Positions 1-64,000 of a stretch of 64,000 bases of DNA are shown here, in pieces. Each line of letters begins with the position of its first letter. The first letter of the stretch is position 1. The stretch spans positions 196,009 to 260,008 of the forward strand of contig JAAXKQ010000005.1 of assembly GCA_025612245.1 (NCBI GenBank). The letters run 5' to 3'. This stretch comes from Ignavibacteria bacterium. GTDB taxonomy: Bacteria > Bacteroidota > Ignavibacteria > Ignavibacteriales > SURF-24. Both the position numbers and the translations under genes were made by a program. Under the pieces are notes generated by a model that saw only the letters and a list, made by a program, of their open reading frames with translations, was not told the origin of the DNA and did no database searches.

Positions 1-62
1 TGGGATGGGAAAAAGGGCGGATCCTTTTTGGGGACCACAAAAGGAGTATTTTTAATAGAAAA

Positions 63-92
63 GGGCTGCATATTCTTAAAAATCTGCAGCCC
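63..92 (-). terminator. Terminator after the YidE/YbjL-like gene
   Basis: Inverted repeat GGGCTGCA (63-70) and TGCAGCCC (85-92). Read on the minus strand it follows the stop codon of the transporter gene at 102 and is followed by a T-rich stretch (TTTTCTATT). This fits an intrinsic terminator with a 14-nt loop. Confidence 0.6.
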
Positions 93-101
93 CGGGAAAA
101 A

Positions 102-1763
102 TTAAAGCGTTAAAAGTATGAACATCTGTGCTACAAGTACCCTCAGGAACATTGCCAGGGGATATACCGTGGCATATGCTGTTGACTGTGCCTGTACCGG
201 AGCAAGAGAATTTGCAAATTCGAGTGCCGGCGGATCGGTCATTGTGCCGCTTATGAGCCCGCATATCTTCAGATAATTAAATTTCATTAGACGCGCAACA
301 ATTGAAACTATCATTATTGGTATGAATGTAATTGCAGCTCCATAAAGCATCCACCAGTAGCCGCCGTTCCAGATAGTACTGATGAAGTTGGCACCGGATA
401 AAAGTCCCACGCTGGCAAGGAAAAGTATGATTCCGACCTCGCGGAGCATCATGTTAGCGCCTGGAGTCATATAGAAATCCATTCTGCCTACCCTGCCTTT
501 ATGTCCCAGAAGAATTGCAATGATCAGTGGGCCTCCGGCAAGACCAAGTTTTGCAGGGGCCGGCAGGCCTGGGATAAAGACCGGAATGCTGCCCAGAATA
601 ACGCCTAAGAAAATTCCGATAAAGACCGGTACAGTATTAGGCACCGAGAGCTCTTTCATGGAATTTCCGAGTTCACTTCTTATTTCGGGCAGTAGGTCTG
701 TTTTACCTACTATTCTTACCGTATCGCCGAATTCCACGGTCGTATCGAGTGATGGGAGAATTTCCATTCCCGCCCTGAATATGCGTGTAATATTGGCTTC
801 ATAACGGCGGTAAATACCGATCTGCTGAATTGTTTTGCCTGAGTATTTTCTGTTGGTGACCAAAACCTGAGCCATGGACAAATCCCCCCTGATCTCACGT
901 TTTTCCTGGATTTTAACTTCACCGATCTTCAGGCCAAGATTTTCAATGTGGTTTTCTGTTGAAACTCCGTAGAGTACATCGCCTTCCTTGATTTCTTCGT
1001 CGTCTACGGCAATAAAGTACTGTTCGCCGCGCTTGATTCGCGAAATGACGAGTTCCTTGTCGATTATAGTCTTGATATAACCAATTTTCTTTCCGAAGAG
1101 CTGGGGATTAGTGACGCAAATGCTTACGCTTTCAAGCTTGGTAGTTGAATTAGCAAGGTTCTTGGTATAATTTTCAGCTTCCTCTTTTACCTTTACCTTG
1201 AAGAATATTCTCACAAGAATCATAGTAAGAATGATACCCATAACACCGAACGGATAGGCTACGGCATAACCCATTCCGGCCAGATTTGCGGCTTCAGCAC
1301 CGGTCTTTGAGAACTCATGAAGAACCTGCTGTGCCGAACCAAGTCCCGGGGTATTTGTAACGGCTCCGCACATAATTCCTGTTGCCAGGGATGGCTGGAG
1401 GCCATAGACCTTATAAAGGACGAATGTTATGGCAAGATTTAATAAAACGATTGAAACTGCAAAAAGGTTAAGCTTTAGTCCCTCATTCTTAAAAGTAGAG
1501 AAAAAGCGAGGGCCTATATCAAGTCCGATTGAATAAACGAACAAAATTAAACCGAAATCACGTGCAAAGCCGATTACGGCTGCATCAGCACGTGCTCCCA
1601 GGTGTGCGATGAGCAAACCTGAGAAGAGGACTCCTGCAATGCCGAGCTTTATATTCTTTATTTCAACTTTCCCGATAATTACACCTGAAAAAGCAGCAAG
1701 ACAAAGATAAAGAAGCGTTGATGCAGTGGTTTGTGTCGTAAATAATGTGTAAAGAAAACTCAT
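102..1763 (-). CDS. YidE/YbjL (AspT-like) family transporter
   Basis: Inner-membrane transporter of the aspartate:alanine exchanger/YidE-YbjL family; the substrate cannot be read from sequence. The 553-residue protein has two halves of hydrophobic segments (about 15-190 and 380-553) around a cytoplasmic part with two TrkA-C-like domains (about 205-285 and 290-375). The family's duplicated membrane motif is seen as GAVTNTPGLGSAQQ at 133-146 and as SGTMTDPPALEFANS in the second half. The length is normal for the family and the gene stands alone on the minus strand with its own terminator. Family assignment is firm; a role in amino acid or dicarboxylate exchange is only family knowledge. Confidence 0.9.
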   Translation of the reverse strand: MSFLYTLFTTQTTASTLLYLCLAAFSGVIIGKVEIKNIKLGIAGVLFSGLLIAHLGARADAAVIGFARDFGLILFVYSIGLDIGPRFFSTFKNEGLKLNLFAVSIVLLNLAITFVLYKVYGLQPSLATGIMCGAVTNTPGLGSAQQVLHEFSKTGAEAANLAGMGYAVAYPFGVMGIILTMILVRIFFKVKVKEEAENYTKNLANSTTKLESVSICVTNPQLFGKKIGYIKTIIDKELVISRIKRGEQYFIAVDDEEIKEGDVLYGVSTENHIENLGLKIGEVKIQEKREIRGDLSMAQVLVTNRKYSGKTIQQIGIYRRYEANITRIFRAGMEILPSLDTTVEFGDTVRIVGKTDLLPEIRSELGNSMKELSVPNTVPVFIGIFLGVILGSIPVFIPGLPAPAKLGLAGGPLIIAILLGHKGRVGRMDFYMTPGANMMLREVGIILFLASVGLLSGANFISTIWNGGYWWMLYGAAITFIPIMIVSIVARLMKFNYLKICGLISGTMTDPPALEFANSLAPVQAQSTAYATVYPLAMFLRVLVAQMFILLTL

Positions 1764-2146
1764 GTTTTATTTATGGTATCTAGTTATTGAATAAATGTAA
1801 ATTGATGTTTAGCAGCAATCACTCATTATTGAGAATGAATGATTATGAAATAACATGGCACAGGCTGAATATTTATCGGAGGTGATGTATAAATATTCGT
1901 ATGCCGGTATTATTTAATAATCATAAAATATTATGTGTGCGCTTTCAGGGAATGTTATGTTAGCTAGAGCAGAAAGTAACCACGAACACAAACATTACCA
2001 ACTGTCAAATCATTATTCATAAAATCCAGGTACCAAAATAGAGAAAAAATTCCTTATTGACAATCTGACATTTTATCTTTTTGATAAATTTGCACGATGA
2101 TGGAATAAATTTTCATCTCCTGAAGGGGCTTAGTGAAAATAAAGCC

Positions 2147-2171
2147 GGCAGAGAGGTGGATCCTCTCTGCC
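2147..2171 (-). terminator. Hairpin downstream of the DMFA-like gene
   Basis: Ten-base-pair perfect stem GGCAGAGAGG (2147-2156)/CCTCTCTGCC (2162-2171) with a five-base loop, 36 bases past the stop codon of the minus-strand gene. On that strand it is followed by GGCTTTATTTT, a weak T tract, so it is a probable terminator. Confidence 0.5.
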
Positions 2172-2207
2172 AAATTCCGGGAAGAGAAAGAATATCTTGC
2201 CACAAAC

Positions 2208-4268
2208 CTACTTCAAAAGAATCATTTTCTTTGCCGCCCTGAAATTCTCCTTTCCATTTAATGATCTGGCCTCAACAGAATAGAAGTAAATTCCCGATGA
2301 AATGCTTTTCTCTGCCATCCATGGGACGTTATATTTGCCTGCTTTTTCGACCTTGTTTACCAGGACAGATATCACCTGGCCGATTGTGTTGTAAATGGTA
2401 ATTTTAACGTTGCATTCGCTTGCAAGGGAGTACTTGATATTGGTTGTGGGGTTGAACGGATTGGGATAGTTCTGCTCAAGGTCGTACTTATATACCACCT
2501 TGTTCCCGTTGCCGGATTCAAGGGCTGAAGTAGGGTTAACATTTATGATCCAGCTTATGGAAGAGGTATCTTTTGAATTATAAACGCAGGCCGTAATTTT
2601 TGTCATTCCAGGTATAAAGGGGACAAAGCTGAACAGGGAATCTGTACTCATCCTCAGTTTGCCGACATACCAGGCATAATTTACCTTCTCGCCATAGGGA
2701 TCTTCAACTTTAAGGCTGAATTTAATTTCTTGACCTACTTCGGCATCAAATTCTCTTTTATTAATAGGGACTATTTCGTAGTTAACAGTATCGGTAACCA
2801 CCTTGGACGGGCTCCAGCCGGTAATATCCGGGGGAAAACTGTTGCTCCAGAACCTGCTGATAATGTTCATCGTGATTTTTTGAACAGTACTGTCCCTGGG
2901 CAGTCCGTATACCCAGTAAATTGACGAGGAGTTAAAGACAGCGCCTCCGTTTTTATTTATGTATAAGCCCATAGTTGTATGCCTGTTGTCTATTGTATCG
3001 CCCTGGCCGATGCAGGGAGAAATTCCGAGAATTCTGAAATTCATGGGGGTGCCGTCTGAGCCCAGTGGTTTTGGAAGCCCGTCCTCCCAACGGAATAATG
3101 CCCCGTCAGTTTCATAGCCGACTATACTGGACAGGGAGTCCTTAGGATCGCGTCCGAAAATTTCGCCTTCCTTTAAGCCCGTATTCTTAAAAATCCAGTG
3201 CTGTGTATTATGAGCCGAGAATCCGCCGTAGCCTTGAGCATGAGTAAAGTCCTTGTGGTTAATGTCATCCACATAACCGGCATTGCGGAAACTGGCGCCG
3301 AGGAACTGGTTTTCGGGCAAGTTCAGAGGTTTGTCGAACCAGTTGACCGTCAGCAGTGAATCTACCTTCCCAAACAGCGGGTCTGTGTGGGGGTATTTAT
3401 AGCAGACCAGTGTGCTGTCGTTATTCTCAATTCTTATCTGCCACCAGCAGGTGTTGCCGGAGAGGCTTAAGTACTTTCCCCCCTGTTTAACATAATTTTC
3501 GACATTGCGTCTCTGGTCTCTGGACCAGTATTCAGCATGCCCGGGCTGGATGACAACCTTATAATGGCTCAAGTAATCAGGGTATCTATGAATGTCCAGT
3601 TCGGTTGCCACTTCGTACCTGATTGAATTACTCTCAAGCCATTTTATCATTTTGTACGGATAGGCTCTGAATTCAGCATATCCGCCGTTGAATAGCGGTC
3701 TGTTGAATGAGACGCGGGCTCCCATTTGTCCGTTTGTTGAATTTTCAGGATAAACGTTCTTCCCGCCGAAAGTATTATAGGCGACCCAGTTAAAAAAGGG
3801 GATGACGACAAGAAGTTCGGAATATGAGCCTGGATTATTCTCCTTTACAAAAAACAGTAATGTTGAAACACCCCGTCCCGTATCCACAGGGAACCTTGCC
3901 GCATAAGCGCCGGATTCCCAGGATTCCGGTATTTTAATGCTCAGGCTTACGGGCCACCTGCAGCCTGTTTCCCACGGCCTGTCTGGAAGGTCTCTGTGTC
4001 CGCCTTCAATATTATTATATGTTTCGACCAGTTTTTCGGTTACTCCAAGTTTATAAATGTTAATGCTATAGGGAGTATGAGTTGTAGATATATAGAAATT
4101 GATCGTCTCGCCCTTGGTGACTGAGCAGGGAGAAGGGTACCCATTTTCATTGTATGCGGGCCTCCAGTCCGCAGGCTGAGAGAACCCGTTCTGGCTGAAG
4201 AAAGCCGAAAATAAGGCTAATAGTAGCAGGAAAGATGTGTTTGAGATCTTTGCAGTTGAAGTTTTCAT
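2208..4268 (-). CDS. Secreted N,N-dimethylformamidase beta-like protein with T9SS sorting tail
   Basis: A 686-residue exported protein. Residues 1-30 are a signal peptide (lysines, then a leucine-rich core). The middle (about 50-520) resembles the large-subunit C-terminal domain of N,N-dimethylformamidase, including the stretch HYKVVIQPGHAEYWS and a glutamine amidotransferase-like fold region with SLSGNTCWWQ. An Ig-like segment follows at about 515-600. The last 80 residues form a type A sorting domain starting LEQNYPNPFNPTTNIKYSL and ending in a basic tail, so the protein should cross the outer membrane by the type IX system and be surface-attached or released. Actual amidase activity is unproven; many T9SS cargo proteins carry this domain without known substrate. 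Confidence 0.85.
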   Translation of the reverse strand: MKTSTAKISNTSFLLLLALFSAFFSQNGFSQPADWRPAYNENGYPSPCSVTKGETINFYISTTHTPYSINIYKLGVTEKLVETYNNIEGGHRDLPDRPWETGCRWPVSLSIKIPESWESGAYAARFPVDTGRGVSTLLFFVKENNPGSYSELLVVIPFFNWVAYNTFGGKNVYPENSTNGQMGARVSFNRPLFNGGYAEFRAYPYKMIKWLESNSIRYEVATELDIHRYPDYLSHYKVVIQPGHAEYWSRDQRRNVENYVKQGGKYLSLSGNTCWWQIRIENNDSTLVCYKYPHTDPLFGKVDSLLTVNWFDKPLNLPENQFLGASFRNAGYVDDINHKDFTHAQGYGGFSAHNTQHWIFKNTGLKEGEIFGRDPKDSLSSIVGYETDGALFRWEDGLPKPLGSDGTPMNFRILGISPCIGQGDTIDNRHTTMGLYINKNGGAVFNSSSIYWVYGLPRDSTVQKITMNIISRFWSNSFPPDITGWSPSKVVTDTVNYEIVPINKREFDAEVGQEIKFSLKVEDPYGEKVNYAWYVGKLRMSTDSLFSFVPFIPGMTKITACVYNSKDTSSISWIINVNPTSALESGNGNKVVYKYDLEQNYPNPFNPTTNIKYSLASECNVKITIYNTIGQVISVLVNKVEKAGKYNVPWMAEKSISSGIYFYSVEARSLNGKENFRAAKKMILLK

Positions 4269-4556
4269 AGGGAGCCTCGGAGAATTTATTACATAAAATC
4301 TGTTTATAGTTATTCCTTCCGTCTTAGCATTTTACATACCTAGCCAGTTATAATAATATTATAATGTAATTATTACAAATTCAAATCAATTTTCAGAATA
4401 CGTGACAATTCGCACAAGGGGTGATGAAGTTTCTGCGTTCTATGTACATTTAATTCCTAACTTTTATTTTATAATTATCAAGCTTATTATAGAAAGCCAT
4501 GGGAAGAGCTTTTTGCCGGCTCACACGGAAATTTAACTAAACAGAGGCTGTTTTAT
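4269..4556. other. Divergent intergenic region
   Basis: This AT-rich 288-bp region separates the minus-strand T9SS cargo gene from the plus-strand operon. It should hold both promoters, but I cannot name convincing boxes. Confidence 0.4.
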
Positions 4557-5045
4557 ATGGGCATGTTTATGAAATATTTCCTTACCTGTTGTGTGGTGAT
4601 TTTACTTACCATTGACTTATTTCCAGATGGTCCTGATGCTGCCAGAACAATTTATATTTTTACGAAAGATGAGGATGTGGCAGCCTTCAGAACCATGGGA
4701 AAAATACTTAATTCATCGGGATACGACCTGGAAGATTCGGAAGAAGCGCTTATGGTTATAACTACGGAGATAATGAATAAGGACTATGGGACGTTTAACC
4801 TGGATAAAATAGCTTTAAGACTCCGTGCGGAGATAGACATGAGGGACAGCATAACAATAATAAAACTTTCCGGAAGTTACCTGGAGAAGGGGATGATTAA
4901 CCAGGCGCTGGCAGAATCCTATTTCGACCAGCACTCAATTGCCATTGCACATTGCTCAGCTTCTTCTCCGGCAGGGGAGACGGCGTGGAACTATATGATG
5001 GGAGTAGCACAAAAATACAAAAACGGAAAGATACTGGTTCAATAG
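4557..5045 (+). CDS. Exported protein of unknown function
   Basis: A 162-residue protein, not recognised. The N-terminus (MKYFLTCCVVILLTIDLFP) is a likely signal peptide or lone anchor. The rest is soluble and mixed alpha/beta by composition, with no catalytic motif I can name. Two starts are possible: ATG 4557, preceded by AGAGG at good spacing, or ATG 4569, which gives a cleaner signal peptide. It lies 45 bp before the membrane ferredoxin gene on the same strand and may be co-transcribed with it. Confidence 0.65.
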   Translation: MGMFMKYFLTCCVVILLTIDLFPDGPDAARTIYIFTKDEDVAAFRTMGKILNSSGYDLEDSEEALMVITTEIMNKDYGTFNLDKIALRLRAEIDMRDSITIIKLSGSYLEKGMINQALAESYFDQHSIAIAHCSASSPAGETAWNYMMGVAQKYKNGKILVQ

Positions 5046-5090
5046 TGGAATATATATTATAGATACGAATAATTTTAGCCCGGTGAAATT

Positions 5091-6473
5091 ATGTTTACAG
5101 GAATTGAAAAGCTGGAATATAAAAAAGCAGAGAAAACAAAAGGTACTGCCAGGGAAAACGAATTTAACCTTCTTAATATTCCTTTAATAAAAAAACTGCT
5201 GCTCTGGAAGGCATTCCCATATTCAGTGCAAACGCTCATTCTGCTGGTTCTGTTGGGGTTTATTATGCTGGGATGGGGCGTTTATACGCCTGAAGGCCAG
5301 GATGAAGAACTCTTTGCAAAGACCAATATAGTCTGCTTGGTGATCTGGGGCATATGGTGGCCCCTGATGATATGGACAGTTGTTGTTTTAGGGCGAATCT
5401 GGTGTATGGTATGCCCGCTTGAGCTGATGAACCGGATAGGCGGAAAGATAGGACGAGTCCTGAAGATAAAGAAACTTTCCATAAGCGGACCTATAAGATC
5501 CGGTTTCGTTATTGTGAGTCTATATGCCTTAATTCAACTCTTAGTCTCGGGCACGGGATTGCATTATGTTCCTGCTTACACGGCTCTATTCCTAAGCTGT
5601 CTGATTGCCTTTGCTCTGATTACAGGACTGGTTTTTAGCGCGGGATCGTTCTGCAAAGGATTTTGCCCCATAGCCATGACGTTAAATGCCTATAGCCGGG
5701 GCGGCATGCTGGCTGTAAGGGCGGGTTCGGTGGATAAATGCGAGGAATGTAAAGAGAAGAGCTGCATCAGGAGAAAGGAGAATAAAGGTGCGTTAAATCA
5801 GGAGGGCGGCTGCCCGGCAAACCTTTATCCGCCTCACTTAACAAGCAATAAAGACTGCATGCTATGCGCTCAGTGCATAAAGGCATGCGAACCCGGCAAC
5901 ATGCAGCTACTGCTCAGGCACCCTTTTAGTAAAAAAGATCGGCGTGAAAAAAGAGCCTCCTGGGCACTGACTATCTTCGTTATGATAGACAGCGGGTTTG
6001 TCTTGGGGGAAATATGTGAGCAGTGGGCTTTAACTGATAAATTATTTATGACAGTTCCACAATACATTATGAATTATTTCAGTTGGCAGGATTATTCAGG
6101 ATGGGGTGAAGGGATCTGGACACTTTTCATTTTCCCACTGGTCCTTTGGGCGTTCTCGGGGATTGCCCTTAAGAGCATTGGTGCCGTTAAGAGCATAATG
6201 CACTGGTGGAGGTCTTTTGCTTTTCGTGCGGTAATCATTTTCTCATCGCTGCACTTGATTAAAAGTCTCTTAAGATTTACCGAATGGTCGGCTTTTTTAC
6301 CGTATGCATTAAAGCATGCAGGTGGAATAAACAAAGCGAGGGCGATTAACAGCGGCATTTTAACGTCTCCACAGTCCATTTTTAACCAGTATGCGGTTTT
6401 AGTGATCAGTTCAGGAATCCTTTGCTTTGCGCTGTATTTCTTTATACGTGAAAAGCATTTAGGAAACAGCTAA
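5091..6473 (+). CDS. NapH-like polytopic membrane 4Fe-4S protein
   Basis: A membrane electron-transfer protein of 460 residues related to NapH/NosR/CcoG-type ferredoxins. Hydrophobic spans lie at about 35-60, 75-100, 140-160, 170-195 and four to five more in the C-terminal half. Cysteine motifs on the cytoplasmic loops are WCMVCPLE, FCKGFCP, KCEECKEKSC, GGCPANL and the ferredoxin-type CMLCAQCIKACEPG, enough for two or more clusters. Members of the family pass quinol-derived electrons to periplasmic reductases or act in metal and cofactor maturation. No reductase gene is adjacent, so the partner is unknown. Family assignment is good; the pathway is open. Confidence 0.8.
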   Translation: MFTGIEKLEYKKAEKTKGTARENEFNLLNIPLIKKLLLWKAFPYSVQTLILLVLLGFIMLGWGVYTPEGQDEELFAKTNIVCLVIWGIWWPLMIWTVVVLGRIWCMVCPLELMNRIGGKIGRVLKIKKLSISGPIRSGFVIVSLYALIQLLVSGTGLHYVPAYTALFLSCLIAFALITGLVFSAGSFCKGFCPIAMTLNAYSRGGMLAVRAGSVDKCEECKEKSCIRRKENKGALNQEGGCPANLYPPHLTSNKDCMLCAQCIKACEPGNMQLLLRHPFSKKDRREKRASWALTIFVMIDSGFVLGEICEQWALTDKLFMTVPQYIMNYFSWQDYSGWGEGIWTLFIFPLVLWAFSGIALKSIGAVKSIMHWWRSFAFRAVIIFSSLHLIKSLLRFTEWSAFLPYALKHAGGINKARAINSGILTSPQSIFNQYAVLVISSGILCFALYFFIREKHLGNS

Positions 6474-6561
6474 CCAAAAACGAAATAGAATTTTGGGTAT
6501 ATGAGTAATTATTTGTTATTTTGCAGGACGTATATTCAAAACTGAATAAAGATATATCCTA

Positions 6562-7524
6562 ATGAAAAGTCCTGTTACTGTTTTTCATTTTACTCGGCCC
6601 AGTAAGGAACTGATAGTTGAATATTCCAGGAGAATATCCGCGTACGGAGCTGTAGTCTGTTTTGATTTTGAAGACATATTAATGGATCTTTCAATACATT
6701 CCTACAGTGAGGAAGAAAGGGCAACCCTAAGATCAGCGATAGCAGAAACTCTGGAGGCACTCTCCAGGCAGCAAGGCGGTCCCAAAGTTGGCGTCAGGTT
6801 AAACAGCATATCAAGTATTCATTTCGAAAATGACCTCAGGATATTAAAGCGCCTCAGCCCGCGTATATTTCTGGATGCGGTATTCCTTCCCAAAGTAGAG
6901 GCTTCCGAAGAGCTCAGCGCTGCAATAGAAGTGCTTCACGAAGAAGGGATTAAGTTCGGCGAAATAATACCGGTGATAGAGACGAAGTGTGGAATGGAAA
7001 ACCTCAAAAGGGTATTTAGTATAAAAGATAGTGAGTTCAAAAAAATAGCTTTCGGGCATTGTGATTTCAACCGCGACAATAATTATTTCCCGTTTTTTCA
7101 TCAGGACACTGAGAAATACTGGCAGTGGATAAATCAAATTCTATCCTGTGCCGAAGGTTACAATAAAATCTTCGTCAATTCTCCATATCTGCGGCTAGAG
7201 GATGCTGAGGGTTTTACAAGAATGCTCATGCGGTTAAAAGGAAAAACACCAAACGGCATAGGGCAAATAACATTAGCCGAAAATCAAACAAAGATGTGTG
7301 CCGAATTCAAAAGCCATAGAGTAACATTGGAAAATGCTATTGCCGTAAGGCCACAAGATAAACTCAGAAAAGCGATTGAGATTATCTCTGACTTTGAAAA
7401 CAACAGGATCCCGAATAAAAGTATTTCGGTAAATAATAAAAGAATATTGATTTCGCCACATGAGTATGCCGCAGCCGTAGAATACATGAATGTTCACGCG
7501 AGGGAATATGAGATTTCCAAATAG
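6562..7524 (+). CDS. HpcH/HpaI-CitE family aldolase/lyase-like protein
   Basis: A 320-residue TIM-barrel protein of the citrate lyase beta/HpcH-HpaI superfamily, which cleaves or forms C-C bonds of acyl-CoA or oxo-acid substrates with a divalent metal. Visible family elements in order are FDFEDILMD near residue 35, VGVRLNS near 78, the metal-ligand region IPVIETKCGM near 138 and FGHCDFNRD near 168. It overlaps the following SGNH-like gene by 17 nt, which implies translational coupling. Such CitE-like proteins also occur in polysaccharide and secondary-metabolite loci; the substrate here is unknown. Confidence 0.75.
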   Translation: MKSPVTVFHFTRPSKELIVEYSRRISAYGAVVCFDFEDILMDLSIHSYSEEERATLRSAIAETLEALSRQQGGPKVGVRLNSISSIHFENDLRILKRLSPRIFLDAVFLPKVEASEELSAAIEVLHEEGIKFGEIIPVIETKCGMENLKRVFSIKDSEFKKIAFGHCDFNRDNNYFPFFHQDTEKYWQWINQILSCAEGYNKIFVNSPYLRLEDAEGFTRMLMRLKGKTPNGIGQITLAENQTKMCAEFKSHRVTLENAIAVRPQDKLRKAIEIISDFENNRIPNKSISVNNKRILISPHEYAAAVEYMNVHAREYEISK

Positions 7525-8299
7525 TCCCTTGCCTGATATTAAAGTGTTGATAGCGGGAGGGTGTTTTCCGGTTCAGGACAATATAAAAGAACCGGACTTG
7601 TACTATCAGATTGTGCGACAAAAAATACTGGAAGAATGCGGAATTCATCTTTCTATAGATATTCTGAGGTATGAGGATATAAAAAGCTGCCTGGAGCTGG
7701 TAAAAAAGAAAGTTGCGGCCAGTAAACCGGACTTTTTATTGTTTCACATGCGTGCGGAACCTGTTCTGCCGAAGGTTAAATTCTATAATGTTTACACCGA
7801 CAGTAAAGGCAGGCTGAAAAGGTCAATCAGGATATTTACGAAAGTTGTCATAAGAATTGCCGGAGGGGAAAAAATCTCCAAGAGAGTTGTTCCGGAAAAG
7901 AGCCTGGGAAAATTTCACAATTGCCTGAGAGAATTGAACTACCTGCTAGGCATTCTGGCGTTTAACTTCATAAAGATGAAAAAAGATCATCTTGAGCTTA
8001 TAAAGGAGATAACCGGATACTGCAAAGCTAAGGATATTGAACCCATAATAACCGGTCCGGTATCAAGACCGAGGTCATATTTTGAAAATTTAATTTCAGA
8101 AAAAATTTATGAATTTGCCGGCAGGCATACTGGCAAGACACAAGAGCAATGCCTGAATCTCCTTGGGCTTGAAGATGAGAAAGGTGAGTTCCTTTTCTGC
8201 AAAGACCTTATAAAGGTAAATGAAGCAGGGCACAAGCGAATTGCAGAAATGATTTTTGAACAAATGCTGCAAATGTGTGCTTTTAGAAGAGTGATATGA
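7508..8299 (+). CDS. SGNH/GDSL-like hydrolase
   Basis: A 263-residue protein with a weak SGNH-hydrolase pattern: a glycine-rich block I near the N-terminus (VLIAGGCFPVQD), a central FLLFHMR strand, IITGPVSRPRSY, and a C-terminal VNEAGHKRIAEMI that matches the His-bearing block V. The canonical nucleophilic serine of block I (GDS) is replaced by GGC, so catalysis by Cys or loss of activity is possible. I prefer ATG 7508, which follows GAGGGA, over the in-frame ATG 7490. The start lies inside the upstream CitE-like gene, which suggests the two proteins act together. Function remains unassigned. Confidence 0.6.
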   Translation: MRFPNSPLPDIKVLIAGGCFPVQDNIKEPDLYYQIVRQKILEECGIHLSIDILRYEDIKSCLELVKKKVAASKPDFLLFHMRAEPVLPKVKFYNVYTDSKGRLKRSIRIFTKVVIRIAGGEKISKRVVPEKSLGKFHNCLRELNYLLGILAFNFIKMKKDHLELIKEITGYCKAKDIEPIITGPVSRPRSYFENLISEKIYEFAGRHTGKTQEQCLNLLGLEDEKGEFLFCKDLIKVNEAGHKRIAEMIFEQMLQMCAFRRVI

Positions 8300-8329
8300 A
8301 AAATATTTTTTAATCATCCCGGAATTATC

Positions 8330-9595
8330 ATGAATAAGAACCGCATAATTAATGTCATTTTATTTTTCATTATATTCACAAATTTATTATTCGGGCAGAA
8401 TATGAAAGTAACAGATAACATCAACTACCTGTTGCTAAAGGAAGACTATTCCGGCGCAATTGCTGAAATCAAAAAATGTCTGCAGACAGATTCATTAAAC
8501 ACTACCCTGATATTTAAGTTAGGACTTGCATATCAAAAATCCTTACAATTCGGCAGAGCAGTTACTTCGTACACAAAAGTATTGCATCTGAAGCCTGGCG
8601 ATACCGATGCCACGAGTTTACTGGGTCAGTGCTATCTTGAATTCGGCCAAATAAATATGGCATATCCATTATTCAAAGATCTATTTGAAAAAGATTCCAA
8701 CAATGTCAAGAATGGATTACAATATGCCGGAATACTGGTAGAACGGAATAAATACCCGGAAGCTTTAGCTGTATATAGAACCTTATTGTCCAGGGATTCC
8801 TCAAATGGTTATATTTATCGCGAGATTGGCCATTGCTACTACCTGATGGATTCGTTGGGCACAGCCGGCAAATATTATGAACTCTCACTAAAGCGTAATA
8901 AATTGGATAATATTGCACTTCAGCAGTTTGTGAATATATGCCTTAAGACTCACCGTGGCAAACGGGCCATCGATCTGCTTAGTGTATACGTTTATAAGTA
9001 TCCAACCGATGCTTTCTACCATAAGCTCCTTGCGGACTCCTATTTTGAGGCCAAGATTTATGATTATGCCAGCTCTTCTTATACCAAAGCGGTTTTCTAT
9101 GGCGATTCATCAGCATATGTTTATCAAAAATTGGGTATAAGCCAATACTCATACGCAAACCAGCTGGATTCAATTAAGGCTTCCCAAAAAATGAAGAATT
9201 ACACTTTTGCAATAAAAGCTCTGCAAGCGGCCTTATCAAAAGATTCCAGCGCAATTACGTTTTATTTTCTTGCTTCTGCCAATCAGAAGATTGGTAATTA
9301 TGAGAAATCAGTCGGTTTATTCAGGAAAGCCATTGAACTTATTATGCCCGGGGTATTACCGGATATATATTTGCGCTTATCCGAAAGTCTTCTAAACCTA
9401 AAGGAATATGACAAAGTCATAGATATCTACGAAACTGTGTTGAAATTAAGGCCAAATTATTCGGAGCTTCTCTACAAAATTGGGCACATATATGAAAATA
9501 TCTATCACAATAAAGCGAATGCGGCAAAGTATTATAAAGAATATATGAAGTGCAAGGATATCGGTAGCGAGTCTATAAGTGAAAAACCGGATTGA
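8330..9595 (+). CDS. Exported tetratricopeptide-repeat protein
   Basis: A 421-residue TPR protein. Residues 1-23 (MNKNRIINVILFFIIFTNLLFG) are a signal peptide. The remainder is a nearly continuous series of about ten 34-residue TPR units, clear from repeats such as AVTSYTKVLHLKPGDTDATS, ALAVYRTLLSRDSSNGYIYR and VIDIYETVLKLRPNYSELLY. It should be a periplasmic scaffold. It follows the SGNH-like gene by 30 bp and may share its transcript. No partner can be named. Confidence 0.85.
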   Translation: MNKNRIINVILFFIIFTNLLFGQNMKVTDNINYLLLKEDYSGAIAEIKKCLQTDSLNTTLIFKLGLAYQKSLQFGRAVTSYTKVLHLKPGDTDATSLLGQCYLEFGQINMAYPLFKDLFEKDSNNVKNGLQYAGILVERNKYPEALAVYRTLLSRDSSNGYIYREIGHCYYLMDSLGTAGKYYELSLKRNKLDNIALQQFVNICLKTHRGKRAIDLLSVYVYKYPTDAFYHKLLADSYFEAKIYDYASSSYTKAVFYGDSSAYVYQKLGISQYSYANQLDSIKASQKMKNYTFAIKALQAALSKDSSAITFYFLASANQKIGNYEKSVGLFRKAIELIMPGVLPDIYLRLSESLLNLKEYDKVIDIYETVLKLRPNYSELLYKIGHIYENIYHNKANAAKYYKEYMKCKDIGSESISEKPD

Positions 9596-9770
9596 AAGGC
9601 TTTGCACTAAATATTGGCTGGGTTAAATACGCCTATAAAGCGCAATAAGCTATAACCCGGCTTATAATTCTTTACAAATATTTTGACAAAAAAAGTAAGA
9701 TTATCTACTTTCACCTTAGGAATATTTCTTTGAAACCCTAACTGATTAAAAACATTCCTGGAGCAGTAAA

Positions 9771-10134
9771 ATGAAAGCTATTTACCTACTATGTTTCCTT
9801 CTGGTACTTCAGGCTTATACTTTTGCGCAAAATAAAGTTAGCGCAGAAGAAAAAAAAGCCAGACTGGCATGGGTCCAAAAGCAGTTAAAAAATATCCCAC
9901 AGGGTGCAGAGCAGAAGGATATAGAAAAAATACTACGAATCATTACCCAAAAGCACTTTGGATTCGCTGCTCCAATTTCAGCTGAACCCGGATTCGAAGC
10001 AAGAAGTAGTTCCAAATAACACGCAAAAGACGCCATACAAAGTGATCCCGATTCCGCCTTATGAGGGGAAAGAAAAAGTAGTACCTATTCCATTAAATGA
10101 TCCTGATATAAAGGCCTTAGAGATCAAAAAATAA
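9771..10134 (+). pseudogene. Small secreted protein gene with an apparent frameshift
   Basis: Not a recognised family. From ATG 9771 the frame gives an 82-residue protein with a signal peptide (MKAIYLLCFLLVLQAYTFAQ) and a charged helical segment, ending at TAA 10017-10019. The next frame is open from about 9991 to TAA 10132-10134 and reads as plausible protein: DSKQEVVPNN, then a proline-rich KVIPIPPYEGKEKVVPIPL. Removing one base in the CCCGG run at 9987-9991 joins the two into a protein of about 120 residues. Either the gene carries a one-base insertion or this is a sequencing error; the first 82 codons may still be expressed. Confidence 0.6.
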
Positions 10135-10228
10135 GTTAAGCGTCTGTTTGTTTTAAAAACATAAAATTATATGTGATCCGGCACCGGAATAAGGAATAAG
10201 CACAATATTACATCAGATACGGAATTTC

Positions 10229-10789
10229 TTAAAAGCTAAGAAGCTCTCTGACGAGCAAATATTCTTTTTCAATAATCTCCTTTGCCGGTTCGATTAAAGC
10301 AGTCCAGTTATTTTCAACTCTTGCTTTGATCCATTTGCGGCCTTCTTCATAGCTCAGATTTCTTATTGAAAAAACAAAATACAGCCAGTAGACCGGTCTT
10401 GTAATCTGGGACATTGCATCAGCATTGGACAGGCATACTTCTTCCGGTGTAGCCCCGTTGAGCTTTAAAGGGACGGTATGTGAGATGATGGTCCTCTTTA
10501 CAGCCTCAACTCTTTCGCTGCGGTAGCCTTCGGCTCTAAGGAATCTCTCGGCTACTTCGGCGCTTAATGTGTTGTGCGCGGGAAGATTTTTAATATCCTG
10601 TACGGCTGAAATGTCGTGCAGGTATGAGGATATCTCGACAATTTCGATATCTGCTGAAATTTTTTCTGCAAGCTTTCTACTGTAGTCGGCAACAAGCATG
10701 ACGTGATCTTCAAAAAAGGCTGCCCCAAATACATTGCTTTGCTTTTTGCATTCCTCGTTTACATAGTTTTTTACTGATTCTGTAAGCAT
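10229..10789 (-). CDS. HD-domain metal-dependent phosphohydrolase
   Basis: A 186-residue soluble HD-domain protein. The metal-binding set is visible as H29, H58-D59 (YLHDIS), H104 (IISHTVP) and D124 (NADAM), the normal spacing of stand-alone HD hydrolases that act on phosphate esters or nucleotides. No second domain is present, so the substrate cannot be inferred. It is a single minus-strand gene convergent with the preceding small secreted gene. Confidence 0.8.
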   Translation of the reverse strand: MLTESVKNYVNEECKKQSNVFGAAFFEDHVMLVADYSRKLAEKISADIEIVEISSYLHDISAVQDIKNLPAHNTLSAEVAERFLRAEGYRSERVEAVKRTIISHTVPLKLNGATPEEVCLSNADAMSQITRPVYWLYFVFSIRNLSYEEGRKWIKARVENNWTALIEPAKEIIEKEYLLVRELLSF

Positions 10790-11200
10790 TTTAAGGATTC
10801 CTTATGTTAAATAGTTCGTTCTAAGGGGAAAAGCGGGACTAATAAAGGTAAGAGGCCAGATCCTCCGGATTAAGATAAAATGATGTGAAAGCAAAATGTG
10901 CTGATGAAGAGAATACATAAAAGTGCATCCTTTATAATTCAACTTCAAAATTAATGAATTTCCGGGGAAAATTTAACAGCTATTTATTGAACTTATCCAG
11001 ACTATATTCATAAGAAATTTTGAAAGCCATTGAAGGCTTAAGTCAGGCACAGATTAGGGCATATTTCTCCAGGGAAACAAATCCCATTACAATGCTGAGA
11101 ACCGTGCTTTTATGACTGAGTTCGATATAAGGCTGTCACTTTGTGAAAAAAACAGTATTTTAAGGTACCATATTTCTTACATGATAAGGAGATTACTGCT
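10790..11200. other. Intergenic region without recognised genes
   Basis: A 411-bp gap between the divergent HD and methyltransferase genes. I see no ORF with coding character and no hairpin of note. It probably holds both promoters. Confidence 0.35.
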
Positions 11201-11797
11201 ATGTTTCATGCTTTTCTAAAACAGCTAAAGAGACCTTCAGGCCTTTTAGGCATTATTGTAGCAAGGATGATGGAAAGTCGCAACAGGAAGTATTATGATA
11301 AGGCTATTTCTTTCATGGAGATTAAAAACGGGGAGAGAATATTTGAGATAGGCTATGGCCCCGGAGTAGGTATTGAACTTCTTGCCCGTAATTACGGATG
11401 CTATATAGCGGGGATTGATTTTTCAGATCTCATGTACAAGAAGGCAACTGAGCGTAATAAGGAATTCATAGATGCCGGGAAGGTTGATCTGAAATATGGC
11501 AACCTTCTTGACTCGGATTTGGATAGTGCAAAATATGACAAGGTTTTCTGTCTGAATGTGATATACTTCTGGAACGACCTGAATAAAGCATTTATGAAAG
11601 TAAGCTCCCTTCTCAATGATAATGGCATTTATTTTATTTATATGACCACTGCTGAGGAACTGACCCGGCTCGGGTTTGACAAGGAATTTTTCAAGTATTC
11701 CGTTGAACAGGTTGAGTCGGCGCTCAGGCAGGCGGGATTTAATAAAGTTGAATACGAGAAGGACAATGGATATTATATAAAGGCGTGGAAGTGCTGA
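11201..11797 (+). CDS. Class I SAM-dependent methyltransferase
   Basis: A 198-residue Rossmann-fold methyltransferase. Motif I is EIGYGPGVG at 49-57, motif II the acidic IDFSD near 75, and the motif IV region YDKVFCLNVIYFW near 110. The glycine-rich loop has a Tyr where Gly or Cys is common, still compatible with SAM binding. The N-terminal helix resembles the UbiE/phosphatidylethanolamine N-methyltransferase-like group. The substrate is unknown. A GGAG-type ribosome site (aaggaga) precedes the start. Confidence 0.8.
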   Translation: MFHAFLKQLKRPSGLLGIIVARMMESRNRKYYDKAISFMEIKNGERIFEIGYGPGVGIELLARNYGCYIAGIDFSDLMYKKATERNKEFIDAGKVDLKYGNLLDSDLDSAKYDKVFCLNVIYFWNDLNKAFMKVSSLLNDNGIYFIYMTTAEELTRLGFDKEFFKYSVEQVESALRQAGFNKVEYEKDNGYYIKAWKC

Positions 11798-11997
11798 TCT
11801 TTGATGGGAATGGAATAAATAAATGCGCCGATGCCAAAACGGAATTTGCCAGGAATATTAGAAAATCAGCAAGCAAGGAACAGCAAAATTCAACAATGAA
11901 CGAATCCAATTCATAGATCCTTACGATCTCTTTCAAATTCTATCATAAACGAATCTCAGCTAAGACCAGAGACTGTAATTCGGACAAATGAATGGCC

Positions 11998-14640
<2,643 letters not shown>

Positions 14641-14866
14641 CTATTAAGCATTTGGTATTTTGATGGCGTTTACGGAAAAAATAAATTTCGTTTACACAAA
14701 GTCCATCGTACATTCTTGTATAAGTACTTAGCAGTTTTGGAACATTTACCCGATTATATTCCAGTACTTTTACAGTATTTCTGTAAATATACACAATTTA
14801 TGGAGTAACCATTGAGAGAAAAAATCAATCTCTTTAATTGTGGAAATCCTTTAAGAAAATTCACTT

Positions 14867-15202
14867 ATGTTAAAGAATATGAATAACAGAATAGACTTAT
14901 CGGAGCAAATGCTGAAGGAAGCAAAAGACCGGACAAATGATGACCGGGTTATATATATGCGAGGAGCAATTGAAGATGTGAGCTTTGAAAAAGAAAGCTT
15001 TGATCTAATCATCAGTTCACTGGCATTTCATTATGTAGAATCCTTCGAACCAGTATGCGTAAAAATGTATGAAATGTTAAAGCACAAGGGAGACCTGGTA
15101 TTTTCTGTAGAACACCCGGTTTTTACGGCATTTGGGAATCAGGACTGGATATATGATGAGAAGGGAAATAAAATCCACGGGAAGAATTCCGCCGTCCCAT
15201 GA
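14867..15202 (+). pseudogene. Fragment of a class I SAM methyltransferase
   Basis: A 111-codon open frame that matches only the middle of a methyltransferase: RIDLSEQMLKEA (motif II region), FDLIISSLAFHYVE (motif IV) and LKHKGDLVFSVEHPVFTA (motif VI). The glycine-rich SAM loop that should come about 20 residues before IDLSE is missing, and the protein stops soon after DEKGNKIH, well short of the usual 200-240 residues. It is therefore a truncated relic, not a working enzyme. Confidence 0.7.
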
Positions 15203-15648
15203 TGCTAATAATTTCGGTACATAAGGATTAGAAAAGTGAACATTAACTCTAAATGCTTTGTATATATTAAAGGTGTGCGCCGGACATAGGTCGCTAGATT
15301 ATTGCATACATCATACTCATGCCAGTCAGTTTTAAATCAATTACCACAGTTTAGATTGGAAAATATGATTAAAAATAATTAATTTGTGGAGGGCAATTGG
15401 ATCCGCTATAATTAGTAAGTATTTGTCAAGAACAACGCTGAAAGCAACTTTATTATAAATGTTTCGCAAAGCCTGTGAGAAATAACTCAAAAATGTAGAA
15501 TACTAAGACAAGATTATATTGTCTATTGTAAAAATATTTCAACATCGTAGGTGACTGTTAAATAAATATTTCAAGTATTCTCCTTCGAAAATATGTGGAA
15601 ATAAAGTACTACTGAAGCTAAATTCACATTTTTATATAGGAAATTTAT
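15203..15648. other. AT-rich intergenic region
   Basis: A 446-bp AT-rich gap between the methyltransferase fragment and the next methyltransferase gene. I see no coding frame, tRNA or strong hairpin in it. Confidence 0.35.
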
Positions 15649-16578
15649 ATGCCAAATAATTCATTCAATATTCAAGCGACTTGTAATGTCTGTAAGACTA
15701 CCGATTGTAAGAAACTTGTTGATTTCACCTCGGATCTAGACAAAGAACATTATAATGTAATGAAATGCAAAAATTGTGGTTTGCTCTTTCTTTATCCACT
15801 TCCGAATCTGACCCCGCAAAAGCTAGAACAAATTTATGGAGAGGATTATACTGAAACTGTATATCCGGACGAGCAAGGTAAAATGGATGAAGATGCACTA
15901 AATCGACAAATGGAAATTGTTGAAAAATATGTGAAAGTTGGTAGAGCCTTGAATATTGGAGCAATGGGTAGTGAAGTAAGAGTTATAAAAAATCGTGGAT
16001 GGAACCTAACGATTGTTGACGCTTCTAAGTATGCTCTAGATCGGGCTCGAAAAAGAGGTGGCGTTGATGAGTTATATCTTTCAAAAATCGAAGATTTTTC
16101 ATGTCCTCCAGGAAGTTATGACTTTATTAAATTTGGACATGTTATAGAACATTTGAAAGATCCTGCTGAGGTCCTGTTGAAACTTTCGCAAATGCTTAGG
16201 CCTGGAGGGATTATTCTCGTTGATACAGATAATGCTGATGGATTAGAGACAAGAATTGAAGAAAGCATAATGAAATTTATGCGAATGAAAATCATCAGAA
16301 AAAGTGCTGAAAAACTCGTTGGGAAAAAATATAATTTAAGATATGGGCGTCTTACTCCTCCGGTTCACTTATACACATTTACATCTAAAAGTCTTATTGC
16401 ACTTACAGAGAAAAGCGGCTTAAAGGTATTGAAATCCATTAATTCTGCTTGGGGAGATCCAACTTGGTTCCCAACATATAATAAAAGTTTAGTTGAAAGA
16501 ATGTTTATTGGTATCGATCAGGTTGGACTTAAATTTGGTAAGGGTAATGTAATTGCAGTATTAGCCCAAAAAATTTAA
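15649..16578 (+). CDS. Methyltransferase with N-terminal zinc ribbon
   Basis: A 309-residue protein. Residues 12-43 hold two CxxC pairs (C12/C15 and C40/C43; MKCKNCGLLFLYPLPN), a zinc ribbon found in front of methyltransferases of O-antigen, capsule and nucleotide-sugar loci. The Rossmann domain follows with a degenerate motif I (ALNIGAMGSEV near 105), VDASKYALDRA, FIKFGHVIEHLKDP and LRPGGIILVDT. The missing GxGxG loop (GAMGS) is a mild oddity. The gene is AT-rich like its flanks and has no sugar genes beside it, which suggests transfer from a polysaccharide locus. The substrate is unknown. Confidence 0.75.
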   Translation: MPNNSFNIQATCNVCKTTDCKKLVDFTSDLDKEHYNVMKCKNCGLLFLYPLPNLTPQKLEQIYGEDYTETVYPDEQGKMDEDALNRQMEIVEKYVKVGRALNIGAMGSEVRVIKNRGWNLTIVDASKYALDRARKRGGVDELYLSKIEDFSCPPGSYDFIKFGHVIEHLKDPAEVLLKLSQMLRPGGIILVDTDNADGLETRIEESIMKFMRMKIIRKSAEKLVGKKYNLRYGRLTPPVHLYTFTSKSLIALTEKSGLKVLKSINSAWGDPTWFPTYNKSLVERMFIGIDQVGLKFGKGNVIAVLAQKI

Positions 16579-17283
16579 AAAGTTTTTATTACTCTTTTAA
16601 AGGACAAGTAGCCTAAAAATGCATATACTTTTTCGTAAGTAAGGTATTGTTTTTTTTCAATTAATGGAACTGAAAGCCAGTCGCATAGACATAACTTGGG
16701 CTGGAATAAGAATTCAGCAATAGCGCGGAATTAGACATGGCATCAGGAGTAATATATGAATGGAATAAGCAGCCCCCGGAAAAGTAAGACTTAAGTCTGA
16801 AGAAACTATCCATAATATTTAGTTTAATTCAAGAAAAAACTAAAAAATAATGATGGACCAGTTCCTGCGTGAAGTGGTCCATCTTTTTTTAATTCCAGCG
16901 CTGTTTCCAGGAACATCAAGTACGCCTCCTAAAAGTCTCAATAGGTATTTCCCCTAACCGGGCGGTTATTCATGTTATCAAATCTCAAATGGTGAGTTCT
17001 AACCCCTTCACATTCAATAAAGTATAATAAATAAAGGAGTTATCAAATCAATAAATGAGTTGGAAACATATACCAATTAATTAACTCCTTACTGTTCAAA
17101 GCCTTATGTTTTTAATGAATTTGCAAAATGCTGAGATAATTTGCGATCCGGAAAGGAGTTTTGTGGAATTATGCAAAGATGTTAGTTTTGACCGAACATC
17201 AAAATTATTTAATTTTAACAATTAATATTTCCATAAATGTCGAAAATAGATCGGAATTACAAAGCCCGGGCGTTTATTAAACC
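16579..17283. other. Long non-coding gap containing a strong terminator
   Basis: A 705-bp gap. The only clear signal is the terminator at 16852-16890. The stretch on either side has no convincing coding frame. A very short frame after an AAAGGAG site at 17035 (ATG 17054) encodes only nine residues and is not called. Confidence 0.4.
16852..16890 (+). terminator. Strong intrinsic terminator
   Basis: Perfect nine-base-pair stem GATGGACCA (16852-16860)/TGGTCCATC (16875-16883) followed at once by seven T residues (16884-16890). It lies 274 bp past the nearest upstream stop codon (16578), which is far for that gene, so it may instead end an untranslated or small RNA made from the gap. Confidence 0.8.
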
Positions 17284-19329
17284 ATGACTAACACAAAAAA
17301 TAGAACAATAACTCTTTTATTAATTAGCTTATTAGTGTTTTACACTGTCGGCTGCAGTCAGAACACTAATAAGATTCCTAAGGCAGAGAAGGGAGTAATC
17401 GATTTAAGCGCTTGGGATTTTGAAAAAGACGGTACAGCTGAGCTAAATGGGCAATGGGAATTTTATTGGAATAAAATAATAAAACCTGAGGAGTTTCAAT
17501 ACGCAGGTAAAACCGATCTCCATTATTTTGAACTTCCTTCTCAGTGGAATGGAATTAAGAATGCGGAGCTGAAAAACCTGCCTCCCTTGGGCAAAGCTAC
17601 GTACAGAATTAAGGTTAAGCTTCCCACCAATAAATCAAAGCTAGTCAGGACCCTGTGCTTGAAATTTCAAGACATACACTCTTCCTATAGAGTATGGCTG
17701 AATGGCAGGCTTTATCTTGAAAAAGGAAGATTTTCTGAAACGTCAGAAAAATGTATTCCTGCCTTAGGACGTGAGATGTTAAGTTTTGAGGATAGTTCGG
17801 CTACCCTGGAAATAGTGATAAACGCAGTAAACTTTATCGATACAAATGAGGCTGGAATTGACGAGGAAGTTCTTTTGGGCACAGAGCATAGCATTATGCA
17901 GGAGTCTCAGCTGAAGAACTTTTTCTACCTGGTGAGTTTTGGAATTCTCCTCATTATGGGGCTGTACCATTTTCTGCTTTTTATTATCAGACGAAAGGAA
18001 AGGGAGTATCTTTTCTTTTCAATTATTTGTTTATTGCTGGCTGTGCAGACGATCTGTGAAGGTGATAAATATATCTTCTACATATTGCCTAGCCTTACAG
18101 TATCGCTCTATCTTAAAATATGGCTTGCCTCTATCTCCGTTGTTGCTGTTCTATTGCAGTTTTACCGGGTAATATTTCCGTATGAAATGAATAAAAAAAT
18201 TGTAAACTTTTTTACTGCTGTATTCATATTTCAAATATTATTCATTTTTATACTGCCAATAGAATACTATATGCCTTATGTGTATCCGACCTTCTATTTC
18301 GCATTAATTGGCGTGGGGTATCTTTTTTTCGGGCTTTTCACGGCTCTTCTGAGAAGAAGAAGACATTCGGTTTTAGTGTTTGCGGGTATGCTCTTGCCTC
18401 TGCTAGCCGGTATAAATGATCTTTTATATGGGCTGGCAATTATTTACACGGGGTACTATGGTTGTGTCGGATTCATATTGCTGATATTCTCGCAATCATA
18501 CTTCCTGTCATTAAGATATAATGAATCATATATAGAAGTTGAAAATTTGTCGAGAGAGCTTGAGCGGACAAACCGAAGTCTTGACAATAAGGTGGAGGAA
18601 AGGACAATTGAACTGAAAGCAGTGAACACCGAGCTTTCCAGAACAATTGCGGTAAAGAATAAATTTTTCTCCATTATTGCACACGATATGAAGAACCTTT
18701 TTCAGTCAATGCTAGGTTATTCAGACCTAATTATTATGAAAGCTGAAGAGGATGAGCAACTGGAAATTAACGAAGATGCCCTGGTGATCAAAGACACGAC
18801 AAAAAAAGCATATAATCTGATGGAGAACCTGCTTGAATGGTCCCTTTCCGAAACGGGAAGTATACAGATAAAGAAAGAATTGTTGAACCTTAAAGCGATA
18901 GTAAGCGAAAATGTGGAATTGCTGGATGCCTATATCAGGGCAAAACATGTATGCCTGAATATAGGTGTAGATGAGAAGTTGCAAATTGCCGCTGATAGAA
19001 GAATGCTAAATACAATTCTACGAAACCTCCTTTCCAATGCGATTAAATATTCCTACAGTGATTCCGCTGTAACGGTAAGGGCTGAGGAGAGTAATAAGGG
19101 CACAATAATTTATGTGTCAGATGAAGGGCTGGGCATTGAAAAAGAGAAACTGGATACGATATTTCTGGCCGAATCAGTCCAAAGTACACCGGGAACAAAC
19201 AAGGAAAAAGGGACAGGCTTGGGCTTACTTCTGGTTAAGGAATTTGTGCAGAGACATGACGGTACAATTTCAGTTTCGAGCGAAATAGGGAAGGGTACCA
19301 CTTTTGAAGTGGTCCTGCCGGTATCATAA
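17284..19329 (+). CDS. 7TM-DISM sensor histidine kinase
   Basis: A 681-residue membrane kinase. The N-terminus has a lipobox-like signal ending at C24 (FYTVGC). Residues about 50-205 form a 7TMR-DISMED2-type extracellular jelly roll that often binds carbohydrate-like ligands, and about 215-415 seven membrane spans. A coiled coil follows (ENLSRELERTNRSLDNKVEE), then HisKA with phospho-accepting H467 (IIAHDMKN) and a HATPase domain with NLLSNAIKYS, DEGLGI and GTGLGL. No response regulator gene is adjacent, so it is an orphan kinase. The ligand and output are unknown. Confidence 0.88.
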   Translation: MTNTKNRTITLLLISLLVFYTVGCSQNTNKIPKAEKGVIDLSAWDFEKDGTAELNGQWEFYWNKIIKPEEFQYAGKTDLHYFELPSQWNGIKNAELKNLPPLGKATYRIKVKLPTNKSKLVRTLCLKFQDIHSSYRVWLNGRLYLEKGRFSETSEKCIPALGREMLSFEDSSATLEIVINAVNFIDTNEAGIDEEVLLGTEHSIMQESQLKNFFYLVSFGILLIMGLYHFLLFIIRRKEREYLFFSIICLLLAVQTICEGDKYIFYILPSLTVSLYLKIWLASISVVAVLLQFYRVIFPYEMNKKIVNFFTAVFIFQILFIFILPIEYYMPYVYPTFYFALIGVGYLFFGLFTALLRRRRHSVLVFAGMLLPLLAGINDLLYGLAIIYTGYYGCVGFILLIFSQSYFLSLRYNESYIEVENLSRELERTNRSLDNKVEERTIELKAVNTELSRTIAVKNKFFSIIAHDMKNLFQSMLGYSDLIIMKAEEDEQLEINEDALVIKDTTKKAYNLMENLLEWSLSETGSIQIKKELLNLKAIVSENVELLDAYIRAKHVCLNIGVDEKLQIAADRRMLNTILRNLLSNAIKYSYSDSAVTVRAEESNKGTIIYVSDEGLGIEKEKLDTIFLAESVQSTPGTNKEKGTGLGLLLVKEFVQRHDGTISVSSEIGKGTTFEVVLPVS

Positions 19330-19516
19330 GTATCCGGAATTTGATAAATGCTTTCATATGTGCTTTCAAAATTGATTGGAAATATTTTTTTTTGCGGTAA
19401 ACTAAGTCCGGATAGGAATTACTTAAAAGTGCCAATATTTTGGAATTCTAAGATCAGAATAAACAGCAAGGCAACGGCACTTCTGCCATTAATAACCAGC
19501 AAAAGGAGAATCCGAA

Positions 19517-20278
19517 ATGAAGCAATGGTATGAGTTACTATTCGAAAATTACGCCAGAAAATATGATCAGGAAAATTTTGTCCAGGGTACACTGGGCGAA
19601 TGTGATTTCATTGAAAAAGAGATTAACTGCAATAAGGATCTGAAAATCCTGGATATCGGGTGCGGCACAGGGCGTCATTCGATTGAACTTACCAGGAGGG
19701 GCTATAAAGTAACCGGTGTTGACCTGTCTGATTCTCAGCTTGTACGGGCCAAAGAAAAGGCTGAAGAAGCAGGGCTGAATATTGACTTTCGGAAGCAGGA
19801 CGCAAGAAATCTTCCTTTTAGGAATGAATTTGACCTGGCATTAATGCTGTGTGAAGGCGGATTCCCGCTCATGGAAACAGACGAAATGAATTTCGAGATA
19901 CTGAAAAGTGCTGCCCGCGCTCTGAAGGATGGAGGTAAATTCATCTTTACAACCTTGAACGGGCTTTTCCCGGTCTTTAATTCTATCGAAGAATTCTGCG
20001 CATCGGCCGCTGAGGAAGGCAATTCTACCTACAGGAAGAACACATTTGATATTATGACCTTCCGTGACCACAACATTACAGTTGTAGAAGATGACCATGG
20101 CAACAAAAAGGAGCTAGTCTGTAACGAAAGATATTATATCCCAAGTGAAATTACATGGCTGCTTAAGTCTCTCGGTTTTAAGAGCATAGACATATACGGG
20201 GCAAAGCTTGGAGCATTCTCAAGAAATGACCGTCTTACCATTAACGATTTTGAAATGATCGTGATTGCAGTAAAATAA
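19517..20278 (+). CDS. Class I SAM-dependent methyltransferase
   Basis: A 253-residue methyltransferase with a textbook motif I (ILDIGCGTGRHSIEL near 52), motif II VTGVDLSDSQL near 75, FRKQDARNLPF and EFDLALMLCEGGFPL, followed by an extra C-terminal beta region typical of small-molecule methyltransferases. AAAGGAG stands eight bases before ATG 19517, which fixes the start. It follows the orphan kinase gene by about 190 bp. The substrate is unknown. Confidence 0.85.
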   Translation: MKQWYELLFENYARKYDQENFVQGTLGECDFIEKEINCNKDLKILDIGCGTGRHSIELTRRGYKVTGVDLSDSQLVRAKEKAEEAGLNIDFRKQDARNLPFRNEFDLALMLCEGGFPLMETDEMNFEILKSAARALKDGGKFIFTTLNGLFPVFNSIEEFCASAAEEGNSTYRKNTFDIMTFRDHNITVVEDDHGNKKELVCNERYYIPSEITWLLKSLGFKSIDIYGAKLGAFSRNDRLTINDFEMIVIAVK

Positions 20279-20609
20279 GTTCCTCGAAAAAAGGATTTAT
20301 GAATGTAACAAACTCAGATTGAAAGCGGAATTGATATAAGATGCCTGGTAAAAAAACATTCCGGCGAATTCGGCTGAATGTTGCAAAACCAGAAGTATTC
20401 TTAAAGGAGAAGATAGTCCTTCCTGTTAGAATTGTGGACATCTAAGCCATAGAAGCTGTAGTTATGAATTTCAATTCTTAATCAGAATTCTTTTCAAATT
20501 TACTTTTGGAACGGCCAAAGATCCTCAGAGTGAAGTGTTCGGGGGGCCTTTGAGGCTCTTAGTGTTTTTAGCACTCCAGTTAATACATACTGCCCTTAAC
20601 TCCGATGGT
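20279..20609. other. Convergent intergenic region
   Basis: This 331-bp gap separates a plus-strand and a minus-strand gene that converge. I see no clear coding frame or strong terminator. Confidence 0.3.
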
Positions 20610-21518
20610 TCAAGGGGTTGAACTGCTTCCAACAACACGGGTGGAGTTTTGTATGGGGGTGCCCGTTGCCATGGCATAAGCCTTTGAAGCCTCCGGAAGA
20701 GGGGTCAGGGCATCATACAGTGTATTATAAGAGCCGTCAGCTAGCAATTCGCCGGCAATCTTTTTTAAGAGCAGTAATGCTGCTTTCATCGCAGATGCGC
20801 CCAGACTGAGGCGGGCTACACCGAGTTCCTCCAGTTCTGCAACTGAAGGGGGAAGAAAGGGCGCATTGGTCGGATTAGCAAGAATATTTACAGGGGCTGC
20901 AATTTCCTTAACCAGCGTCGAAATGTCGTCTCTTGACCATACGCCGGGAACAAATATGCAGTCTGCCCCTGCTTCCCGGTATTTATTGCCCCGGTCTATG
21001 GCATGCTTCAACCGGCCTTCAGGTGCTCCGGCAGAAGTAAGAAAAACATCCGTCCTTGCGTTGATGACAAGATGGAACCCCAAAGTATCCGAAAGTCCTC
21101 TGATTGCCTGCAATCTTTCGCAGAACTCCGGGATTTCAACTAAATTGGGATTGAGATTAACGCTGTCTTCAATGTTTATCCCTACTATTCCGGTGGCAAT
21201 AATTTTACCTATGCATGATAAAATTTCATCTATATTATTTCCAAATCCTCCTTCAATATCTGCCGTAACAGGGATTGTTACTATGCTTGCAATTTTTTTA
21301 ATGGCATCCGTCATTTCGCTAAAAGGAATCTTCTGACAGTCGGGATAGCCTAAAGAAGCTGAAACACCCATGCTGGTTGTAGCAACAGCCTTAAAGCCTG
21401 CGGCTTCAATAAGCTTTGAGCTTCCGGGGTCCCATGAGTTCAGCAGTACAAGAATTTTCTTTTGAGTATGAAGTTTTAAGAATGTTTCAGCCTTTGTTTT
21501 TTGATCCTGAGTAACCAT
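20610..21518 (-). CDS. Isocitrate lyase/PEP mutase superfamily enzyme
   Basis: A 302-residue TIM-barrel enzyme of the PEP mutase/isocitrate lyase superfamily. Family marks are LLNSWDPGSSKLIEAAGFKAVATTS (substrate region), the metal-binding VTADIEGGFGNN near 88, GINIEDS near 115 and INARTDVFL near 150. The lyase nucleophile motif KKCGH is absent, placing it with the phosphonopyruvate hydrolase/carboxyphosphonoenolpyruvate-like branch rather than true isocitrate lyase. A GGAGAAAAC sequence precedes the ATG. The exact reaction cannot be stated. Confidence 0.8.
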   Translation of the reverse strand: MVTQDQKTKAETFLKLHTQKKILVLLNSWDPGSSKLIEAAGFKAVATTSMGVSASLGYPDCQKIPFSEMTDAIKKIASIVTIPVTADIEGGFGNNIDEILSCIGKIIATGIVGINIEDSVNLNPNLVEIPEFCERLQAIRGLSDTLGFHLVINARTDVFLTSAGAPEGRLKHAIDRGNKYREAGADCIFVPGVWSRDDISTLVKEIAAPVNILANPTNAPFLPPSVAELEELGVARLSLGASAMKAALLLLKKIAGELLADGSYNTLYDALTPLPEASKAYAMATGTPIQNSTRVVGSSSTP

Positions 21519-21685
21519 GTGTTTTCTCCTTCTGTTATTAATGAGAATATAATAAAATTTCCAGATGGAGTCGTGGTAGAACAGGAGATATTCGAAAGGG
21601 GCCTACAATGCCACCTCATGCCGGATGCGAAGGAATACTGGGATGAATTCCAGAACACATTTATCTAAGGAGGGGAATGATTCCT

Positions 21686-22723
21686 TTATGGTGTATAAAC
21701 ATAATCAAATGGAAGCTGGTCAGCCATTCGGAGCTCTTTCCAGTATCCGTCTAGAATAAATAAATTATTCGAATTACCATAAAGATCGGTGGAAATTTTA
21801 CTTCCGAGAGGTCCGATGTAGCTGACTTTCGAATTATTAAAACATTCTACTTTAAAAACTTTGTCGGTTTTGAAAAAATATTGTTCATTTTCTTTGTCAT
21901 AACTAAGCAGCAGGTCATCGGGTGATATTCTGTGCCATTGCGTTATGGCAACAAGCTTTGGATCTTTGGTATAAAGTATGAATTCACTGCTTACGGATTT
22001 GTTGATCAGTGAAGAGAAAAAATGTTTTGGGGATCCTAAGTAACAATCCTTTCTGTTAGCTTCCCACAAAGTTTTCTGTTCGTCATCTTCGGGGGCGAGT
22101 TCTTCGAATTGGCAGTGATAAAAATATCTTAGGATATCCTTTTTATTGAATGAAAAAGAATCTAATATTACTTTTAATCTGTAACCAAGAGCCATGTTAT
22201 TAATTACTATAGTACTATCCGTATACGCATATAAAGTGCCGCTATTTTCATCAAGCCTGAAGTTAATCACTTCAGGATTTACAAGCTTAGTATTCTCAGA
22301 ATTTATGGTTTTACCCAGGAACTCTTCCCTAAATAACTTTATATGTTCCTCCCAATCATCGGGAAATTTGGCTTCAATCCTGATCTCATTAAGCACAATG
22401 GATTTTTGTCTTAGTTTTATGGTTAATTCAAACAATTCAGCTTTATATGCCCTAACAGGAACACTTTGCAGATCAAAACCTAAGGAACTGACAATTAAAT
22501 TATATGTCCCGTATTTCGAGCTTTTTAATTCAAATTCGCCATTTGGATCTGTTGTTGTTCCAATGGTAGTATTTTCCAGGAATACTGCTGCTGACAAGAC
22601 GGGAGCTCCTGATTCTAGTTCAACTACTTTCCCTTTGATAATGAATGGATTGGAATGGGGCTGGGCTAAGCATGCGGCTGAGAATAAAACATAAAAGGAA
22701 ATCAGGTAACAGGAACTGTTCAT
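21686..22723 (-). CDS. Exported protein with carboxypeptidase-like regulatory domain
   Basis: A 345-residue exported protein. I place the start at ATG 22723 (MNSSCYLIS), which follows AAGGGA and begins a normal signal peptide; the frame runs open to 22759. Residues about 25-110 are a CarboxypepD_reg-like beta sandwich (FIIKGKVVELESGAPVLSAA, GTTTDPNGEFELKS) as found before TonB plugs, but no plug or barrel follows. The remaining 230 residues are of unknown function. Proteins of this plan are common in Bacteroidota and are thought to sit at the outer membrane. Confidence 0.75.
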   Translation of the reverse strand: MNSSCYLISFYVLFSAACLAQPHSNPFIIKGKVVELESGAPVLSAAVFLENTTIGTTTDPNGEFELKSSKYGTYNLIVSSLGFDLQSVPVRAYKAELFELTIKLRQKSIVLNEIRIEAKFPDDWEEHIKLFREEFLGKTINSENTKLVNPEVINFRLDENSGTLYAYTDSTIVINNMALGYRLKVILDSFSFNKKDILRYFYHCQFEELAPEDDEQKTLWEANRKDCYLGSPKHFFSSLINKSVSSEFILYTKDPKLVAITQWHRISPDDLLLSYDKENEQYFFKTDKVFKVECFNNSKVSYIGPLGSKISTDLYGNSNNLFILDGYWKELRMADQLPFDYVYTP

Positions 22724-22903
22724 AGCTATTCCCTTAATAAGTATTCTGTTGATTACCAAAAAAGTACAAATTTTAGAAATTAAAGCATATAACTATAAAA
22801 TATATATTCTCCGGATACCGGGACTTGTGTAAAGTCCCGGAGCATGTAAAATTAAAAGTTCATAACACATTCTACTATTCAATCTGGCGGGATAGGGCTA
22901 TGG

Positions 22904-24031
22904 CTATAAGATCTTTTTGTAGCATCTTCTTCTTTTATGCTGACGGTTTTCAAAAAATTTCCATTGGGCCTGTATCTTCGAGTTTACTTCAAGCTCCCTG
23001 TTCGTTTCCACCTTTTCAATTTTATTATTGACGAATACTTTATTTATTTCGTGTATGAGTATTGCATTTACACCTTTATTCCGCATTTCAGGACTAACGC
23101 CGGTAAGATACAGATCCGCCTTTTTACATTTTTTCATCGCTTTCAAGATACGGATAAAACCAAAAGGAAATAACCTGCCCTTGCTTTTCCGGAGAGCATC
23201 GGATAAAGATGGCATGGTAATTCCAAAAGCCACAACTTTATTATTGCTGTTGAGAACAACAGGAACGTACTCCGGCATTATATAACCGAAATATTGTTTC
23301 ACGTACATGTCAATCTGTTTCTCTGAAAGTTCAACAAACCCATATAGATCTTTGTAAGCTTCATTGAGCAGGGCGAATATTTCTTGCGCGTAAGGAAGCA
23401 GTTCCTTAGCCTTTTTAACTCTCAGGACTGTAAGATTGTTCCTTTTCAGGGCTATTTGAGCGATTCTTTGAACTGTTTCATTTACTTCTGAGTTCATTGT
23501 AACTTCGTATTCGACCCAGTCGGCCTCTTTTACATAACCTGAATTTTCGATGTGTTCGGGATAATACGGATAATTATATATTGCTCCAAGGGTGCCAGTT
23601 TCTTCAAAGCCTTCAATAAGTGTTCCCTCTGCATCCATATCTGTAAAACCCAGAGGGCCATGAATACAATCCATGCCGTTTGACCTTGCCCAGTCTTCGG
23701 CGGCAGATAGGAGTGCTGAAGAAACTTCCTGGTCATCTATAAAATCAAACCATCCAAAGCGTGCAGATTTTGCATTCCACCTTTCATTATACTTAGTGTT
23801 AATAATGCCGGCTATTCTTCCGGCTATTTTACCGTTTTTATAAGCCAGCCAGCATTTGGAACTGCAGAAATCGAAGGCCGGATTCTTATCCTCCCGCAGA
23901 GAAGAAAGCTCATCTGAACGGATTGGAGGAACCCAAAACTTATTCTCATTATATAACTGATATTGAAATGAAACAAACTTTTTTAACTCTTGCAAACTAC
24001 TGACTTCTTTTAGCTCTATATGGTTATTCAT
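22904..24031 (-). CDS. GNAT-like protein, long form
   Basis: A 375-residue cytoplasmic protein of a widespread uncharacterised family whose N-terminal and C-terminal parts each resemble GNAT acyltransferase folds (WLAYKNGKIAGRIAGIINTKYNE near 68 and LTGVSPEMRNKGVNAILIHE near 305). The conserved block HGPLGFTDMDAEGTLIEGFE near 125 marks the family. The C-terminus ends in a very basic stretch (NRQHKRRRCYKKIL). Substrate and role are unknown. Confidence 0.75.
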   Translation of the reverse strand: MNNHIELKEVSSLQELKKFVSFQYQLYNENKFWVPPIRSDELSSLREDKNPAFDFCSSKCWLAYKNGKIAGRIAGIINTKYNERWNAKSARFGWFDFIDDQEVSSALLSAAEDWARSNGMDCIHGPLGFTDMDAEGTLIEGFEETGTLGAIYNYPYYPEHIENSGYVKEADWVEYEVTMNSEVNETVQRIAQIALKRNNLTVLRVKKAKELLPYAQEIFALLNEAYKDLYGFVELSEKQIDMYVKQYFGYIMPEYVPVVLNSNNKVVAFGITMPSLSDALRKSKGRLFPFGFIRILKAMKKCKKADLYLTGVSPEMRNKGVNAILIHEINKVFVNNKIEKVETNRELEVNSKIQAQWKFFENRQHKRRRCYKKIL

Positions 24032-24419
24032 ACGCTTAAGGACATCCTATTATTCTGGTTTTAGAATTCATGTTTCAAATCGGGCAATGTGAAATAACGA
24101 CTATCTGTACCTGATTAAAACTCGGACCTTGCGAATTTAAGCAAAAATTTCATAAACCTGAAACACTCTTTCTTATCTTTGCCGAATAATTTCCGAAAAA
24201 TAAATGAACTGACGCAAAAAGTCTTGATTTTATACATTCTTAAGTCTTTTAAGCCAAAAGCCCAAAAACACATGGAGGAAAGAGAATTATTACAAAAAGA
24301 TTGATACTGCCCGGCGTAATTAGTACTTATGCAAAAAAGATTCTGTATGGAATAAATTAAAGTTTTCTTGTACTGGGTTTTACAACCTCCTTGCTAATTA
24401 AATCTTTTCTTAATTTGGT
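24032..24419. other. Intergenic region with a partial repeat copy
   Basis: This 388-bp gap between two minus-strand genes contains a left-half copy of the 230-bp repeat family at 24106-24212 and no coding frame that I trust. Confidence 0.4.
24106..24212 (+). repeat. Partial copy (left half) of the 230-bp repeat
   Basis: It starts with the family's left end (TGTACCTGATTAAAACTCGG), followed by CTTGCGAATTTAAGC and the conserved core CATAAACCTGAAACACTCTT and TTATCTTTGCCG, all shared with the copies at 57415 and 59661. The right end is not recognisable. Confidence 0.6.
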
Positions 24420-26819
24420 TTATTCGTTTCCATTATTAAGGTCTTTATAGTTATTTATCGTGTAGCGCAGGTTAAGCATTATTACCGGGGTTTCGCGTTT
24501 TGTACTGCTGAAGGCATAGTAGCTGGAGTTTTCAGTAGTTGACTGCCATCTTGCAGTATTAAGCACATTCCTTGCCTGAAGTGTAAGTGAAAGAGCCTTT
24601 TCCAGAAACTCCTGTCTTATTGCCAGGTCAAGTGAGAATGAACCTTCGGTTTTGCTCTGGAAAGAGGCCTCAGGACTATTGTAATCGGCACTCAATTGAA
24701 GGTGAAGTGTATTGCTCAGCATCAAAGAATTATTCATTCTTGCGTGCCAGTTAAAGCTTTCCTTTGAGCTGGGCTGGCCGTCGAGATCGGTCTTTAGGCG
24801 GTAATCATAAAGATTGGCCATCAAGTCGAGGTTCCATAGCTTAAAAAATTCAGCACTTGCCATAAGCTCGGCACCGGTAGAGTAATCCTTGCCGATATTG
24901 TCGAATGTTTGCAGAGTTACATGATCTGAATAAACGGACCTAATGCCATCGATCTTGCTGTTATTTTTTCTATGGTATAATTCGCTCGTAAAAGAGACAA
25001 TCTTGGCAATAAGCATCTGGAAGCCGAATTCATAAGAGTCAATGAGTTCAGGCAGGAGTGAAGGATTGCCTCTGTGAACTGTGTTGGCATCTGCCCACGT
25101 GTCAAATGGTTCAAGCTGCCAATCGTCCGGTCTTTGAATTCTCCTGGCGTAACTGCCGGTGAATTGTTCATCTGAGGAAATCTTATATGAAAAATGTAAT
25201 GTCGGGAAATAATCAAATCTGCCGATGGTAAAAATATCATTATTTTTTGTAATATTTATTTTCCTGTAGGTATATTCACCTCTCAGTCCAATCTGGCAGC
25301 CAAGATTATCCCACATTGCCGAGTAAAGCGAATACAAAGAGTAGCCGTCACTCCTGGATTTGATTCCAAAACTGTAGTCGGAGAGCTGCAAGTATTGACC
25401 CAAAGCCGTATTCAACTCAAAATACCCGGTAGATTGATTGCTCAATCTGGAAGTTCCCTGTATTCCGGCCTCAAATTTCGCGGAGTCATTAAAGGGGAGC
25501 GTATAGTCGATCTTAGTGCGGAATTCGCCTCCTGGTCCGCCATCGGTAGTCTTCTTGCCGTCGGATATGGCCATATTACTTATCATTTCGCTAATACTCA
25601 GTCCGTTTCCCCTGCTCGAATTAAAAGTAATATCTGCTGAAAGATGATGGTCCTTCATTGGGAATTTGTGCTGGTAGTTAAGGCTGAGTGCGTATGAATT
25701 GCCGTTTCTGCCGCTTTGGGTCTTATTCCTGTAACTAGTTAGCAGCGAGTTTCCGCTTTGTTCAGTATAGTTGGATACAGAGCTGCTCATTCCTTCCGGG
25801 GTATCATATCTTCCATTGAAGCCCAGGACGTCACTTGTACCAAGGTTAAAATTAATGCCACCCCTAATTCCATAGCCGCTCCACCGATAGCTGCAGTCTC
25901 CTGATAAACTGGTCTGTGAAGAATAATCCGGGGAATTGTAGATCCTGTATTCTGACCTTGTATCATTGGTGTGCATCTTTCTATAATTGACGCTAAAGAC
26001 GGATGTGTAAGCTGGCTTTTTATATTCCAGTAAAAAGTCCGAATCGTATTTATCCTTAAGACCTACATTCAGATCAGCCATGCCGCTTAAGCCATTGTTT
26101 TCGTCTTTTTTTAGCACAAGGTTAATGATGCCGGCAACTCCTTCAGCATCGTATTTTACCGAAGGATTGGTAATGATTTCAATGTTTTCAATTGAACTAG
26201 CCGGGATTTGCTTCAGCTGGTCCTGTGCATCCACTATTGAAGGTCTTCCGTCGATAAGGACCTTAAAGCTGCCGCTGCCTCTTAAACTGACATTGCCATC
26301 AACATCTACGGAAATAGAAGGTATATTCTGAAGTATATCGGCGGCATTTCCGGAAACAGAAGTGGCAAACTTGTCGACATTTATTACTTTTTTATCTACC
26401 TGGTAAGTAAAGGGAACTCTCTGTCCCTCAACCACAATGTTTTTAAGATTGACAGCCTTTGGGTTTAGTTTTATTTCGCCAAGATTGAGTTTTTGTGAAG
26501 CTTTTATTTCGAATGAGATATTTAACTTTTCATAACCGATAAAAGTAACTTCGAGATAATACTTGTCTGCTGCAATATCGGCGACTTCGAAATAGCCATC
26601 GGTCCTTGCAATTGAGCCGTTTACCTGGTGTTTATCCTTTTCCCTGAAAACAACAACTGTAGCATATTCGAACGGTTTGCCAGATTGAGCGTCAATAACT
26701 TTTCCTGACACCGAACCGCTTACGTCTCCTCCTCCGGAGAGCTGTCTGCTGGATTGAGAGAATGACACAGTGGAAAGAACAGTTAGAATGAATAGAACAA
26801 GCTTAGTAGAAAATTTCAT
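24420..26819 (-). CDS. TonB-dependent outer-membrane receptor
   Basis: A 799-residue outer-membrane protein. It has a signal peptide (1-22), a CarboxypepD_reg-like domain at about 35-115 (SGKVIDAQSGKPFEYATVVV), a plug at about 130-230 (SGNAADILQNIPSISVDVDG, SLRGSGSFKVLIDGRPS) and a beta-barrel of the outer-membrane beta-barrel family-3 type to the C-terminus. No SusD-like lipoprotein gene is adjacent, so a polysaccharide SusCD role is unlikely; siderophore, peptide or metal uptake are possible. It is divergent from the kinase/regulator pair at 27097-29633, which may control it. Confidence 0.88.
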   Translation of the reverse strand: MKFSTKLVLFILTVLSTVSFSQSSRQLSGGGDVSGSVSGKVIDAQSGKPFEYATVVVFREKDKHQVNGSIARTDGYFEVADIAADKYYLEVTFIGYEKLNISFEIKASQKLNLGEIKLNPKAVNLKNIVVEGQRVPFTYQVDKKVINVDKFATSVSGNAADILQNIPSISVDVDGNVSLRGSGSFKVLIDGRPSIVDAQDQLKQIPASSIENIEIITNPSVKYDAEGVAGIINLVLKKDENNGLSGMADLNVGLKDKYDSDFLLEYKKPAYTSVFSVNYRKMHTNDTRSEYRIYNSPDYSSQTSLSGDCSYRWSGYGIRGGINFNLGTSDVLGFNGRYDTPEGMSSSVSNYTEQSGNSLLTSYRNKTQSGRNGNSYALSLNYQHKFPMKDHHLSADITFNSSRGNGLSISEMISNMAISDGKKTTDGGPGGEFRTKIDYTLPFNDSAKFEAGIQGTSRLSNQSTGYFELNTALGQYLQLSDYSFGIKSRSDGYSLYSLYSAMWDNLGCQIGLRGEYTYRKINITKNNDIFTIGRFDYFPTLHFSYKISSDEQFTGSYARRIQRPDDWQLEPFDTWADANTVHRGNPSLLPELIDSYEFGFQMLIAKIVSFTSELYHRKNNSKIDGIRSVYSDHVTLQTFDNIGKDYSTGAELMASAEFFKLWNLDLMANLYDYRLKTDLDGQPSSKESFNWHARMNNSLMLSNTLHLQLSADYNSPEASFQSKTEGSFSLDLAIRQEFLEKALSLTLQARNVLNTARWQSTTENSSYYAFSSTKRETPVIMLNLRYTINNYKDLNNGNE

Positions 26820-27030
26820 TGAGCGACCTTAATAGATTCCTATGGTATTAGTTAATAAATGAGTTTCAGTTGACTGGTAAGGATATCAATATCGTTTCCG
26901 AAAGAGGGTCTCAACAGCAGCCCCTCTTTATTTATTACCCCCCCAAAGATAGTTTTGTTTTACAAATCAAATGTTTATTTTCCATGTCTTAAAAAATACT
27001 TTCGCCTTTTGATTTCCCCTAGTTAAATTC

Positions 27031-27060
27031 TGTTAGGAAATGTTAAGAAATGTTAAGACA
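27031..27060 (+). promoter_or_regulatory. Tandem decamers, candidate response-regulator operator
   Basis: Three head-to-tail ten-base repeats: TGTTAGGAAA (27031-27040), TGTTAAGAAA (27041-27050) and TGTTAAGACA (27051-27060), with a weaker fourth before them (AGTTAAATTC). Helical-turn-spaced direct repeats are the usual binding pattern of OmpR-type regulators. They lie 36 bp before the kinase gene and about 210 bp from the divergent TonB receptor gene. Confidence 0.55.
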
Positions 27061-27096
27061 AATGATTCTTTGAGTGGAGATTGGTAAGTTTACTTT

Positions 27097-28800
27097 ATGA
27101 AATCAAATAAAAAGATAATTTTAATTCTGACTGCACTGATTTCCATAGCACTTGCAGGACTTATCATGCTGCAATTATACTTCCTTAAAAATGCAAAGGA
27201 ACAAAAGGAACAAGCCTTCGACCGCAATGTTCTGCTTGCATTAAATAATACTGTCCAATCGCTTGAGAATAAGGATGCCGTAGAGGGGATAATTCAGTCT
27301 TCAATAAATGATTCTCTATCCAATGGCAGGCCAAAGCCTGCTACAGAAAATGCTAAACAAAAAAGGATGAATGTTAAAATTCCATACGGCCGTACGAACT
27401 TAAGAACGCCTGCACTAAAGCAAAAGGATATGGCACATAACGGTGAAAGGTCAAAGAAAAAACCTTACAATTACAATTCGTTAACACGGATGCATGCCCC
27501 ACTTAAGAAGAGCGGTACCGAGGGTTCAAAGCAGGAGCATAACATAATGTTAAAGGATAAGAAAGAAATACCGGACTTAGTAAATTTTTATAAATATTCA
27601 TCTGACTCCAATTCATATTTAATTCAATCCTTTAACGGAAAGAAAATTGGCATAATGCACAATGATATTTCTATAAATAGAATGAAGCGAATGCTTAATC
27701 GCGTGATGGACAGGCTAATCAGGCCCGGACAGCCCCCGTTGGAAAGAAGAATCAAGCTTTCAGATCTGGATTCATTACTTAAAAGCAATTTTGCGGATGT
27801 CGGGATAACGATTCCCTATTCATTTGCAGTAATAGATGGGAAAAAAGATATCGTCAGGATGTCGTATAAGGGAGTAAATAAGGCAAAGCTAATCAAATCT
27901 AAACTACGTGCCAGGCTTTATCCAAATGATCTCTTTTCTCCTGCCAGGTATCTTTCAGTCAGCTTCCCGGGCAGGAATAATATGATCTTAAAGGAGCTTT
28001 TGGGATTACTTTTATTATCCCTGATATTCATTATGATTATTGTCGGGACTTTTATTTATTCCATCGGGACCATTTACCGGCAGAAGCGCTTTTTTACGCA
28101 GATAGTGGATTTTATAAATAATATGACGCATGAATTTAAGACCCCCATATCCACAATATCACTTGCCTCGGAAGCAATAAGTAATCCGGCAGTAATTGAA
28201 GATAAAGCCAGGCTTATTAGATATAACCAGGTGATTAAAGATGAAAATGACCGCATGCGCCAGCAGGTTGAGAAGATCCTACAGATGGCTATGCTTGAAA
28301 AGGGCGATTATGAGCTAGACCTTAGGGAGATAGACTTAAATTATATAATAAAGCAGGCGGCTCATTACTTACAGCTGCAGGTAGAGGCATCATTCGGTAA
28401 AGTTCATTGTACACTTAATGCTCCCTTCCATAAAATACTTGCAGACCAGGTTCATATAACGAATATTATTCACAATATTCTGGATAATGCAAGAAAATAT
28501 TCCCCTGAAAAACCAGAGATTATGATTTCCACTGAAAATAAAGGTGGCAGTATTTTCATTAATATTTCCGATAACGGCATTGGAATAATGGAAGAGCATC
28601 TCCCCAGGATATTTGACAAATATTACCGGGTACCGACCGGCAACCAGCACGATATCAAAGGTTTCGGACTGGGTTTGAGTTATGTGGACCTCATGGTAAA
28701 AGCCCATTCCGGTAAAATTGAAATAAAAAGTAAACCCGGTAGAGGAACAACTGTTAGAATTGAACTCCCGGTAATTCTTCCGAACCCTTCATATAACTGA
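27097..28800 (+). CDS. Sensor histidine kinase
   Basis: A 567-residue inner-membrane kinase with an N-terminal anchor (about 5-30), a long periplasmic sensor of roughly 270 residues rich in basic residues and without a recognised fold, a second span at about 300-325, HisKA with H345 (NNMTHEFKTPIS) and a HATPase domain (NILDNARKYS, DNGIGI, GFGLGLSY). It precedes an OmpR-type regulator gene by 131 bp on the same strand and is its probable partner. Possible regulator-binding decamers lie just upstream, suggesting autoregulation. Confidence 0.88.
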   Translation: MKSNKKIILILTALISIALAGLIMLQLYFLKNAKEQKEQAFDRNVLLALNNTVQSLENKDAVEGIIQSSINDSLSNGRPKPATENAKQKRMNVKIPYGRTNLRTPALKQKDMAHNGERSKKKPYNYNSLTRMHAPLKKSGTEGSKQEHNIMLKDKKEIPDLVNFYKYSSDSNSYLIQSFNGKKIGIMHNDISINRMKRMLNRVMDRLIRPGQPPLERRIKLSDLDSLLKSNFADVGITIPYSFAVIDGKKDIVRMSYKGVNKAKLIKSKLRARLYPNDLFSPARYLSVSFPGRNNMILKELLGLLLLSLIFIMIIVGTFIYSIGTIYRQKRFFTQIVDFINNMTHEFKTPISTISLASEAISNPAVIEDKARLIRYNQVIKDENDRMRQQVEKILQMAMLEKGDYELDLREIDLNYIIKQAAHYLQLQVEASFGKVHCTLNAPFHKILADQVHITNIIHNILDNARKYSPEKPEIMISTENKGGSIFINISDNGIGIMEEHLPRIFDKYYRVPTGNQHDIKGFGLGLSYVDLMVKAHSGKIEIKSKPGRGTTVRIELPVILPNPSYN

Positions 28801-28931
28801 GTGTTATAATGACCCCGGCAACTGTAAATATCTTTATTGAAACAAAAATATATTTGTGCAATAGTGTCACCTGTTGAGTTATAGAGACACTGGCTTGAGC
28901 GATATTAGCACATATTTGAGGATATTATATT

Positions 28932-29633
28932 ATGATGGTTATAAAAAAAATTCTTGTACTTGAAGATGACATTAATCTCGGATTTATTCTACAGGAACAC
29001 CTTGAAATGCACGGATTTTCGGTAAAGCTCTGCGTTAACGGGGTTGAAGGACTTGAGGAATATTTGAAAAACCCCTATGACCTGCTTTTGGTAGATGTTA
29101 TGATGCCAAGAAAGAATGGTTTTGCTTTTGTGAAAGAAGTAAGGCTAAAAGATGAGAAAATACCGGTTATCTTTCTGACTGCTAAATCTCTCAAAGAGGA
29201 TAGAATAGAAGGCTTTAAGATTGGCTGTGACGATTATGTTACTAAACCTTTCAGTATGGAAGAACTGCTCTTAAGAATTCAGGCAGTCCTCAGGCGCTTT
29301 ACGAGAGGAAATGAGCCGGAAGCCGATTCTGAAAACAGCCGCTTTATAATAGGGCCTTATATATTTGATTACGACCGGCAATTGCTTCAGTTCAGGGATA
29401 AAAAAATGCAGGTAACCTCCAAAGAATCGGAGCTCTTAAGGCTTTTATGCCTTAATATCAATAAAACTCTTCCGAGGGAAACCGCACTGAAAATCATCTG
29501 GGGCGACAATTCTTATTTCAATGCAAGGAGTATGGATGTATTTATTTCCAGAATCAGAAAATACTTTAAGGATGACCCAGCTGTCTCAATTACAAATATC
29601 CATGGAAAAGGCTACAAACTCTCGGCCCGATAG
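28932..29633 (+). CDS. OmpR/PhoB-type response regulator
   Basis: A 233-residue regulator. The receiver domain (about 5-118) has the acidic pocket (EDD near 12), phospho-acceptor D55 (LLLVDVMMPRKNG), the switch Thr (VIFLTAKS) and Lys (DDYVTKPF). The winged-helix DNA-binding domain spans about 138-230 (VTSKESELLRLL, FISRIRKYF, IHGKGYKL). It should be phosphorylated by the kinase encoded just upstream. Likely targets are its own operon and the divergent TonB receptor gene, by inference from the decamers at 27031-27060. Confidence 0.92.
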   Translation: MMVIKKILVLEDDINLGFILQEHLEMHGFSVKLCVNGVEGLEEYLKNPYDLLLVDVMMPRKNGFAFVKEVRLKDEKIPVIFLTAKSLKEDRIEGFKIGCDDYVTKPFSMEELLLRIQAVLRRFTRGNEPEADSENSRFIIGPYIFDYDRQLLQFRDKKMQVTSKESELLRLLCLNINKTLPRETALKIIWGDNSYFNARSMDVFISRIRKYFKDDPAVSITNIHGKGYKLSAR

Positions 29634-29730
29634 GATATTTGCCTGCCAGAATTGAATAATCCACATAAACAAAAATTGTGGAAGTGGTTATTAAAAAGAA
29701 AACTGCTGGTCTTTCTGCAAAACGTACGGA

Positions 29731-29757
29731 TGTCTCTATTCAAAACCCGGTCCATAC
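29731..29757 (+). repeat. Solo left end of the 230-bp repeat family
   Basis: TGTCTCTATTCAAAACCCGG followed by TCCATAC, matching the left-end consensus of the repeats at 50093, 54449 and 58764. No right end is recognisable before the reductase gene at 29904. Confidence 0.4.
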
Positions 29758-29903
29758 GTATTTACCAATGATTTATTGACTTCCTGTGACATACGTAATT
29801 TAATTTGTCTGTCCCCATAACTATTCCTTTACAAATACATGTGTTATATGCATATTAAGAATAAAACGCTTTTGGGGCAGTAAACTTTAAAGGATTTAAT
29901 TAC

Positions 29904-30497
29904 ATGAGAAAAATAATCGTTTTATCAATGATTACCCTGGATGGGGTAATGCAGGCGCCTGGTGGACCTGAGGAGGATACGTCAGGGGGCTTTGAATATG
30001 GCGGTTGGAGCGCCCCTTACGCTGACGAAGCTTCGGGTAAGCTCATGGAAAAACAGATGCAGCCTGCAGATCTTCTTTTGGGCAGAAAAACGTTTGAAAT
30101 ATTCGCCTCATACTGGCCTGAACACGCAGACTATTGGCCGGGTATCAATGATGTTACAAAATACGTTTTGAGCAGGACCATGAAAAAGTCGGACTGGAAA
30201 AACTCGGTTTTTCTGAATAGCCTGAAGGATATCGAAGAGCTCAAAAATTCAAATGGTTCCGACATAAAAGTATGGGGCAGCGGCAAACTCGTTCAGCTCT
30301 TGCTGAAGCATGATTTAGTGGATGAACTCTGGCTCAATATTCACCCTTTGACTATTGGTAAAGGGAAAAAGTTGTTTGACAGCGACACGATTCCGGCAGC
30401 ATTTGCACTGATAGAGAGTTCTGTTACACCAGGTGGAGTGATTATTGCCAATTACAAGCGGGCAGGAGGAGTAAAAACAGGTACTGTTGGAGCTTAA
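29904..30497 (+). CDS. RibD C-terminal/dihydrofolate reductase-like protein
   Basis: A 197-residue NAD(P)H-dependent reductase-fold protein of the RibD C-terminal family. It begins MRKIIVLSMITLDGVMQAPGG and carries LLLGRKTFEIFASYWPE near 58, the cofactor loop DIKVWGSGKLVQLLLKHDLVDELWLNIHPL near 122 and LIGKGKKLF-like TIGKGKKLF near 152. Stand-alone members are common accessory enzymes with no known substrate. An AAAGGA site precedes the start. Confidence 0.85.
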   Translation: MRKIIVLSMITLDGVMQAPGGPEEDTSGGFEYGGWSAPYADEASGKLMEKQMQPADLLLGRKTFEIFASYWPEHADYWPGINDVTKYVLSRTMKKSDWKNSVFLNSLKDIEELKNSNGSDIKVWGSGKLVQLLLKHDLVDELWLNIHPLTIGKGKKLFDSDTIPAAFALIESSVTPGGVIIANYKRAGGVKTGTVGA

Positions 30498-30588
30498 GAC
30501 GGCTCAAGACTGTTAACGATTTCCCGGATAAGCCGCGGACAACAGATTTAATCCGAGAAATTAAAAAGACTGATATTTATGTCAGATC

Positions 30589-30909
30589 TCACTTATAGTC
30601 AATTGCTGCAAGGTGTTCATAATGTTGTGAATGAGAATCGAATCGTTTTAACAGAAGCTGTGCTTTTGGAGGAACATATGCCTGGGTATAGTTTTTCCCT
30701 GTAAATTCTTTTACATCATTGATTCCATCAAACTTCATTATTGTTATGAATTCAACTTCATCCGTTAATTCTCTTTTCAGTAGCTCAATTCCTCTATAAC
30801 CTTTGAGGTTTTTCCCTTCAATGCTTTTCCATACTTCCTCATAAAGTAGTTTTTCATATTTATCTGCATTTTCGGGTGTGGTAAAGCCGTGCCATATTCT
30901 TACTATCAT
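30589..30909 (-). CDS. Antibiotic biosynthesis monooxygenase-fold protein
   Basis: A 106-residue ferredoxin-like-fold (ABM/dimeric alpha-beta barrel) protein. The pattern WHGFTTPENADKYEKLLYEEV, GYRGIELLKRELTDEVEFITIMKFD and AYVPPKAQLLL matches small stress-type members. Its GGAG site overlaps the end of the sigma-factor gene ten bases upstream, so the two are one transcription unit. No substrate can be assigned; detoxification or haem-related roles are only family precedent. Confidence 0.75.
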   Translation of the reverse strand: MIVRIWHGFTTPENADKYEKLLYEEVWKSIEGKNLKGYRGIELLKRELTDEVEFITIMKFDGINDVKEFTGKNYTQAYVPPKAQLLLKRFDSHSQHYEHLAAIDYK

Positions 30910-30919
30910 TTTTAGCTCC

Positions 30920-31756
30920 TTAATTGTTAAAGAAAGTGAATTTCCCTGAATTTATTATTTCTCTTATAATATTAACGAATTTATCGGGTGCTTTTACTGT
31001 GGGATTTGTTTTGTAAAGGAATCCAATCTGGTTTAATTCATCCATTTCATCTATTAATGAATGCGTCTCCATATTATCTGTCGGTCTGCCAGGCAGTCTG
31101 GCAAACAAGACATTCTCATTGTTAAATCTTCCGGAATGTAGTTGTGCCGCCACATGATAACCGCATTTACATAAGTTATTTGGCTTTAACACACTGCAAT
31201 TCTTAAACAGGAAAGATTGCAATTTACCCCGGGCTCTTGAAAGGCGTTTTCTGAAAACTGCTGCGCTTACGCCGAGTACTTCAGCCCCCTCGGTACTGTT
31301 AATACCGAAAATATCAACGAGTAGAAAAGTAATTCTCAGTTCACGCGAGAGGCACTGGAGAAGCCCCTGCAGGCAGCTTATTCTGATTTCATCAAAGTAT
31401 GATTTATCTTCAGGATCGAACTCTGTTTGCCTCCATTTGGAGGAGGAGGCAAGCTCAAGACCCTCCTCATATTTTAAAAAGGTAGAGGAGTATCTTTTTT
31501 CCACCTGCTTATATCTTAATAGATAATTAGCCGCAACTTTATACACCCAGGTGGTAAAGAGACTTTTTCCTCTAAAGGATTGGAGATTAGTAATTATTCT
31601 TATTAAAATATCCTGGGTGGCATCGTCGGCATCAGCAGGATTATACAGCATTCGTAATGCCAGGCCGTATACCTTATCTTGAATTTCCCGGATTATTATT
31701 TCCAGTGAGGCTCTGTTCCCGGCTTTTGCCTGTTCAATCAGTATGCTAAAATCCAT
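30920..31756 (-). CDS. ECF-type sigma factor with C-terminal extension
   Basis: A 278-residue sigma-70 family protein. Region 2 is at about 5-95 (DADDATQDILIRIITNLQSF, SLFTTWVYKVAANYLL) and region 4 at about 130-185 (CLSRELRITFLLVDIFGINS, AEVLGVSAAVFRKRLSRARG). The last 90 residues are an extra domain with a Cys/His cluster (CSVLKPNNLCKCGYHVAAQLH), possibly a metal or redox sensor. No anti-sigma gene is adjacent; the extension may do that job. It is co-transcribed with the ABM-fold gene. Confidence 0.82.
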   Translation of the reverse strand: MDFSILIEQAKAGNRASLEIIIREIQDKVYGLALRMLYNPADADDATQDILIRIITNLQSFRGKSLFTTWVYKVAANYLLRYKQVEKRYSSTFLKYEEGLELASSSKWRQTEFDPEDKSYFDEIRISCLQGLLQCLSRELRITFLLVDIFGINSTEGAEVLGVSAAVFRKRLSRARGKLQSFLFKNCSVLKPNNLCKCGYHVAAQLHSGRFNNENVLFARLPGRPTDNMETHSLIDEMDELNQIGFLYKTNPTVKAPDKFVNIIREIINSGKFTFFNN

Positions 31757-32020
31757 ATAATTCCTCTTGTTGTATATACTTTAGATACAAAATATTAAAA
31801 AGTGTGACATATAAAACAGCACTGGTTCTAAGGATTTTTATCATATGCTATTTTTGTATAGTAAGGTATATTTCCTGTCCCCTGTGTAAGGTCAGCTACT
31901 TGTTTCTGATTATGTCTCATCTTTTTATAACAATCAAGGACTTGGGCCGGGTTGGAAGAATCGACATTAGAAAGGTTATTTTAAATACCCATGTTAAGGT
32001 TTTTCCGAAACTGGCCGGGC

Positions 32021-33277
32021 TTATTCGATTATTGACTTATATACCAATTCCCTGAATTCTTTAAAGATCGGGTAATAAAAATTGGGGACAAATTGTGTCA
32101 TAAGTATTAATATCAAATCCTTTTTAGGATCAATATAAAAGTAGGTATTTGCTGATCCCGACCACCAGTAGGAACCAGCAGAGCCGGTAAAAGTCGATTG
32201 ATTACTATCCTTTGCAACTGCAAAGCCGAATCCGAATCCCATTCCGGATAGCAGTGGTCCAAAGAAACTGTCATCAGGCATTACCTCATTTGATATCTGA
32301 TTCGTGGTCATTAGTTCAACGGTATTACTTTTTAAGATTCTTATTCCGTTGTAGATACCTTTGTTGAGAAGCATTTGTGAGAATATCATATAATCTTTTG
32401 CTGTCGAAATAAGTCCCCCATTTCCTGAAAAGAACTTTACTTTTGCCGACACGTTGTTTATTTCGGGATTTAACAAAGCTTTAATCCCGCCGGAATCGGC
32501 AGGGCAGAAAACGGCTGTAACCCGGTTGAGCTTTTCTTCAGGAACAGAATAACCAGTATCATCCATATGTAAGGGCATAAATATTCTTTCTCTTAAGAAT
32601 TGATCAAAAGGCATTCCGGAAATGACTTCTACCAGATACGCAACTACATCCAAAGACCTGCTATAATTCCATCTTGTGCCGGGTTGATATAATAATGGAA
32701 TTTTTGACAGCTTCTGTATCATATCTTTTAACGTTCCATCTGAAAGATAAGCCGCCCTGTACATGGAATCGACCGGATTATTCTCTCCGCCACTGGCCAA
32801 TCCAGATGTATGCATAAGGAGGTTGCGGATTGTCATTGGTTTAGCCTGTTCTTCGAGTTTTATTCCGTTTTTATCAATTGAGGAGAAGACTCTTAAGTTT
32901 TTAAATTCGGGAATATACTTGGAAACTGGATCATCCAAGTTAAAACGGCCTTCGTCAAACAATGTCATTAAAGCCACACTTGTAACTGGTTTTGTCATTG
33001 ATGCTATTCTGAAAAAAGCATCTAATTGCATGGGTTTCCCAATGTCCATGCTTCCAAATTTATCAAAACTAATGACCTTTCCATTGCGGGCAATCATGGT
33101 AACCATGCCCGGAAGTTTCTTTTCATCAACGTATTTTTGCATTAAAGTATTTACAAAACCTAAACTGTCTGATGACAATCCGGCTTCTCCGGGTTGAGAG
33201 GCTGGCAACATGGTTTTCTGCTGCGGATAACCAATAGTGTAAAAAAGAAAAAGGAAAAAAATAAGAGTGTTTCTCAT
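32021..33277 (-). CDS. Exported class C beta-lactamase-like serine hydrolase
   Basis: A 418-residue exported protein with a signal peptide (1-19). It has the penicillin-binding/class C fold: S93-x-x-K96 (ASMTKPVTS), a YSR in place of the YxN motif (WNYSRSLDVVAYLVE) and SGSANTYFYIDP near the third motif. Many such proteins are esterases or D-amino-peptidases rather than beta-lactamases, and the changed second motif fits that. No regulator of the AmpR type is adjacent. Confidence 0.85.
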   Translation of the reverse strand: MRNTLIFFLFLFYTIGYPQQKTMLPASQPGEAGLSSDSLGFVNTLMQKYVDEKKLPGMVTMIARNGKVISFDKFGSMDIGKPMQLDAFFRIASMTKPVTSVALMTLFDEGRFNLDDPVSKYIPEFKNLRVFSSIDKNGIKLEEQAKPMTIRNLLMHTSGLASGGENNPVDSMYRAAYLSDGTLKDMIQKLSKIPLLYQPGTRWNYSRSLDVVAYLVEVISGMPFDQFLRERIFMPLHMDDTGYSVPEEKLNRVTAVFCPADSGGIKALLNPEINNVSAKVKFFSGNGGLISTAKDYMIFSQMLLNKGIYNGIRILKSNTVELMTTNQISNEVMPDDSFFGPLLSGMGFGFGFAVAKDSNQSTFTGSAGSYWWSGSANTYFYIDPKKDLILILMTQFVPNFYYPIFKEFRELVYKSIIE

Positions 33278-33577
33278 ATTTAGTCCATGCTAAATGTTGG
33301 CAGTGCTATTATATAGTACAAATACGGTCTAGTATGTCCGGAAGAAGTTTATATCTCCTATAGCTATGGAAGTGCAGCCTGTTATCAGTAATCTTGTTGA
33401 CCAGATTTTTCTATTCATCTGTCTTGGATATTTCCGGTAAAAATTATCGTACAAGAATATTGGCTTCCACTTCATTAGGACTGTGCTTAAATGCTTTTTT
33501 GTCCCTACGTGCTGCCGCGACAAAAAAAACTCCGGGTCTATTTGCTAAAAAATGTAGTTCCTGTTTCTCCGATTTTT
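33278..33577. other. Intergenic region with a possible gene remnant
   Basis: A 300-bp gap. A minus-strand open frame at 33329-33523 (KHLSTVLMKWKPIFLYDNFY) has protein-like composition but no recognisable family, start site or partner. It may be a relic and is not called as a gene. Confidence 0.3.
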
Positions 33578-33991
33578 CTAGGAAAAATGTAAAATCTTAT
33601 CGTTTCTTCTTATACCTAATATTATCAGGCCGACGAAAATTATTATTGCGGCTGAATCTGTCAGTACATTATTTATACCGTTTATATCTTTTAGAAGAGT
33701 GCTTCCCAAAATAATAACCCAGCGGGCAAGTATAATAATTGCAATTATCCAGGCGGCAAATTTCACATTTGCAGAATCTTTATGAAATGCCATTATAAGG
33801 AATGCAATTCCAAAAATTAAATTTTCAATTGTAATGATGTGCCAAACGTAGAAAATTGTTGTTTTTGTGGATACCCCGAAATTTGCTGCCTCTGTTATAG
33901 GGAAAACAGCAGTATGTCCATTCAATGCATGTGAAATACTGAAAAGAATTGAAAGGATCCCTACGATTAAAAAATAGACGTTAACTTTCAT
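33578..33991 (-). CDS. Small four-span membrane protein of unknown function
   Basis: A 137-residue protein with four hydrophobic spans (about 3-23, 50-70, 78-97 and 112-130). A histidine (SHALNG) lies at the end of the first span and another (WHII) in the second, a pattern seen in small DoxX-like and uncharacterised membrane families. No function can be assigned. It is a single gene between other small minus-strand membrane genes. Confidence 0.65.
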   Translation of the reverse strand: MKVNVYFLIVGILSILFSISHALNGHTAVFPITEAANFGVSTKTTIFYVWHIITIENLIFGIAFLIMAFHKDSANVKFAAWIIAIIILARWVIILGSTLLKDINGINNVLTDSAAIIIFVGLIILGIRRNDKILHFS

Positions 33992-34200
33992 TTTATACCC
34001 TCCAACTATTGTTTTGGCTATAAAGATAAAAAATCGCTCTATAAATTTAATATCACTACCTCATTTATCAAAAATTCATTTTCAGGACGGCTAATGTGGA
34101 AAGTCAAGGAATGAGAAATCAAATCCTGGTCAGGTGGGCTGAAGACTACCTGCATTAAACTGAACTGTATTCAGGTAGTCCATTATCTGTGGCAGTCCAG

Positions 34201-34674
34201 TTAATCCATAGCACTTTTTATACGTCTTTCAAACACTGTTGCGGCAGCGGCAATTGCGGCAGAGACAAGAATCATAAAAAGACCGATAGCAGCACCGCCA
34301 GTAATGTCATCCTCCTTGCCTCTCTGAACTAGAAAAAGATAAGCTTCCGCTCCAAGAATAAACCCGACAAGAGACATCCCGCAATGTTTTATAGTCCGCA
34401 CGGCTTTTAGAGAACGTGCTGAAAAAACGTCATTTTGTCCTATAAATCCCAAGAGCTTGAATGCCTGATAGAGCGCTACGAAAAACGAAATGGAAGCGAT
34501 GTAGGCATATGCCAGGAAAGGATCGTTGAAATATATTTGAAAGACCGTGGAGTGCGCGTTTCTGCCTTCAAGGTGAGGTTCCCAAAGCATGAGAACGAGA
34601 GCGCCGATGCCAATGAGAAAAACTATTATCTGAAGAAATATTGTTGAGCTTCTTTTCATCTGAGTGTTTTGCAA
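34201..34674 (-). CDS. DUF2975-type membrane protein
   Basis: A 157-residue protein with four hydrophobic spans that fits the DUF2975 family (LLGFIGQNDVFSARSLKAVRTIKHCGM is the typical central block). In other bacteria these genes usually precede a YozG-like Cro/CI regulator; none is seen here, so the pair is incomplete. Role unknown. Confidence 0.7.
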   Translation of the reverse strand: MQNTQMKRSSTIFLQIIVFLIGIGALVLMLWEPHLEGRNAHSTVFQIYFNDPFLAYAYIASISFFVALYQAFKLLGFIGQNDVFSARSLKAVRTIKHCGMSLVGFILGAEAYLFLVQRGKEDDITGGAAIGLFMILVSAAIAAAATVFERRIKSAMD

Positions 34675-34896
34675 AATGTTTATAATTACATCTTGATTAT
34701 GTTGTCACTGTTCAAAACTTAATCCATCCAATTTAGGGAAATTATGCATTATAATAAAGCAATTGCTTATCAGCTATGACTGAAAGTAGGGGAAAATAGT
34801 AAAAAAATCAAAGCCTGATTATAAGAGCAAACGGACTTTTGGAGAGCCACAGCAACTGGATGGTTGAATATTGGCGAGTTTCGATGTCCGTTTTTC

Positions 34897-35532
34897 TTAT
34901 TTATCAACCTGGGGCCTTTCGGCGATATATTGCAGTATCGGAGCTGCACTCATCTTCCAATTGCGAAATAAGAGACGGTACATTCGAACGAATAAGGCAA
35001 AAATCATGTAGCCGATTGCAGCGCCGAGCGTGTTAAATATAACGTCGTTGATGTCGGCGACACGGAATGTAATATCTGCCATGAACCCCGATATCAACTG
35101 CAGTAACTCGATAGCGATGCTAAAGAGCGCGCCGGCAAGGGCTACTCTTTTCATGCGGAAATTGGTAATGAACGGCAGTCCGAAGCCGAACGGCACCATA
35201 AGAAGAACGTTAAGAAGCGAGGTCTTTACGTCCCCTGGTGTGAGCGTGGCAAGCGGAATAAGATTAAGGCTTTTTTCTGCTCTAAGGCCATTGAGCATCA
35301 GGTTTGGCACAAAGTGCTTTAGAAGAAGCAGGGATTGAAACTGGAACAGTGTGTAATCGAAAACCTTATACAGGTATACGTAGAATATGGTGAAGTACAA
35401 CACATACACTTTACACTTTTTTTTCTTCAGCAGAAAAAAGGCCGAGATGCCGAGCCAAATGGAGCCAAAAAAAAGAAAGGTTGCTAGGTTAATTGCCATG
35501 CTTACACTCTTATAATCCATGATGTCCCTCAA
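34897..35532 (-). CDS. VanZ-family membrane protein
   Basis: A 211-residue membrane protein with about five spans. The VanZ signature is clear: LLNVLLMVPFGFGLPFI near 105 and SIAIELLQLISGFMADITF with ADINDVIFNTLGAAIGY near 150-180. VanZ-like proteins give low-level glycopeptide tolerance in some Gram-positives, but the family is broad and the role in a Gram-negative envelope is unknown. Confidence 0.85.
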   Translation of the reverse strand: MRDIMDYKSVSMAINLATFLFFGSIWLGISAFFLLKKKKCKVYVLYFTIFYVYLYKVFDYTLFQFQSLLLLKHFVPNLMLNGLRAEKSLNLIPLATLTPGDVKTSLLNVLLMVPFGFGLPFITNFRMKRVALAGALFSIAIELLQLISGFMADITFRVADINDVIFNTLGAAIGYMIFALFVRMYRLLFRNWKMSAAPILQYIAERPQVDK

Positions 35533-35956
35533 GGTATAATACCAGTTAAGATAAAGTTTTAAATACGGGCGCCAAAAAAGTTAAATAATAATGAAAAAAG
35601 TACTTCAAATCAACAACAATTTATCATATTAAAATTATCGCAAAATCATAATAAAATAATTATATTTCTCTGTCTTTTTTATTGAAACTTTATGTATCTC
35701 CAATTTGAATTTTGGATCATAAAAAGAATTGATGATAAAGCATCTGCCATACCTTTGATAACCTCTACTTTGTAGTTATGTATATAACTGTTCGAATTAT
35801 ATAAATCTGGAGTCCCTTGCCAGGTAGTATCGTTTTTAAGCAGTGTTAAGGATAATTACTTCTTCTTTATTATAAATGCCTTACTCAGAGAACAAGTTCT
35901 CTGAATTAGTTCGTGTTTTTTGCAGTAATTATTAATTGTTTAATTCGATTAAAATA
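35533..35956. other. Control region upstream of the peptide-export cluster
   Basis: A 424-bp AT-rich gap between the divergent VanZ and exporter genes, without a coding frame. It holds the palindrome at 35885-35904. A weak promoter match follows (TTTG at 35919-35922, then TAATTCGA 18 bases on), too poor to call. Confidence 0.4.
35885..35904. promoter_or_regulatory. Perfect inverted repeat, candidate operator
   Basis: TCAGAGAAC (35885-35893), AA, GTTCTCTGA (35896-35904): nine-base perfect arms with a two-base centre. It is too tight for a terminator and has no T tract, so a dimeric-regulator binding site is more likely. It lies 53 bp before the exporter start codon. No regulator gene sits next to it. 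Confidence 0.5.
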
Positions 35957-38128
35957 ATGTCTCTGATTCCATCACTTATGTTGAAAATATTACGTAAAAG
36001 GTTCCCATTAGTCCGGCAATATGATCAAATTGACTGCGGTCCTGCTTGTTTGCTAAGCATTTTGAAATATTACTCCGGTAATACATCCCTCGTGCATATG
36101 AGGGAATTGTGCAATACAGGCACGAATGGCAGCACAATGTTCGATGTTATTAATGCTGCAAAAGAGATCGGTTTCGATGCTTTCGGTGCTGAAGGAGAAT
36201 ATGAAGATTTGGAGAAAGAGGCAATGCCATGCATTGCTCATCTTGTTATTGAGGAAAAGCTAAACCACTTTGTAGTTATTTATAAAATCGACAAAAACAG
36301 AGTCTTTATTGCTGATCCCGGTAAGGGCCGATATTACCTTGCTAAAGAAGAGTTCTTAAGAATATGGAAAAGCAGGTCTGTGGTTTTGTTAAAACCGGAC
36401 AGGGATCTAATGAATCTTGAAGCACCCGTATGGTATAAATGGATTATGTCATATATTCATAAAGAAGATACCTGGGTGTATCAGTCTTTATTTTTAGGAA
36501 TAATATATACTATAATCTCACTTCTGACTTCTGTGTTTGTTCAGATGATTATCGATAAATATATACCGGAACAAAAAACCTGGAAAGTGCTTTACACCGG
36601 ATTGTTATTGCTGATATTACTTGGAATAAAGGTTTTAGCGGGTTTCTTCAGACAGCGCTTTTTAGTAGAACTTAATAACCGCATAAGCCTCAATATTAAC
36701 GCCGACTTTATTTCTCACATTTTTAAGCTGCCTAAGAAGTTTTTTGATACTCGAAAAGCCGGAGACATTACCTCCAGAATTAACGATGCAATAAAAATTC
36801 AGCAATCTGTCCTTCAGATTACCGGTACTACAGCCATTGATATACTGATAATAACAGCTTCGTTTATTCTCATATTTCAGTTTTCCAGTGTACTGGCAGG
36901 CATCACACTTTGTATGGTTCCCATTTATCTGGGGACAATGATCTATGGTGCCCTGAAGCTAAAAAAGCATCAACGGGAAGTGATGAAAAATTATTCCCTT
37001 GTTGAAGCTTCATATATAGATACGTTAAATGGTATTGATGAAATTATTAGCTACAGTTCATCTGATTATTTCTCAGATATAAACAGGAAATACTTCAGAA
37101 ATTTCCAGGAAAAGATAAAAGCCCTGGGATTGACCCAATCGAATCTGGCTTTTGTTTCGGATGGCTTGGGTGTCCTTGGTTCCATTCTATTACTGACACT
37201 CGGTTCTGTGATGGTAATTAATAAAGAATTAATGCTCGGTCAAATGATGGGCTCATTTACTCTTTATGGCGCAATTATGCCTTCTATTAATAGAATGGTT
37301 GATTCAATTGTAGGGTTGCAGGGTGCGTCAATTGCTTCGCAGAGACTAATGGACCTTTTCCTGGTAAAAACTGAAAATGCATCTGGCACGGGGGTAGAAC
37401 CCGATTGGAAAGGAATTGAGCTGAAAAATGCCGGATTTGGCTGGAATAACAGAAATCCGCTATTTAAAGATGTTAATATGCAGATCCCAAAGGGACTGAT
37501 AACCGCTCTTTATGGCAAAAGCGGAAGTGGTAAAAGCACAATTGTCCAGATCCTTCAGAGAAAATATGAGCTTACAGAAGGCTGCATGTTCTATAATAAT
37601 ATTGATGCAGGTTCAATTAGTCTGGATGTTTATAGAAAAAAAATTGCGGTTGTTCCTCAGAATATAAAAATATTTAACGGCACGTTGCTTGAAAATATAC
37701 TAATGGGAAGAAATCTTCCTTCAGTAGATGAGCTCAATGATAGAATTAAGCTTCTGGGGTTTGATGATTTTTTTAAAAGATTTGAATGGGGCTACTTTAC
37801 AATTCTTGGAGAAGATGGTCGCCATCTTTCAGGCGGGGAAAAGCAGGTAATAGCTCTTGTCAGGGCACTGTTCGACAAACCCGATCTCCTTATAATTGAT
37901 GAAGGACTAAGCGGATTGGATCACGACCTTGAAGCGATGATATTTGCTAGGTTGAAAGATTATTCCAAAGACCACGGGGTTTTTATAATAACTCATAATA
38001 CTCAAATACTTGGAAGATGTGAGCATATATACAGGCTCGGGGACGGAAAGATTAGAATTGAAGGTAATCCACTCATTAATAATGATAAACAAAAAGCTTA
38101 TGAAACAAAAAATATTGGACTTAATTAA
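35957..38128 (+). CDS. C39-peptidase ABC exporter for double-glycine peptides
   Basis: A 723-residue inner-membrane exporter that cuts the leader of a peptide after GG and pumps the core across the membrane. An N-terminal C39 peptidase domain (about 15-140) has the nucleophile C27 in QYDQIDCGPACL, a His in NHFVVIYK and an Asp in IADPGKG. Six membrane spans follow (about 160-430), then the ATPase with Walker A GKSGSGKST, signature LSGGEKQ and Walker B LLIIDEGLS. All catalytic elements are present. I use ATG 35957; TTG 35936 would add seven residues. The next gene overlaps its end by 29 nt. The probable substrate is the peptide encoded at 39744. Confidence 0.93.
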   Translation: MSLIPSLMLKILRKRFPLVRQYDQIDCGPACLLSILKYYSGNTSLVHMRELCNTGTNGSTMFDVINAAKEIGFDAFGAEGEYEDLEKEAMPCIAHLVIEEKLNHFVVIYKIDKNRVFIADPGKGRYYLAKEEFLRIWKSRSVVLLKPDRDLMNLEAPVWYKWIMSYIHKEDTWVYQSLFLGIIYTIISLLTSVFVQMIIDKYIPEQKTWKVLYTGLLLLILLGIKVLAGFFRQRFLVELNNRISLNINADFISHIFKLPKKFFDTRKAGDITSRINDAIKIQQSVLQITGTTAIDILIITASFILIFQFSSVLAGITLCMVPIYLGTMIYGALKLKKHQREVMKNYSLVEASYIDTLNGIDEIISYSSSDYFSDINRKYFRNFQEKIKALGLTQSNLAFVSDGLGVLGSILLLTLGSVMVINKELMLGQMMGSFTLYGAIMPSINRMVDSIVGLQGASIASQRLMDLFLVKTENASGTGVEPDWKGIELKNAGFGWNNRNPLFKDVNMQIPKGLITALYGKSGSGKSTIVQILQRKYELTEGCMFYNNIDAGSISLDVYRKKIAVVPQNIKIFNGTLLENILMGRNLPSVDELNDRIKLLGFDDFFKRFEWGYFTILGEDGRHLSGGEKQVIALVRALFDKPDLLIIDEGLSGLDHDLEAMIFARLKDYSKDHGVFIITHNTQILGRCEHIYRLGDGKIRIEGNPLINNDKQKAYETKNIGLN

Positions 38129-38768
38129 AAATAACAACATTAAAAACTGGCAAATATTCATATTGCTTGTTACACTTGACTTCCTGCAGGAAGCTATTAC
38201 GAATAATTTTGTTTTTACAAAAGAAACATATCACATTCTATTAGCCCCGAAAATGGAAAGTTATCAGATTGATAACATATTTATTATAATGAAACGAAAT
38301 TCAACGTATAGTTACTTATTCATTCCCGTTATTCTCCTTATTCGCATACTCACTGTTACAATGCTAATTCAGCTTTTCTTTTTATTTGGCCGTATGGAAC
38401 TGAAACTAAAAGAGGTTTTCAGAATTGCTTCTTATGGGGTGATTATCTTACTTATAGGATCTCTTGTAAAATCGATTTGGCTGATGTCAATTCCGCGCGA
38501 GCAGCTTACAATAAAGATGTTTAGCCATATGCCTCTTTCACTTACAAATCTGGTTAACCCATATAAGATGGATCATATAATGGTTGGGTTGTTTAACTCA
38601 ATCAATATCTTTGAAATATTGTGGATACTGACGATAGGATTTTTAATTAAGCTTCTTTATAACATTAAATTTACCAAGTCCGTAATTTACTCCCTCGGCG
38701 TCTGGGTATTAGTTCTCATTTTTCAAACAGGATTGAATCTTTATGTGGCAAGAGTTTTTCATGGATAG
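38100..38768 (+). CDS. Membrane protein of the peptide-export cluster
   Basis: A 222-residue protein, not recognised, with about five hydrophobic spans (near 15-35, 72-100, 115-135, 163-185 and 195-215). The chosen start, ATG 38100 (MKQKILDL), overlaps the exporter gene by 29 nt; ATG 38082 is an alternative. Its 3' end overlaps the MauE-like gene by eight bases, so it is translated as part of this operon. By position it may be an accessory or immunity-type protein, but no motif supports either. Confidence 0.7.
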   Translation: MKQKILDLIKNNNIKNWQIFILLVTLDFLQEAITNNFVFTKETYHILLAPKMESYQIDNIFIIMKRNSTYSYLFIPVILLIRILTVTMLIQLFFLFGRMELKLKEVFRIASYGVIILLIGSLVKSIWLMSIPREQLTIKMFSHMPLSLTNLVNPYKMDHIMVGLFNSINIFEILWILTIGFLIKLLYNIKFTKSVIYSLGVWVLVLIFQTGLNLYVARVFHG

Positions 38769-39156
38769 GGTGAACAAAAATACATTAGCCAAGATATTTA
38801 GATATATTCTGGCACTTATCTATCTTGTTTCAGCAGTACTGAAACTAATTGATTTTGAGGCTACTGCAGTAATGATCAAAGAGATTGTTCAACTTGACCT
38901 TTTATATGTCAGGACTGCTCTTCTAATATTGATATTACTGGAGGCTTCTGTTGCCACTGCATTGGTATTAGACCTTATGAAAAGATTTACAAGGGCGCTT
39001 CTATTTGCCTTATCTGGATTTTTCATCATTTTCAATATAGCGCTGATTCTGAATGGATTTGACAATTGCGGATGTTATGGTGCCTCAATTAAACAATCTC
39101 CAAATCTAAGCCTGATAAAGAACATTTTAATAGTTTTAATGACTTTTATGATATAA
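38761..39156 (+). CDS. MauE/DoxX-like membrane protein
   Basis: A 131-residue protein with four spans. It matches the MauE family by IFRYILALIYLVSAVLKLIDF at the start and by the conserved pair C103-G-C105 in GFDNCGCYGAS. MauE, with MauD, is needed for correct disulfide formation in methylamine dehydrogenase; relatives feed electrons to or from periplasmic thioredoxins. The ATG overlaps the previous stop codon (ATGGATAG), a clear translational-coupling start, and a TlpA-like gene follows 13 bases later. Inferred role: redox partner of that thioredoxin during peptide maturation. Confidence 0.85.
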   Translation: MDRVNKNTLAKIFRYILALIYLVSAVLKLIDFEATAVMIKEIVQLDLLYVRTALLILILLEASVATALVLDLMKRFTRALLFALSGFFIIFNIALILNGFDNCGCYGASIKQSPNLSLIKNILIVLMTFMI

Positions 39157-39169
39157 TGGAATATTGGAT

Positions 39170-39667
39170 ATGTACAAAAAAGTTTCGGTGATATGCTTTC
39201 TAATTATATTTTCCGGGATTACCGTATGGCTTTATTTGAATAGTTCCTCAAAAGACAGGTTCCCGCTAGGCAGCAATATGCCTTCTTTTACCTTTCGGAG
39301 CATATCAGGTGTAAAATCGATTGCTAAGGATCCAAATAAAAAAATTATGATTGTCCTTTTCTCATTAAACTGTGCTCATTGTAAAGCATTTTTAGCTGAT
39401 CTGGATAAGAATATATCGAAGTTTAAGGATACAGGGATTTATCTTTTTGCCCAGGAAGAGAGGATATTTGACATAATGAAAAGCCATACTAACAAAACTT
39501 ATTTAAGCCTTGGAAGCTCGGGAAATGTACAGTTCGGCTTTTTCAGTTTAGATGGCTCAAGGGATAAGTTCAAAACTTCTGCTGTACCGTCGATTTTTGT
39601 GTTTGAAAACAATAAACTGATTAAAAAATTCAACGGATCACCAAGTATAAACAGGGTTCTGAATTGA
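39170..39667 (+). CDS. Membrane-anchored TlpA-like thioredoxin
   Basis: A 165-residue thioredoxin-fold protein held by an N-terminal span (MYKKVSVICFLIIFSGITVW) and facing the periplasm. The active site is C68-A-H-C71 (LNCAHCKAFL) with a cis-proline loop SAVPSIFVF. A TTG two codons upstream (39164) could also start translation. Pairing with MauE resembles the MauE-MauD arrangement. With a four-cysteine peptide gene directly downstream, disulfide formation or proof-reading in that peptide is the simplest inferred job. Confidence 0.87.
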   Translation: MYKKVSVICFLIIFSGITVWLYLNSSSKDRFPLGSNMPSFTFRSISGVKSIAKDPNKKIMIVLFSLNCAHCKAFLADLDKNISKFKDTGIYLFAQEERIFDIMKSHTNKTYLSLGSSGNVQFGFFSLDGSRDKFKTSAVPSIFVFENNKLIKKFNGSPSINRVLN

Positions 39668-39670
39668 AAT

Positions 39671-39708
39671 TAGCTCAGCTATGAGGTCCGGAAAGATTAT
39701 CTGAGCTA
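39671..39708. repeat. Hairpin repeat copy 1, upstream of the peptide gene
   Basis: Eight-base perfect arms TAGCTCAG (39671-39678) and CTGAGCTA (39701-39708) around a 22-base loop containing TATGAGGTCCGGAAAGATTA. It starts four bases after the thioredoxin stop codon. The second copy at 39930-39965 differs by only two bases across the shared core, so the pair flanks the peptide gene. There is no T tract, so it is not an ordinary terminator. Confidence 0.75.
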
Positions 39709-39743
39709 AATAACACAACAAACAAAATAAACATGAGGTAAAA

Positions 39744-39911
39744 ATGAAAAAGTTAAATGAGAACCAAACTATAGCTATCATTGGTGGAGAGGTATGTCCA
39801 GATAATTGCGTTCGCTTAAGCTTTTTAGAGCAGGCATACGGGTACCAGTTTATTATGGATCACGGATGGTGGGAAGAGTTCGTTTATTGTGCTGATGTTT
39901 TAGATTGCTAG
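39744..39911 (+). CDS. Double-glycine-leader peptide precursor with four cysteines
   Basis: A 55-codon gene. The first 15 residues (MKKLNENQTIAIIGG) are a classic leader ending in GG, the cut site of C39 exporters. The predicted 40-residue core starts EVCPDNCVRL and has Cys at 18, 22, 49 and the C-terminus (55), a WW pair at 42-43 and several other aromatic residues. It is strongly acidic (eight Asp/Glu against one Arg), unlike most cationic bacteriocins. GAGGT lies five bases before the ATG. The C39 exporter and a MauE/TlpA redox pair lie just upstream. A disulfide-linked secreted peptide, bacteriocin or signal, is inferred; its activity is unknown. Confidence 0.8.
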   Translation: MKKLNENQTIAIIGGEVCPDNCVRLSFLEQAYGYQFIMDHGWWEEFVYCADVLDC

Positions 39912-39929
39912 TATTTTCTTAGGTGAGTC

Positions 39930-39965
39930 AGCTCAGATATGAGGTCCGGAATGATTATCTGAGCT
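39930..39965. repeat. Hairpin repeat copy 2, downstream of the peptide gene
   Basis: Arms AGCTCAG (39930-39936) and CTGAGCT (39959-39965) around a loop containing TATGAGGTCCGGAATGATTA. It is a near-exact direct repeat of 39671-39708, 259 bp away, placed 18 bases after the peptide stop codon. Confidence 0.75.
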
Positions 39966-40014
39966 ACTTTATAGCTAAATGGTAACAATTATTTAATTAT
40001 AAAGGATAAAGTTT

Positions 40015-40596
40015 TTGAAGAAACTAATAATTTCTGTGGCTGTTACATTTATTCTACTTGTGGCCGTAATTCTGGTGAAAAATGAGAAGAGCGCAGGACT
40101 TGAGACAAAAGGATTCTGTATTGAAAACAGATATAATATATTAAATAATGAAATGGACTTGCGTTTACAGCTGGTAGGGCAGAAAATTCCGATAGAGGAT
40201 AATTCACACTGCAGCAAAATAATCCTTGCCAACATGGAAAGGGATAATAAGACCTATGATTTCAGGAGAGATCTGGAATCTGCAATGGAATATTATTCTG
40301 ATAAAAAGGATTCTTTACAAGATTTGAAAGATACTAAGCTTATATATTTAACAAGGGATGAGGCCTCCCCGGTACTGGGTACAATACGGAAAAAATATAA
40401 AGATAAGGTCAAAATATCAAAAGAATCATCCGATGTTTTGGCGGAGAAATTCTCGATACCGCCGAAGGGAGTTATAGTTCTTTATCTTAATAAAGATAAT
40501 ATTTGTCTCTATGCTTATTATCTTGAACAGAACAATGCGCGTAAAGTAATGGAGAATTCACCAGTAATATTTCAACTAATTAAAAATGTTAAATGA
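40015..40596 (+). CDS. Membrane-anchored protein of unknown function in the cluster
   Basis: A 193-residue protein starting at TTG 40015 behind AAAGGA. Residues 4-22 are a single N-terminal span, so the rest should be periplasmic. The body has a mixed alpha/beta rhythm (KLIYLTRDEASPVLGTIRKK, PPKGVIVLYLNKDNICLYAY) faintly like a thioredoxin fold, but there is no CxxC. Three scattered cysteines are present. Its end overlaps the next gene (ATGA). I do not recognise the family; a binding or chaperone role for the peptide is possible. Confidence 0.65.
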   Translation: MKKLIISVAVTFILLVAVILVKNEKSAGLETKGFCIENRYNILNNEMDLRLQLVGQKIPIEDNSHCSKIILANMERDNKTYDFRRDLESAMEYYSDKKDSLQDLKDTKLIYLTRDEASPVLGTIRKKYKDKVKISKESSDVLAEKFSIPPKGVIVLYLNKDNICLYAYYLEQNNARKVMENSPVIFQLIKNVK

Positions 40597-41207
40597 AAAA
40601 GAGCAATCTGATAATCGGCGCCAGTATTTTACTCACAGCAATCATGGCACTGGGTTCGTATCTGATATACGATAATTGTTCCACTGAAAGCAGGATATTA
40701 TCTATGATCAGAAAAAACCTGGGGGTTGTAAATTATTATTGTAAAGCTAATAACATAAATCCTCGCATTTACATAAGCATAATCTATGGTGAATTGCACA
40801 GTAATTATAACTTTTTTGATGATTTTGACAATTTACGCGCAGAGTATGGTTTTGATCCTTCGGCGGGTTTCGGACAAATGAAAGTTTCTACTTTAATGTG
40901 GCTAGAAGAGAATTATTCAGACGGCAAAATAATATCAAAAAGCCGGAACAGAAAAGAGGCTGTTAGCAAATTATTAAATGATACTACAAATATTGCATAT
41001 AGCGTTTTTTATATAAAACTGATAAGCCAAAAGCTCAGGAGCATTACTGCAAAAGAACCTACGGTTAAACAGCTGGGATCTTTTTACAGCCTGGGAATAG
41101 ACCATGGAAAAAGAGAAATTAACTCTGACTTTACTAGTCCTGTCGGACTGGCGGCCGAAAAATTCTATTATTCAGATGATCTGATTGAGATTTACCCGCG
41201 GCAATGA
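40593..41207 (+). CDS. Membrane-anchored SLT-like lytic transglycosylase
   Basis: A 204-residue protein with an N-terminal span (about 6-26) and a lysozyme-like domain. The catalytic Glu is E67 (SIIYGELHSNY) and the family's glycine-glutamine motif follows as GFGQMKVST near 92, then NIAYSVFYIKLISQKL. These are hallmarks of Slt-type enzymes that cleave the glycan strand of peptidoglycan. It is translationally coupled to the gene before it. In this cluster it may open the wall for export or belong to a killing or self-remodelling function. Confidence 0.72.
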   Translation: MKKSNLIIGASILLTAIMALGSYLIYDNCSTESRILSMIRKNLGVVNYYCKANNINPRIYISIIYGELHSNYNFFDDFDNLRAEYGFDPSAGFGQMKVSTLMWLEENYSDGKIISKSRNRKEAVSKLLNDTTNIAYSVFYIKLISQKLRSITAKEPTVKQLGSFYSLGIDHGKREINSDFTSPVGLAAEKFYYSDDLIEIYPRQ

Positions 41208-41259
41208 TTCATTCAGGAGGGATGTGTCTATAGGAACCTTATTCTAAATTACAAATAGG

Positions 41260-42156
41260 ATGGCAATTATTAAGATGAGACAAACCATAAATCCTTTCCT
41301 TATTATGATGGGATTTTTAGTATTATTGATAGTGCTTGTATTTCTCAGAAATAACTATTACCACAAAGGCTCTTCTTCTCCGGTTGTATTATTAAGATGT
41401 GATGATTTTGGAATTAGCAGGTCTGTAAACCTGGCAATTGAAAAGCTTGCAGAGCGGAAAATACCCTTTTCTGCTTCATTAATTGTAAATGCCAGGTTCT
41501 ACAATGAAGCTGTTGAGATACTAAAAAAAAACAGGACGATATCGGTCGGTGTTCACCTGACGTTTACCTCTGAATGGGAAAATGACAGGTGGAAACCATT
41601 GTTGCCAATTGAAAAGGTAAGATCATTAGTCGACAGTAATGGATGCTTTTATCCCTCGAGGTCTTCCCTGTGGAAGCAAAGACCGGACACTTTAGAAATT
41701 GAGGAGGAGGCGGAAGCTCAAATTAAAAAAGTATTAAAGTCAGGCATTAAAATCAGTTACATCGACGCACACATGTTTTCTCTCTATTCAAAAGAATACC
41801 ACAACATATTGAAAAGACTCGGCGCAAAATATAATCTGCTGGTCTCTGGAATGAATAATGAACTGCTCTTAAATGATATGTTCAAAACAGACGCAGGAAA
41901 CAAATTGAATAAATATCTTGAAATACTTTCAAATGTTGATTCCGGCGACACGTGTCTTATAGTTTTGCATTTGGCAGCATATCCCGACGAACTAAATTCA
42001 ATGAAAGATCTGAACAACCCCTATTTTACTCAAAACGGCAGTTATCGTTATAGTGAATACTGTGCCGTTATTTCCGATAAAGCCATGCAGTTTATCGATA
42101 AGAAGAAGATTAAGCTCATTAATTATTCAAATTATTCTATTAAAATGCCAAAATGA
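41260..42156 (+). CDS. Membrane-anchored YdjC/ChbG-like deacetylase
   Basis: A 298-residue protein with an N-terminal span (about 12-30) followed by a YdjC-family carbohydrate deacetylase domain. The metal and catalytic residues are visible: D48-D49 in LLRCDDFGIS, H99 in SVGVHLTF and H171 in SYIDAHMF. ChbG removes acetyl groups from chitooligosaccharides; family members also act on other amino sugars. Most homologues are cytoplasmic, so the anchor that would place this one in the periplasm is unusual and fits action on peptidoglycan or its fragments. Confidence 0.82.
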   Translation: MAIIKMRQTINPFLIMMGFLVLLIVLVFLRNNYYHKGSSSPVVLLRCDDFGISRSVNLAIEKLAERKIPFSASLIVNARFYNEAVEILKKNRTISVGVHLTFTSEWENDRWKPLLPIEKVRSLVDSNGCFYPSRSSLWKQRPDTLEIEEEAEAQIKKVLKSGIKISYIDAHMFSLYSKEYHNILKRLGAKYNLLVSGMNNELLLNDMFKTDAGNKLNKYLEILSNVDSGDTCLIVLHLAAYPDELNSMKDLNNPYFTQNGSYRYSEYCAVISDKAMQFIDKKKIKLINYSNYSIKMPK

Positions 42157-42163
42157 AAAGCAT

Positions 42164-42892
42164 ATGATAAAAAAATCCAATTTGCTCTTCATTGTTATTC
42201 CTGCATTGATATTTTCATATATTCTGTATATGATAATTGTTGATAGTTTACCCCTGGCTTGTACGAATGGATTCAGAATAATCTCCCGAAAAGAATGGAA
42301 TGCAAACAACCCGCTTGACACATCCGGCGTTTATTATTATAAAGATGATTTAAAAGTAGTTCTGAAATATATTGTAATACATCATTCCGGCTTTCGCGAA
42401 AATATAGGTGTAAAGAATATTCAGAGCTACCAGCAGTCGTGTGGATATAACGATATTGCCTATCATTTTATCATTGATAGGTATGGAAAAATATATGAGG
42501 GAAGAAAGATAAATACGCTTGGTGCGCATGCAGGAGAAACAGCAGAGGCCAATAATATGGCCCAAAGGTTTAGCAAACATATAGATAAACATTTAACTGC
42601 TACTAGCCTGCCGGAGCCATATAAACTTGATCCTGACTATGGAGCAATAGGCATATGCCTGGAGGGGAATTTTGAAATAGAAAGGCCGACCAGATGTCAG
42701 CTCTCAAACCTGAAACAACTGGTATTATACCTAATGCAGAAATACAACATAGAAAAAGATAACATAATGTTGCATAAGGAGGTGCGGAAACGGCTTATTC
42801 TTAAGAGAAACCTGCATCCAATTAAAGAAGAAACACATTGCCCCGGTAAATATGGAGCGGCAGAAATTAAACATCTAATTAATACAATCTAA
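42164..42892 (+). CDS. Membrane-anchored N-acetylmuramoyl-L-alanine amidase (PGRP type)
   Basis: A 242-residue protein with an N-terminal span (about 5-25) and an amidase_2/PGRP domain. Zinc ligands are H73 or H74 (YIVIHHSGF), H218 (NLHPIKEE) and C226 (THCPGKYG); the eight-residue spacing of the last two is the family norm. The block SYQQSCGYNDIAYHFIIDRY carries the catalytic-site Tyr region. The enzyme cleaves the bond between muramic acid and the stem peptide. The start, ATG 42164, lies seven bases after the deacetylase stop codon. It closes the cluster. Confidence 0.88.
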   Translation: MIKKSNLLFIVIPALIFSYILYMIIVDSLPLACTNGFRIISRKEWNANNPLDTSGVYYYKDDLKVVLKYIVIHHSGFRENIGVKNIQSYQQSCGYNDIAYHFIIDRYGKIYEGRKINTLGAHAGETAEANNMAQRFSKHIDKHLTATSLPEPYKLDPDYGAIGICLEGNFEIERPTRCQLSNLKQLVLYLMQKYNIEKDNIMLHKEVRKRLILKRNLHPIKEETHCPGKYGAAEIKHLINTI

Positions 42893-43323
42893 TGATTCCC
42901 AATATCCCGAATGTATCATAAAAGGAACCAGATATTGTGAGTATCTCTTCTGGCGATTTATTCAATCTTGCCTTACTTTAAAGGCTTTATTCCAAATGCT
43001 TACCGAACAAAATTAATAATTAAATGACTCCAATATTCAAGTCTCTTCTATTATTCTTTATAAATTACTTCAAAACCAGTGCTCAGCTAAGACATGAGTC
43101 ATAATTCTGACAAAACAAATAGAAAATCTTCAAAGAACAAATCCGAAGTTAAAGATAAAGAAACTGACCGGCTAATATTTTGCATAATTAAAGATTTACA
43201 ATCAAAGCGGATAGATAAAATCATTATCCTAAAACCGGAAATGGTTATCAAATGGCATGGAACTGCTCTCTGAAATTATTTCAGAAAGAAAAGCAATTGC
43301 GGTGTCAAGTGAACATGTGTTAA
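42893..43323. other. Intergenic region after the peptide-export cluster
   Basis: This 431-bp AT-rich gap separates convergent genes. A weak hairpin lies at 42970-42985 (GCCTT/AAGGC then TTTAT), possibly a terminator for the cluster. A short motif at 43081 (GCTCAGCTAAGACATGAGTC) resembles one at 11955. There is no coding frame. Confidence 0.35.
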
Positions 43324-44193
43324 TTAAATATAATGTTTCTGCATCTCTTCAAGTAAACCGATATGGGTTGGTTCCCATGTGAGTTCCTCTCTTGTCCATT
43401 GACTTGCAGCCGGAGTATCCAATCCGATAAAAGCACTCATCCATTCAAAATATGTTTGGATATCATTGCCCGATATTGATTTAACAGGCAAGTTAAGACC
43501 TTTCCCTATAACTTCTGCAATTTCCCGAAAAGGAATAGCCTCATCTCCAATAGCATGGTAACGCGCAGATTTTTGGGCTTTTTCCAATGCGAGGCAGAAC
43601 AAATGTGCTGCGTCCAAGCGATGAACAGCAGACCAACGGTTATTTCCATCTGCAACATATGCAGAAACACCATTTTTGCGAGCCAGATTAATAATAAATG
43701 GAATAAAGCCTTTGGGCTCCTTATCATGAACGCTTCTTGGCAAACGTACTACTGATGCATTAACCCCGGCTTCAACTAATGCCATGGCTGCATCCTCGGA
43801 GGAACGTGGTGAAAAAGGAGCTGTGTCCGCTTCCTTTAAAAAGCCGTTATTTGCAGGAAAAATTCCTGTAGTGACGACAATTGGTTTATTTGTACCTTTT
43901 AGGGATTCACCCATTGCTTCAATTGCCCGTTTGTCAATTTCATTTGACCGTTGGTATTGTGAAAAATCATGAATAAAAGCTGTATGTATTACTCCATCAG
44001 ACAGTATTACACCCTGTTTCAAGCTTTCCGCATCCTCAAGGCTTCCTTTGATTACTTTTGCGCCAATATTTTCAATAAAATTTGTAGAGCTTTCCGAGCG
44101 TGAGAGTCCAAGGACTTCATGACCTCTATCAATTAATTCGCGAACAATTGCCGATCCGATAAAGCCGGAAGCACCTGTTACAAATACTTTCAT
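43324..44193 (-). CDS. Extended SDR family oxidoreductase/epimerase
   Basis: A 289-residue NAD(P)-dependent enzyme of the extended short-chain dehydrogenase superfamily. The N-terminal cofactor loop is VTGASGFIGSAI. The usual catalytic YxxxK is not found; the corresponding region reads SSEDAAMALVEAGVNASVVRLPRSVHG-like sequence, the form seen in atypical NAD-binding proteins that act on small ketones. The start at 44193 follows AAAGGGAAAT; an upstream in-frame ATG is less likely. It is divergent from a Crp/Fnr regulator gene that may control it. Confidence 0.82.
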   Translation of the reverse strand: MKVFVTGASGFIGSAIVRELIDRGHEVLGLSRSESSTNFIENIGAKVIKGSLEDAESLKQGVILSDGVIHTAFIHDFSQYQRSNEIDKRAIEAMGESLKGTNKPIVVTTGIFPANNGFLKEADTAPFSPRSSEDAAMALVEAGVNASVVRLPRSVHDKEPKGFIPFIINLARKNGVSAYVADGNNRWSAVHRLDAAHLFCLALEKAQKSARYHAIGDEAIPFREIAEVIGKGLNLPVKSISGNDIQTYFEWMSAFIGLDTPAASQWTREELTWEPTHIGLLEEMQKHYI

Positions 44194-44269
44194 ATTTCCC
44201 TTTCCCATTAATTTGCTTTTCCTAAATTTAGTAAGTTAATGTCATTGAAACGAGGACATTTGACGCAAT

Positions 44270-44300
44270 TTTGCAGTACAGGGTATATTTAGTATTTTTG
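44270..44300 (+). promoter_or_regulatory. Bacteroidota-type promoter of the Crp/Fnr gene
   Basis: TTTG (44270-44273), a 19-base spacer and TATTTTTG (44293-44300) match the Bacteroidota housekeeping consensus TTTG-N19-TAnnTTTG. The predicted transcript would start shortly before ATG 44322, which supports that start codon over the open frame that begins at 44271 inside the promoter. Confidence 0.7.
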
Positions 44301-44321
44301 TTCAAATTGCATGGAAAAGTT

Positions 44322-44912
44322 ATGATTGAAATATTTAGACGATATCTTCAAAGTGAAATTCCTAAAATAACGGCTGAACAAATTGATCTGATAGAGTCAA
44401 AGTGCACTCTACGAAAACTACGAAAAAAGGAATTATTGCTGAAAGAAGGGGAAGTCTGCGATAATAAAATATTCGTCTTGTACGGGCTTTTACGCAACTA
44501 TAGAATTACGGGAAATGGTAATGAAGCCATACTGCGTTTTACTGATAAATGTGAATGGACCACAGACCCCGAAAGTTATTTTAAGGGCTTACCTTCAAAT
44601 TACAACATAGATGCCATTGAGGACTCAGAGGTTATTCTTATAAAACATGGGCAAATGGAATATTTACAACAACAAATCTCTCCTTTTTCAGAATTCATGA
44701 AAGGAATGATGCACCATAATGCGGAGCTAATACAAAAGCGGGTTTTAATAAGCATTAGCGGAACTGCGGATGAAAAATATTCTGAGTTTATGCAAACTTA
44801 TCCCGGCGTTTTTAATAGAGTGCCATTACACATGATTGCTTCATATCTCGGGCTTTCGCGAGAAACATTGACAAGAGTTAGACAAAATTTATTAAAATCC
44901 AGGCGGGTATAA
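44322..44912 (+). CDS. Crp/Fnr-family transcription regulator
   Basis: A 196-residue regulator with a cyclic-nucleotide-binding-type jelly roll at about 20-125 (LLLKEGEVCDNKIFVLYGLLRNY) and a C-terminal winged helix (VPLHMIASYLGLSRETLTRVRQNL). The cysteines of oxygen-sensing Fnr proteins are absent, and the phosphate-binding Arg-Ser pair of Crp is not seen, so it is a member of the large Bacteroidota-type group with unknown ligand. It is divergently placed to the SDR gene, the usual layout for a local regulator. Confidence 0.85.
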   Translation: MIEIFRRYLQSEIPKITAEQIDLIESKCTLRKLRKKELLLKEGEVCDNKIFVLYGLLRNYRITGNGNEAILRFTDKCEWTTDPESYFKGLPSNYNIDAIEDSEVILIKHGQMEYLQQQISPFSEFMKGMMHHNAELIQKRVLISISGTADEKYSEFMQTYPGVFNRVPLHMIASYLGLSRETLTRVRQNLLKSRRV

Positions 44913-44980
44913 ATCTGATATCTCATTTATATTCTGACAATTCGAGTAAAAAGTGCGTACCGATTAGTCATTCCATAATG

Positions 44981-45070
44981 GCAGGGAATCTCCGGATGAT
45001 GTGAGAAACCTTCAGAGTCAGCTCAAAAGACGAAACATTTAACAAAAGTAGTAACCAAATTGTGAGCAGC
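44981..45070. repeat. Degenerate copy of the GGGAATCTCCGG/GTGACC repeat
   Basis: GCAGGGAATCTCCGGA (44981-44996), then CAGAGTCAGCTCAAAAGACG and AGTAACCAAATTGTGAGC. The best match is the copy at 57693-57788, which shares the same order of blocks. Confidence 0.45.
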
Positions 45071-45240
45071 GGGAGATTATTAAAATCTTTTTTAGCTAAA
45101 TAGGCATCAAACCTACATTTTTATACTCAGTAATGAAACCCTTAACTGCTATTACATTTTCGGTGAGCATTAGAACAGCCTTAGCTCATTTTCCTGCTTA
45201 ATTATGGAAGGTAAAAAAACACTAAACTGGCTGGAAAGTA

Positions 45241-45268
45241 AAATATTTTTCAGGCTTATTCGTCTATA
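45241..45268 (+). promoter_or_regulatory. ECF-type promoter of the sigma factor gene
   Basis: AAATATTTTTC, a short spacer and TATTCGTCTATA, 24 of 28 bases identical to 46271-46298 upstream of the ABC transporter gene. The CGTC core in the -10 region is typical of ECF sigma promoters. It ends 27 bp before the sigma start codon, so autoregulation is inferred. Confidence 0.6.
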
Positions 45269-45295
45269 TTACTGGAAGCATTAAAAACAAAAAAA

Positions 45296-45862
45296 ATGAT
45301 AGAAACTTCAAAACAAATAGAAATTACTGTAAAAAAGGAAAGGCAAAAACTCTTTAACTTCATCAGGAAAAACGTTCCGGTAAAGGAAGATGCTGAGGAT
45401 ATACTCCAGGATGTATTCTACCAGTTTGCTTCGGGAATCGAAGAAATCGAGCTATTTGAGAAGATCTCGGCTTGGCTCATAAAGGTGGCAAAAAATAAGA
45501 TTATCGACTTCCGCAGGAAAAAACGGGAAAAACCTATGTCCAGTTTCAAAGTAAGTATCCCTGATGAGGAATCTAATGATACTATTTCTCTTGCAGATAT
45601 CCTTCCCGACCTGAGCAGTCTGCCGGACGAAATTTACTGGCAAAATCAGATCTGGGAGGAAATTGAAGATGCTCTTGAGGAAATGCCGCCTGAGCAAAGC
45701 GAGGTTTTTATTATGAATGAATTTGAAGGACTAAGCTTTAGGGAAATATCCGAAATAAAACAAGTGCCTGTTAATACTCTTCTTTCAAGAAAAAGGTATG
45801 CTGTTTTATTCTTAAGAAAATACTTAAAAAATTTATATGAGGAGTTAAAAAACAATGTTTAA
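45296..45862 (+). CDS. ECF-type RNA polymerase sigma factor
   Basis: A 188-residue sigma-70 family protein. Region 2 is at about 10-80 (DAEDILQDVFYQFASGIEEI, SAWLIKVAKNKIIDFRRKKR) and region 4 at about 120-180 (ALEEMPPEQSEVFIMNEFEG, SFREISEIKQVPVNTLLSRKR). No region 3 or 1.1 is present. Its end overlaps a small membrane-protein gene by eight bases, a layout that often marks a signal-relay or anti-sigma partner. It probably reads the promoters at 45241 and 46271. Confidence 0.88.
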   Translation: MIETSKQIEITVKKERQKLFNFIRKNVPVKEDAEDILQDVFYQFASGIEEIELFEKISAWLIKVAKNKIIDFRRKKREKPMSSFKVSIPDEESNDTISLADILPDLSSLPDEIYWQNQIWEEIEDALEEMPPEQSEVFIMNEFEGLSFREISEIKQVPVNTLLSRKRYAVLFLRKYLKNLYEELKNNV

Positions 45863-46160
45863 TGAACACAGAAGACGCCATTGGTTCTTTTTAAGGTTCC
45901 CGCTGGCCCTGGTATTTATTGCAATAATTACTTTGATACTCATGCTCTTGTGGAATGCCCTGCTGCCGGCAATATTCGGTATTACAAGCATAACATACTG
46001 GCAGGCTTTGGGCTTGTTTTTATTATCCAGGCTCCTGTTCGGCGGTTTTGGCCGCGGTCCGCACTGGTTCTACCATAGACATTATGCATACAGGAAATTC
46101 GATAGAGAAAGGAATATGCCAGGAGAGGAATACTCTGGAGAAAAAGCCCCGCAGGCGTAA
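45855..46160 (+). CDS. Small membrane protein coupled to the sigma factor
   Basis: A 101-residue protein with two hydrophobic spans (about 14-42 and 47-65), a basic N-terminus and a His/Arg-rich tail (GRGPHWFYHRHYAYRKFDRE). It overlaps the sigma gene by eight bases. No anti-sigma fold (ZAS or ASD) is visible, so an anti-sigma function is only suggested by position. The histidines could bind metal. Confidence 0.7.
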   Translation: MFNEHRRRHWFFLRFPLALVFIAIITLILMLLWNALLPAIFGITSITYWQALGLFLLSRLLFGGFGRGPHWFYHRHYAYRKFDRERNMPGEEYSGEKAPQA

Positions 46161-46270
46161 AAAGAAGGGCCTCTAAAAAAGAATGCCCCGGGAAGTCAAT
46201 TGGACTGAACCTGTGTTAATTTTGCATGCAGACCAGTGAATCTGATAAATAAAGTTTTCTCTTGTAATTA

Positions 46271-46298
46271 AAATATTTTCCCGTCCTATTCGTCTATA
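46271..46298 (+). promoter_or_regulatory. ECF-type promoter of the ABC transporter operon
   Basis: AAATATTTTCC, spacer and TATTCGTCTATA, matching 45241-45268 at 24 of 28 bases with the same internal spacing. It lies 87 bp before the GTG start of the ATPase gene. Confidence 0.6.
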
Positions 46299-46385
46299 AA
46301 TATCGGAACATATTATTGCAAGAGATATAACCTGTCAGAATAATTTACTTGAACATTTCCGATAAAAAGAACACGGAGAAACTTT

Positions 46386-47303
46386 GTGATAACAAATAGT
46401 ATAGAGGTAAGTAACTTTACTAAAAAATTTGGTTCCTATACTGCAGTGGATAATATTTCCTTCAATGTGGAAGAAGGTACTATCTTTGCTTTTCTAGGTC
46501 CTAACGGTGCAGGCAAAAGCACTACTATAAATACGCTTTGCACGATACATGACAAAACATATGGCGAATTAAGAATTAACGGCAATGACGTGACACGTCA
46601 GAAAGACAAGGTGAGGAATGACATAGGCATTGTCTTTCAGGAATCAACACTCGATGGAAAGTTGACCGTTGAAGAAAATCTGAAGCTCCATTGCGATTTT
46701 TACAAAGTGCCGAAATTGGAAGTAAAGAGCCGTATAGATTTTGTGCTGGAACTTGTGGATATTGTTAATTGGAGAAAAGCTCCGGTAAACAGCTTATCTG
46801 GCGGAATGAAAAGACGTGCTGAAATAGCCCGCGGACTTGTACATTTCCCTAAAGTCCTCTTTCTTGATGAACCGACAACCGGACTGGACCCGCAAACAAG
46901 GGCCAACGTGTGGGATTATATACACAAATTGCAAAAACAAAAGAACATTACCATTTTTCTTACAACCCACTATATGGAGGAAGCAGAGATATGCAATAAG
47001 GTTGCAATTATCGACCACGGAAAAATAGTAGCCCATGATACCCCATATAATCTGAAAAAGAAATTTACATCCACTACAATGAGACTTAAAACTTCCAGAC
47101 AGGATATTCTTTTGAACCATCTTAATAATTCTTTTATGAAATATAAACTGGACGATGGCCAGATTGTTATATATGCAACCGATGTTGGAAAAATTCTGGA
47201 AATTATCTCATCTTGCAAAGAATCTATTGAAGATATTGAGATCAACAAGGGCACGCTTAATGATGTATTTATTGCAATTACAGGTAAGGAGATCAGAGAA
47301 TGA
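46386..47303 (+). CDS. DrrA-type ABC transporter ATPase
   Basis: A 305-residue ATPase of a two-gene ABC-2 exporter. It has Walker A GPNGAGKST near 40, the Q-loop IGIVFQES, signature LSGGMKRRAEIARG near 140, Walker B VLFLDEPTTGLDP near 160 and an H-switch FLTTHYMEEAE. The C-terminal 80 residues form the accessory domain typical of daunorubicin-resistance-type ATPases. Start is GTG 46386 after CGGAG. It is coupled to the permease gene by ATGA overlap. Export of a drug or lipid-like compound is family knowledge. Confidence 0.9.
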   Translation: MITNSIEVSNFTKKFGSYTAVDNISFNVEEGTIFAFLGPNGAGKSTTINTLCTIHDKTYGELRINGNDVTRQKDKVRNDIGIVFQESTLDGKLTVEENLKLHCDFYKVPKLEVKSRIDFVLELVDIVNWRKAPVNSLSGGMKRRAEIARGLVHFPKVLFLDEPTTGLDPQTRANVWDYIHKLQKQKNITIFLTTHYMEEAEICNKVAIIDHGKIVAHDTPYNLKKKFTSTTMRLKTSRQDILLNHLNNSFMKYKLDDGQIVIYATDVGKILEIISSCKESIEDIEINKGTLNDVFIAITGKEIRE

Positions 47304-48130
47304 TTCGTCCGGTTAAAGCTATCGTATTAAGAAATTTAATTAAGCTCTCCAGAGATAAAATGAAAATGTTTTTTACGCTGTTTATGTCGGGGCTTTTCCT
47401 CTTCATATTCTCCTTCGTAACCAGGTCTGCTGTTGCAGGTTTGGAGCATCCAATGAATTATCTTATCTCGGGTATCGTTATTATGACCGTATTCCAGACG
47501 TCATTGAATAACTCAATGAATATACTTGAGGATATTTCAAATGGATTTATGAAAGAGATACTGGTTGCGCCGGTTAGCAGATGGCAGATCGCTATTGGTC
47601 AGGTTGTTTCTTCAATGATTGTGGCTGTTTTCCAGGGAATTATAATAGTTTTGCTGGGCTTGTTTATGGGACTTAAAATAGATCCTATTCACGGGGTGGT
47701 CATGACGGCTTTAATGTGCCTGGTTGGATTAACTTTTAGTTCTCTCGGATTATATCTAGCCACTATATCTAAAGAATCAACTAATTTTCAATTGCTTATT
47801 ACTATTGTTTCTTTTCCACTTACGTTTTTATCCGGAGCTTATATTCCCACAATGGCAATTCCAAAGATCCTGGCTCCTATTATATATCTGAATCCATTGA
47901 CCTATACCACATCGGCTTTCAGATACATTACATTACATATGGAAAATGTACCGACTGCAGATCTCTTAAAGTCAGGCATTGCCTTTAACGTAAATGGATT
48001 TATTATTATGCCTTTGATGAGTACTATATTAATTGCTATAATGGGTATAATATTTTTAACATTATGTGTCAGCAGGTTCAATAAAGCAGATTTTTCAAGG
48101 GTTAAGGTTTTCAGACATGGCCATAGATAA
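47300..48130 (+). CDS. ABC-2 type permease
   Basis: A 276-residue membrane protein with six spans (about 25-45, 55-75, 105-130, 138-160, 168-188 and 240-262) and the ABC-2 block ISNGFMKEILVAPVSRWQIAIG near 88. It pairs with the DrrA-type ATPase encoded just before it. A strong terminator follows at 48152. Confidence 0.9.
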   Translation: MIRPVKAIVLRNLIKLSRDKMKMFFTLFMSGLFLFIFSFVTRSAVAGLEHPMNYLISGIVIMTVFQTSLNNSMNILEDISNGFMKEILVAPVSRWQIAIGQVVSSMIVAVFQGIIIVLLGLFMGLKIDPIHGVVMTALMCLVGLTFSSLGLYLATISKESTNFQLLITIVSFPLTFLSGAYIPTMAIPKILAPIIYLNPLTYTTSAFRYITLHMENVPTADLLKSGIAFNVNGFIIMPLMSTILIAIMGIIFLTLCVSRFNKADFSRVKVFRHGHR

Positions 48131-48151
48131 GTGAACTATCGTTCATTTCAT

Positions 48152-48180
48152 AAAAGGGCAGCGAAAATTGCTGCCCTTTT
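48152..48180 (+). terminator. Intrinsic terminator of the ABC exporter operon
   Basis: Perfect 11-bp stem AAAAGGGCAGC (48152-48162)/GCTGCCCTTTT (48170-48180) with a seven-base loop, 21 bases after the permease stop codon. Confidence 0.85.
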
Positions 48181-48382
48181 AAGGCTTTGTTACGCTGAAT
48201 AACTATTTGGGGACCATGTGACTATAAGGAAGTTTCCCATTGTATTACTCTTTCAAACCACACTTGCAGAGTTTGGGCTAATGACAGGGTAGCACCTACA
48301 TCTTCCGGCATTGTTACAACATATTTTATGACCTCAGTTAAAATTATTATTTTTGCTGAAACAAAATCTGAAGAGGAGAAAG

Positions 48383-48769
48383 ATGGAACCTGTTCTAATA
48401 ACTGATCAAAAGCATTTGAGTATCCGTGATGAATTGCTGAGGCTTGAAGCGTTGCTTCATCACCCAGAAAAAGGCACCATGCGAAAAGAATTGGAAGAAA
48501 TGACAGACGAGCTATTCTGGGAAGTAGGAGCCTCAGGAAACCGCTACAGCAGGAGCTTTGTGCTGAGTGTTCTTGAAGAAAGAGTAGAAAATTCCAACAC
48601 GGAAGATAAATGGGAAACGAAAGATGCCTGGTGTAATGAAATATCAGCTAATAACTTTTTGCTTACTTATACACTTATTCAGGGTAAAAGAATAACACGG
48701 CGTTCTTCTATATGGCGGAAATACGAAAACTCCTGGAAGATAGTTTATCACCAGGGAACGATAGTTTAG
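48383..48769 (+). CDS. DUF4440/NTF2-like protein
   Basis: A 128-residue cone-fold (NTF2/SnoaL-like) protein. The DUF4440 pattern is visible in LLRLEALLHHPE, MTDELFWEVGASGNRYSR and the closing RRSSIWRKYENSWKIVYHQGT. ATG 48383 is preceded by AGAGGAG at ideal spacing, so I prefer it to an upstream frame start at 48353. Its function is unknown; the family includes small enzymes and binding proteins. Confidence 0.78.
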   Translation: MEPVLITDQKHLSIRDELLRLEALLHHPEKGTMRKELEEMTDELFWEVGASGNRYSRSFVLSVLEERVENSNTEDKWETKDAWCNEISANNFLLTYTLIQGKRITRRSSIWRKYENSWKIVYHQGTIV

Positions 48770-48913
48770 AATAAAAGTCTGACAATAAGGCGGGTGAATT
48801 GTTTTGTTTCTCTTGCGGTTTTACTATATGAAATATACCAGAAAGTAACAGCTCCGTGAAAGGGCTTTAATAAGTCTAATTCATACATGCAGTTTAAAAT
48901 CCTTCCTTTAATC

Positions 48914-48958
48914 AAAAAAAATCCCTGAAGCAGGATATTTCAGCTTAGACGGATTTTT
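48914..48958. terminator. Possible bidirectional terminator
   Basis: Arms AAAAATCC and GGATTTTT enclose a second small stem (CTGAA/TTCAG). T tracts occur at both ends, and the site lies between two convergent genes (stops at 48769 and 48976). Confidence 0.45.
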
Positions 48959-48975
48959 GAATTAGGAAAATGACG

Positions 48976-49785
48976 TCAGAACTCAGCTAATGTATCAATT
49001 GAACGCAAGAAAGATCTGACGACACCTGTAAAGCGTTCTGGCTGGTCCAAGTGGAGTACGTGGCCAGCTTCCCGTATTTGTTCAGCCTGAAATTTAGGAT
49101 TAAGACGTTGCAACTCTTCGGCAACACAAGATGAAACCACGCCTTTGTCACCAAATACGAGAAGGCTTGGAACGTCAATTTTGCTTACTAACTGTTTATA
49201 ATCTGGGTTCGGTGGTGTGAGAACGTCGAAAGCACTCATGCTGGTTTGAAGTCGTGCCCGCGCGAATAGCTCAAGTGTCTCAATAGCCCGGTTAGGATGT
49301 CTGCGCCGTGCTTCTGCAATTACTTCATCCAATGACATATTCAGTACCTTCCGATGCTGCTCGGCAACATCGCTGTCACGCACTTCACGCTGAACTTTAG
49401 GGCTCAGGAAGGTCGGATCAGCCAAGATCAGCCCACGGAGTAGATTTGGTTTACGGCTTGCCACTACGGCTGCCGTCATCCCTCCCATAGAATGTCCGAG
49501 CAGGATGGGAGGAGGAAGCCTTAGGGCATTTATTAAACCGGCAACATCATTTGCATGATCTTCGTATCGGTATCCATAATCAGGGGCACTCGAACTGCCA
49601 TGTCCCCTGGCATCCGGCATAATTACGTCATATTCCTTCTGGAGAACATTTGCCAAACTTGTCCAGCACAGACCATTAGTCATTAATCCATGTAGCAAAA
49701 TTAAAGGCGGTTTGTTTCCCCCGGTTCTAGTGCAATGTATGTTAATTCCGTTCGTTTCGCAGGTTGTTTGCTCCCAGTCGGTCAT
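48976..49785 (-). CDS. Alpha/beta hydrolase
   Basis: A 269-residue alpha/beta hydrolase. It has the oxyanion loop HGLMTNG near 32, nucleophile S99 in the elbow GHSMGG, an acid near DKGVVS and the catalytic His in EAGHVLHLDQPE near 242. It resembles esterases and C-C hydrolases of the MhpC-like group; the substrate is unknown. It is the first gene of a long minus-strand run of accessory genes. Confidence 0.87.
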   Translation of the reverse strand: MTDWEQTTCETNGINIHCTRTGGNKPPLILLHGLMTNGLCWTSLANVLQKEYDVIMPDARGHGSSSAPDYGYRYEDHANDVAGLINALRLPPPILLGHSMGGMTAAVVASRKPNLLRGLILADPTFLSPKVQREVRDSDVAEQHRKVLNMSLDEVIAEARRRHPNRAIETLELFARARLQTSMSAFDVLTPPNPDYKQLVSKIDVPSLLVFGDKGVVSSCVAEELQRLNPKFQAEQIREAGHVLHLDQPERFTGVVRSFLRSIDTLAEF

Positions 49786-50167
49786 TTGTTATTTCCCTTG
49801 AATATGAAAATCAATTTGCGGTTGCTAAAGGTTCCGATTATGGCATAAAAAAATTGAAGTTTACGAAAAAAATGGGCTTATGATATAGATCCAGAAAATA
49901 AATTAAGCAAATTTAAAGAAATAAAATCAGAGATTATAATCGGAATAATATAATAATTGGGCGAGATGCTCCGTACCATTCAATGAAGAGTCATTAATGT
50001 CAGCAACAATAGAGACAACCTTGCCAAATTTCGGTAGAGAAGGAAGAATAGTTCATTCTAAAGTGTTAACCCAATCCGAATAAGCTGGATGGTTGACCCT
50101 GTTCAAAACTCCGTCCATACTAAAATTCCCCTGGAGGATAAAACCATACCGTGGAGAATGAATGAAA
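49786..50167. other. Intergenic region with a solo repeat end
   Basis: A 382-bp gap upstream of the hydrolase gene, with the solo repeat end at 50093-50130 and no coding frame. Confidence 0.35.
50093..50130 (+). repeat. Solo left end of the 230-bp repeat family
   Basis: TTGACCCTGTTCAAAACTCC followed by GTCCATACTAAAATTCCC. It matches the left-end consensus and is about 1.15 kb from a right-type end at 51251-51277. Confidence 0.45.
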
Positions 50168-50479
50168 TCAGCTATGGCTGCCAGCCCACTTGACAGTACG
50201 GGGCTGAGTGAGGGGGCCGAAAATTGCCATCGGATTTATGACTGAAAGTTCTAAATCCCCACCCTCGCGCTGAATAAAACCCCAAGCTGCCTTTTCTGCA
50301 AATATGCTGGAATTGTTATAGATTGACAAACCCTTCTCATTTGGATCTGTCCAGCTCTCTTCTGTGAGAATGCTATTTTTGTCCTTATGGCTGTAACCTA
50401 CAGCACCGAAATTAGAGGTCATCGCAACTAGGTTTGAAGAAAATATCTGCATAATATCAAAGCTTAAAGCTAACCCCAA
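50168..50479 (-). pseudogene. Fragment of an SDR/NAD-dependent epimerase gene
   Basis: A 103-codon open frame. Its middle (about 50210-50422) reads TSNFGAVGYSHKDKNS, EESWTDPNEKGLSIYNNSSI and FAEKAAWGFIQREGGDLELS, then VINPMAIFGPLT. That is the central third of a dihydroflavonol-reductase-like SDR. The catalytic Tyr is kept but the Lys of YxxxK is not (YNNSS), and the Rossmann start and the C-terminal half are missing. The frame begins inside the 3' end of the neighbouring gene. It is a relic. Confidence 0.75.
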
Positions 50480-51065
50480 TGCTTAGTTTCAGAACATAAG
50501 CAAGCTTCAGAGGTCTCATCTCTACTACGGCTGGATGATCCAGCCCGTCATCCCATGTGTAAGTACCGGTTCCGATCTCTTTATTAAAAGCACTCAGATA
50601 CATAAGTTCAATATCAAACTTACTGTTTCCATTATTATTTCCGTACGGAAGGCTTACACCTATAGTAATGGCAGGCATTATCAGGTTTGCCTCGTTAGAG
50701 TACCATGGAGGAATTGCATCGGTTGAACTAACAATTTTACTATTCATATGGCTCACGAAACCGGTGCTCATGTACAAAGGACTAATAAAACTGTACTTTA
50801 TCAGAACACCTAATTCTGTCCCTGTGAAGTAGTCAGGGCCAAAGTCTATTGCCGACCTTGCTTCAAGTGATAACTTTTGGCTAAAGTCTACAGAGGCATT
50901 TACCTGGAGACCGTATATACTTGCATATAAAGGAAGAGATTTATTCTCCTGATTTACTTTAACTGCATTTGACTCCAGTCCGAAACCAAGGTTAAACGCC
51001 TGGGCTTTTATTGTGGTAAAAGAAAAGAGAAAGATAATGACTAGTTCAGCTAAACGGGGTTTCAA
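50457..51065 (-). CDS. Outer-membrane beta-barrel-like protein
   Basis: A 202-residue exported protein. It has a signal peptide (about 1-22, ending IKAQA), then alternating hydrophobic beta-strand patterns and a C-terminal LKLSIGVSFKL with the terminal hydrophobic residue common in outer-membrane barrels. About eight strands are plausible. It has no recognised family. The SDR relic overlaps its end by 23 bases. Confidence 0.65.
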   Translation of the reverse strand: MKPRLAELVIIFLFSFTTIKAQAFNLGFGLESNAVKVNQENKSLPLYASIYGLQVNASVDFSQKLSLEARSAIDFGPDYFTGTELGVLIKYSFISPLYMSTGFVSHMNSKIVSSTDAIPPWYSNEANLIMPAITIGVSLPYGNNNGNSKFDIELMYLSAFNKEIGTGTYTWDDGLDHPAVVEMRPLKLAYVLKLSIGVSFKL

Positions 51066-51224
51066 TTCGAATCTCCTACTGTTAAAGTTTTTATATCCTT
51101 TTTATAATAAAAAAATGCTGATGAGTAAAATCTGCACGCCTCTAAGCCACAATTCAGTTTTTAGATAAATGCCGAATGAATTACTTGCTGAAAAATGGCA
51201 GCATACACTTTAGCGATGGAGAAT

Positions 51225-51277
51225 TAGCTATGGTTTATAAAATATCAACTCAGATGGAGTTTTGAAAAATGGACAGG
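51225..51277 (+). repeat. Solo right end of the 230-bp repeat family
   Basis: ATTAGCTATGG and then CAGATGGAGTTTTGAAAAAT-GGACAGG, the right-end pattern of the complete copies. It sits 14 bases after the stop codon of the minus-strand gene at 51291. Confidence 0.4.
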
Positions 51278-51290
51278 CTTAAAAATATAA

Positions 51291-51947
51291 TTAAGGCATA
51301 TTCTTAACCATGCCTGCTTCATCAAAAAAAATCCTGGTGCCTTTCTTGTAATTGATACTATTAATTCGTTTGTCCTGTGCTAAAGTACATTCTTTCAGTT
51401 TACCATTTTCATGTAAGCCGATATTATTAAAAAGATCGCTTTTGCACAAAATATTATCAACCAAGATATCCCCATCAGAGTAAAAATAATTCAGTCTTCC
51501 GCTCTTGTAAAAAGAAGTAGAGATACCGGAAGGACCTCCCCCGCCTATGCACTTGAAACCTTGTACAAGTGTCTTCTCCGGGAAAACACATATAACGGAC
51601 CCCTCCTGAGTAAAACGTATCCAGGAGTTTTTGCAATATTCAAAATTATTAATTGTTGTTTTATTGCAAAGTCGGAACAATTTAAGTTTCCAGTCCTTTG
51701 TAAAATGGACCCAGTCAGCAGCACATGGATACTGCTCAATGATAGTGTTTGCTTTAAGATAACCAATAATAGCCGTAGTGTCATTATCCTTAAGGCCATA
51801 TCTAATTTTTTCAAACTCAATACCATTAATGAGTTTATTCTTCTCCCATGCGCTATATCCACGGTTGCAGGAGCAAAGAGTAACCAAAATAAAAGTGCCA
51901 AGACAAATTTGGGCTAGCTGGGTAGCTTTCAGTCTGATGGATTTCAC
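51291..51947 (-). CDS. Lipoprotein with MORN-like repeats
   Basis: A 218-residue lipoprotein. The start is GTG 51947 because an AGGAGG site lies eight bases upstream and the protein then begins with a normal lipoprotein signal (lipobox LCSC). The C-terminal half carries short repeats of the form TSFYKSGRLNYFYSDG, LHENGKLKECTLA and IFFDEAG, as in MORN-2/YwqK-like antitoxin-type proteins. The function is unknown. The preceding frame to 52019 is open but is unlikely to be translated. Confidence 0.68.
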   Translation of the reverse strand: MKSIRLKATQLAQICLGTFILVTLCSCNRGYSAWEKNKLINGIEFEKIRYGLKDNDTTAIIGYLKANTIIEQYPCAADWVHFTKDWKLKLFRLCNKTTINNFEYCKNSWIRFTQEGSVICVFPEKTLVQGFKCIGGGGPSGISTSFYKSGRLNYFYSDGDILVDNILCKSDLFNNIGLHENGKLKECTLAQDKRINSINYKKGTRIFFDEAGMVKNMP

Positions 51948-52451
51948 TTTTAATTCCTCCTGAGGGTCATGAAGGTTTATGTTCAATATTCCGAATAGGT
52001 AAAAATAGCTTAAATTCATTTAATAATGAAATATTTCTATTTTTACAGTTTGAACGATGGTACTGGAGAAAATGAAAAAAACGTTTGATTTGAGCTTTTA
52101 TTTAGTGCAGATAAATAGGGAATCTTAGCAGGTTCTAAAATGCCGCAAATTCGGCATAAAACGCATCTTTCAAAAAGTCGGTGACCGAAAAATGACCAAG
52201 ACGTTTTAAAATTTCACGCCTAATTACAGAGCTTTAGGATAGTAGCTGAACCTTGCCACAAAGATATCTGTTTATGATTTTTTGCAGGGACTACGAATTC
52301 TTCCAGCTTTGAGGCAACCTCGTCATTGATTCATTATTCACCATATTGCGGGATTGTTGCCGGTACATCTCTTATAACTACCATTCTATCCTCCTGATTT
52401 GTAATCTCTTTCGAATGAACCTTGGGGTATGGACAGTAGAAAAAATAAAGT
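51948..52451. other. Intergenic region with a degenerate repeat
   Basis: A 504-bp gap holding the repeat at 52116-52205. I see no coding frame. Confidence 0.35.
52116..52205. repeat. Degenerate copy of the GGGAATCT/GTGACC repeat
   Basis: TAGGGAATCTTAGCAGGTTC, TAAAATGCCGCAAATTCGGC and AAAAAGTCGGTGACCGAAAA followed by ATGACCA. Block order agrees with the copies at 57693 and 59974. Confidence 0.45.
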
Positions 52452-53207
52452 CTATAATATGTAGTTTCTATATGGATTTATTAAAACTAGAAATATTATT
52501 GTACTTATGACAGAAAGAATAAATAAATATTCGTGAACTTGAATATATCCCTTCCTGGTCGATAGTTTTTCTGAAATGTGATAATAATAACCTAATCCAT
52601 CTGCAATTATAAAAACCCCTAAGGCAATCAAAGCCGGAATAATACTACCTGCAATTATAGTAACAAAAATTAACCCTCTTGTAGATATATGAATAAAAGT
52701 TACAACAATTCTTTCGATTACTGGAAATAACACATTGAATATGTAATTATCTATCCCTTGCATATTCTCCAGAGATTCAATTAATTTATCAAAAGACTTT
52801 TCCAGTGAAGTTCCTTTTAGTAGGTTATTGGCATTAGATTGAATAACAACAAATATTTCAAATGCCCCTATTGCAAGGCCAAAACTAATAATTGCATTAA
52901 AGTCAAAAGCAAATTTATCCTTCATTAATAAAATGATGATATATGCGGCAAGCAATTCAAATATACCGGATAATAAACCATTGAGGAATGCGCTGAAGAA
53001 TAAAGAAATATTCTTTTTATGTAACGGGACTATTACAATCTGATGTGCCAATATCTTAAAAATACAACCAAACCCCCATGAGCCGGCCCCTAAAATAAAA
53101 GCCTTCAGAGGGACATTTTTAATTTGATTGAAATAAAGAAGCGGAAGAGTTGCTATCAATATGAGTATTGTTTTTTGCAAATAGTTTGTAATACGTCTGT
53201 TTTCCAT
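52452..53207 (-). CDS. YhfC-like polytopic membrane protein
   Basis: A 251-residue membrane protein with seven or eight spans. The motifs AFEIFVVI near 118 and ERIVVTFIHISTRG near 165 resemble the glutamate and E-R/H positions of YhfC-type putative intramembrane proteases of the CPBP/PrsW kind. The match is weak. No partner gene is recognisable. Confidence 0.6.
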   Translation of the reverse strand: MENRRITNYLQKTILILIATLPLLYFNQIKNVPLKAFILGAGSWGFGCIFKILAHQIVIVPLHKKNISLFFSAFLNGLLSGIFELLAAYIIILLMKDKFAFDFNAIISFGLAIGAFEIFVVIQSNANNLLKGTSLEKSFDKLIESLENMQGIDNYIFNVLFPVIERIVVTFIHISTRGLIFVTIIAGSIIPALIALGVFIIADGLGYYYHISEKLSTRKGYIQVHEYLFILSVISTIIFLVLINPYRNYIL

Positions 53208-53815
53208 TTACATTCCTGTGATTAAGTCGTAACGCAAATTAGTTTATTACAGGTGTTATATTTAATGCAATTATGCTTTCGCAACATTCCATTGCAGGCA
53301 ACGGTTAAATAGGATAGTCCAATCTGTAACTTTCACCTTCCCTTAAAAATCGTCTTCAATATTGGAATTCTTGTACACATTGTCAACATTTTTACCTGTT
53401 GGAATGAATATAAACTAACCCCCGTATAAGTACCCTCATAGAAAAACAATACGGTATTTGTTATCATTTATTCCGAAGAATATAGTAGCTCCATGTATAT
53501 ACTCATCATATTCCCAGTCTACCTCCGCCACAAATAATTTATTGTTTTTATTATTATTCAATGTCTGTTTAAACGATTATTATTTTGTCCAACTAGTTGA
53601 TTTCAAATTGGATCTTGAGGTTTATGGCTATCACAAAAACCGAAATAAATTATTAATTGTAACAATTAAAGAGTTTTTGTGTCATTTTAGCTTTGTAAAT
53701 GAATATAAATACTCTTTTTGACAGAAGGGGAATGAGCTATAATTAGCTGTGGATTTCAGACAGTATGGAGTTTTAGATAGGTACAATATTTCTCACGGAT
53801 AGCTCTATACGGTTT
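53208..53815. other. Intergenic region with repeat end and possible relic
   Basis: A 608-bp gap. It holds the right half of a repeat (53722-53783). A minus-strand open frame near 53445-53560 (LFVAEVDWEYDEYIHGATIF) has no start codon and may be the end of a lost gene. The plus-strand frame at 53458-53721 has a poor composition and is not called. Confidence 0.35.
53722..53783 (+). repeat. Partial copy (right half) of the 230-bp repeat
   Basis: AGAAGGGGAATGAGCTATAA followed by TTAGCTGTGGATTTCAGACA and GTATGGAGTTTTAGATAGG, parallel to the right ends at 54680-54753 and 59825-59889. It lies about 30 bases past the stop codon of the GNAT gene. Confidence 0.55.
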
Positions 53816-54400
53816 TTATGTTCTTGTATTCTGAAAAAAATCAGTTTCCAATAAACAGTATATTTCACTATCTAAGTATTTCCCGTTATATAGATAATCT
53901 TCTCTAAAATGAGCTTCTTTTTTAAACCCGAATTTTTCTAATATTTTTATTGAACGTTGATTTTGTGGATTTACATTGCCCATAATGCTATGTAACTTGA
54001 ATTCACTGAAGCCAAATTCCAGCAGCTTTAGTAATGTTTCTGACATATAACCTTTTCCCCAATACTCGAATTTCAATGCATATCCAATTTCGGCTCGGAC
54101 ATTTTCTCTTATTAAGTTCCAATAACCCACATAGCCAACTACTGCAGATGATGCTTTTTCACGGATAATCCAACTAATCCCAGCTTTATCTTTGTATGAC
54201 TTGAGTATCCCATTTATCATTATTTCGGATTCCTCAACTGTCTTATGATTATCTCTATCCAAATATTTTGTCACTCTATCATCTGATCGAATTCTAAATA
54301 ACTCTTCTGCATCCTGAAGCGCAAAACTTTCCAAGGTTAAATTCTTTGTTTCAATACTAGGGAATTTATTAAATACAGCGTCATTAATTTTAAAATTCAT
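53816..54400 (-). CDS. RimJ/RimL-type GNAT N-acetyltransferase
   Basis: A 194-residue acetyltransferase of the RimJ/RimL group. It has NLTLESFALQDAEELFRIRS at the start, the substrate strand GYVGYWNLIRENVRAEIGYAL, and the acetyl-CoA loop region YWGKGYMSETLLKLLEFGF near 115 with NPQNQRSIKILEKFGFKKEA. Targets can be protein N-termini or small amines and cannot be told from sequence. Confidence 0.88.
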   Translation of the reverse strand: MNFKINDAVFNKFPSIETKNLTLESFALQDAEELFRIRSDDRVTKYLDRDNHKTVEESEIMINGILKSYKDKAGISWIIREKASSAVVGYVGYWNLIRENVRAEIGYALKFEYWGKGYMSETLLKLLEFGFSEFKLHSIMGNVNPQNQRSIKILEKFGFKKEAHFREDYLYNGKYLDSEIYCLLETDFFQNTRT

Positions 54401-54448
54401 TGTATCACCCTAATTTATCAATCATAACATACATTTAAGCCGTCTGCC

Positions 54449-54481
54449 TGTCAATATTCAAGACTCCATCTGTGTTAAAAT
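54449..54481 (+). repeat. Solo left end of the 230-bp repeat family
   Basis: TGTCAATATTCAAGACTCCA followed by TCTGTGTTAAAAT. It lies 73 bp before the left end of the complete copy at 54522, so two left ends are stacked here. Confidence 0.4.
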
Positions 54482-54521
54482 AAAAAAATATTGAACAATT
54501 TTGAATTATTATTGCCGGGCA

Positions 54522-54753
54522 TGTTAGCCTGCTCAAAACCTCGCCCATGCCAATTAAATGAAAACTTGCATAAACCTGAAACATTCTTTTTCTTATCTTT
54601 ACCAGGAAAATATCAACAATAAGATGGTTCCGACCTCAGCATATAAAAATATACGTCAATTGCATTCTGGATTAAGATGAAAATCTTTGAAAGAAGGGGA
54701 ATGAGCAATGATTATCTGAAATCCCAGCCTGTACGAAGTATTGGATAGGTATA
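54522..54753 (+). repeat. 230-bp repeat with inverted ends, complete copy 1
   Basis: Left end GTTAGCCTGCTCAAAACCTC, core TAAACCTGAAACATTCTTTT and TTATCTTTACC, then GAAGGGGAATGAGCAATGAT and right end GTACGAAGTATTGGATAGG. The ends are imperfect inverted repeats of each other. It stops nine bases short of the stop codon of the minus-strand gene at 54762. No ORF is inside. Confidence 0.65.
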
Positions 54754-54761
54754 GCCCTAAT

Positions 54762-55529
54762 TCAATCTGTTGCCACTGATTCATGCTTAATAGCTTTAGT
54801 ATAACTTACCTCGCCTGCACGAGAAATTATGAAATCAAAGAGAATCACCTCCTCAGAATATGGCGAGATTGTGAACAATGAAAACTCATAAAGCCCATTG
54901 TCATTTTTAACCAACTTAACTGGCTGCAGATAGGAATACTTCTGATTGTATTGCTTAATGTTACTCTCATCAATTATTACCTTCTTCCGTTCAAAAGGGG
55001 AGTATAACTTTGTGCTGATAAATATCTTTACAATTTCAAAGGCTTTGTTAATATCCTTTACCAGACCATATCTTTTCTTTATAAACATATTAAGCTCATC
55101 TTTCCAGTAGTTATGTAAAAGGAAAATGTAGCCGCTGTCATCAATTGCTAAGAAATACTGCTTGCCATTATCCACCATATAAGAATGATAGATGCTATAG
55201 GTAGTGTCCGTAATTCCATCAATTACTATTTTGTCAGTCTCAATATCATATGTCTGAGCTTTGCCGGAATCCAATTTGAAGCAGTTGTTACCTGTCGCAT
55301 TATAAAGCCGGATTAATATACTGCGGTCCATATACTGTGCGGTATCCATTTGCCAGCTTTCATGAAGTTCTGCTATTTCATCATGGTCCGCCTGAATCTT
55401 CGAGATCTTTTGGGCGATGAACATCTTTTCACTCTCGGTCATTAACTTGCTTGTCTTCGCATCATTAGTCTGACCGAAGATGGCTGTAGCTCCAAGTAAA
55501 ATAAAAATACAAATGAAATACTTATACAT
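54762..55529 (-). CDS. Exported protein of unknown function
   Basis: A 255-residue protein with a signal peptide (MYKYFICIFILLGATAIFGQ). The rest is soluble and alternates short charged helices and strands (DSGYIFLLHNYWKDELNMFI, PVKLVKNDNGLYEFSLFTIS). No family is recognised. The next gene upstream on the strand begins 58 bp away and may belong to the same unit. Confidence 0.65.
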   Translation of the reverse strand: MYKYFICIFILLGATAIFGQTNDAKTSKLMTESEKMFIAQKISKIQADHDEIAELHESWQMDTAQYMDRSILIRLYNATGNNCFKLDSGKAQTYDIETDKIVIDGITDTTYSIYHSYMVDNGKQYFLAIDDSGYIFLLHNYWKDELNMFIKKRYGLVKDINKAFEIVKIFISTKLYSPFERKKVIIDESNIKQYNQKYSYLQPVKLVKNDNGLYEFSLFTISPYSEEVILFDFIISRAGEVSYTKAIKHESVATD

Positions 55530-55587
55530 AATATTATCGAGTTTAATTAAGTGACATTCTATCGAATCTAAAGAGGTATTCTCGTTT

Positions 55588-56098
55588 TTATAGAACGAAA
55601 CCTTTGCACCTTATTGCAAAATGATCCTGTTTTATCTGTATTAAGTCAAAGCAGGACAATTGGCTAACGTTTCCTATCAAAAAACTAAAGGTGTGTATGG
55701 TGCTTCCATCAGCATTAACTTTAGATGAAGAATTTATAATAAAAACTGTCTTTTCATCCTCTAGAAAAGCCTTGCATGTATCTGAATATGTTCTGGTTAT
55801 TTTAGGCTGAATGACATTAAATTCATGCCAGTCATAATTATTACTATAAACTATATCCTTTAGGATCTCAACAGTCACTACTCCATTTTCAAACAGGTCG
55901 AGGGTAGGCTTGTCCTGATCGGGTCCTGGATAAATGACGACAGTTGTTGAATCAGATAAGTTTATCACTTTTGCATGCATAAACGTGAAATTTCTGGTTC
56001 TTATTTACAGCAAAATTTGTACTGGAGCATCCATTTAAAATTATGGAGATAACAGACAAAGCTGTAAGGAAAATTAACTGTTTAAGACTGGTTTTCAT
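55588..56098 (-). pseudogene. Lipoprotein gene with an apparent one-base frameshift
   Basis: The main open frame (55588-55980) encodes 130 residues starting at an internal Met with no signal peptide. One frame over, ATG 56098 opens a typical lipoprotein start (MKTSLKQLIFLTALS, then IILNGC with the lipobox Cys at 24) that runs to NQKFHVYACK and soon stops. Deleting one T in the TTT run at 55981-55983 fuses the two as NQKFHV-MHAKVINLSD and gives one protein of about 170 residues. Function unknown. It is either a genuine mutation or a sequence error. Confidence 0.7.
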
Positions 56099-56164
56099 AG
56101 TTAATGTCTATTTTGTGAATTATTCTCTTCTGCTCCTACCATTGGAAACGACATCAAGGATATT

Positions 56165-56497
56165 TTAATCTTTCTTTTTTAATTTATTGTAATAGTAATA
56201 GCAGAATACCTGAAAACTGGTAAGAAAAAATATTATTGCACCTATTGCCACGTACTTCTCTGAGTTAAACTTAGCTAATTCCTTAAAGTCAGTCGATGTG
56301 AATACTATTGCACAATTTGCTGCGTATTGAAATATGAGAGTAGCCCAATATTGTAATGGCTTCTCCTTCCTATTAAACATATCCACCTTACGAATTCTAC
56401 TGTTTGGCGAAATCAAGATTGCATATCCAGTCTTTATTTCCATAAAAAGAAATGATAATGTTACATACAATACTATTATTGCAAAAACAGGGTTCAA
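56165..56497 (-). CDS. Small membrane protein of unknown function
   Basis: A 110-residue protein with three hydrophobic spans (about 3-22, 50-68 and 83-101) and a lysine-rich tail. It starts at TTG 56497 behind GAGGA. No family is recognised. It lies 67 bp upstream of the frameshifted lipoprotein gene on the same strand. Confidence 0.55.
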   Translation of the reverse strand: MNPVFAIIVLYVTLSFLFMEIKTGYAILISPNSRIRKVDMFNRKEKPLQYWATLIFQYAANCAIVFTSTDFKELAKFNSEKYVAIGAIIFFLTSFQVFCYYYYNKLKKKD

Positions 56498-56799
56498 CTT
56501 ATATTCCTCTTTATTGTACCGTATTCACTGTTCATGTTAATTATCACTGCCCGAAATATGATCAAACAAAATATAATAATTTCAAATTTAATTACTTACT
56601 GCAAGAATCCTAAAAACAAATCAGCATTATTGTCAAGCATTAATTCTTATATGTATATATATATGGTGACGGAGGGCGAATTCGGAAAAATATTTGTAAA
56701 AATTGATAAATATGGTGAGAAGTATGAAGAAATGCCCGGCGAGAACGGATTATATACATGCATTCTGGAAGCAAGAGATTTCAGAGCTTAGATCCAGGG

Positions 56800-56816
56800 C
56801 AGATGGACTTTTGAAC
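56800..56816 (+). repeat. Solo right end of the 230-bp repeat family
   Basis: CAGATGGACTTTTGAAC, a short match to the right end at 57877. It ends about 13 bases from the 3' end of the gene at 56830. Confidence 0.3.
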
Positions 56817-56829
56817 TTTGTAATTCATT

Positions 56830-57324
56830 TCAATAACGTTTCCAACCATTCTCAAGAGTCTGCTTTTTCACCCGTCCCAAAGAAGGATAATCATTAATGT
56901 CAGGAAACGGTTCTGAAATCAGCACAAAAGATAAGTAATCCTTCTCCAGCTTAAAAAGATACTGTTCAACTCTGTCAGGATATTTTTCAATAGAGATTGT
57001 CATTGTATCTCTACTGATTCTGTAAGTTCCCCTTATTCTGGAAAAAGGTCTCCGGCCAGAACAATAATCTTCCGTCTTAAATATAATAAAGCTGGAATCC
57101 TTATCGATTGTCATCGAATAATGCTCTATATAGTAATTACTATTCATAACACCTCTGGAGTCTTGAGATCCTGAACCGATATATACTGAAACCCACTGCC
57201 CATATATCTTATCGGGAGGGTATATGCCAAGAGCCTCTTTATTCAGAACTGTATAGCTACAGCTGATAAAGAATAAAGGAATAGAAGTTAGCAATAGAAA
57301 TAAAATTGTATGACCCAATCTCAT
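56830..57324 (-). CDS. Lipoprotein of unknown function
   Basis: A 164-residue lipoprotein. The start is ATG 57324, five bases after GGGAGG, giving a signal with lipobox LFFISC. The mature part looks like a small beta-sandwich or lipocalin-like domain (IYGQWVSVYIGSGS, HYSMTIDKDSSFIIFKTEDY, IRGTYRISRDTMTISIEK), the pattern of proteins that end up annotated as lipocalin-like. No function is assigned. Confidence 0.68.
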   Translation of the reverse strand: MRLGHTILFLLLTSIPLFFISCSYTVLNKEALGIYPPDKIYGQWVSVYIGSGSQDSRGVMNSNYYIEHYSMTIDKDSSFIIFKTEDYCSGRRPFSRIRGTYRISRDTMTISIEKYPDRVEQYLFKLEKDYLSFVLISEPFPDINDYPSLGRVKKQTLENGWKRY

Positions 57325-57414
57325 TTTACCTCCCAAGCATTTAATCAGGTTATCTGAATGAAAAATAATTTACAGCAGCTCAAATGGCAAGAGAAATGAC
57401 AATAATATTTTTGC

Positions 57415-57643
57415 TGTTGTTCAGAACCAGGTTTGTGCGAGTTTAATCAAATCTCGTATAAACCTGAAACAATCATTCCTTATCTTTGCCGGGTAATATT
57501 TGCCAAATAAATGGATCCGGTGCTCATCTGATAAAAGCGTTGGCCAATATGTCTACTGAAAATTAGAATGGGAATATTAGAAAGAAGAGAAATGATTTGT
57601 GATTAGCTCTAACTTTCAGCCTATGAACTTTTAGGTGGGGATA
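57415..57643 (+). repeat. 230-bp repeat with inverted ends, complete copy 2
   Basis: Left end TGTTGTTCAGAACCAGGTTT, then GAGTTTAATCAAATCTCGTA, TAAACCTGAAACAATCATTC, TTATCTTTGCCGGGTAAT, GAAGAGAAATGATTTGTGAT and right end CTATGAACTTTTAGGTGGGG. The core agrees closely with the copies at 54522 and 59661. No ORF is inside. Confidence 0.65.
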
Positions 57644-57692
57644 AGTATAAAATGAAAAAGCAAAATCGTCAGATATAGAGCTTTCTTTTAAG

Positions 57693-57788
57693 TGCGGAGA
57701 GACAGGGAATCTCCGGAGGTCCTAAAATCCTTTGAATTCAGCTCAAAAACGCTATACAATAAAAGGCGGTGACCAAATAGTGACCAAT
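57693..57788. repeat. GTGACC repeat with a tRNA-3'-end-like block
   Basis: GTGCGGAGAGACAGGGAATC, TCCGGAGGTCCTAAAATCC, TTCAGCTCAAAAACGC and GGCGGTGACCAAATAGTGAC. Read on the minus strand the first block resembles the 3' end of a class II tRNA, which may mark an old integration site. Related copies are at 44981, 52116 and 59974. Confidence 0.5.
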
Positions 57789-57853
57789 AGGTTTTCAAAT
57801 TAATTCAAAAGTCTATTCTAAATATATTTGTCTTTATAAAAGCTTATTTATCC

Positions 57854-57905
57854 CAGATCATTATAAAATCTTTGCTCAGATGGACTTTTGAATAGGGACG
57901 TGTCC
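57854..57905 (+). repeat. Solo right end of the 230-bp repeat family
   Basis: CAGATCATTATAAAATCTTT then CAGATGGACTTTTGAATAGG and GACGTGTCC. It lies 65 bp past the stop codon of the SDR gene. Confidence 0.4.
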
Positions 57906-57970
57906 TTGTGCCTTTCCCTCTTAATAAGCCATGCTTTTTACTTATGGAATTACACTGATTGCTATGGTAA

Positions 57971-58687
57971 TTACTTATTGTAAACAACCGGCATCTTGTA
58001 TTTCCATTTTTCCCATAATTCATTATCAGTTATCAGTTCAGTCATAAAATGGCCGACATTTATACGGCTGGTCTTTCCAGGATTGAATATTGGGTTTCGT
58101 TTTATTGTTTCAAATACTTCGTATGGACTTACGTCATCATTATCAATTAACGCATCGGGCCGAACTGCTGTCCATTCTATCTTTTCATGACTCTTTCCAA
58201 TAGTTCTTGATAAATAATTTGCAGCCATAACATTATCTTTCTGCGGCGGCAATAATACAGCCAGTACTGAAAGGATAATTCTTTCCGATAATGATCTTTT
58301 CTCATTGATGTCTTTATAAGTACAGGCCACTGAATTCATTAAGATTATTTTTATCTTTTGGGAGGAGAAGTGAGTAATTGCCTCACAAATATTCTTCAGC
58401 GACTGATAAACTAACAGCCGGGGTTTTCCAAATATTCCTTTGAAAGTAATATTATGGCCCAGACAGCACACAACTGAATCACATGCATTAATAAGAGCCT
58501 CATTTTTCATCATGTCAAATTCAGCTATATTCCCTATAATATGCTCTACCATTATATTATTGCGCATATCTTCCGGAATGGCCGCACTCTTTCTGGTTAC
58601 AATTTTTAAGTTTATTCCTTTTTTTATTAATAGGGATACAACCTGTTTGCCGGTTGCTCCGCTTGCGCCAAGAATTAATACTTTCAT
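57971..58687 (-). CDS. NAD(P)-binding SDR (atypical)
   Basis: A 238-residue Rossmann-fold protein with the cofactor loop LILGASGATGKQVV at the N-terminus, DSVVCCLGHNITF near 70 and WTAVRPDALID near 178. It fits the NAD(P)H-binding family (BLVRB/NmrA-like atypical SDRs), which includes flavin reductases and redox sensors; the YxxxK pair is absent. A run of G's (AGGGGG) precedes the ATG. Confidence 0.82.
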   Translation of the reverse strand: MKVLILGASGATGKQVVSLLIKKGINLKIVTRKSAAIPEDMRNNIMVEHIIGNIAEFDMMKNEALINACDSVVCCLGHNITFKGIFGKPRLLVYQSLKNICEAITHFSSQKIKIILMNSVACTYKDINEKRSLSERIILSVLAVLLPPQKDNVMAANYLSRTIGKSHEKIEWTAVRPDALIDNDDVSPYEVFETIKRNPIFNPGKTSRINVGHFMTELITDNELWEKWKYKMPVVYNK

Positions 58688-58763
58688 GAGTTCCCCCTAT
58701 AATGATGATATTCTGACCGGCCTTACAATAATATTCCCGGCTCACTAAAGATCATTCCATGAT

Positions 58764-58800
58764 TGCCTCTACGCAAAATCTTGTCCATGTTAAAATATTC
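58764..58800 (+). repeat. Solo left end of the 230-bp repeat family
   Basis: TTGCCTCTACGCAAAATCTT and GTCCATGTTAAAATATTCC. Its TTAAAAT supplies the stop codon (minus strand) of the cysteine-cluster gene at 58790, so gene end and repeat end coincide. Confidence 0.45.
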
Positions 58801-59317
58801 CTTTTCTCCATAATTCTAGTTTTAGTTCTTCGAATACATTAAAAACTATGGGACAAATTTCACAATTATTTATTATTCCCCATAGCCTTGAAGTAAAATC
58901 TTTTTTATGGAGATGTGGAAATGACTGACAGTTTTCCGGGCGATTATCGTAATTGGTGCATAAATTATTTTTTAGAAAGGGACAGGGGAGGGAATTAAAT
59001 TGATATAACTTTTTATTATCATCTGGCTCAGCTTCTTCCAGATATTTATTCCTGAATTCTTCCTCTCCAATCTCAAGGCTGCTAATAAATCTTTTTATAT
59101 CCAAAGCATCTAAGAGTGGCATCTTTGTAAGGCAACAATTAGCACATTCTTTGCAGTCAATTTGGTCAATTACTTCATTGTATATTCTATGAACAGAGGA
59201 ATCTATTTCTGCTGATTCCAGATCAATCCATTTCAAGAATGAGCGAAACTTGAAATTCTCATCTCTCTTAAGCCGCGCTTTCTTTTTTATCTCTTCTAAA
59301 TTTTTTTCAATATACAT
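58790..59317 (-). CDS. YkgJ-type cysteine cluster protein
   Basis: A 175-residue protein with the YkgJ/CxxCxxCC pattern: CKECANCC near 56, CPFLKNNLCTNYDNRPENCQSF near 113-135 and a closing NNCEICPIVF. The conserved cysteines bind zinc or an iron-sulfur cluster. The function of the family is unsettled. It follows the truncated nucleotidyltransferase gene by 22 bases. Confidence 0.8.
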   Translation of the reverse strand: MYIEKNLEEIKKKARLKRDENFKFRSFLKWIDLESAEIDSSVHRIYNEVIDQIDCKECANCCLTKMPLLDALDIKRFISSLEIGEEEFRNKYLEEAEPDDNKKLYQFNSLPCPFLKNNLCTNYDNRPENCQSFPHLHKKDFTSRLWGIINNCEICPIVFNVFEELKLELWRKGIF

Positions 59318-59339
59318 AATTGGCCCTACTTTATTCTAC

Positions 59340-59540
59340 TTAACATGATGAATTCCTGGAAAGCTGTACGGTTCTGCGTCTGTGAGTGCCATTTCTCGTT
59401 ACTACTAAAATATCAAAGTCAATCCCTTCAGTCATATTCCCCTTTAAGGCTGAACCAAATAAAATAACTTTTGAAGGATGACTGGTTTCAATAATCCTGC
59501 TCAAAATATTGTTCGATATTTCTTCGAGATTCTTTTCCAT
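59340..59540 (-). pseudogene. Truncated MNT-type nucleotidyltransferase
   Basis: A 66-codon remnant with the nucleotidyltransferase start: KVILFGSALKGNMTEGIDFD carries G29-S30 and D41/D43, the metal-binding Asp pair. After ILVVTRNGTHRRRTVQ the frame degenerates and stops, about 35-40 residues before the normal end of a minimal nucleotidyltransferase. The usual HEPN partner gene of MNT-HEPN modules is not adjacent. I judge it a decayed toxin-antitoxin-type gene. Confidence 0.68.
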
Positions 59541-59660
59541 AAGACGGATATTTGGAGATAATTTTTAGAAATATGAAGCTTTATTAGTAAAACTAAATGC
59601 AATATAATAAAAAAATGTTACCCGGGTATATTTGCTATTTGTTCCAGTTTTCTTTTATAT

Positions 59661-59889
59661 TGTCCCTTTCCAAAACCTCCTACTTGCGAATTTAATCAAA
59701 TATCGTATAAACCTGAGGCATTCTTTTCTTATCTGTGCCGGATAGTTATTCACAAATAAACGGCTCCAATCTCAGCTTATATAAATATTGGCCCAAATGC
59801 CGCTGAATTAAGATGGAAATATTTGAAAGAGGGGAATGAGTTATGATTCTTCGTAATTTTCAGTCTTTACGGAGTTTTGGGTAGCGACA
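59661..59889 (+). repeat. 230-bp repeat with inverted ends, complete copy 3
   Basis: Left end TGTCCCTTTCCAAAACCTCC and right end TTACGGAGTTTTGGGTAGCG-ACA form the clearest inverted pair of the family. The core includes CTTGCGAATTTAATCAAATA, ATAAACCTGAGGCATTCTTT, TTATCTGTGCCGGATA and GAAAGAGGGGAATGAGTTAT. No ORF is inside, as in a non-autonomous (MITE-like) element. Confidence 0.7.
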
Positions 59890-59911
59890 GGTACAGACTA
59901 TGCTCAAATAA

Positions 59912-59952
59912 TAAAAAAGCCTCAAAACAGCGAAATTTCGTCATTTTGAGGC
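59912..59952 (-). terminator. Intrinsic terminator of the RND efflux operon
   Basis: Nine-base-pair stem GCCTCAAAA (59919-59927)/TTTTGAGGC (59944-59952) with an inner CGAAATTTCG stem. On the minus strand it is followed by TTTTTTATTATT. It lies about 195 bp past the permease stop codon. Confidence 0.75.
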
Positions 59953-59973
59953 ATTGAACTTAGGCTTATTAGC

Positions 59974-60052
59974 CTTGCGGAGAGACAGCGAATCTCTTGG
60001 TTTTAGTCCGTTTTTGCAATATTTTAGAAGTCGGTGACTAAATAGTGACCAT
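59974..60052. repeat. GTGACC repeat with a tRNA-3'-end-like block
   Basis: CTTGCGGAGAGACAGCGAAT, TTTTAGTCCGTTTTTGCAAT and AAGTCGGTGACTAAATAGTG followed by ACCATGAGG. It shares the block order of the copy at 57693 and lies just beyond the 3' end of the RND permease gene. Confidence 0.5.
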
Positions 60053-60146
60053 GAGGTTTATAATTTTCCTGGGCGAAATTTACCTTTAGTTAAATATTCT
60101 TAAATTTTCTGATGAGCTCTTGAAATTCACCGACTTCCTCAATTAC

Positions 60147-63100
60147 TTAAGCAAAAAGCTTTTTGCCTGCAGATCTTTTTAGGGCCCTTTCTTTAATATT
60201 ATCTGTTATCAGATAGACAACCGGAACGATAATCAGCGTAAGGAGCATAGAGCTTGAAAGACCTCCAATTAATACCCAGGCAAGCCCGTTCTTCCATTCG
60301 GAAGCAGGACCGGAAGCCAGTGCAATTGGCAGAAGACCTATTACCATCGACATTGTAGTCATTAAAACAGGTCTTAACCTTAAGCGTGTTGAAGTAAGCA
60401 ATGCCCTCATTGTTCCATAGCCACTTTTCCTTAAATGGTTTGTAAAATCTACCACAATAATTGCATTTTTTGCAACCAGCCCTACGAGCATTACCATTCC
60501 CATCAGGCTGAAAAGACTTAGCGTGGATTTGGTAAGTGCAAGTGAAATTATTGCTCCAATGATCGCAAGCGGTATTGAGAATAAAACCACAAACGGATAT
60601 AAAAATGATTCATAAAGAGCTACCATAATCATATATACTAGGAAGATCGAAGCAATAAGTGCAAAGCCCAGGCTTCCGAAAGCCTCGGACTGGTATTTCA
60701 TATCGCCATCGTAGCTGATTGAAACATTATCCGGAAGTTTAAGCTGTGCAATTTTTCCCTTTATATCATCGCCAACATCACCAGAGGCTCTCCCAAGCAC
60801 CTGTCCTTCAATAAGAACTGAGGAGGTCCGGTCATACCGGTCCAGTTTTGTACTGCCTGTGCCGTAACCTATCTTCGCAAACTGTATAAGTTTTACCTGT
60901 TCGCCGGAGGAATTCGTAAAGCAGAGATTAGCTACATCAGATGCGCGCTGCCTGTTGAACTGGTCGAGAATAACATTTATATCATATTCATATGAGCCAT
61001 CCTTGAATTTGGCGTCAGTATTTCCGCTAAAGGCCGTCTGCATAACAGGCCCCACCTCGGCAAGCGAAAGCCCGAGAGAAGCCATTTTCTCTTTATCGAT
61101 TTCAACAAGTAGTTCAGGCCCGGCTGATTCAAGCGAGGATTTGACGTCCCTGGTCCCGGCTGTATTCTCAACCAGTTTTTTTATCCTGGTGCCGTATTTA
61201 TTCAAAGAATCGGGATTATCGGATTTAACCACTACCTGAATGGGAGCATCATCTGTTCCACCGAAAAAGGGATTTACAAGAGCCGTATTGATCTTTGCTC
61301 CCACTATTGTCGCCGCCAACTCATTCTTTATTTTGTGTGCATATATCTGTGAAGTGACGTCGCGGTATTCTTTTTCAACCAGTTTGACGTCTATCTCAGC
61401 TTTATATGCCCCTCCTGAAGAGCCTAGCATACCGCTGCTCGAAGAACCTATAGTTGAAAAGACCGTCTTTACCTCCGGCTTGTTGAATAACACCTGCTCT
61501 ATCTCTAGTACCTTGAGGTTAGTTTCCTCAAGCGTGGCATCCTTGGGCAGTTCTATCTGAACTATAAACTCTCCGGCATCGCCGAAGCTTGCGAACTCCG
61601 AGCCAACGAAACCTGCGGGAATGAGCGCAACAGAGCCAAAAAACAGGATGCCTGCAATAATAAAGGTCAGAGCCTTATGCCTGAATGACCAGATAAGGAT
61701 ATTATGAATGACCGAGGAAAATGCGTTTACCAGACTCTCAAACCATAAGGTAAACCTGCCTGTAATAGACCTCTTATCCAGATGCTGAAGCTTCCCGAGT
61801 CTTGAGGTAAGCAGCGGCACAGCCGTAAAGGCTACAAGCATACTTAGAAGCGTGGTGATAACAATTACCATTGCGTATGGGGCAATGATCGGAGAAATGA
61901 TGCTTTTAGAAAGAGCAATTGGAAGAAATACCACAACGTCAACAAGCGTTATAGCAACTGCTGTAAAGCCAATCTCAGAACGCCCGTCCAGAGTAGCTTT
62001 AACTTTATCCTTGCCCATCTCGAGATGGCGGTATATATTCTCAAGAACCACTATAGCATCATCGACCAGGATTCCAATGACCAGCGAAAGTGCAAGGAGC
62101 GTCATCATGTTCAGTGTGTAATTAAGCAGGTACATCCCCAGAAAAGAGATAACCAGCGAAAGCGGGACTGCAAGCATGACAATAAAAGCATTGCGCAGGC
62201 TGTGAAGAAAAACCAGCATTACAAGTGATACCAGCAATATTGCATAACCAAGATCAGACATGACCGAGCTTGCTGCTTTTTCAGTGAACTCCGAGGAGTT
62301 CATCGGTATCTGGAATTTAAGGTTATAATTTTTATAGGTCTCCGTGAGCCTTTTTAATTCATCCTGCACCAGGTGGCTGACTTTGACAGTATTTGAACCT
62401 GCCTGTTTCTTTATGCTTAGCCCTATTGAATTTATGCCGTTGACACGTGCTATTGTTGAAGGATCCTTTTCTGTATCTAGTATCTCGGCTATGTCCTTCA
62501 GCTTGATCGGCGAGCCGTTATCGCTGCTTGCTACAACGACGTTTTCTATATCGCTTTTGGTTTTGAATTTGGCTGAAAGGCGTATTACCATTTGTGACTC
62601 CCTGCTCTTGATACGGCCGGTTGGGAAATCCATATTTGAAGCCTCAATTGCCTGCAGGACTTTTATTACCGGGAGCTTATAGGTTTCAAGCCTGGTCTGG
62701 TCAAGGCTTACTCTTATCTCGCGCTCGTTGCCCCCTACGAGTGTTACTTCGCCTACTCCCTCAACCCTTGATAGTTCGGGTTGAATGCGATGCTTAAGGA
62801 GGTCATAAAACTCAATCTCGCTCATCTTTGAAGTCACTCCCAGGTTCATTATCGGCAGGTCGTTAATGGACATCCTTGTTAGTGTAGGTTCAAGTATGCT
62901 TTCAGGCAGTGTACTTTTGATTGAGTTTATTTTTCTCTGTGCATCCTGCAGGGCATTGTTCATATCAGCCGAAAGCTTCAGCTCTACAAGCACGAGCGAA
63001 TACCCTTCCTGAGAAAATGAACGTATATTTTCTACATTCTCAACTGTAGTAATTACATCCTCGATTTTTTTTGTTACACTGTTCTCCACCTCGTATGGCG

Positions 63101-63263
63101 AAGCCCCGGGATATACAGTCAGTATTGTCATCACCGGGGATGAAAATTCCGGCATTAACTCATAGTTCAGGTTCTTATAGCTGAAAAAACCCAGGAAGAC
63201 GAGCACTGTAAAAAAGACAATGACCAGTGTCGGCCTGTTGACTGATAGTTTGCTTATATTCAT
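60147..63263 (-). CDS. RND efflux permease (AcrB/HAE1 family)
   Basis: A 1038-residue inner-membrane proton-driven pump of the hydrophobe/amphiphile efflux family. It has the first span and LMPEFSSPVMTILTVYPGAS, two large periplasmic loops, the proton-relay motif ILVDDAIVVLENIYRHLE near 405 in span 4, FGSVALIPAGFVGSEF at the second loop start, and GLVAKNAIIVVDF in span 10. Length and layout are complete. The adaptor gene lies 80 bp upstream, with the outer-membrane channel gene not in the window. The substrate (drugs, bile-type compounds or lipids) cannot be read. Confidence 0.92.
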   Translation of the reverse strand: MNISKLSVNRPTLVIVFFTVLVFLGFFSYKNLNYELMPEFSSPVMTILTVYPGASPYEVENSVTKKIEDVITTVENVENIRSFSQEGYSLVLVELKLSADMNNALQDAQRKINSIKSTLPESILEPTLTRMSINDLPIMNLGVTSKMSEIEFYDLLKHRIQPELSRVEGVGEVTLVGGNEREIRVSLDQTRLETYKLPVIKVLQAIEASNMDFPTGRIKSRESQMVIRLSAKFKTKSDIENVVVASSDNGSPIKLKDIAEILDTEKDPSTIARVNGINSIGLSIKKQAGSNTVKVSHLVQDELKRLTETYKNYNLKFQIPMNSSEFTEKAASSVMSDLGYAILLVSLVMLVFLHSLRNAFIVMLAVPLSLVISFLGMYLLNYTLNMMTLLALSLVIGILVDDAIVVLENIYRHLEMGKDKVKATLDGRSEIGFTAVAITLVDVVVFLPIALSKSIISPIIAPYAMVIVITTLLSMLVAFTAVPLLTSRLGKLQHLDKRSITGRFTLWFESLVNAFSSVIHNILIWSFRHKALTFIIAGILFFGSVALIPAGFVGSEFASFGDAGEFIVQIELPKDATLEETNLKVLEIEQVLFNKPEVKTVFSTIGSSSSGMLGSSGGAYKAEIDVKLVEKEYRDVTSQIYAHKIKNELAATIVGAKINTALVNPFFGGTDDAPIQVVVKSDNPDSLNKYGTRIKKLVENTAGTRDVKSSLESAGPELLVEIDKEKMASLGLSLAEVGPVMQTAFSGNTDAKFKDGSYEYDINVILDQFNRQRASDVANLCFTNSSGEQVKLIQFAKIGYGTGSTKLDRYDRTSSVLIEGQVLGRASGDVGDDIKGKIAQLKLPDNVSISYDGDMKYQSEAFGSLGFALIASIFLVYMIMVALYESFLYPFVVLFSIPLAIIGAIISLALTKSTLSLFSLMGMVMLVGLVAKNAIIVVDFTNHLRKSGYGTMRALLTSTRLRLRPVLMTTMSMVIGLLPIALASGPASEWKNGLAWVLIGGLSSSMLLTLIIVPVVYLITDNIKERALKRSAGKKLFA

Positions 63264-63343
63264 TTGAATTTCTCTCTGATGAAACTTTTATTATTTTTTT
63301 ATACCTTTCGGCTCTTAGCCCGCCTGTTAATTATTTCATATGT

Positions 63344-64000
63344 TTAATGCATTACCTTTATTTTTGACCCATCGGTTAAGTTTATCTGCCCTGATGTAAC
63401 GACAATATCTCCCTGCCTTAGCCCGTTTTTAACGTGAAGGTATTCATCGTTAAGCGGCTCAATTACTATGTTTTTTTCTCTTACCCTGTCTCCGTTTACC
63501 ACGAAGACCGCAGGGTCTTTTATACCTCTAATGAGAGTCCTCCGCTTAATAACCAGCTGATTAATTTTAAGATCGTTTTCGAAGAATGCAGTGCCGAACA
63601 TTCCCGGGATGATCTTGTCTATTGCCTGAGAACTATTTACAACTTCAATCTCCACATCATAACGCCTTGACTGGTCTGCCTTGATACCTATTGAAGATAC
63701 TCTTCCTCTAAATTCCCTGCCCGGCAGAACGTCAGCTTTAAGCTTTATTTGTTCATTCTGCCTGATGTCTGAAAGCTGTTCAGCTGTAAGCCTGGCTATG
63801 AATATTACTCTTCTGATATCAACAATATCAAAAGCTGTTGTACCGGGGGAGAGAAAGCTTCCTTTCTCAATATATCGTTTTGTTATTATTCCGCTTACAG
63901 GAGCCTTTACTGATAAATTGTCGTATTGCTTTTTTGCAGTGACATAAGCAGACTGTGCGTTCAGGTAAGAAAGTTTTGCAGCTTCAAACTGCTTTAGGCT
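63344..64000 (-). CDS. RND efflux periplasmic adaptor, 3' part
   Basis: The C-terminal 218 residues of a membrane-fusion protein; the start is outside the window. The frame is open to the edge and shows the end of the helical hairpin (AAKLSYLNAQSAYVTAKKQY), the second lipoyl half (LSVKAPVSGIITKRYIEKGS), the beta-barrel (VIFIARLTAEQLSDIRQNEQ, IKLKADVLPGREFRGRVSSI) and the membrane-proximal domain ending GQINLTDGSKIKVMH. It joins the RND permease encoded downstream to an outer-membrane channel. Confidence 0.9.
   Translation of the reverse strand, partial: SLKQFEAAKLSYLNAQSAYVTAKKQYDNLSVKAPVSGIITKRYIEKGSFLSPGTTAFDIVDIRRVIFIARLTAEQLSDIRQNEQIKLKADVLPGREFRGRVSSIGIKADQSRRYDVEIEVVNSSQAIDKIIPGMFGTAFFENDLKINQLVIKRRTLIRGIKDPAVFVVNGDRVREKNIVIEPLNDEYLHVKNGLRQGDIVVTSGQINLTDGSKIKVMH

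What the first reader, a model, noticed from the sequence alone, without database searches (positions are those of the whole stretch)
35957..42892. Putative undescribed peptide-export system with redox pair and three cell-wall enzymes
Nine consecutive plus-strand genes, many overlapping or separated by a few bases, combine a complete C39 exporter, a MauE-like protein, a TlpA-like thioredoxin, a four-cysteine GG-leader peptide, an unknown anchored protein and SLT, YdjC-type and amidase_2 enzymes that all carry N-terminal membrane anchors. Each family is established; the combination is not one I know. I infer export and disulfide folding of a peptide, with the wall enzymes either clearing a path, giving self-protection or forming part of an attack. 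No HlyD-type adaptor or TolC gene is present, so how the peptide crosses the outer membrane is open.
Basis: partly seen in the sequence, partly recalled or inferred. Interest (0 to 1): 0.85.

Follow-up and report, generated by a model that had tools for sequence, protein, structure and literature searches.

The report
Peptide export operon with wall enzymes
A nine-gene bacterial operon joins a known kind of small-peptide exporter to four membrane-anchored envelope proteins, three of them cell-wall-cutting or wall-sugar-modifying enzymes; the whole set is conserved in three distant relatives and may show how such peptides get out of a two-membrane cell.

Summary
The nine genes are real, intact and in the order described. 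The full order exporter (A), membrane protein (B), MauE (C), TlpA (D), peptide (E), anchored protein (F), muramidase (G), YdjC (H), Amidase_2 (I) recurs in two other metagenome-assembled genomes of the same order but other families, although four-fold synonymous sites between them are saturated. It is therefore a maintained unit. Four genes (C39 exporter, multi-TM protein, thiol oxidoreductase, GG peptide with a 15-residue leader) match the published bacteroidetocin-type core, which also lacks HlyD and TolC, so that part is not undescribed. New are: a MauE partner; four anchored proteins (F, a Tse3-like muramidase rather than a plain SLT, YdjC deacetylase, amidase); strongly acidic, aromatic 40-54-residue peptides unlike known bacteriocins; and an operon-specific hairpin with a nearly invariant loop on both sides of every peptide gene. 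The closest core-only relatives carry class-II-bacteriocin-like peptides and lack F-I and the hairpin. Most likely the peptide is exported, oxidised in the periplasm, and helped out of (or built into) the producer's envelope by local wall remodelling. That last step, and antibacterial activity, are inferred, not shown.

The parts
35957..38128 (+). Gene A: C39-peptidase ABC exporter (723 aa from ATG 35957; TTG start at 35936 possible); cuts GG leader and exports
   Evidence: Pfam Peptidase_C39 3e-34, ABC_membrane, ABC_tran; groups with B-linked exporters, apart from HlyD-linked ones
38082..38768 (+). Gene B: 4-6 TM inner-membrane protein, unnamed family linked to C39 exporters across the phylum (ATG 38082 or 38100)
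   Evidence: homologues beside C39 exporters in most loci; no Pfam family, best Yip1 0.015 in one member; hydropathy
38743..39156 (+). Gene C: MauE-like membrane protein with invariant NCGC motif; probable redox partner of D
   Evidence: Pfam MauE 5.7e-14; alignment
39164..39667 (+). Gene D: anchored TlpA/thioredoxin-like protein with CXXC and cis-Pro (ATG at 39170)
   Evidence: Thioredoxin 3.4e-4; invariant C68, C71, P140
39672..39707 (+). Hairpin 1, upstream of the peptide gene; loop TATGAGGTCCGGAAAGATTA with centred palindrome TCCGGA
   Evidence: only two copies in genome; homologues only in the two sister operons
39744..39911 (+). Gene E: peptide precursor; 15-aa GG leader, 40-aa acidic core with 4 Cys (2 conserved)
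39930..39965 (+). Hairpin 2, downstream of the peptide gene; loop TATGAGGTCCGGAATGATTA
40015..40596 (+). Gene F: membrane-anchored 193-aa protein specific to this operon; weakly thioredoxin-fold-like, no CXXC
40593..41207 (+). Gene G: membrane-anchored Tse3-like muramidase (goose-lysozyme / lytic-transglycosylase fold), putative catalytic Glu conserved
41260..42156 (+). Gene H: membrane-anchored YdjC-type carbohydrate deacetylase
   Evidence: Pfam YdjC 4e-39; DD and His motifs invariant
42164..42892 (+). Gene I: membrane-anchored Amidase_2 (N-acetylmuramoyl-L-alanine amidase); His and Cys Zn-ligand motifs conserved
   Evidence: Pfam Amidase_2 1.4e-18; alignment

Best explanation
It is a bacteroidetocin-type peptide maturation and export operon extended by an envelope-remodelling module. 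The C39 exporter (A), helped by membrane protein B, cleaves the 15-residue GG leader and moves the peptide into the periplasm. MauE (C) recharges the TlpA-like oxidoreductase (D), which closes the conserved disulfide. F, perhaps a redox-dead thioredoxin-like chaperone, and the anchored muramidase (G), amidase (I) and deacetylase (H) then locally open and modify the producer's own peptidoglycan, so that the peptide is released through, or assembled across, wall and outer membrane without HlyD/TolC. Two hairpins isolate the peptide cistron on the mRNA, probably raising its expression over the flanking genes. Shown by sequence: the parts, their intact motifs, conserved order, co-inheritance and selective constraint. 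Inferred: disulfide transfer, wall opening on the producer's own wall, release, and hairpin function.
For: Same A-I order in three genomes of three families, with proteins 39-72% identical while four-fold sites are mostly 26-47% identical, so kept by selection. Convincing F and peptide matches occur only in these operons among 164 order genomes, and F in no other genome of an 84,980-species scan. The core matches the published four-gene bacteroidetocin region; deletion of its TM protein or thiol oxidoreductase lowered activity, and it too lacks a known outer-membrane step (PMC6671954). Exporter tree: B-linked exporters separate from HlyD-linked ones. CXXC/cis-Pro in D, NCGC in C, Glu in G, DD/His in H, His/Cys in I all conserved. 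Single N-terminal anchors put the enzymes in the periplasm of the producer. Core-only relatives L019 and L020 have Bacteriocin_IIc-like peptides and no F-I or hairpin, so peptide type and wall module vary together.
Against: Only three genomes, two of them MAGs with some contamination; in L062 the exporter is cut by the contig end. A 40-54 residue peptide can cross peptidoglycan unaided, so a need for wall opening is not obvious. Core-only loci manage without F-I. The F-I enzymes could serve another purpose. No activity or transcript is known. Weak U tracts after some downstream hairpins leave partial termination between E and F possible. F's fold rests on a low-confidence model (pLDDT 53).
Confidence: 0.5

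Rival explanations
1. Lysis-release system: the muramidase, amidase and deacetylase kill a fraction of producer cells, freeing periplasmic peptide, as lysis proteins release colicins.
For: No outer-membrane exporter in the operon; the bacteroidetocin authors themselves suggest possible release by lysis (PMC6671954). G and I together could dismantle the wall.
Against: Enzymes are predicted to be tethered to the inner membrane and there is no holin-like gene; a deacetylase and F are not needed for lysis; no obvious stress regulator is tied to the operon in the window.
Confidence: 0.2
2. The peptide is not an exported weapon but a periplasmic partner of the enzymes: an inhibitor, activator or structural piece that controls or anchors a local wall-remodelling complex.
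For: Core peptides are strongly acidic (net -6 to -8) and aromatic, unlike basic bacteroidetocins, and match no bacteriocin family. The peptide family was never found without F-I. G and I relatives sit beside MauE-thioredoxin and small Cys-containing secreted peptides with no C39 exporter (L064-L066).
Against: C39/GG export usually serves secreted toxins or signals; two divergent peptide copies in L061 look like diversifying secreted products.
Confidence: 0.22
3. Two functionally separate operons (export core and wall enzymes) that happen to be neighbours in one inherited stretch.
For: A hairpin and 103 nt separate E from F; core-only loci exist.
Against: Order kept in three families despite saturated synonymous sites and different flanks; F-I presence tracks the peptide type and the hairpin.
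Confidence: 0.06

Closest known systems
Bacteroidetocin biosynthesis region (proposed class IIf bacteriocins; Coyne et al. 2019, PMC6671954)
   Same: C39 ABC exporter, multi-TM protein, thiol oxidoreductase, GG peptide with a 15-aa leader, about 40-aa core with 4 Cys; no HlyD, TolC or immunity gene
   Different: MauE added; F-I envelope module and hairpins added; peptides acidic, not basic; sequence similarity to bacteroidetocins A/B not tested
Core-only loci of the same order, L019 and L020 (found here)
   Same: Same A-B-C-D-peptide order; exporters form one group with window + L061 with 100/100 support
   Different: No F-I, no hairpin; peptides are Bacteriocin_IIc-like and Gly-rich
HlyD/TolC-dependent C39 exporters of Bacteroidota plasmids (for example Phocaeicola salanitronis pBACSA02)
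   Same: C39 ABC exporter
   Different: Linked to HlyD and TolC genes, separate branch of the exporter tree, no B, MauE, TlpA or wall enzymes
MauE/MauD pair of methylamine dehydrogenase maturation (own knowledge)
   Same: MauE membrane protein next to a thioredoxin-like protein, thought to form disulfides in a periplasmic substrate
   Different: Substrate here is a C39-exported peptide
Tse3 type VI muramidase
   Same: Profile match over residues 47-154 with the Glu of IILAEQ (catalytic, own knowledge) aligned; similar predicted fold
   Different: Here membrane-anchored in the producer, no T6SS link; no Tsi3-like gene was looked for

Membership tests
Bacteroidetocin (class IIf) region | GG precursor with 15-16 aa leader, about 42-aa core, at least 2 Cys | tested here: met
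   15-aa leader, 40-aa core, 4 Cys (2 conserved in relatives)
Bacteroidetocin (class IIf) region | C39 ABC transporter/peptidase and thiol oxidoreductase | tested here: met
   Pfam and conserved CXXC
Bacteroidetocin (class IIf) region | Orthologue of the five-TM protein | tested here: inconclusive
   B is a 4-6 TM family found beside C39 exporters, including a locus (L030) with the published order TM-peptide-oxidoreductase-ABC; the published protein itself is not held
Bacteroidetocin (class IIf) region | Core peptide somewhat basic | tested here: not met
   net charge -7
Bacteroidetocin (class IIf) region | Sequence similarity of peptide to bacteroidetocins A/B | not testable with these tools
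   published peptide sequences are only in figures and supplements
Bacteroidetocin (class IIf) region | Kills Bacteroidales, via BamA (PMC8546649) | not testable with these tools
   needs peptide synthesis and assay
Class II microcin type I export | HlyD adaptor and TolC in or near operon | tested here: not met
   none among operon genes or 20 neighbours
Class IIb/IIc bacteriocin (Bacteriocin_IIc) | Profile match of the precursor | tested here: not met
   no hit for window, L061 or L062 peptides, while core-only L019 and L020 peptides hit at 8e-5 and 4e-4, below the curated cut-off
Lytic transglycosylase SLT (PF01464) | Pfam SLT profile match | tested here: not met
   no hit for G; one distant relative at E 0.03
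Tse3-type muramidase fold | Profile and fold match with catalytic Glu | tested here: inconclusive
   profile vs Tse3 E 0.02, one relative vs PF22115 2e-5 (just under its cut-off), Z 8.2 over 154 residues but tied with MltC and MltF, Glu aligned: favourable, not decisive

The most novel reading that the evidence does not exclude
Some bacteroidetocin-type peptide systems carry a dedicated, co-inherited wall-remodelling apparatus (Tse3-like muramidase, amidase, deacetylase and a thioredoxin-like partner) that takes a disulfide-closed acidic peptide out of a Gram-negative cell without HlyD/TolC, with the peptide cistron set apart by paired self-complementary (kissing-type) hairpins of a new kind.
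Probability: 0.25. Interest if true: 0.85.

Novelty: new variant of a known kind. Interest (0 to 1): 0.62.

Why it matters
How bacteroidetocin-type peptides cross the outer membrane is an open question that their discoverers raised. A naturally occurring operon that adds membrane-anchored wall-cutting enzymes to that export core gives a concrete, testable candidate for the missing step. The peptide family (acidic, Tyr/Trp-rich, one conserved Cys pair) is unlike known bacteriocins, and the operon-specific hairpin is an undescribed, strongly constrained cis element.

Tried and rejected
Viral-contig scans with C and B found no relatives. Rfam gave no family for the hairpin. A loop-pattern search with 2 mismatches gave about 100 scattered matches such as TATGAAATCCGGAAAGATTA; the covariance model scores only the nine operon copies strongly, so the rest were treated as chance. 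F against D by profile comparison: no homology beyond the N-terminal anchor; F's thioredoxin-like fold rests on a weak model. B has no Pfam family. Plasmid search for L030 B: none. The closest C39 exporters on Bacteroidota plasmids that were annotated are of the HlyD/TolC kind. Insertion into an empty site could not be tested: the downstream flanking gene lacks a true orthologue in G001/G002. A cassette-recombination reading of the hairpins (attC-like) was considered: L061 and L062 show hairpin-gene-hairpin arrays, but L062 repeats carry copies of the end of D, which plain duplication explains. Literature searches found no prior report of this combination in the held library.
Full report
WHAT IS THERE. 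Nine plus-strand genes run from 35957 to 42892. In order: A, a C39-peptidase ABC exporter; B, a protein with 4-6 predicted membrane segments; C, MauE; D, an anchored TlpA-like protein; E, a 55-residue peptide precursor MKKLNENQTIAIIGG/EVCPDNCVRLSFLEQAYGYQFIMDHGWWEEFVYCADVLDC; F, an anchored 193-residue protein; G, an anchored muramidase-like protein; H, an anchored YdjC protein; I, an anchored Amidase_2 protein. F's best structural matches are nearly all thioredoxin-like, at low model confidence and low Z, and it has no conserved CXXC.

IT IS A CONSERVED UNIT. Searching 164 genomes of the order with F and G showed two more genomes, G499 and G428, from two other families, with the full order A-B-C-D-peptide-F-G-H-I. 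They are a Melioribacteraceae MAG and a 'Bacteroidetes bacterium' sediment MAG; a scan of 84,980 species genomes with F found only these two besides the window's own genome. Proteins are 39-72% identical between genomes while four-fold degenerate sites are mostly 26-47% identical (C between L061 and L062 is 67%, from 15 sites), so the set has been held together by selection for a long time. Flanking genes differ, and the same-genus relative G001 lacks B. The peptide profile finds four strong matches (E 3e-26 or better) in the order, all in these three operons; L061 has two peptide genes. The muramidase's close subfamily also occurs elsewhere: in L064, L065 and L066 it lies near MauE or MauE-thioredoxin fusions and 6-bladed propellers, in L064 and L065 also small secreted Cys peptides, and in L066 directly before an Amidase_2 45% identical to I, with no C39 exporter. 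The link 'MauE/thioredoxin, small Cys peptide, wall enzyme' is thus wider than this operon and points to a periplasmic role after export.

THE EXPORT CORE IS KNOWN. Two nearer relatives, L019 and L020, have A-B-C-D followed by GG peptides but no F-I; L019's contig ends about 0.4 kb past its peptide gene, so F-I cannot be fully excluded there, while L020 has 8 kb beyond. Across the phylum, B relatives lie beside C39 exporters, often with TlpA-like proteins, in most of the loci read. In L030 the order is TM protein, four-Cys GG peptide, thioredoxin-like protein, C39 exporter, the order published for bacteroidetocins A and B, where the four genes suffice for toxin production in E. [quoted passage not shown]). 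A tree of 18 exporters separates B-linked ones from HlyD/TolC-linked ones and joins window + L061 to L019 + L020 with full support (some branches are long, so the deeper order is unsure).

WHAT IS NEW. (1) MauE sits between B and D in the five loci of this order. (2) F-I. (3) The peptides: cores of 40-54 residues, net charge -6 to -8, a fifth aromatic, two conserved Cys; no match to bacteriocin models, whereas L019 and L020 peptides are Gly-rich, near-neutral and match Bacteriocin_IIc weakly. Peptide type, F-I and hairpin vary together. (4) A hairpin GCTCAGN-TATGARGTCCGGAATGATTA-NCTGAGC lies on both sides of every peptide gene in all three operons (nine copies), with the loop nearly invariant and a stem that is 94% paired with two pairs changed on both sides. 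It occurs exactly twice in the window's genome, not in L019/L020, and nowhere else in about 290 genomes of the class; Rfam has no such family. The invariant TCCGGA at the loop centre is self-complementary, so the two hairpins could pair loop to loop; that, a processing or stability role, weak attenuation after E, or a duplication site are all open.

MECHANISM. Steps supported by homology: GG cleavage and export by A; help by B; oxidation by C and D; G, H and I acting on peptidoglycan or its sugars. Step inferred: because G, H and I are predicted to be tethered to the producer's inner membrane, their first target is the producer's own wall. Muramidase, amidase and deacetylase can act on successive groups of the same polymer, which suits local opening or trimming coupled to release or assembly of the peptide. 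Lysis-based release and a purely periplasmic partnership (peptide as inhibitor or structural piece) remain real alternatives; the acidic character of the peptide argues against a classic membrane-active bacteriocin.

VERDICT. I file it as a new variant of the bacteroidetocin-type export system, not as a bacteroidetocin, since the basic-core feature was not met and peptide similarity could not be tested.

Noticed in passing
window 39672-39707 and 39930-39965; L061 (-) 4764, 4471, 4199; L062 2721, 4939, 5218, 7467: Operon-specific hairpin with nearly invariant 20-nt loop containing centred palindrome TCCGGA; flanks each peptide gene; copies downstream of peptide genes tend to be followed by short U tracts.
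   Followed up: partly
L062 2650-7520: Between D and F of the sediment MAG operon, four related lipoprotein genes (MKNLK..SCQEDFNPKTDF) lie in two pairs, and copies of the 3' end of D plus the hairpin recur after each pair: array growth by duplication.
   Followed up: partly
L064 2884-4542, L065 5746-9684, L066 250-4930: Relatives of muramidase G (and of amidase I in L066) lie near MauE or MauE-thioredoxin fusions and DUF5128-type propellers, with small Cys-containing secreted peptides in L064 and L065, without a C39 exporter.
   Followed up: partly
L020 2597-8410: Core-only locus G023 encodes at least four GG peptides plus a further ABC ATPase and small proteins: a multi-peptide class II bacteriocin-like locus.
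   Followed up: no
G000:C43:79891-80280 (locus L001): A second C39-peptidase exporter (open frame of 1013 codons) on the same contig, outside the window.
   Followed up: no
window 34897-35532 (-): VanZ-family gene divergent from the operon, about 0.4 kb upstream.
   Followed up: no
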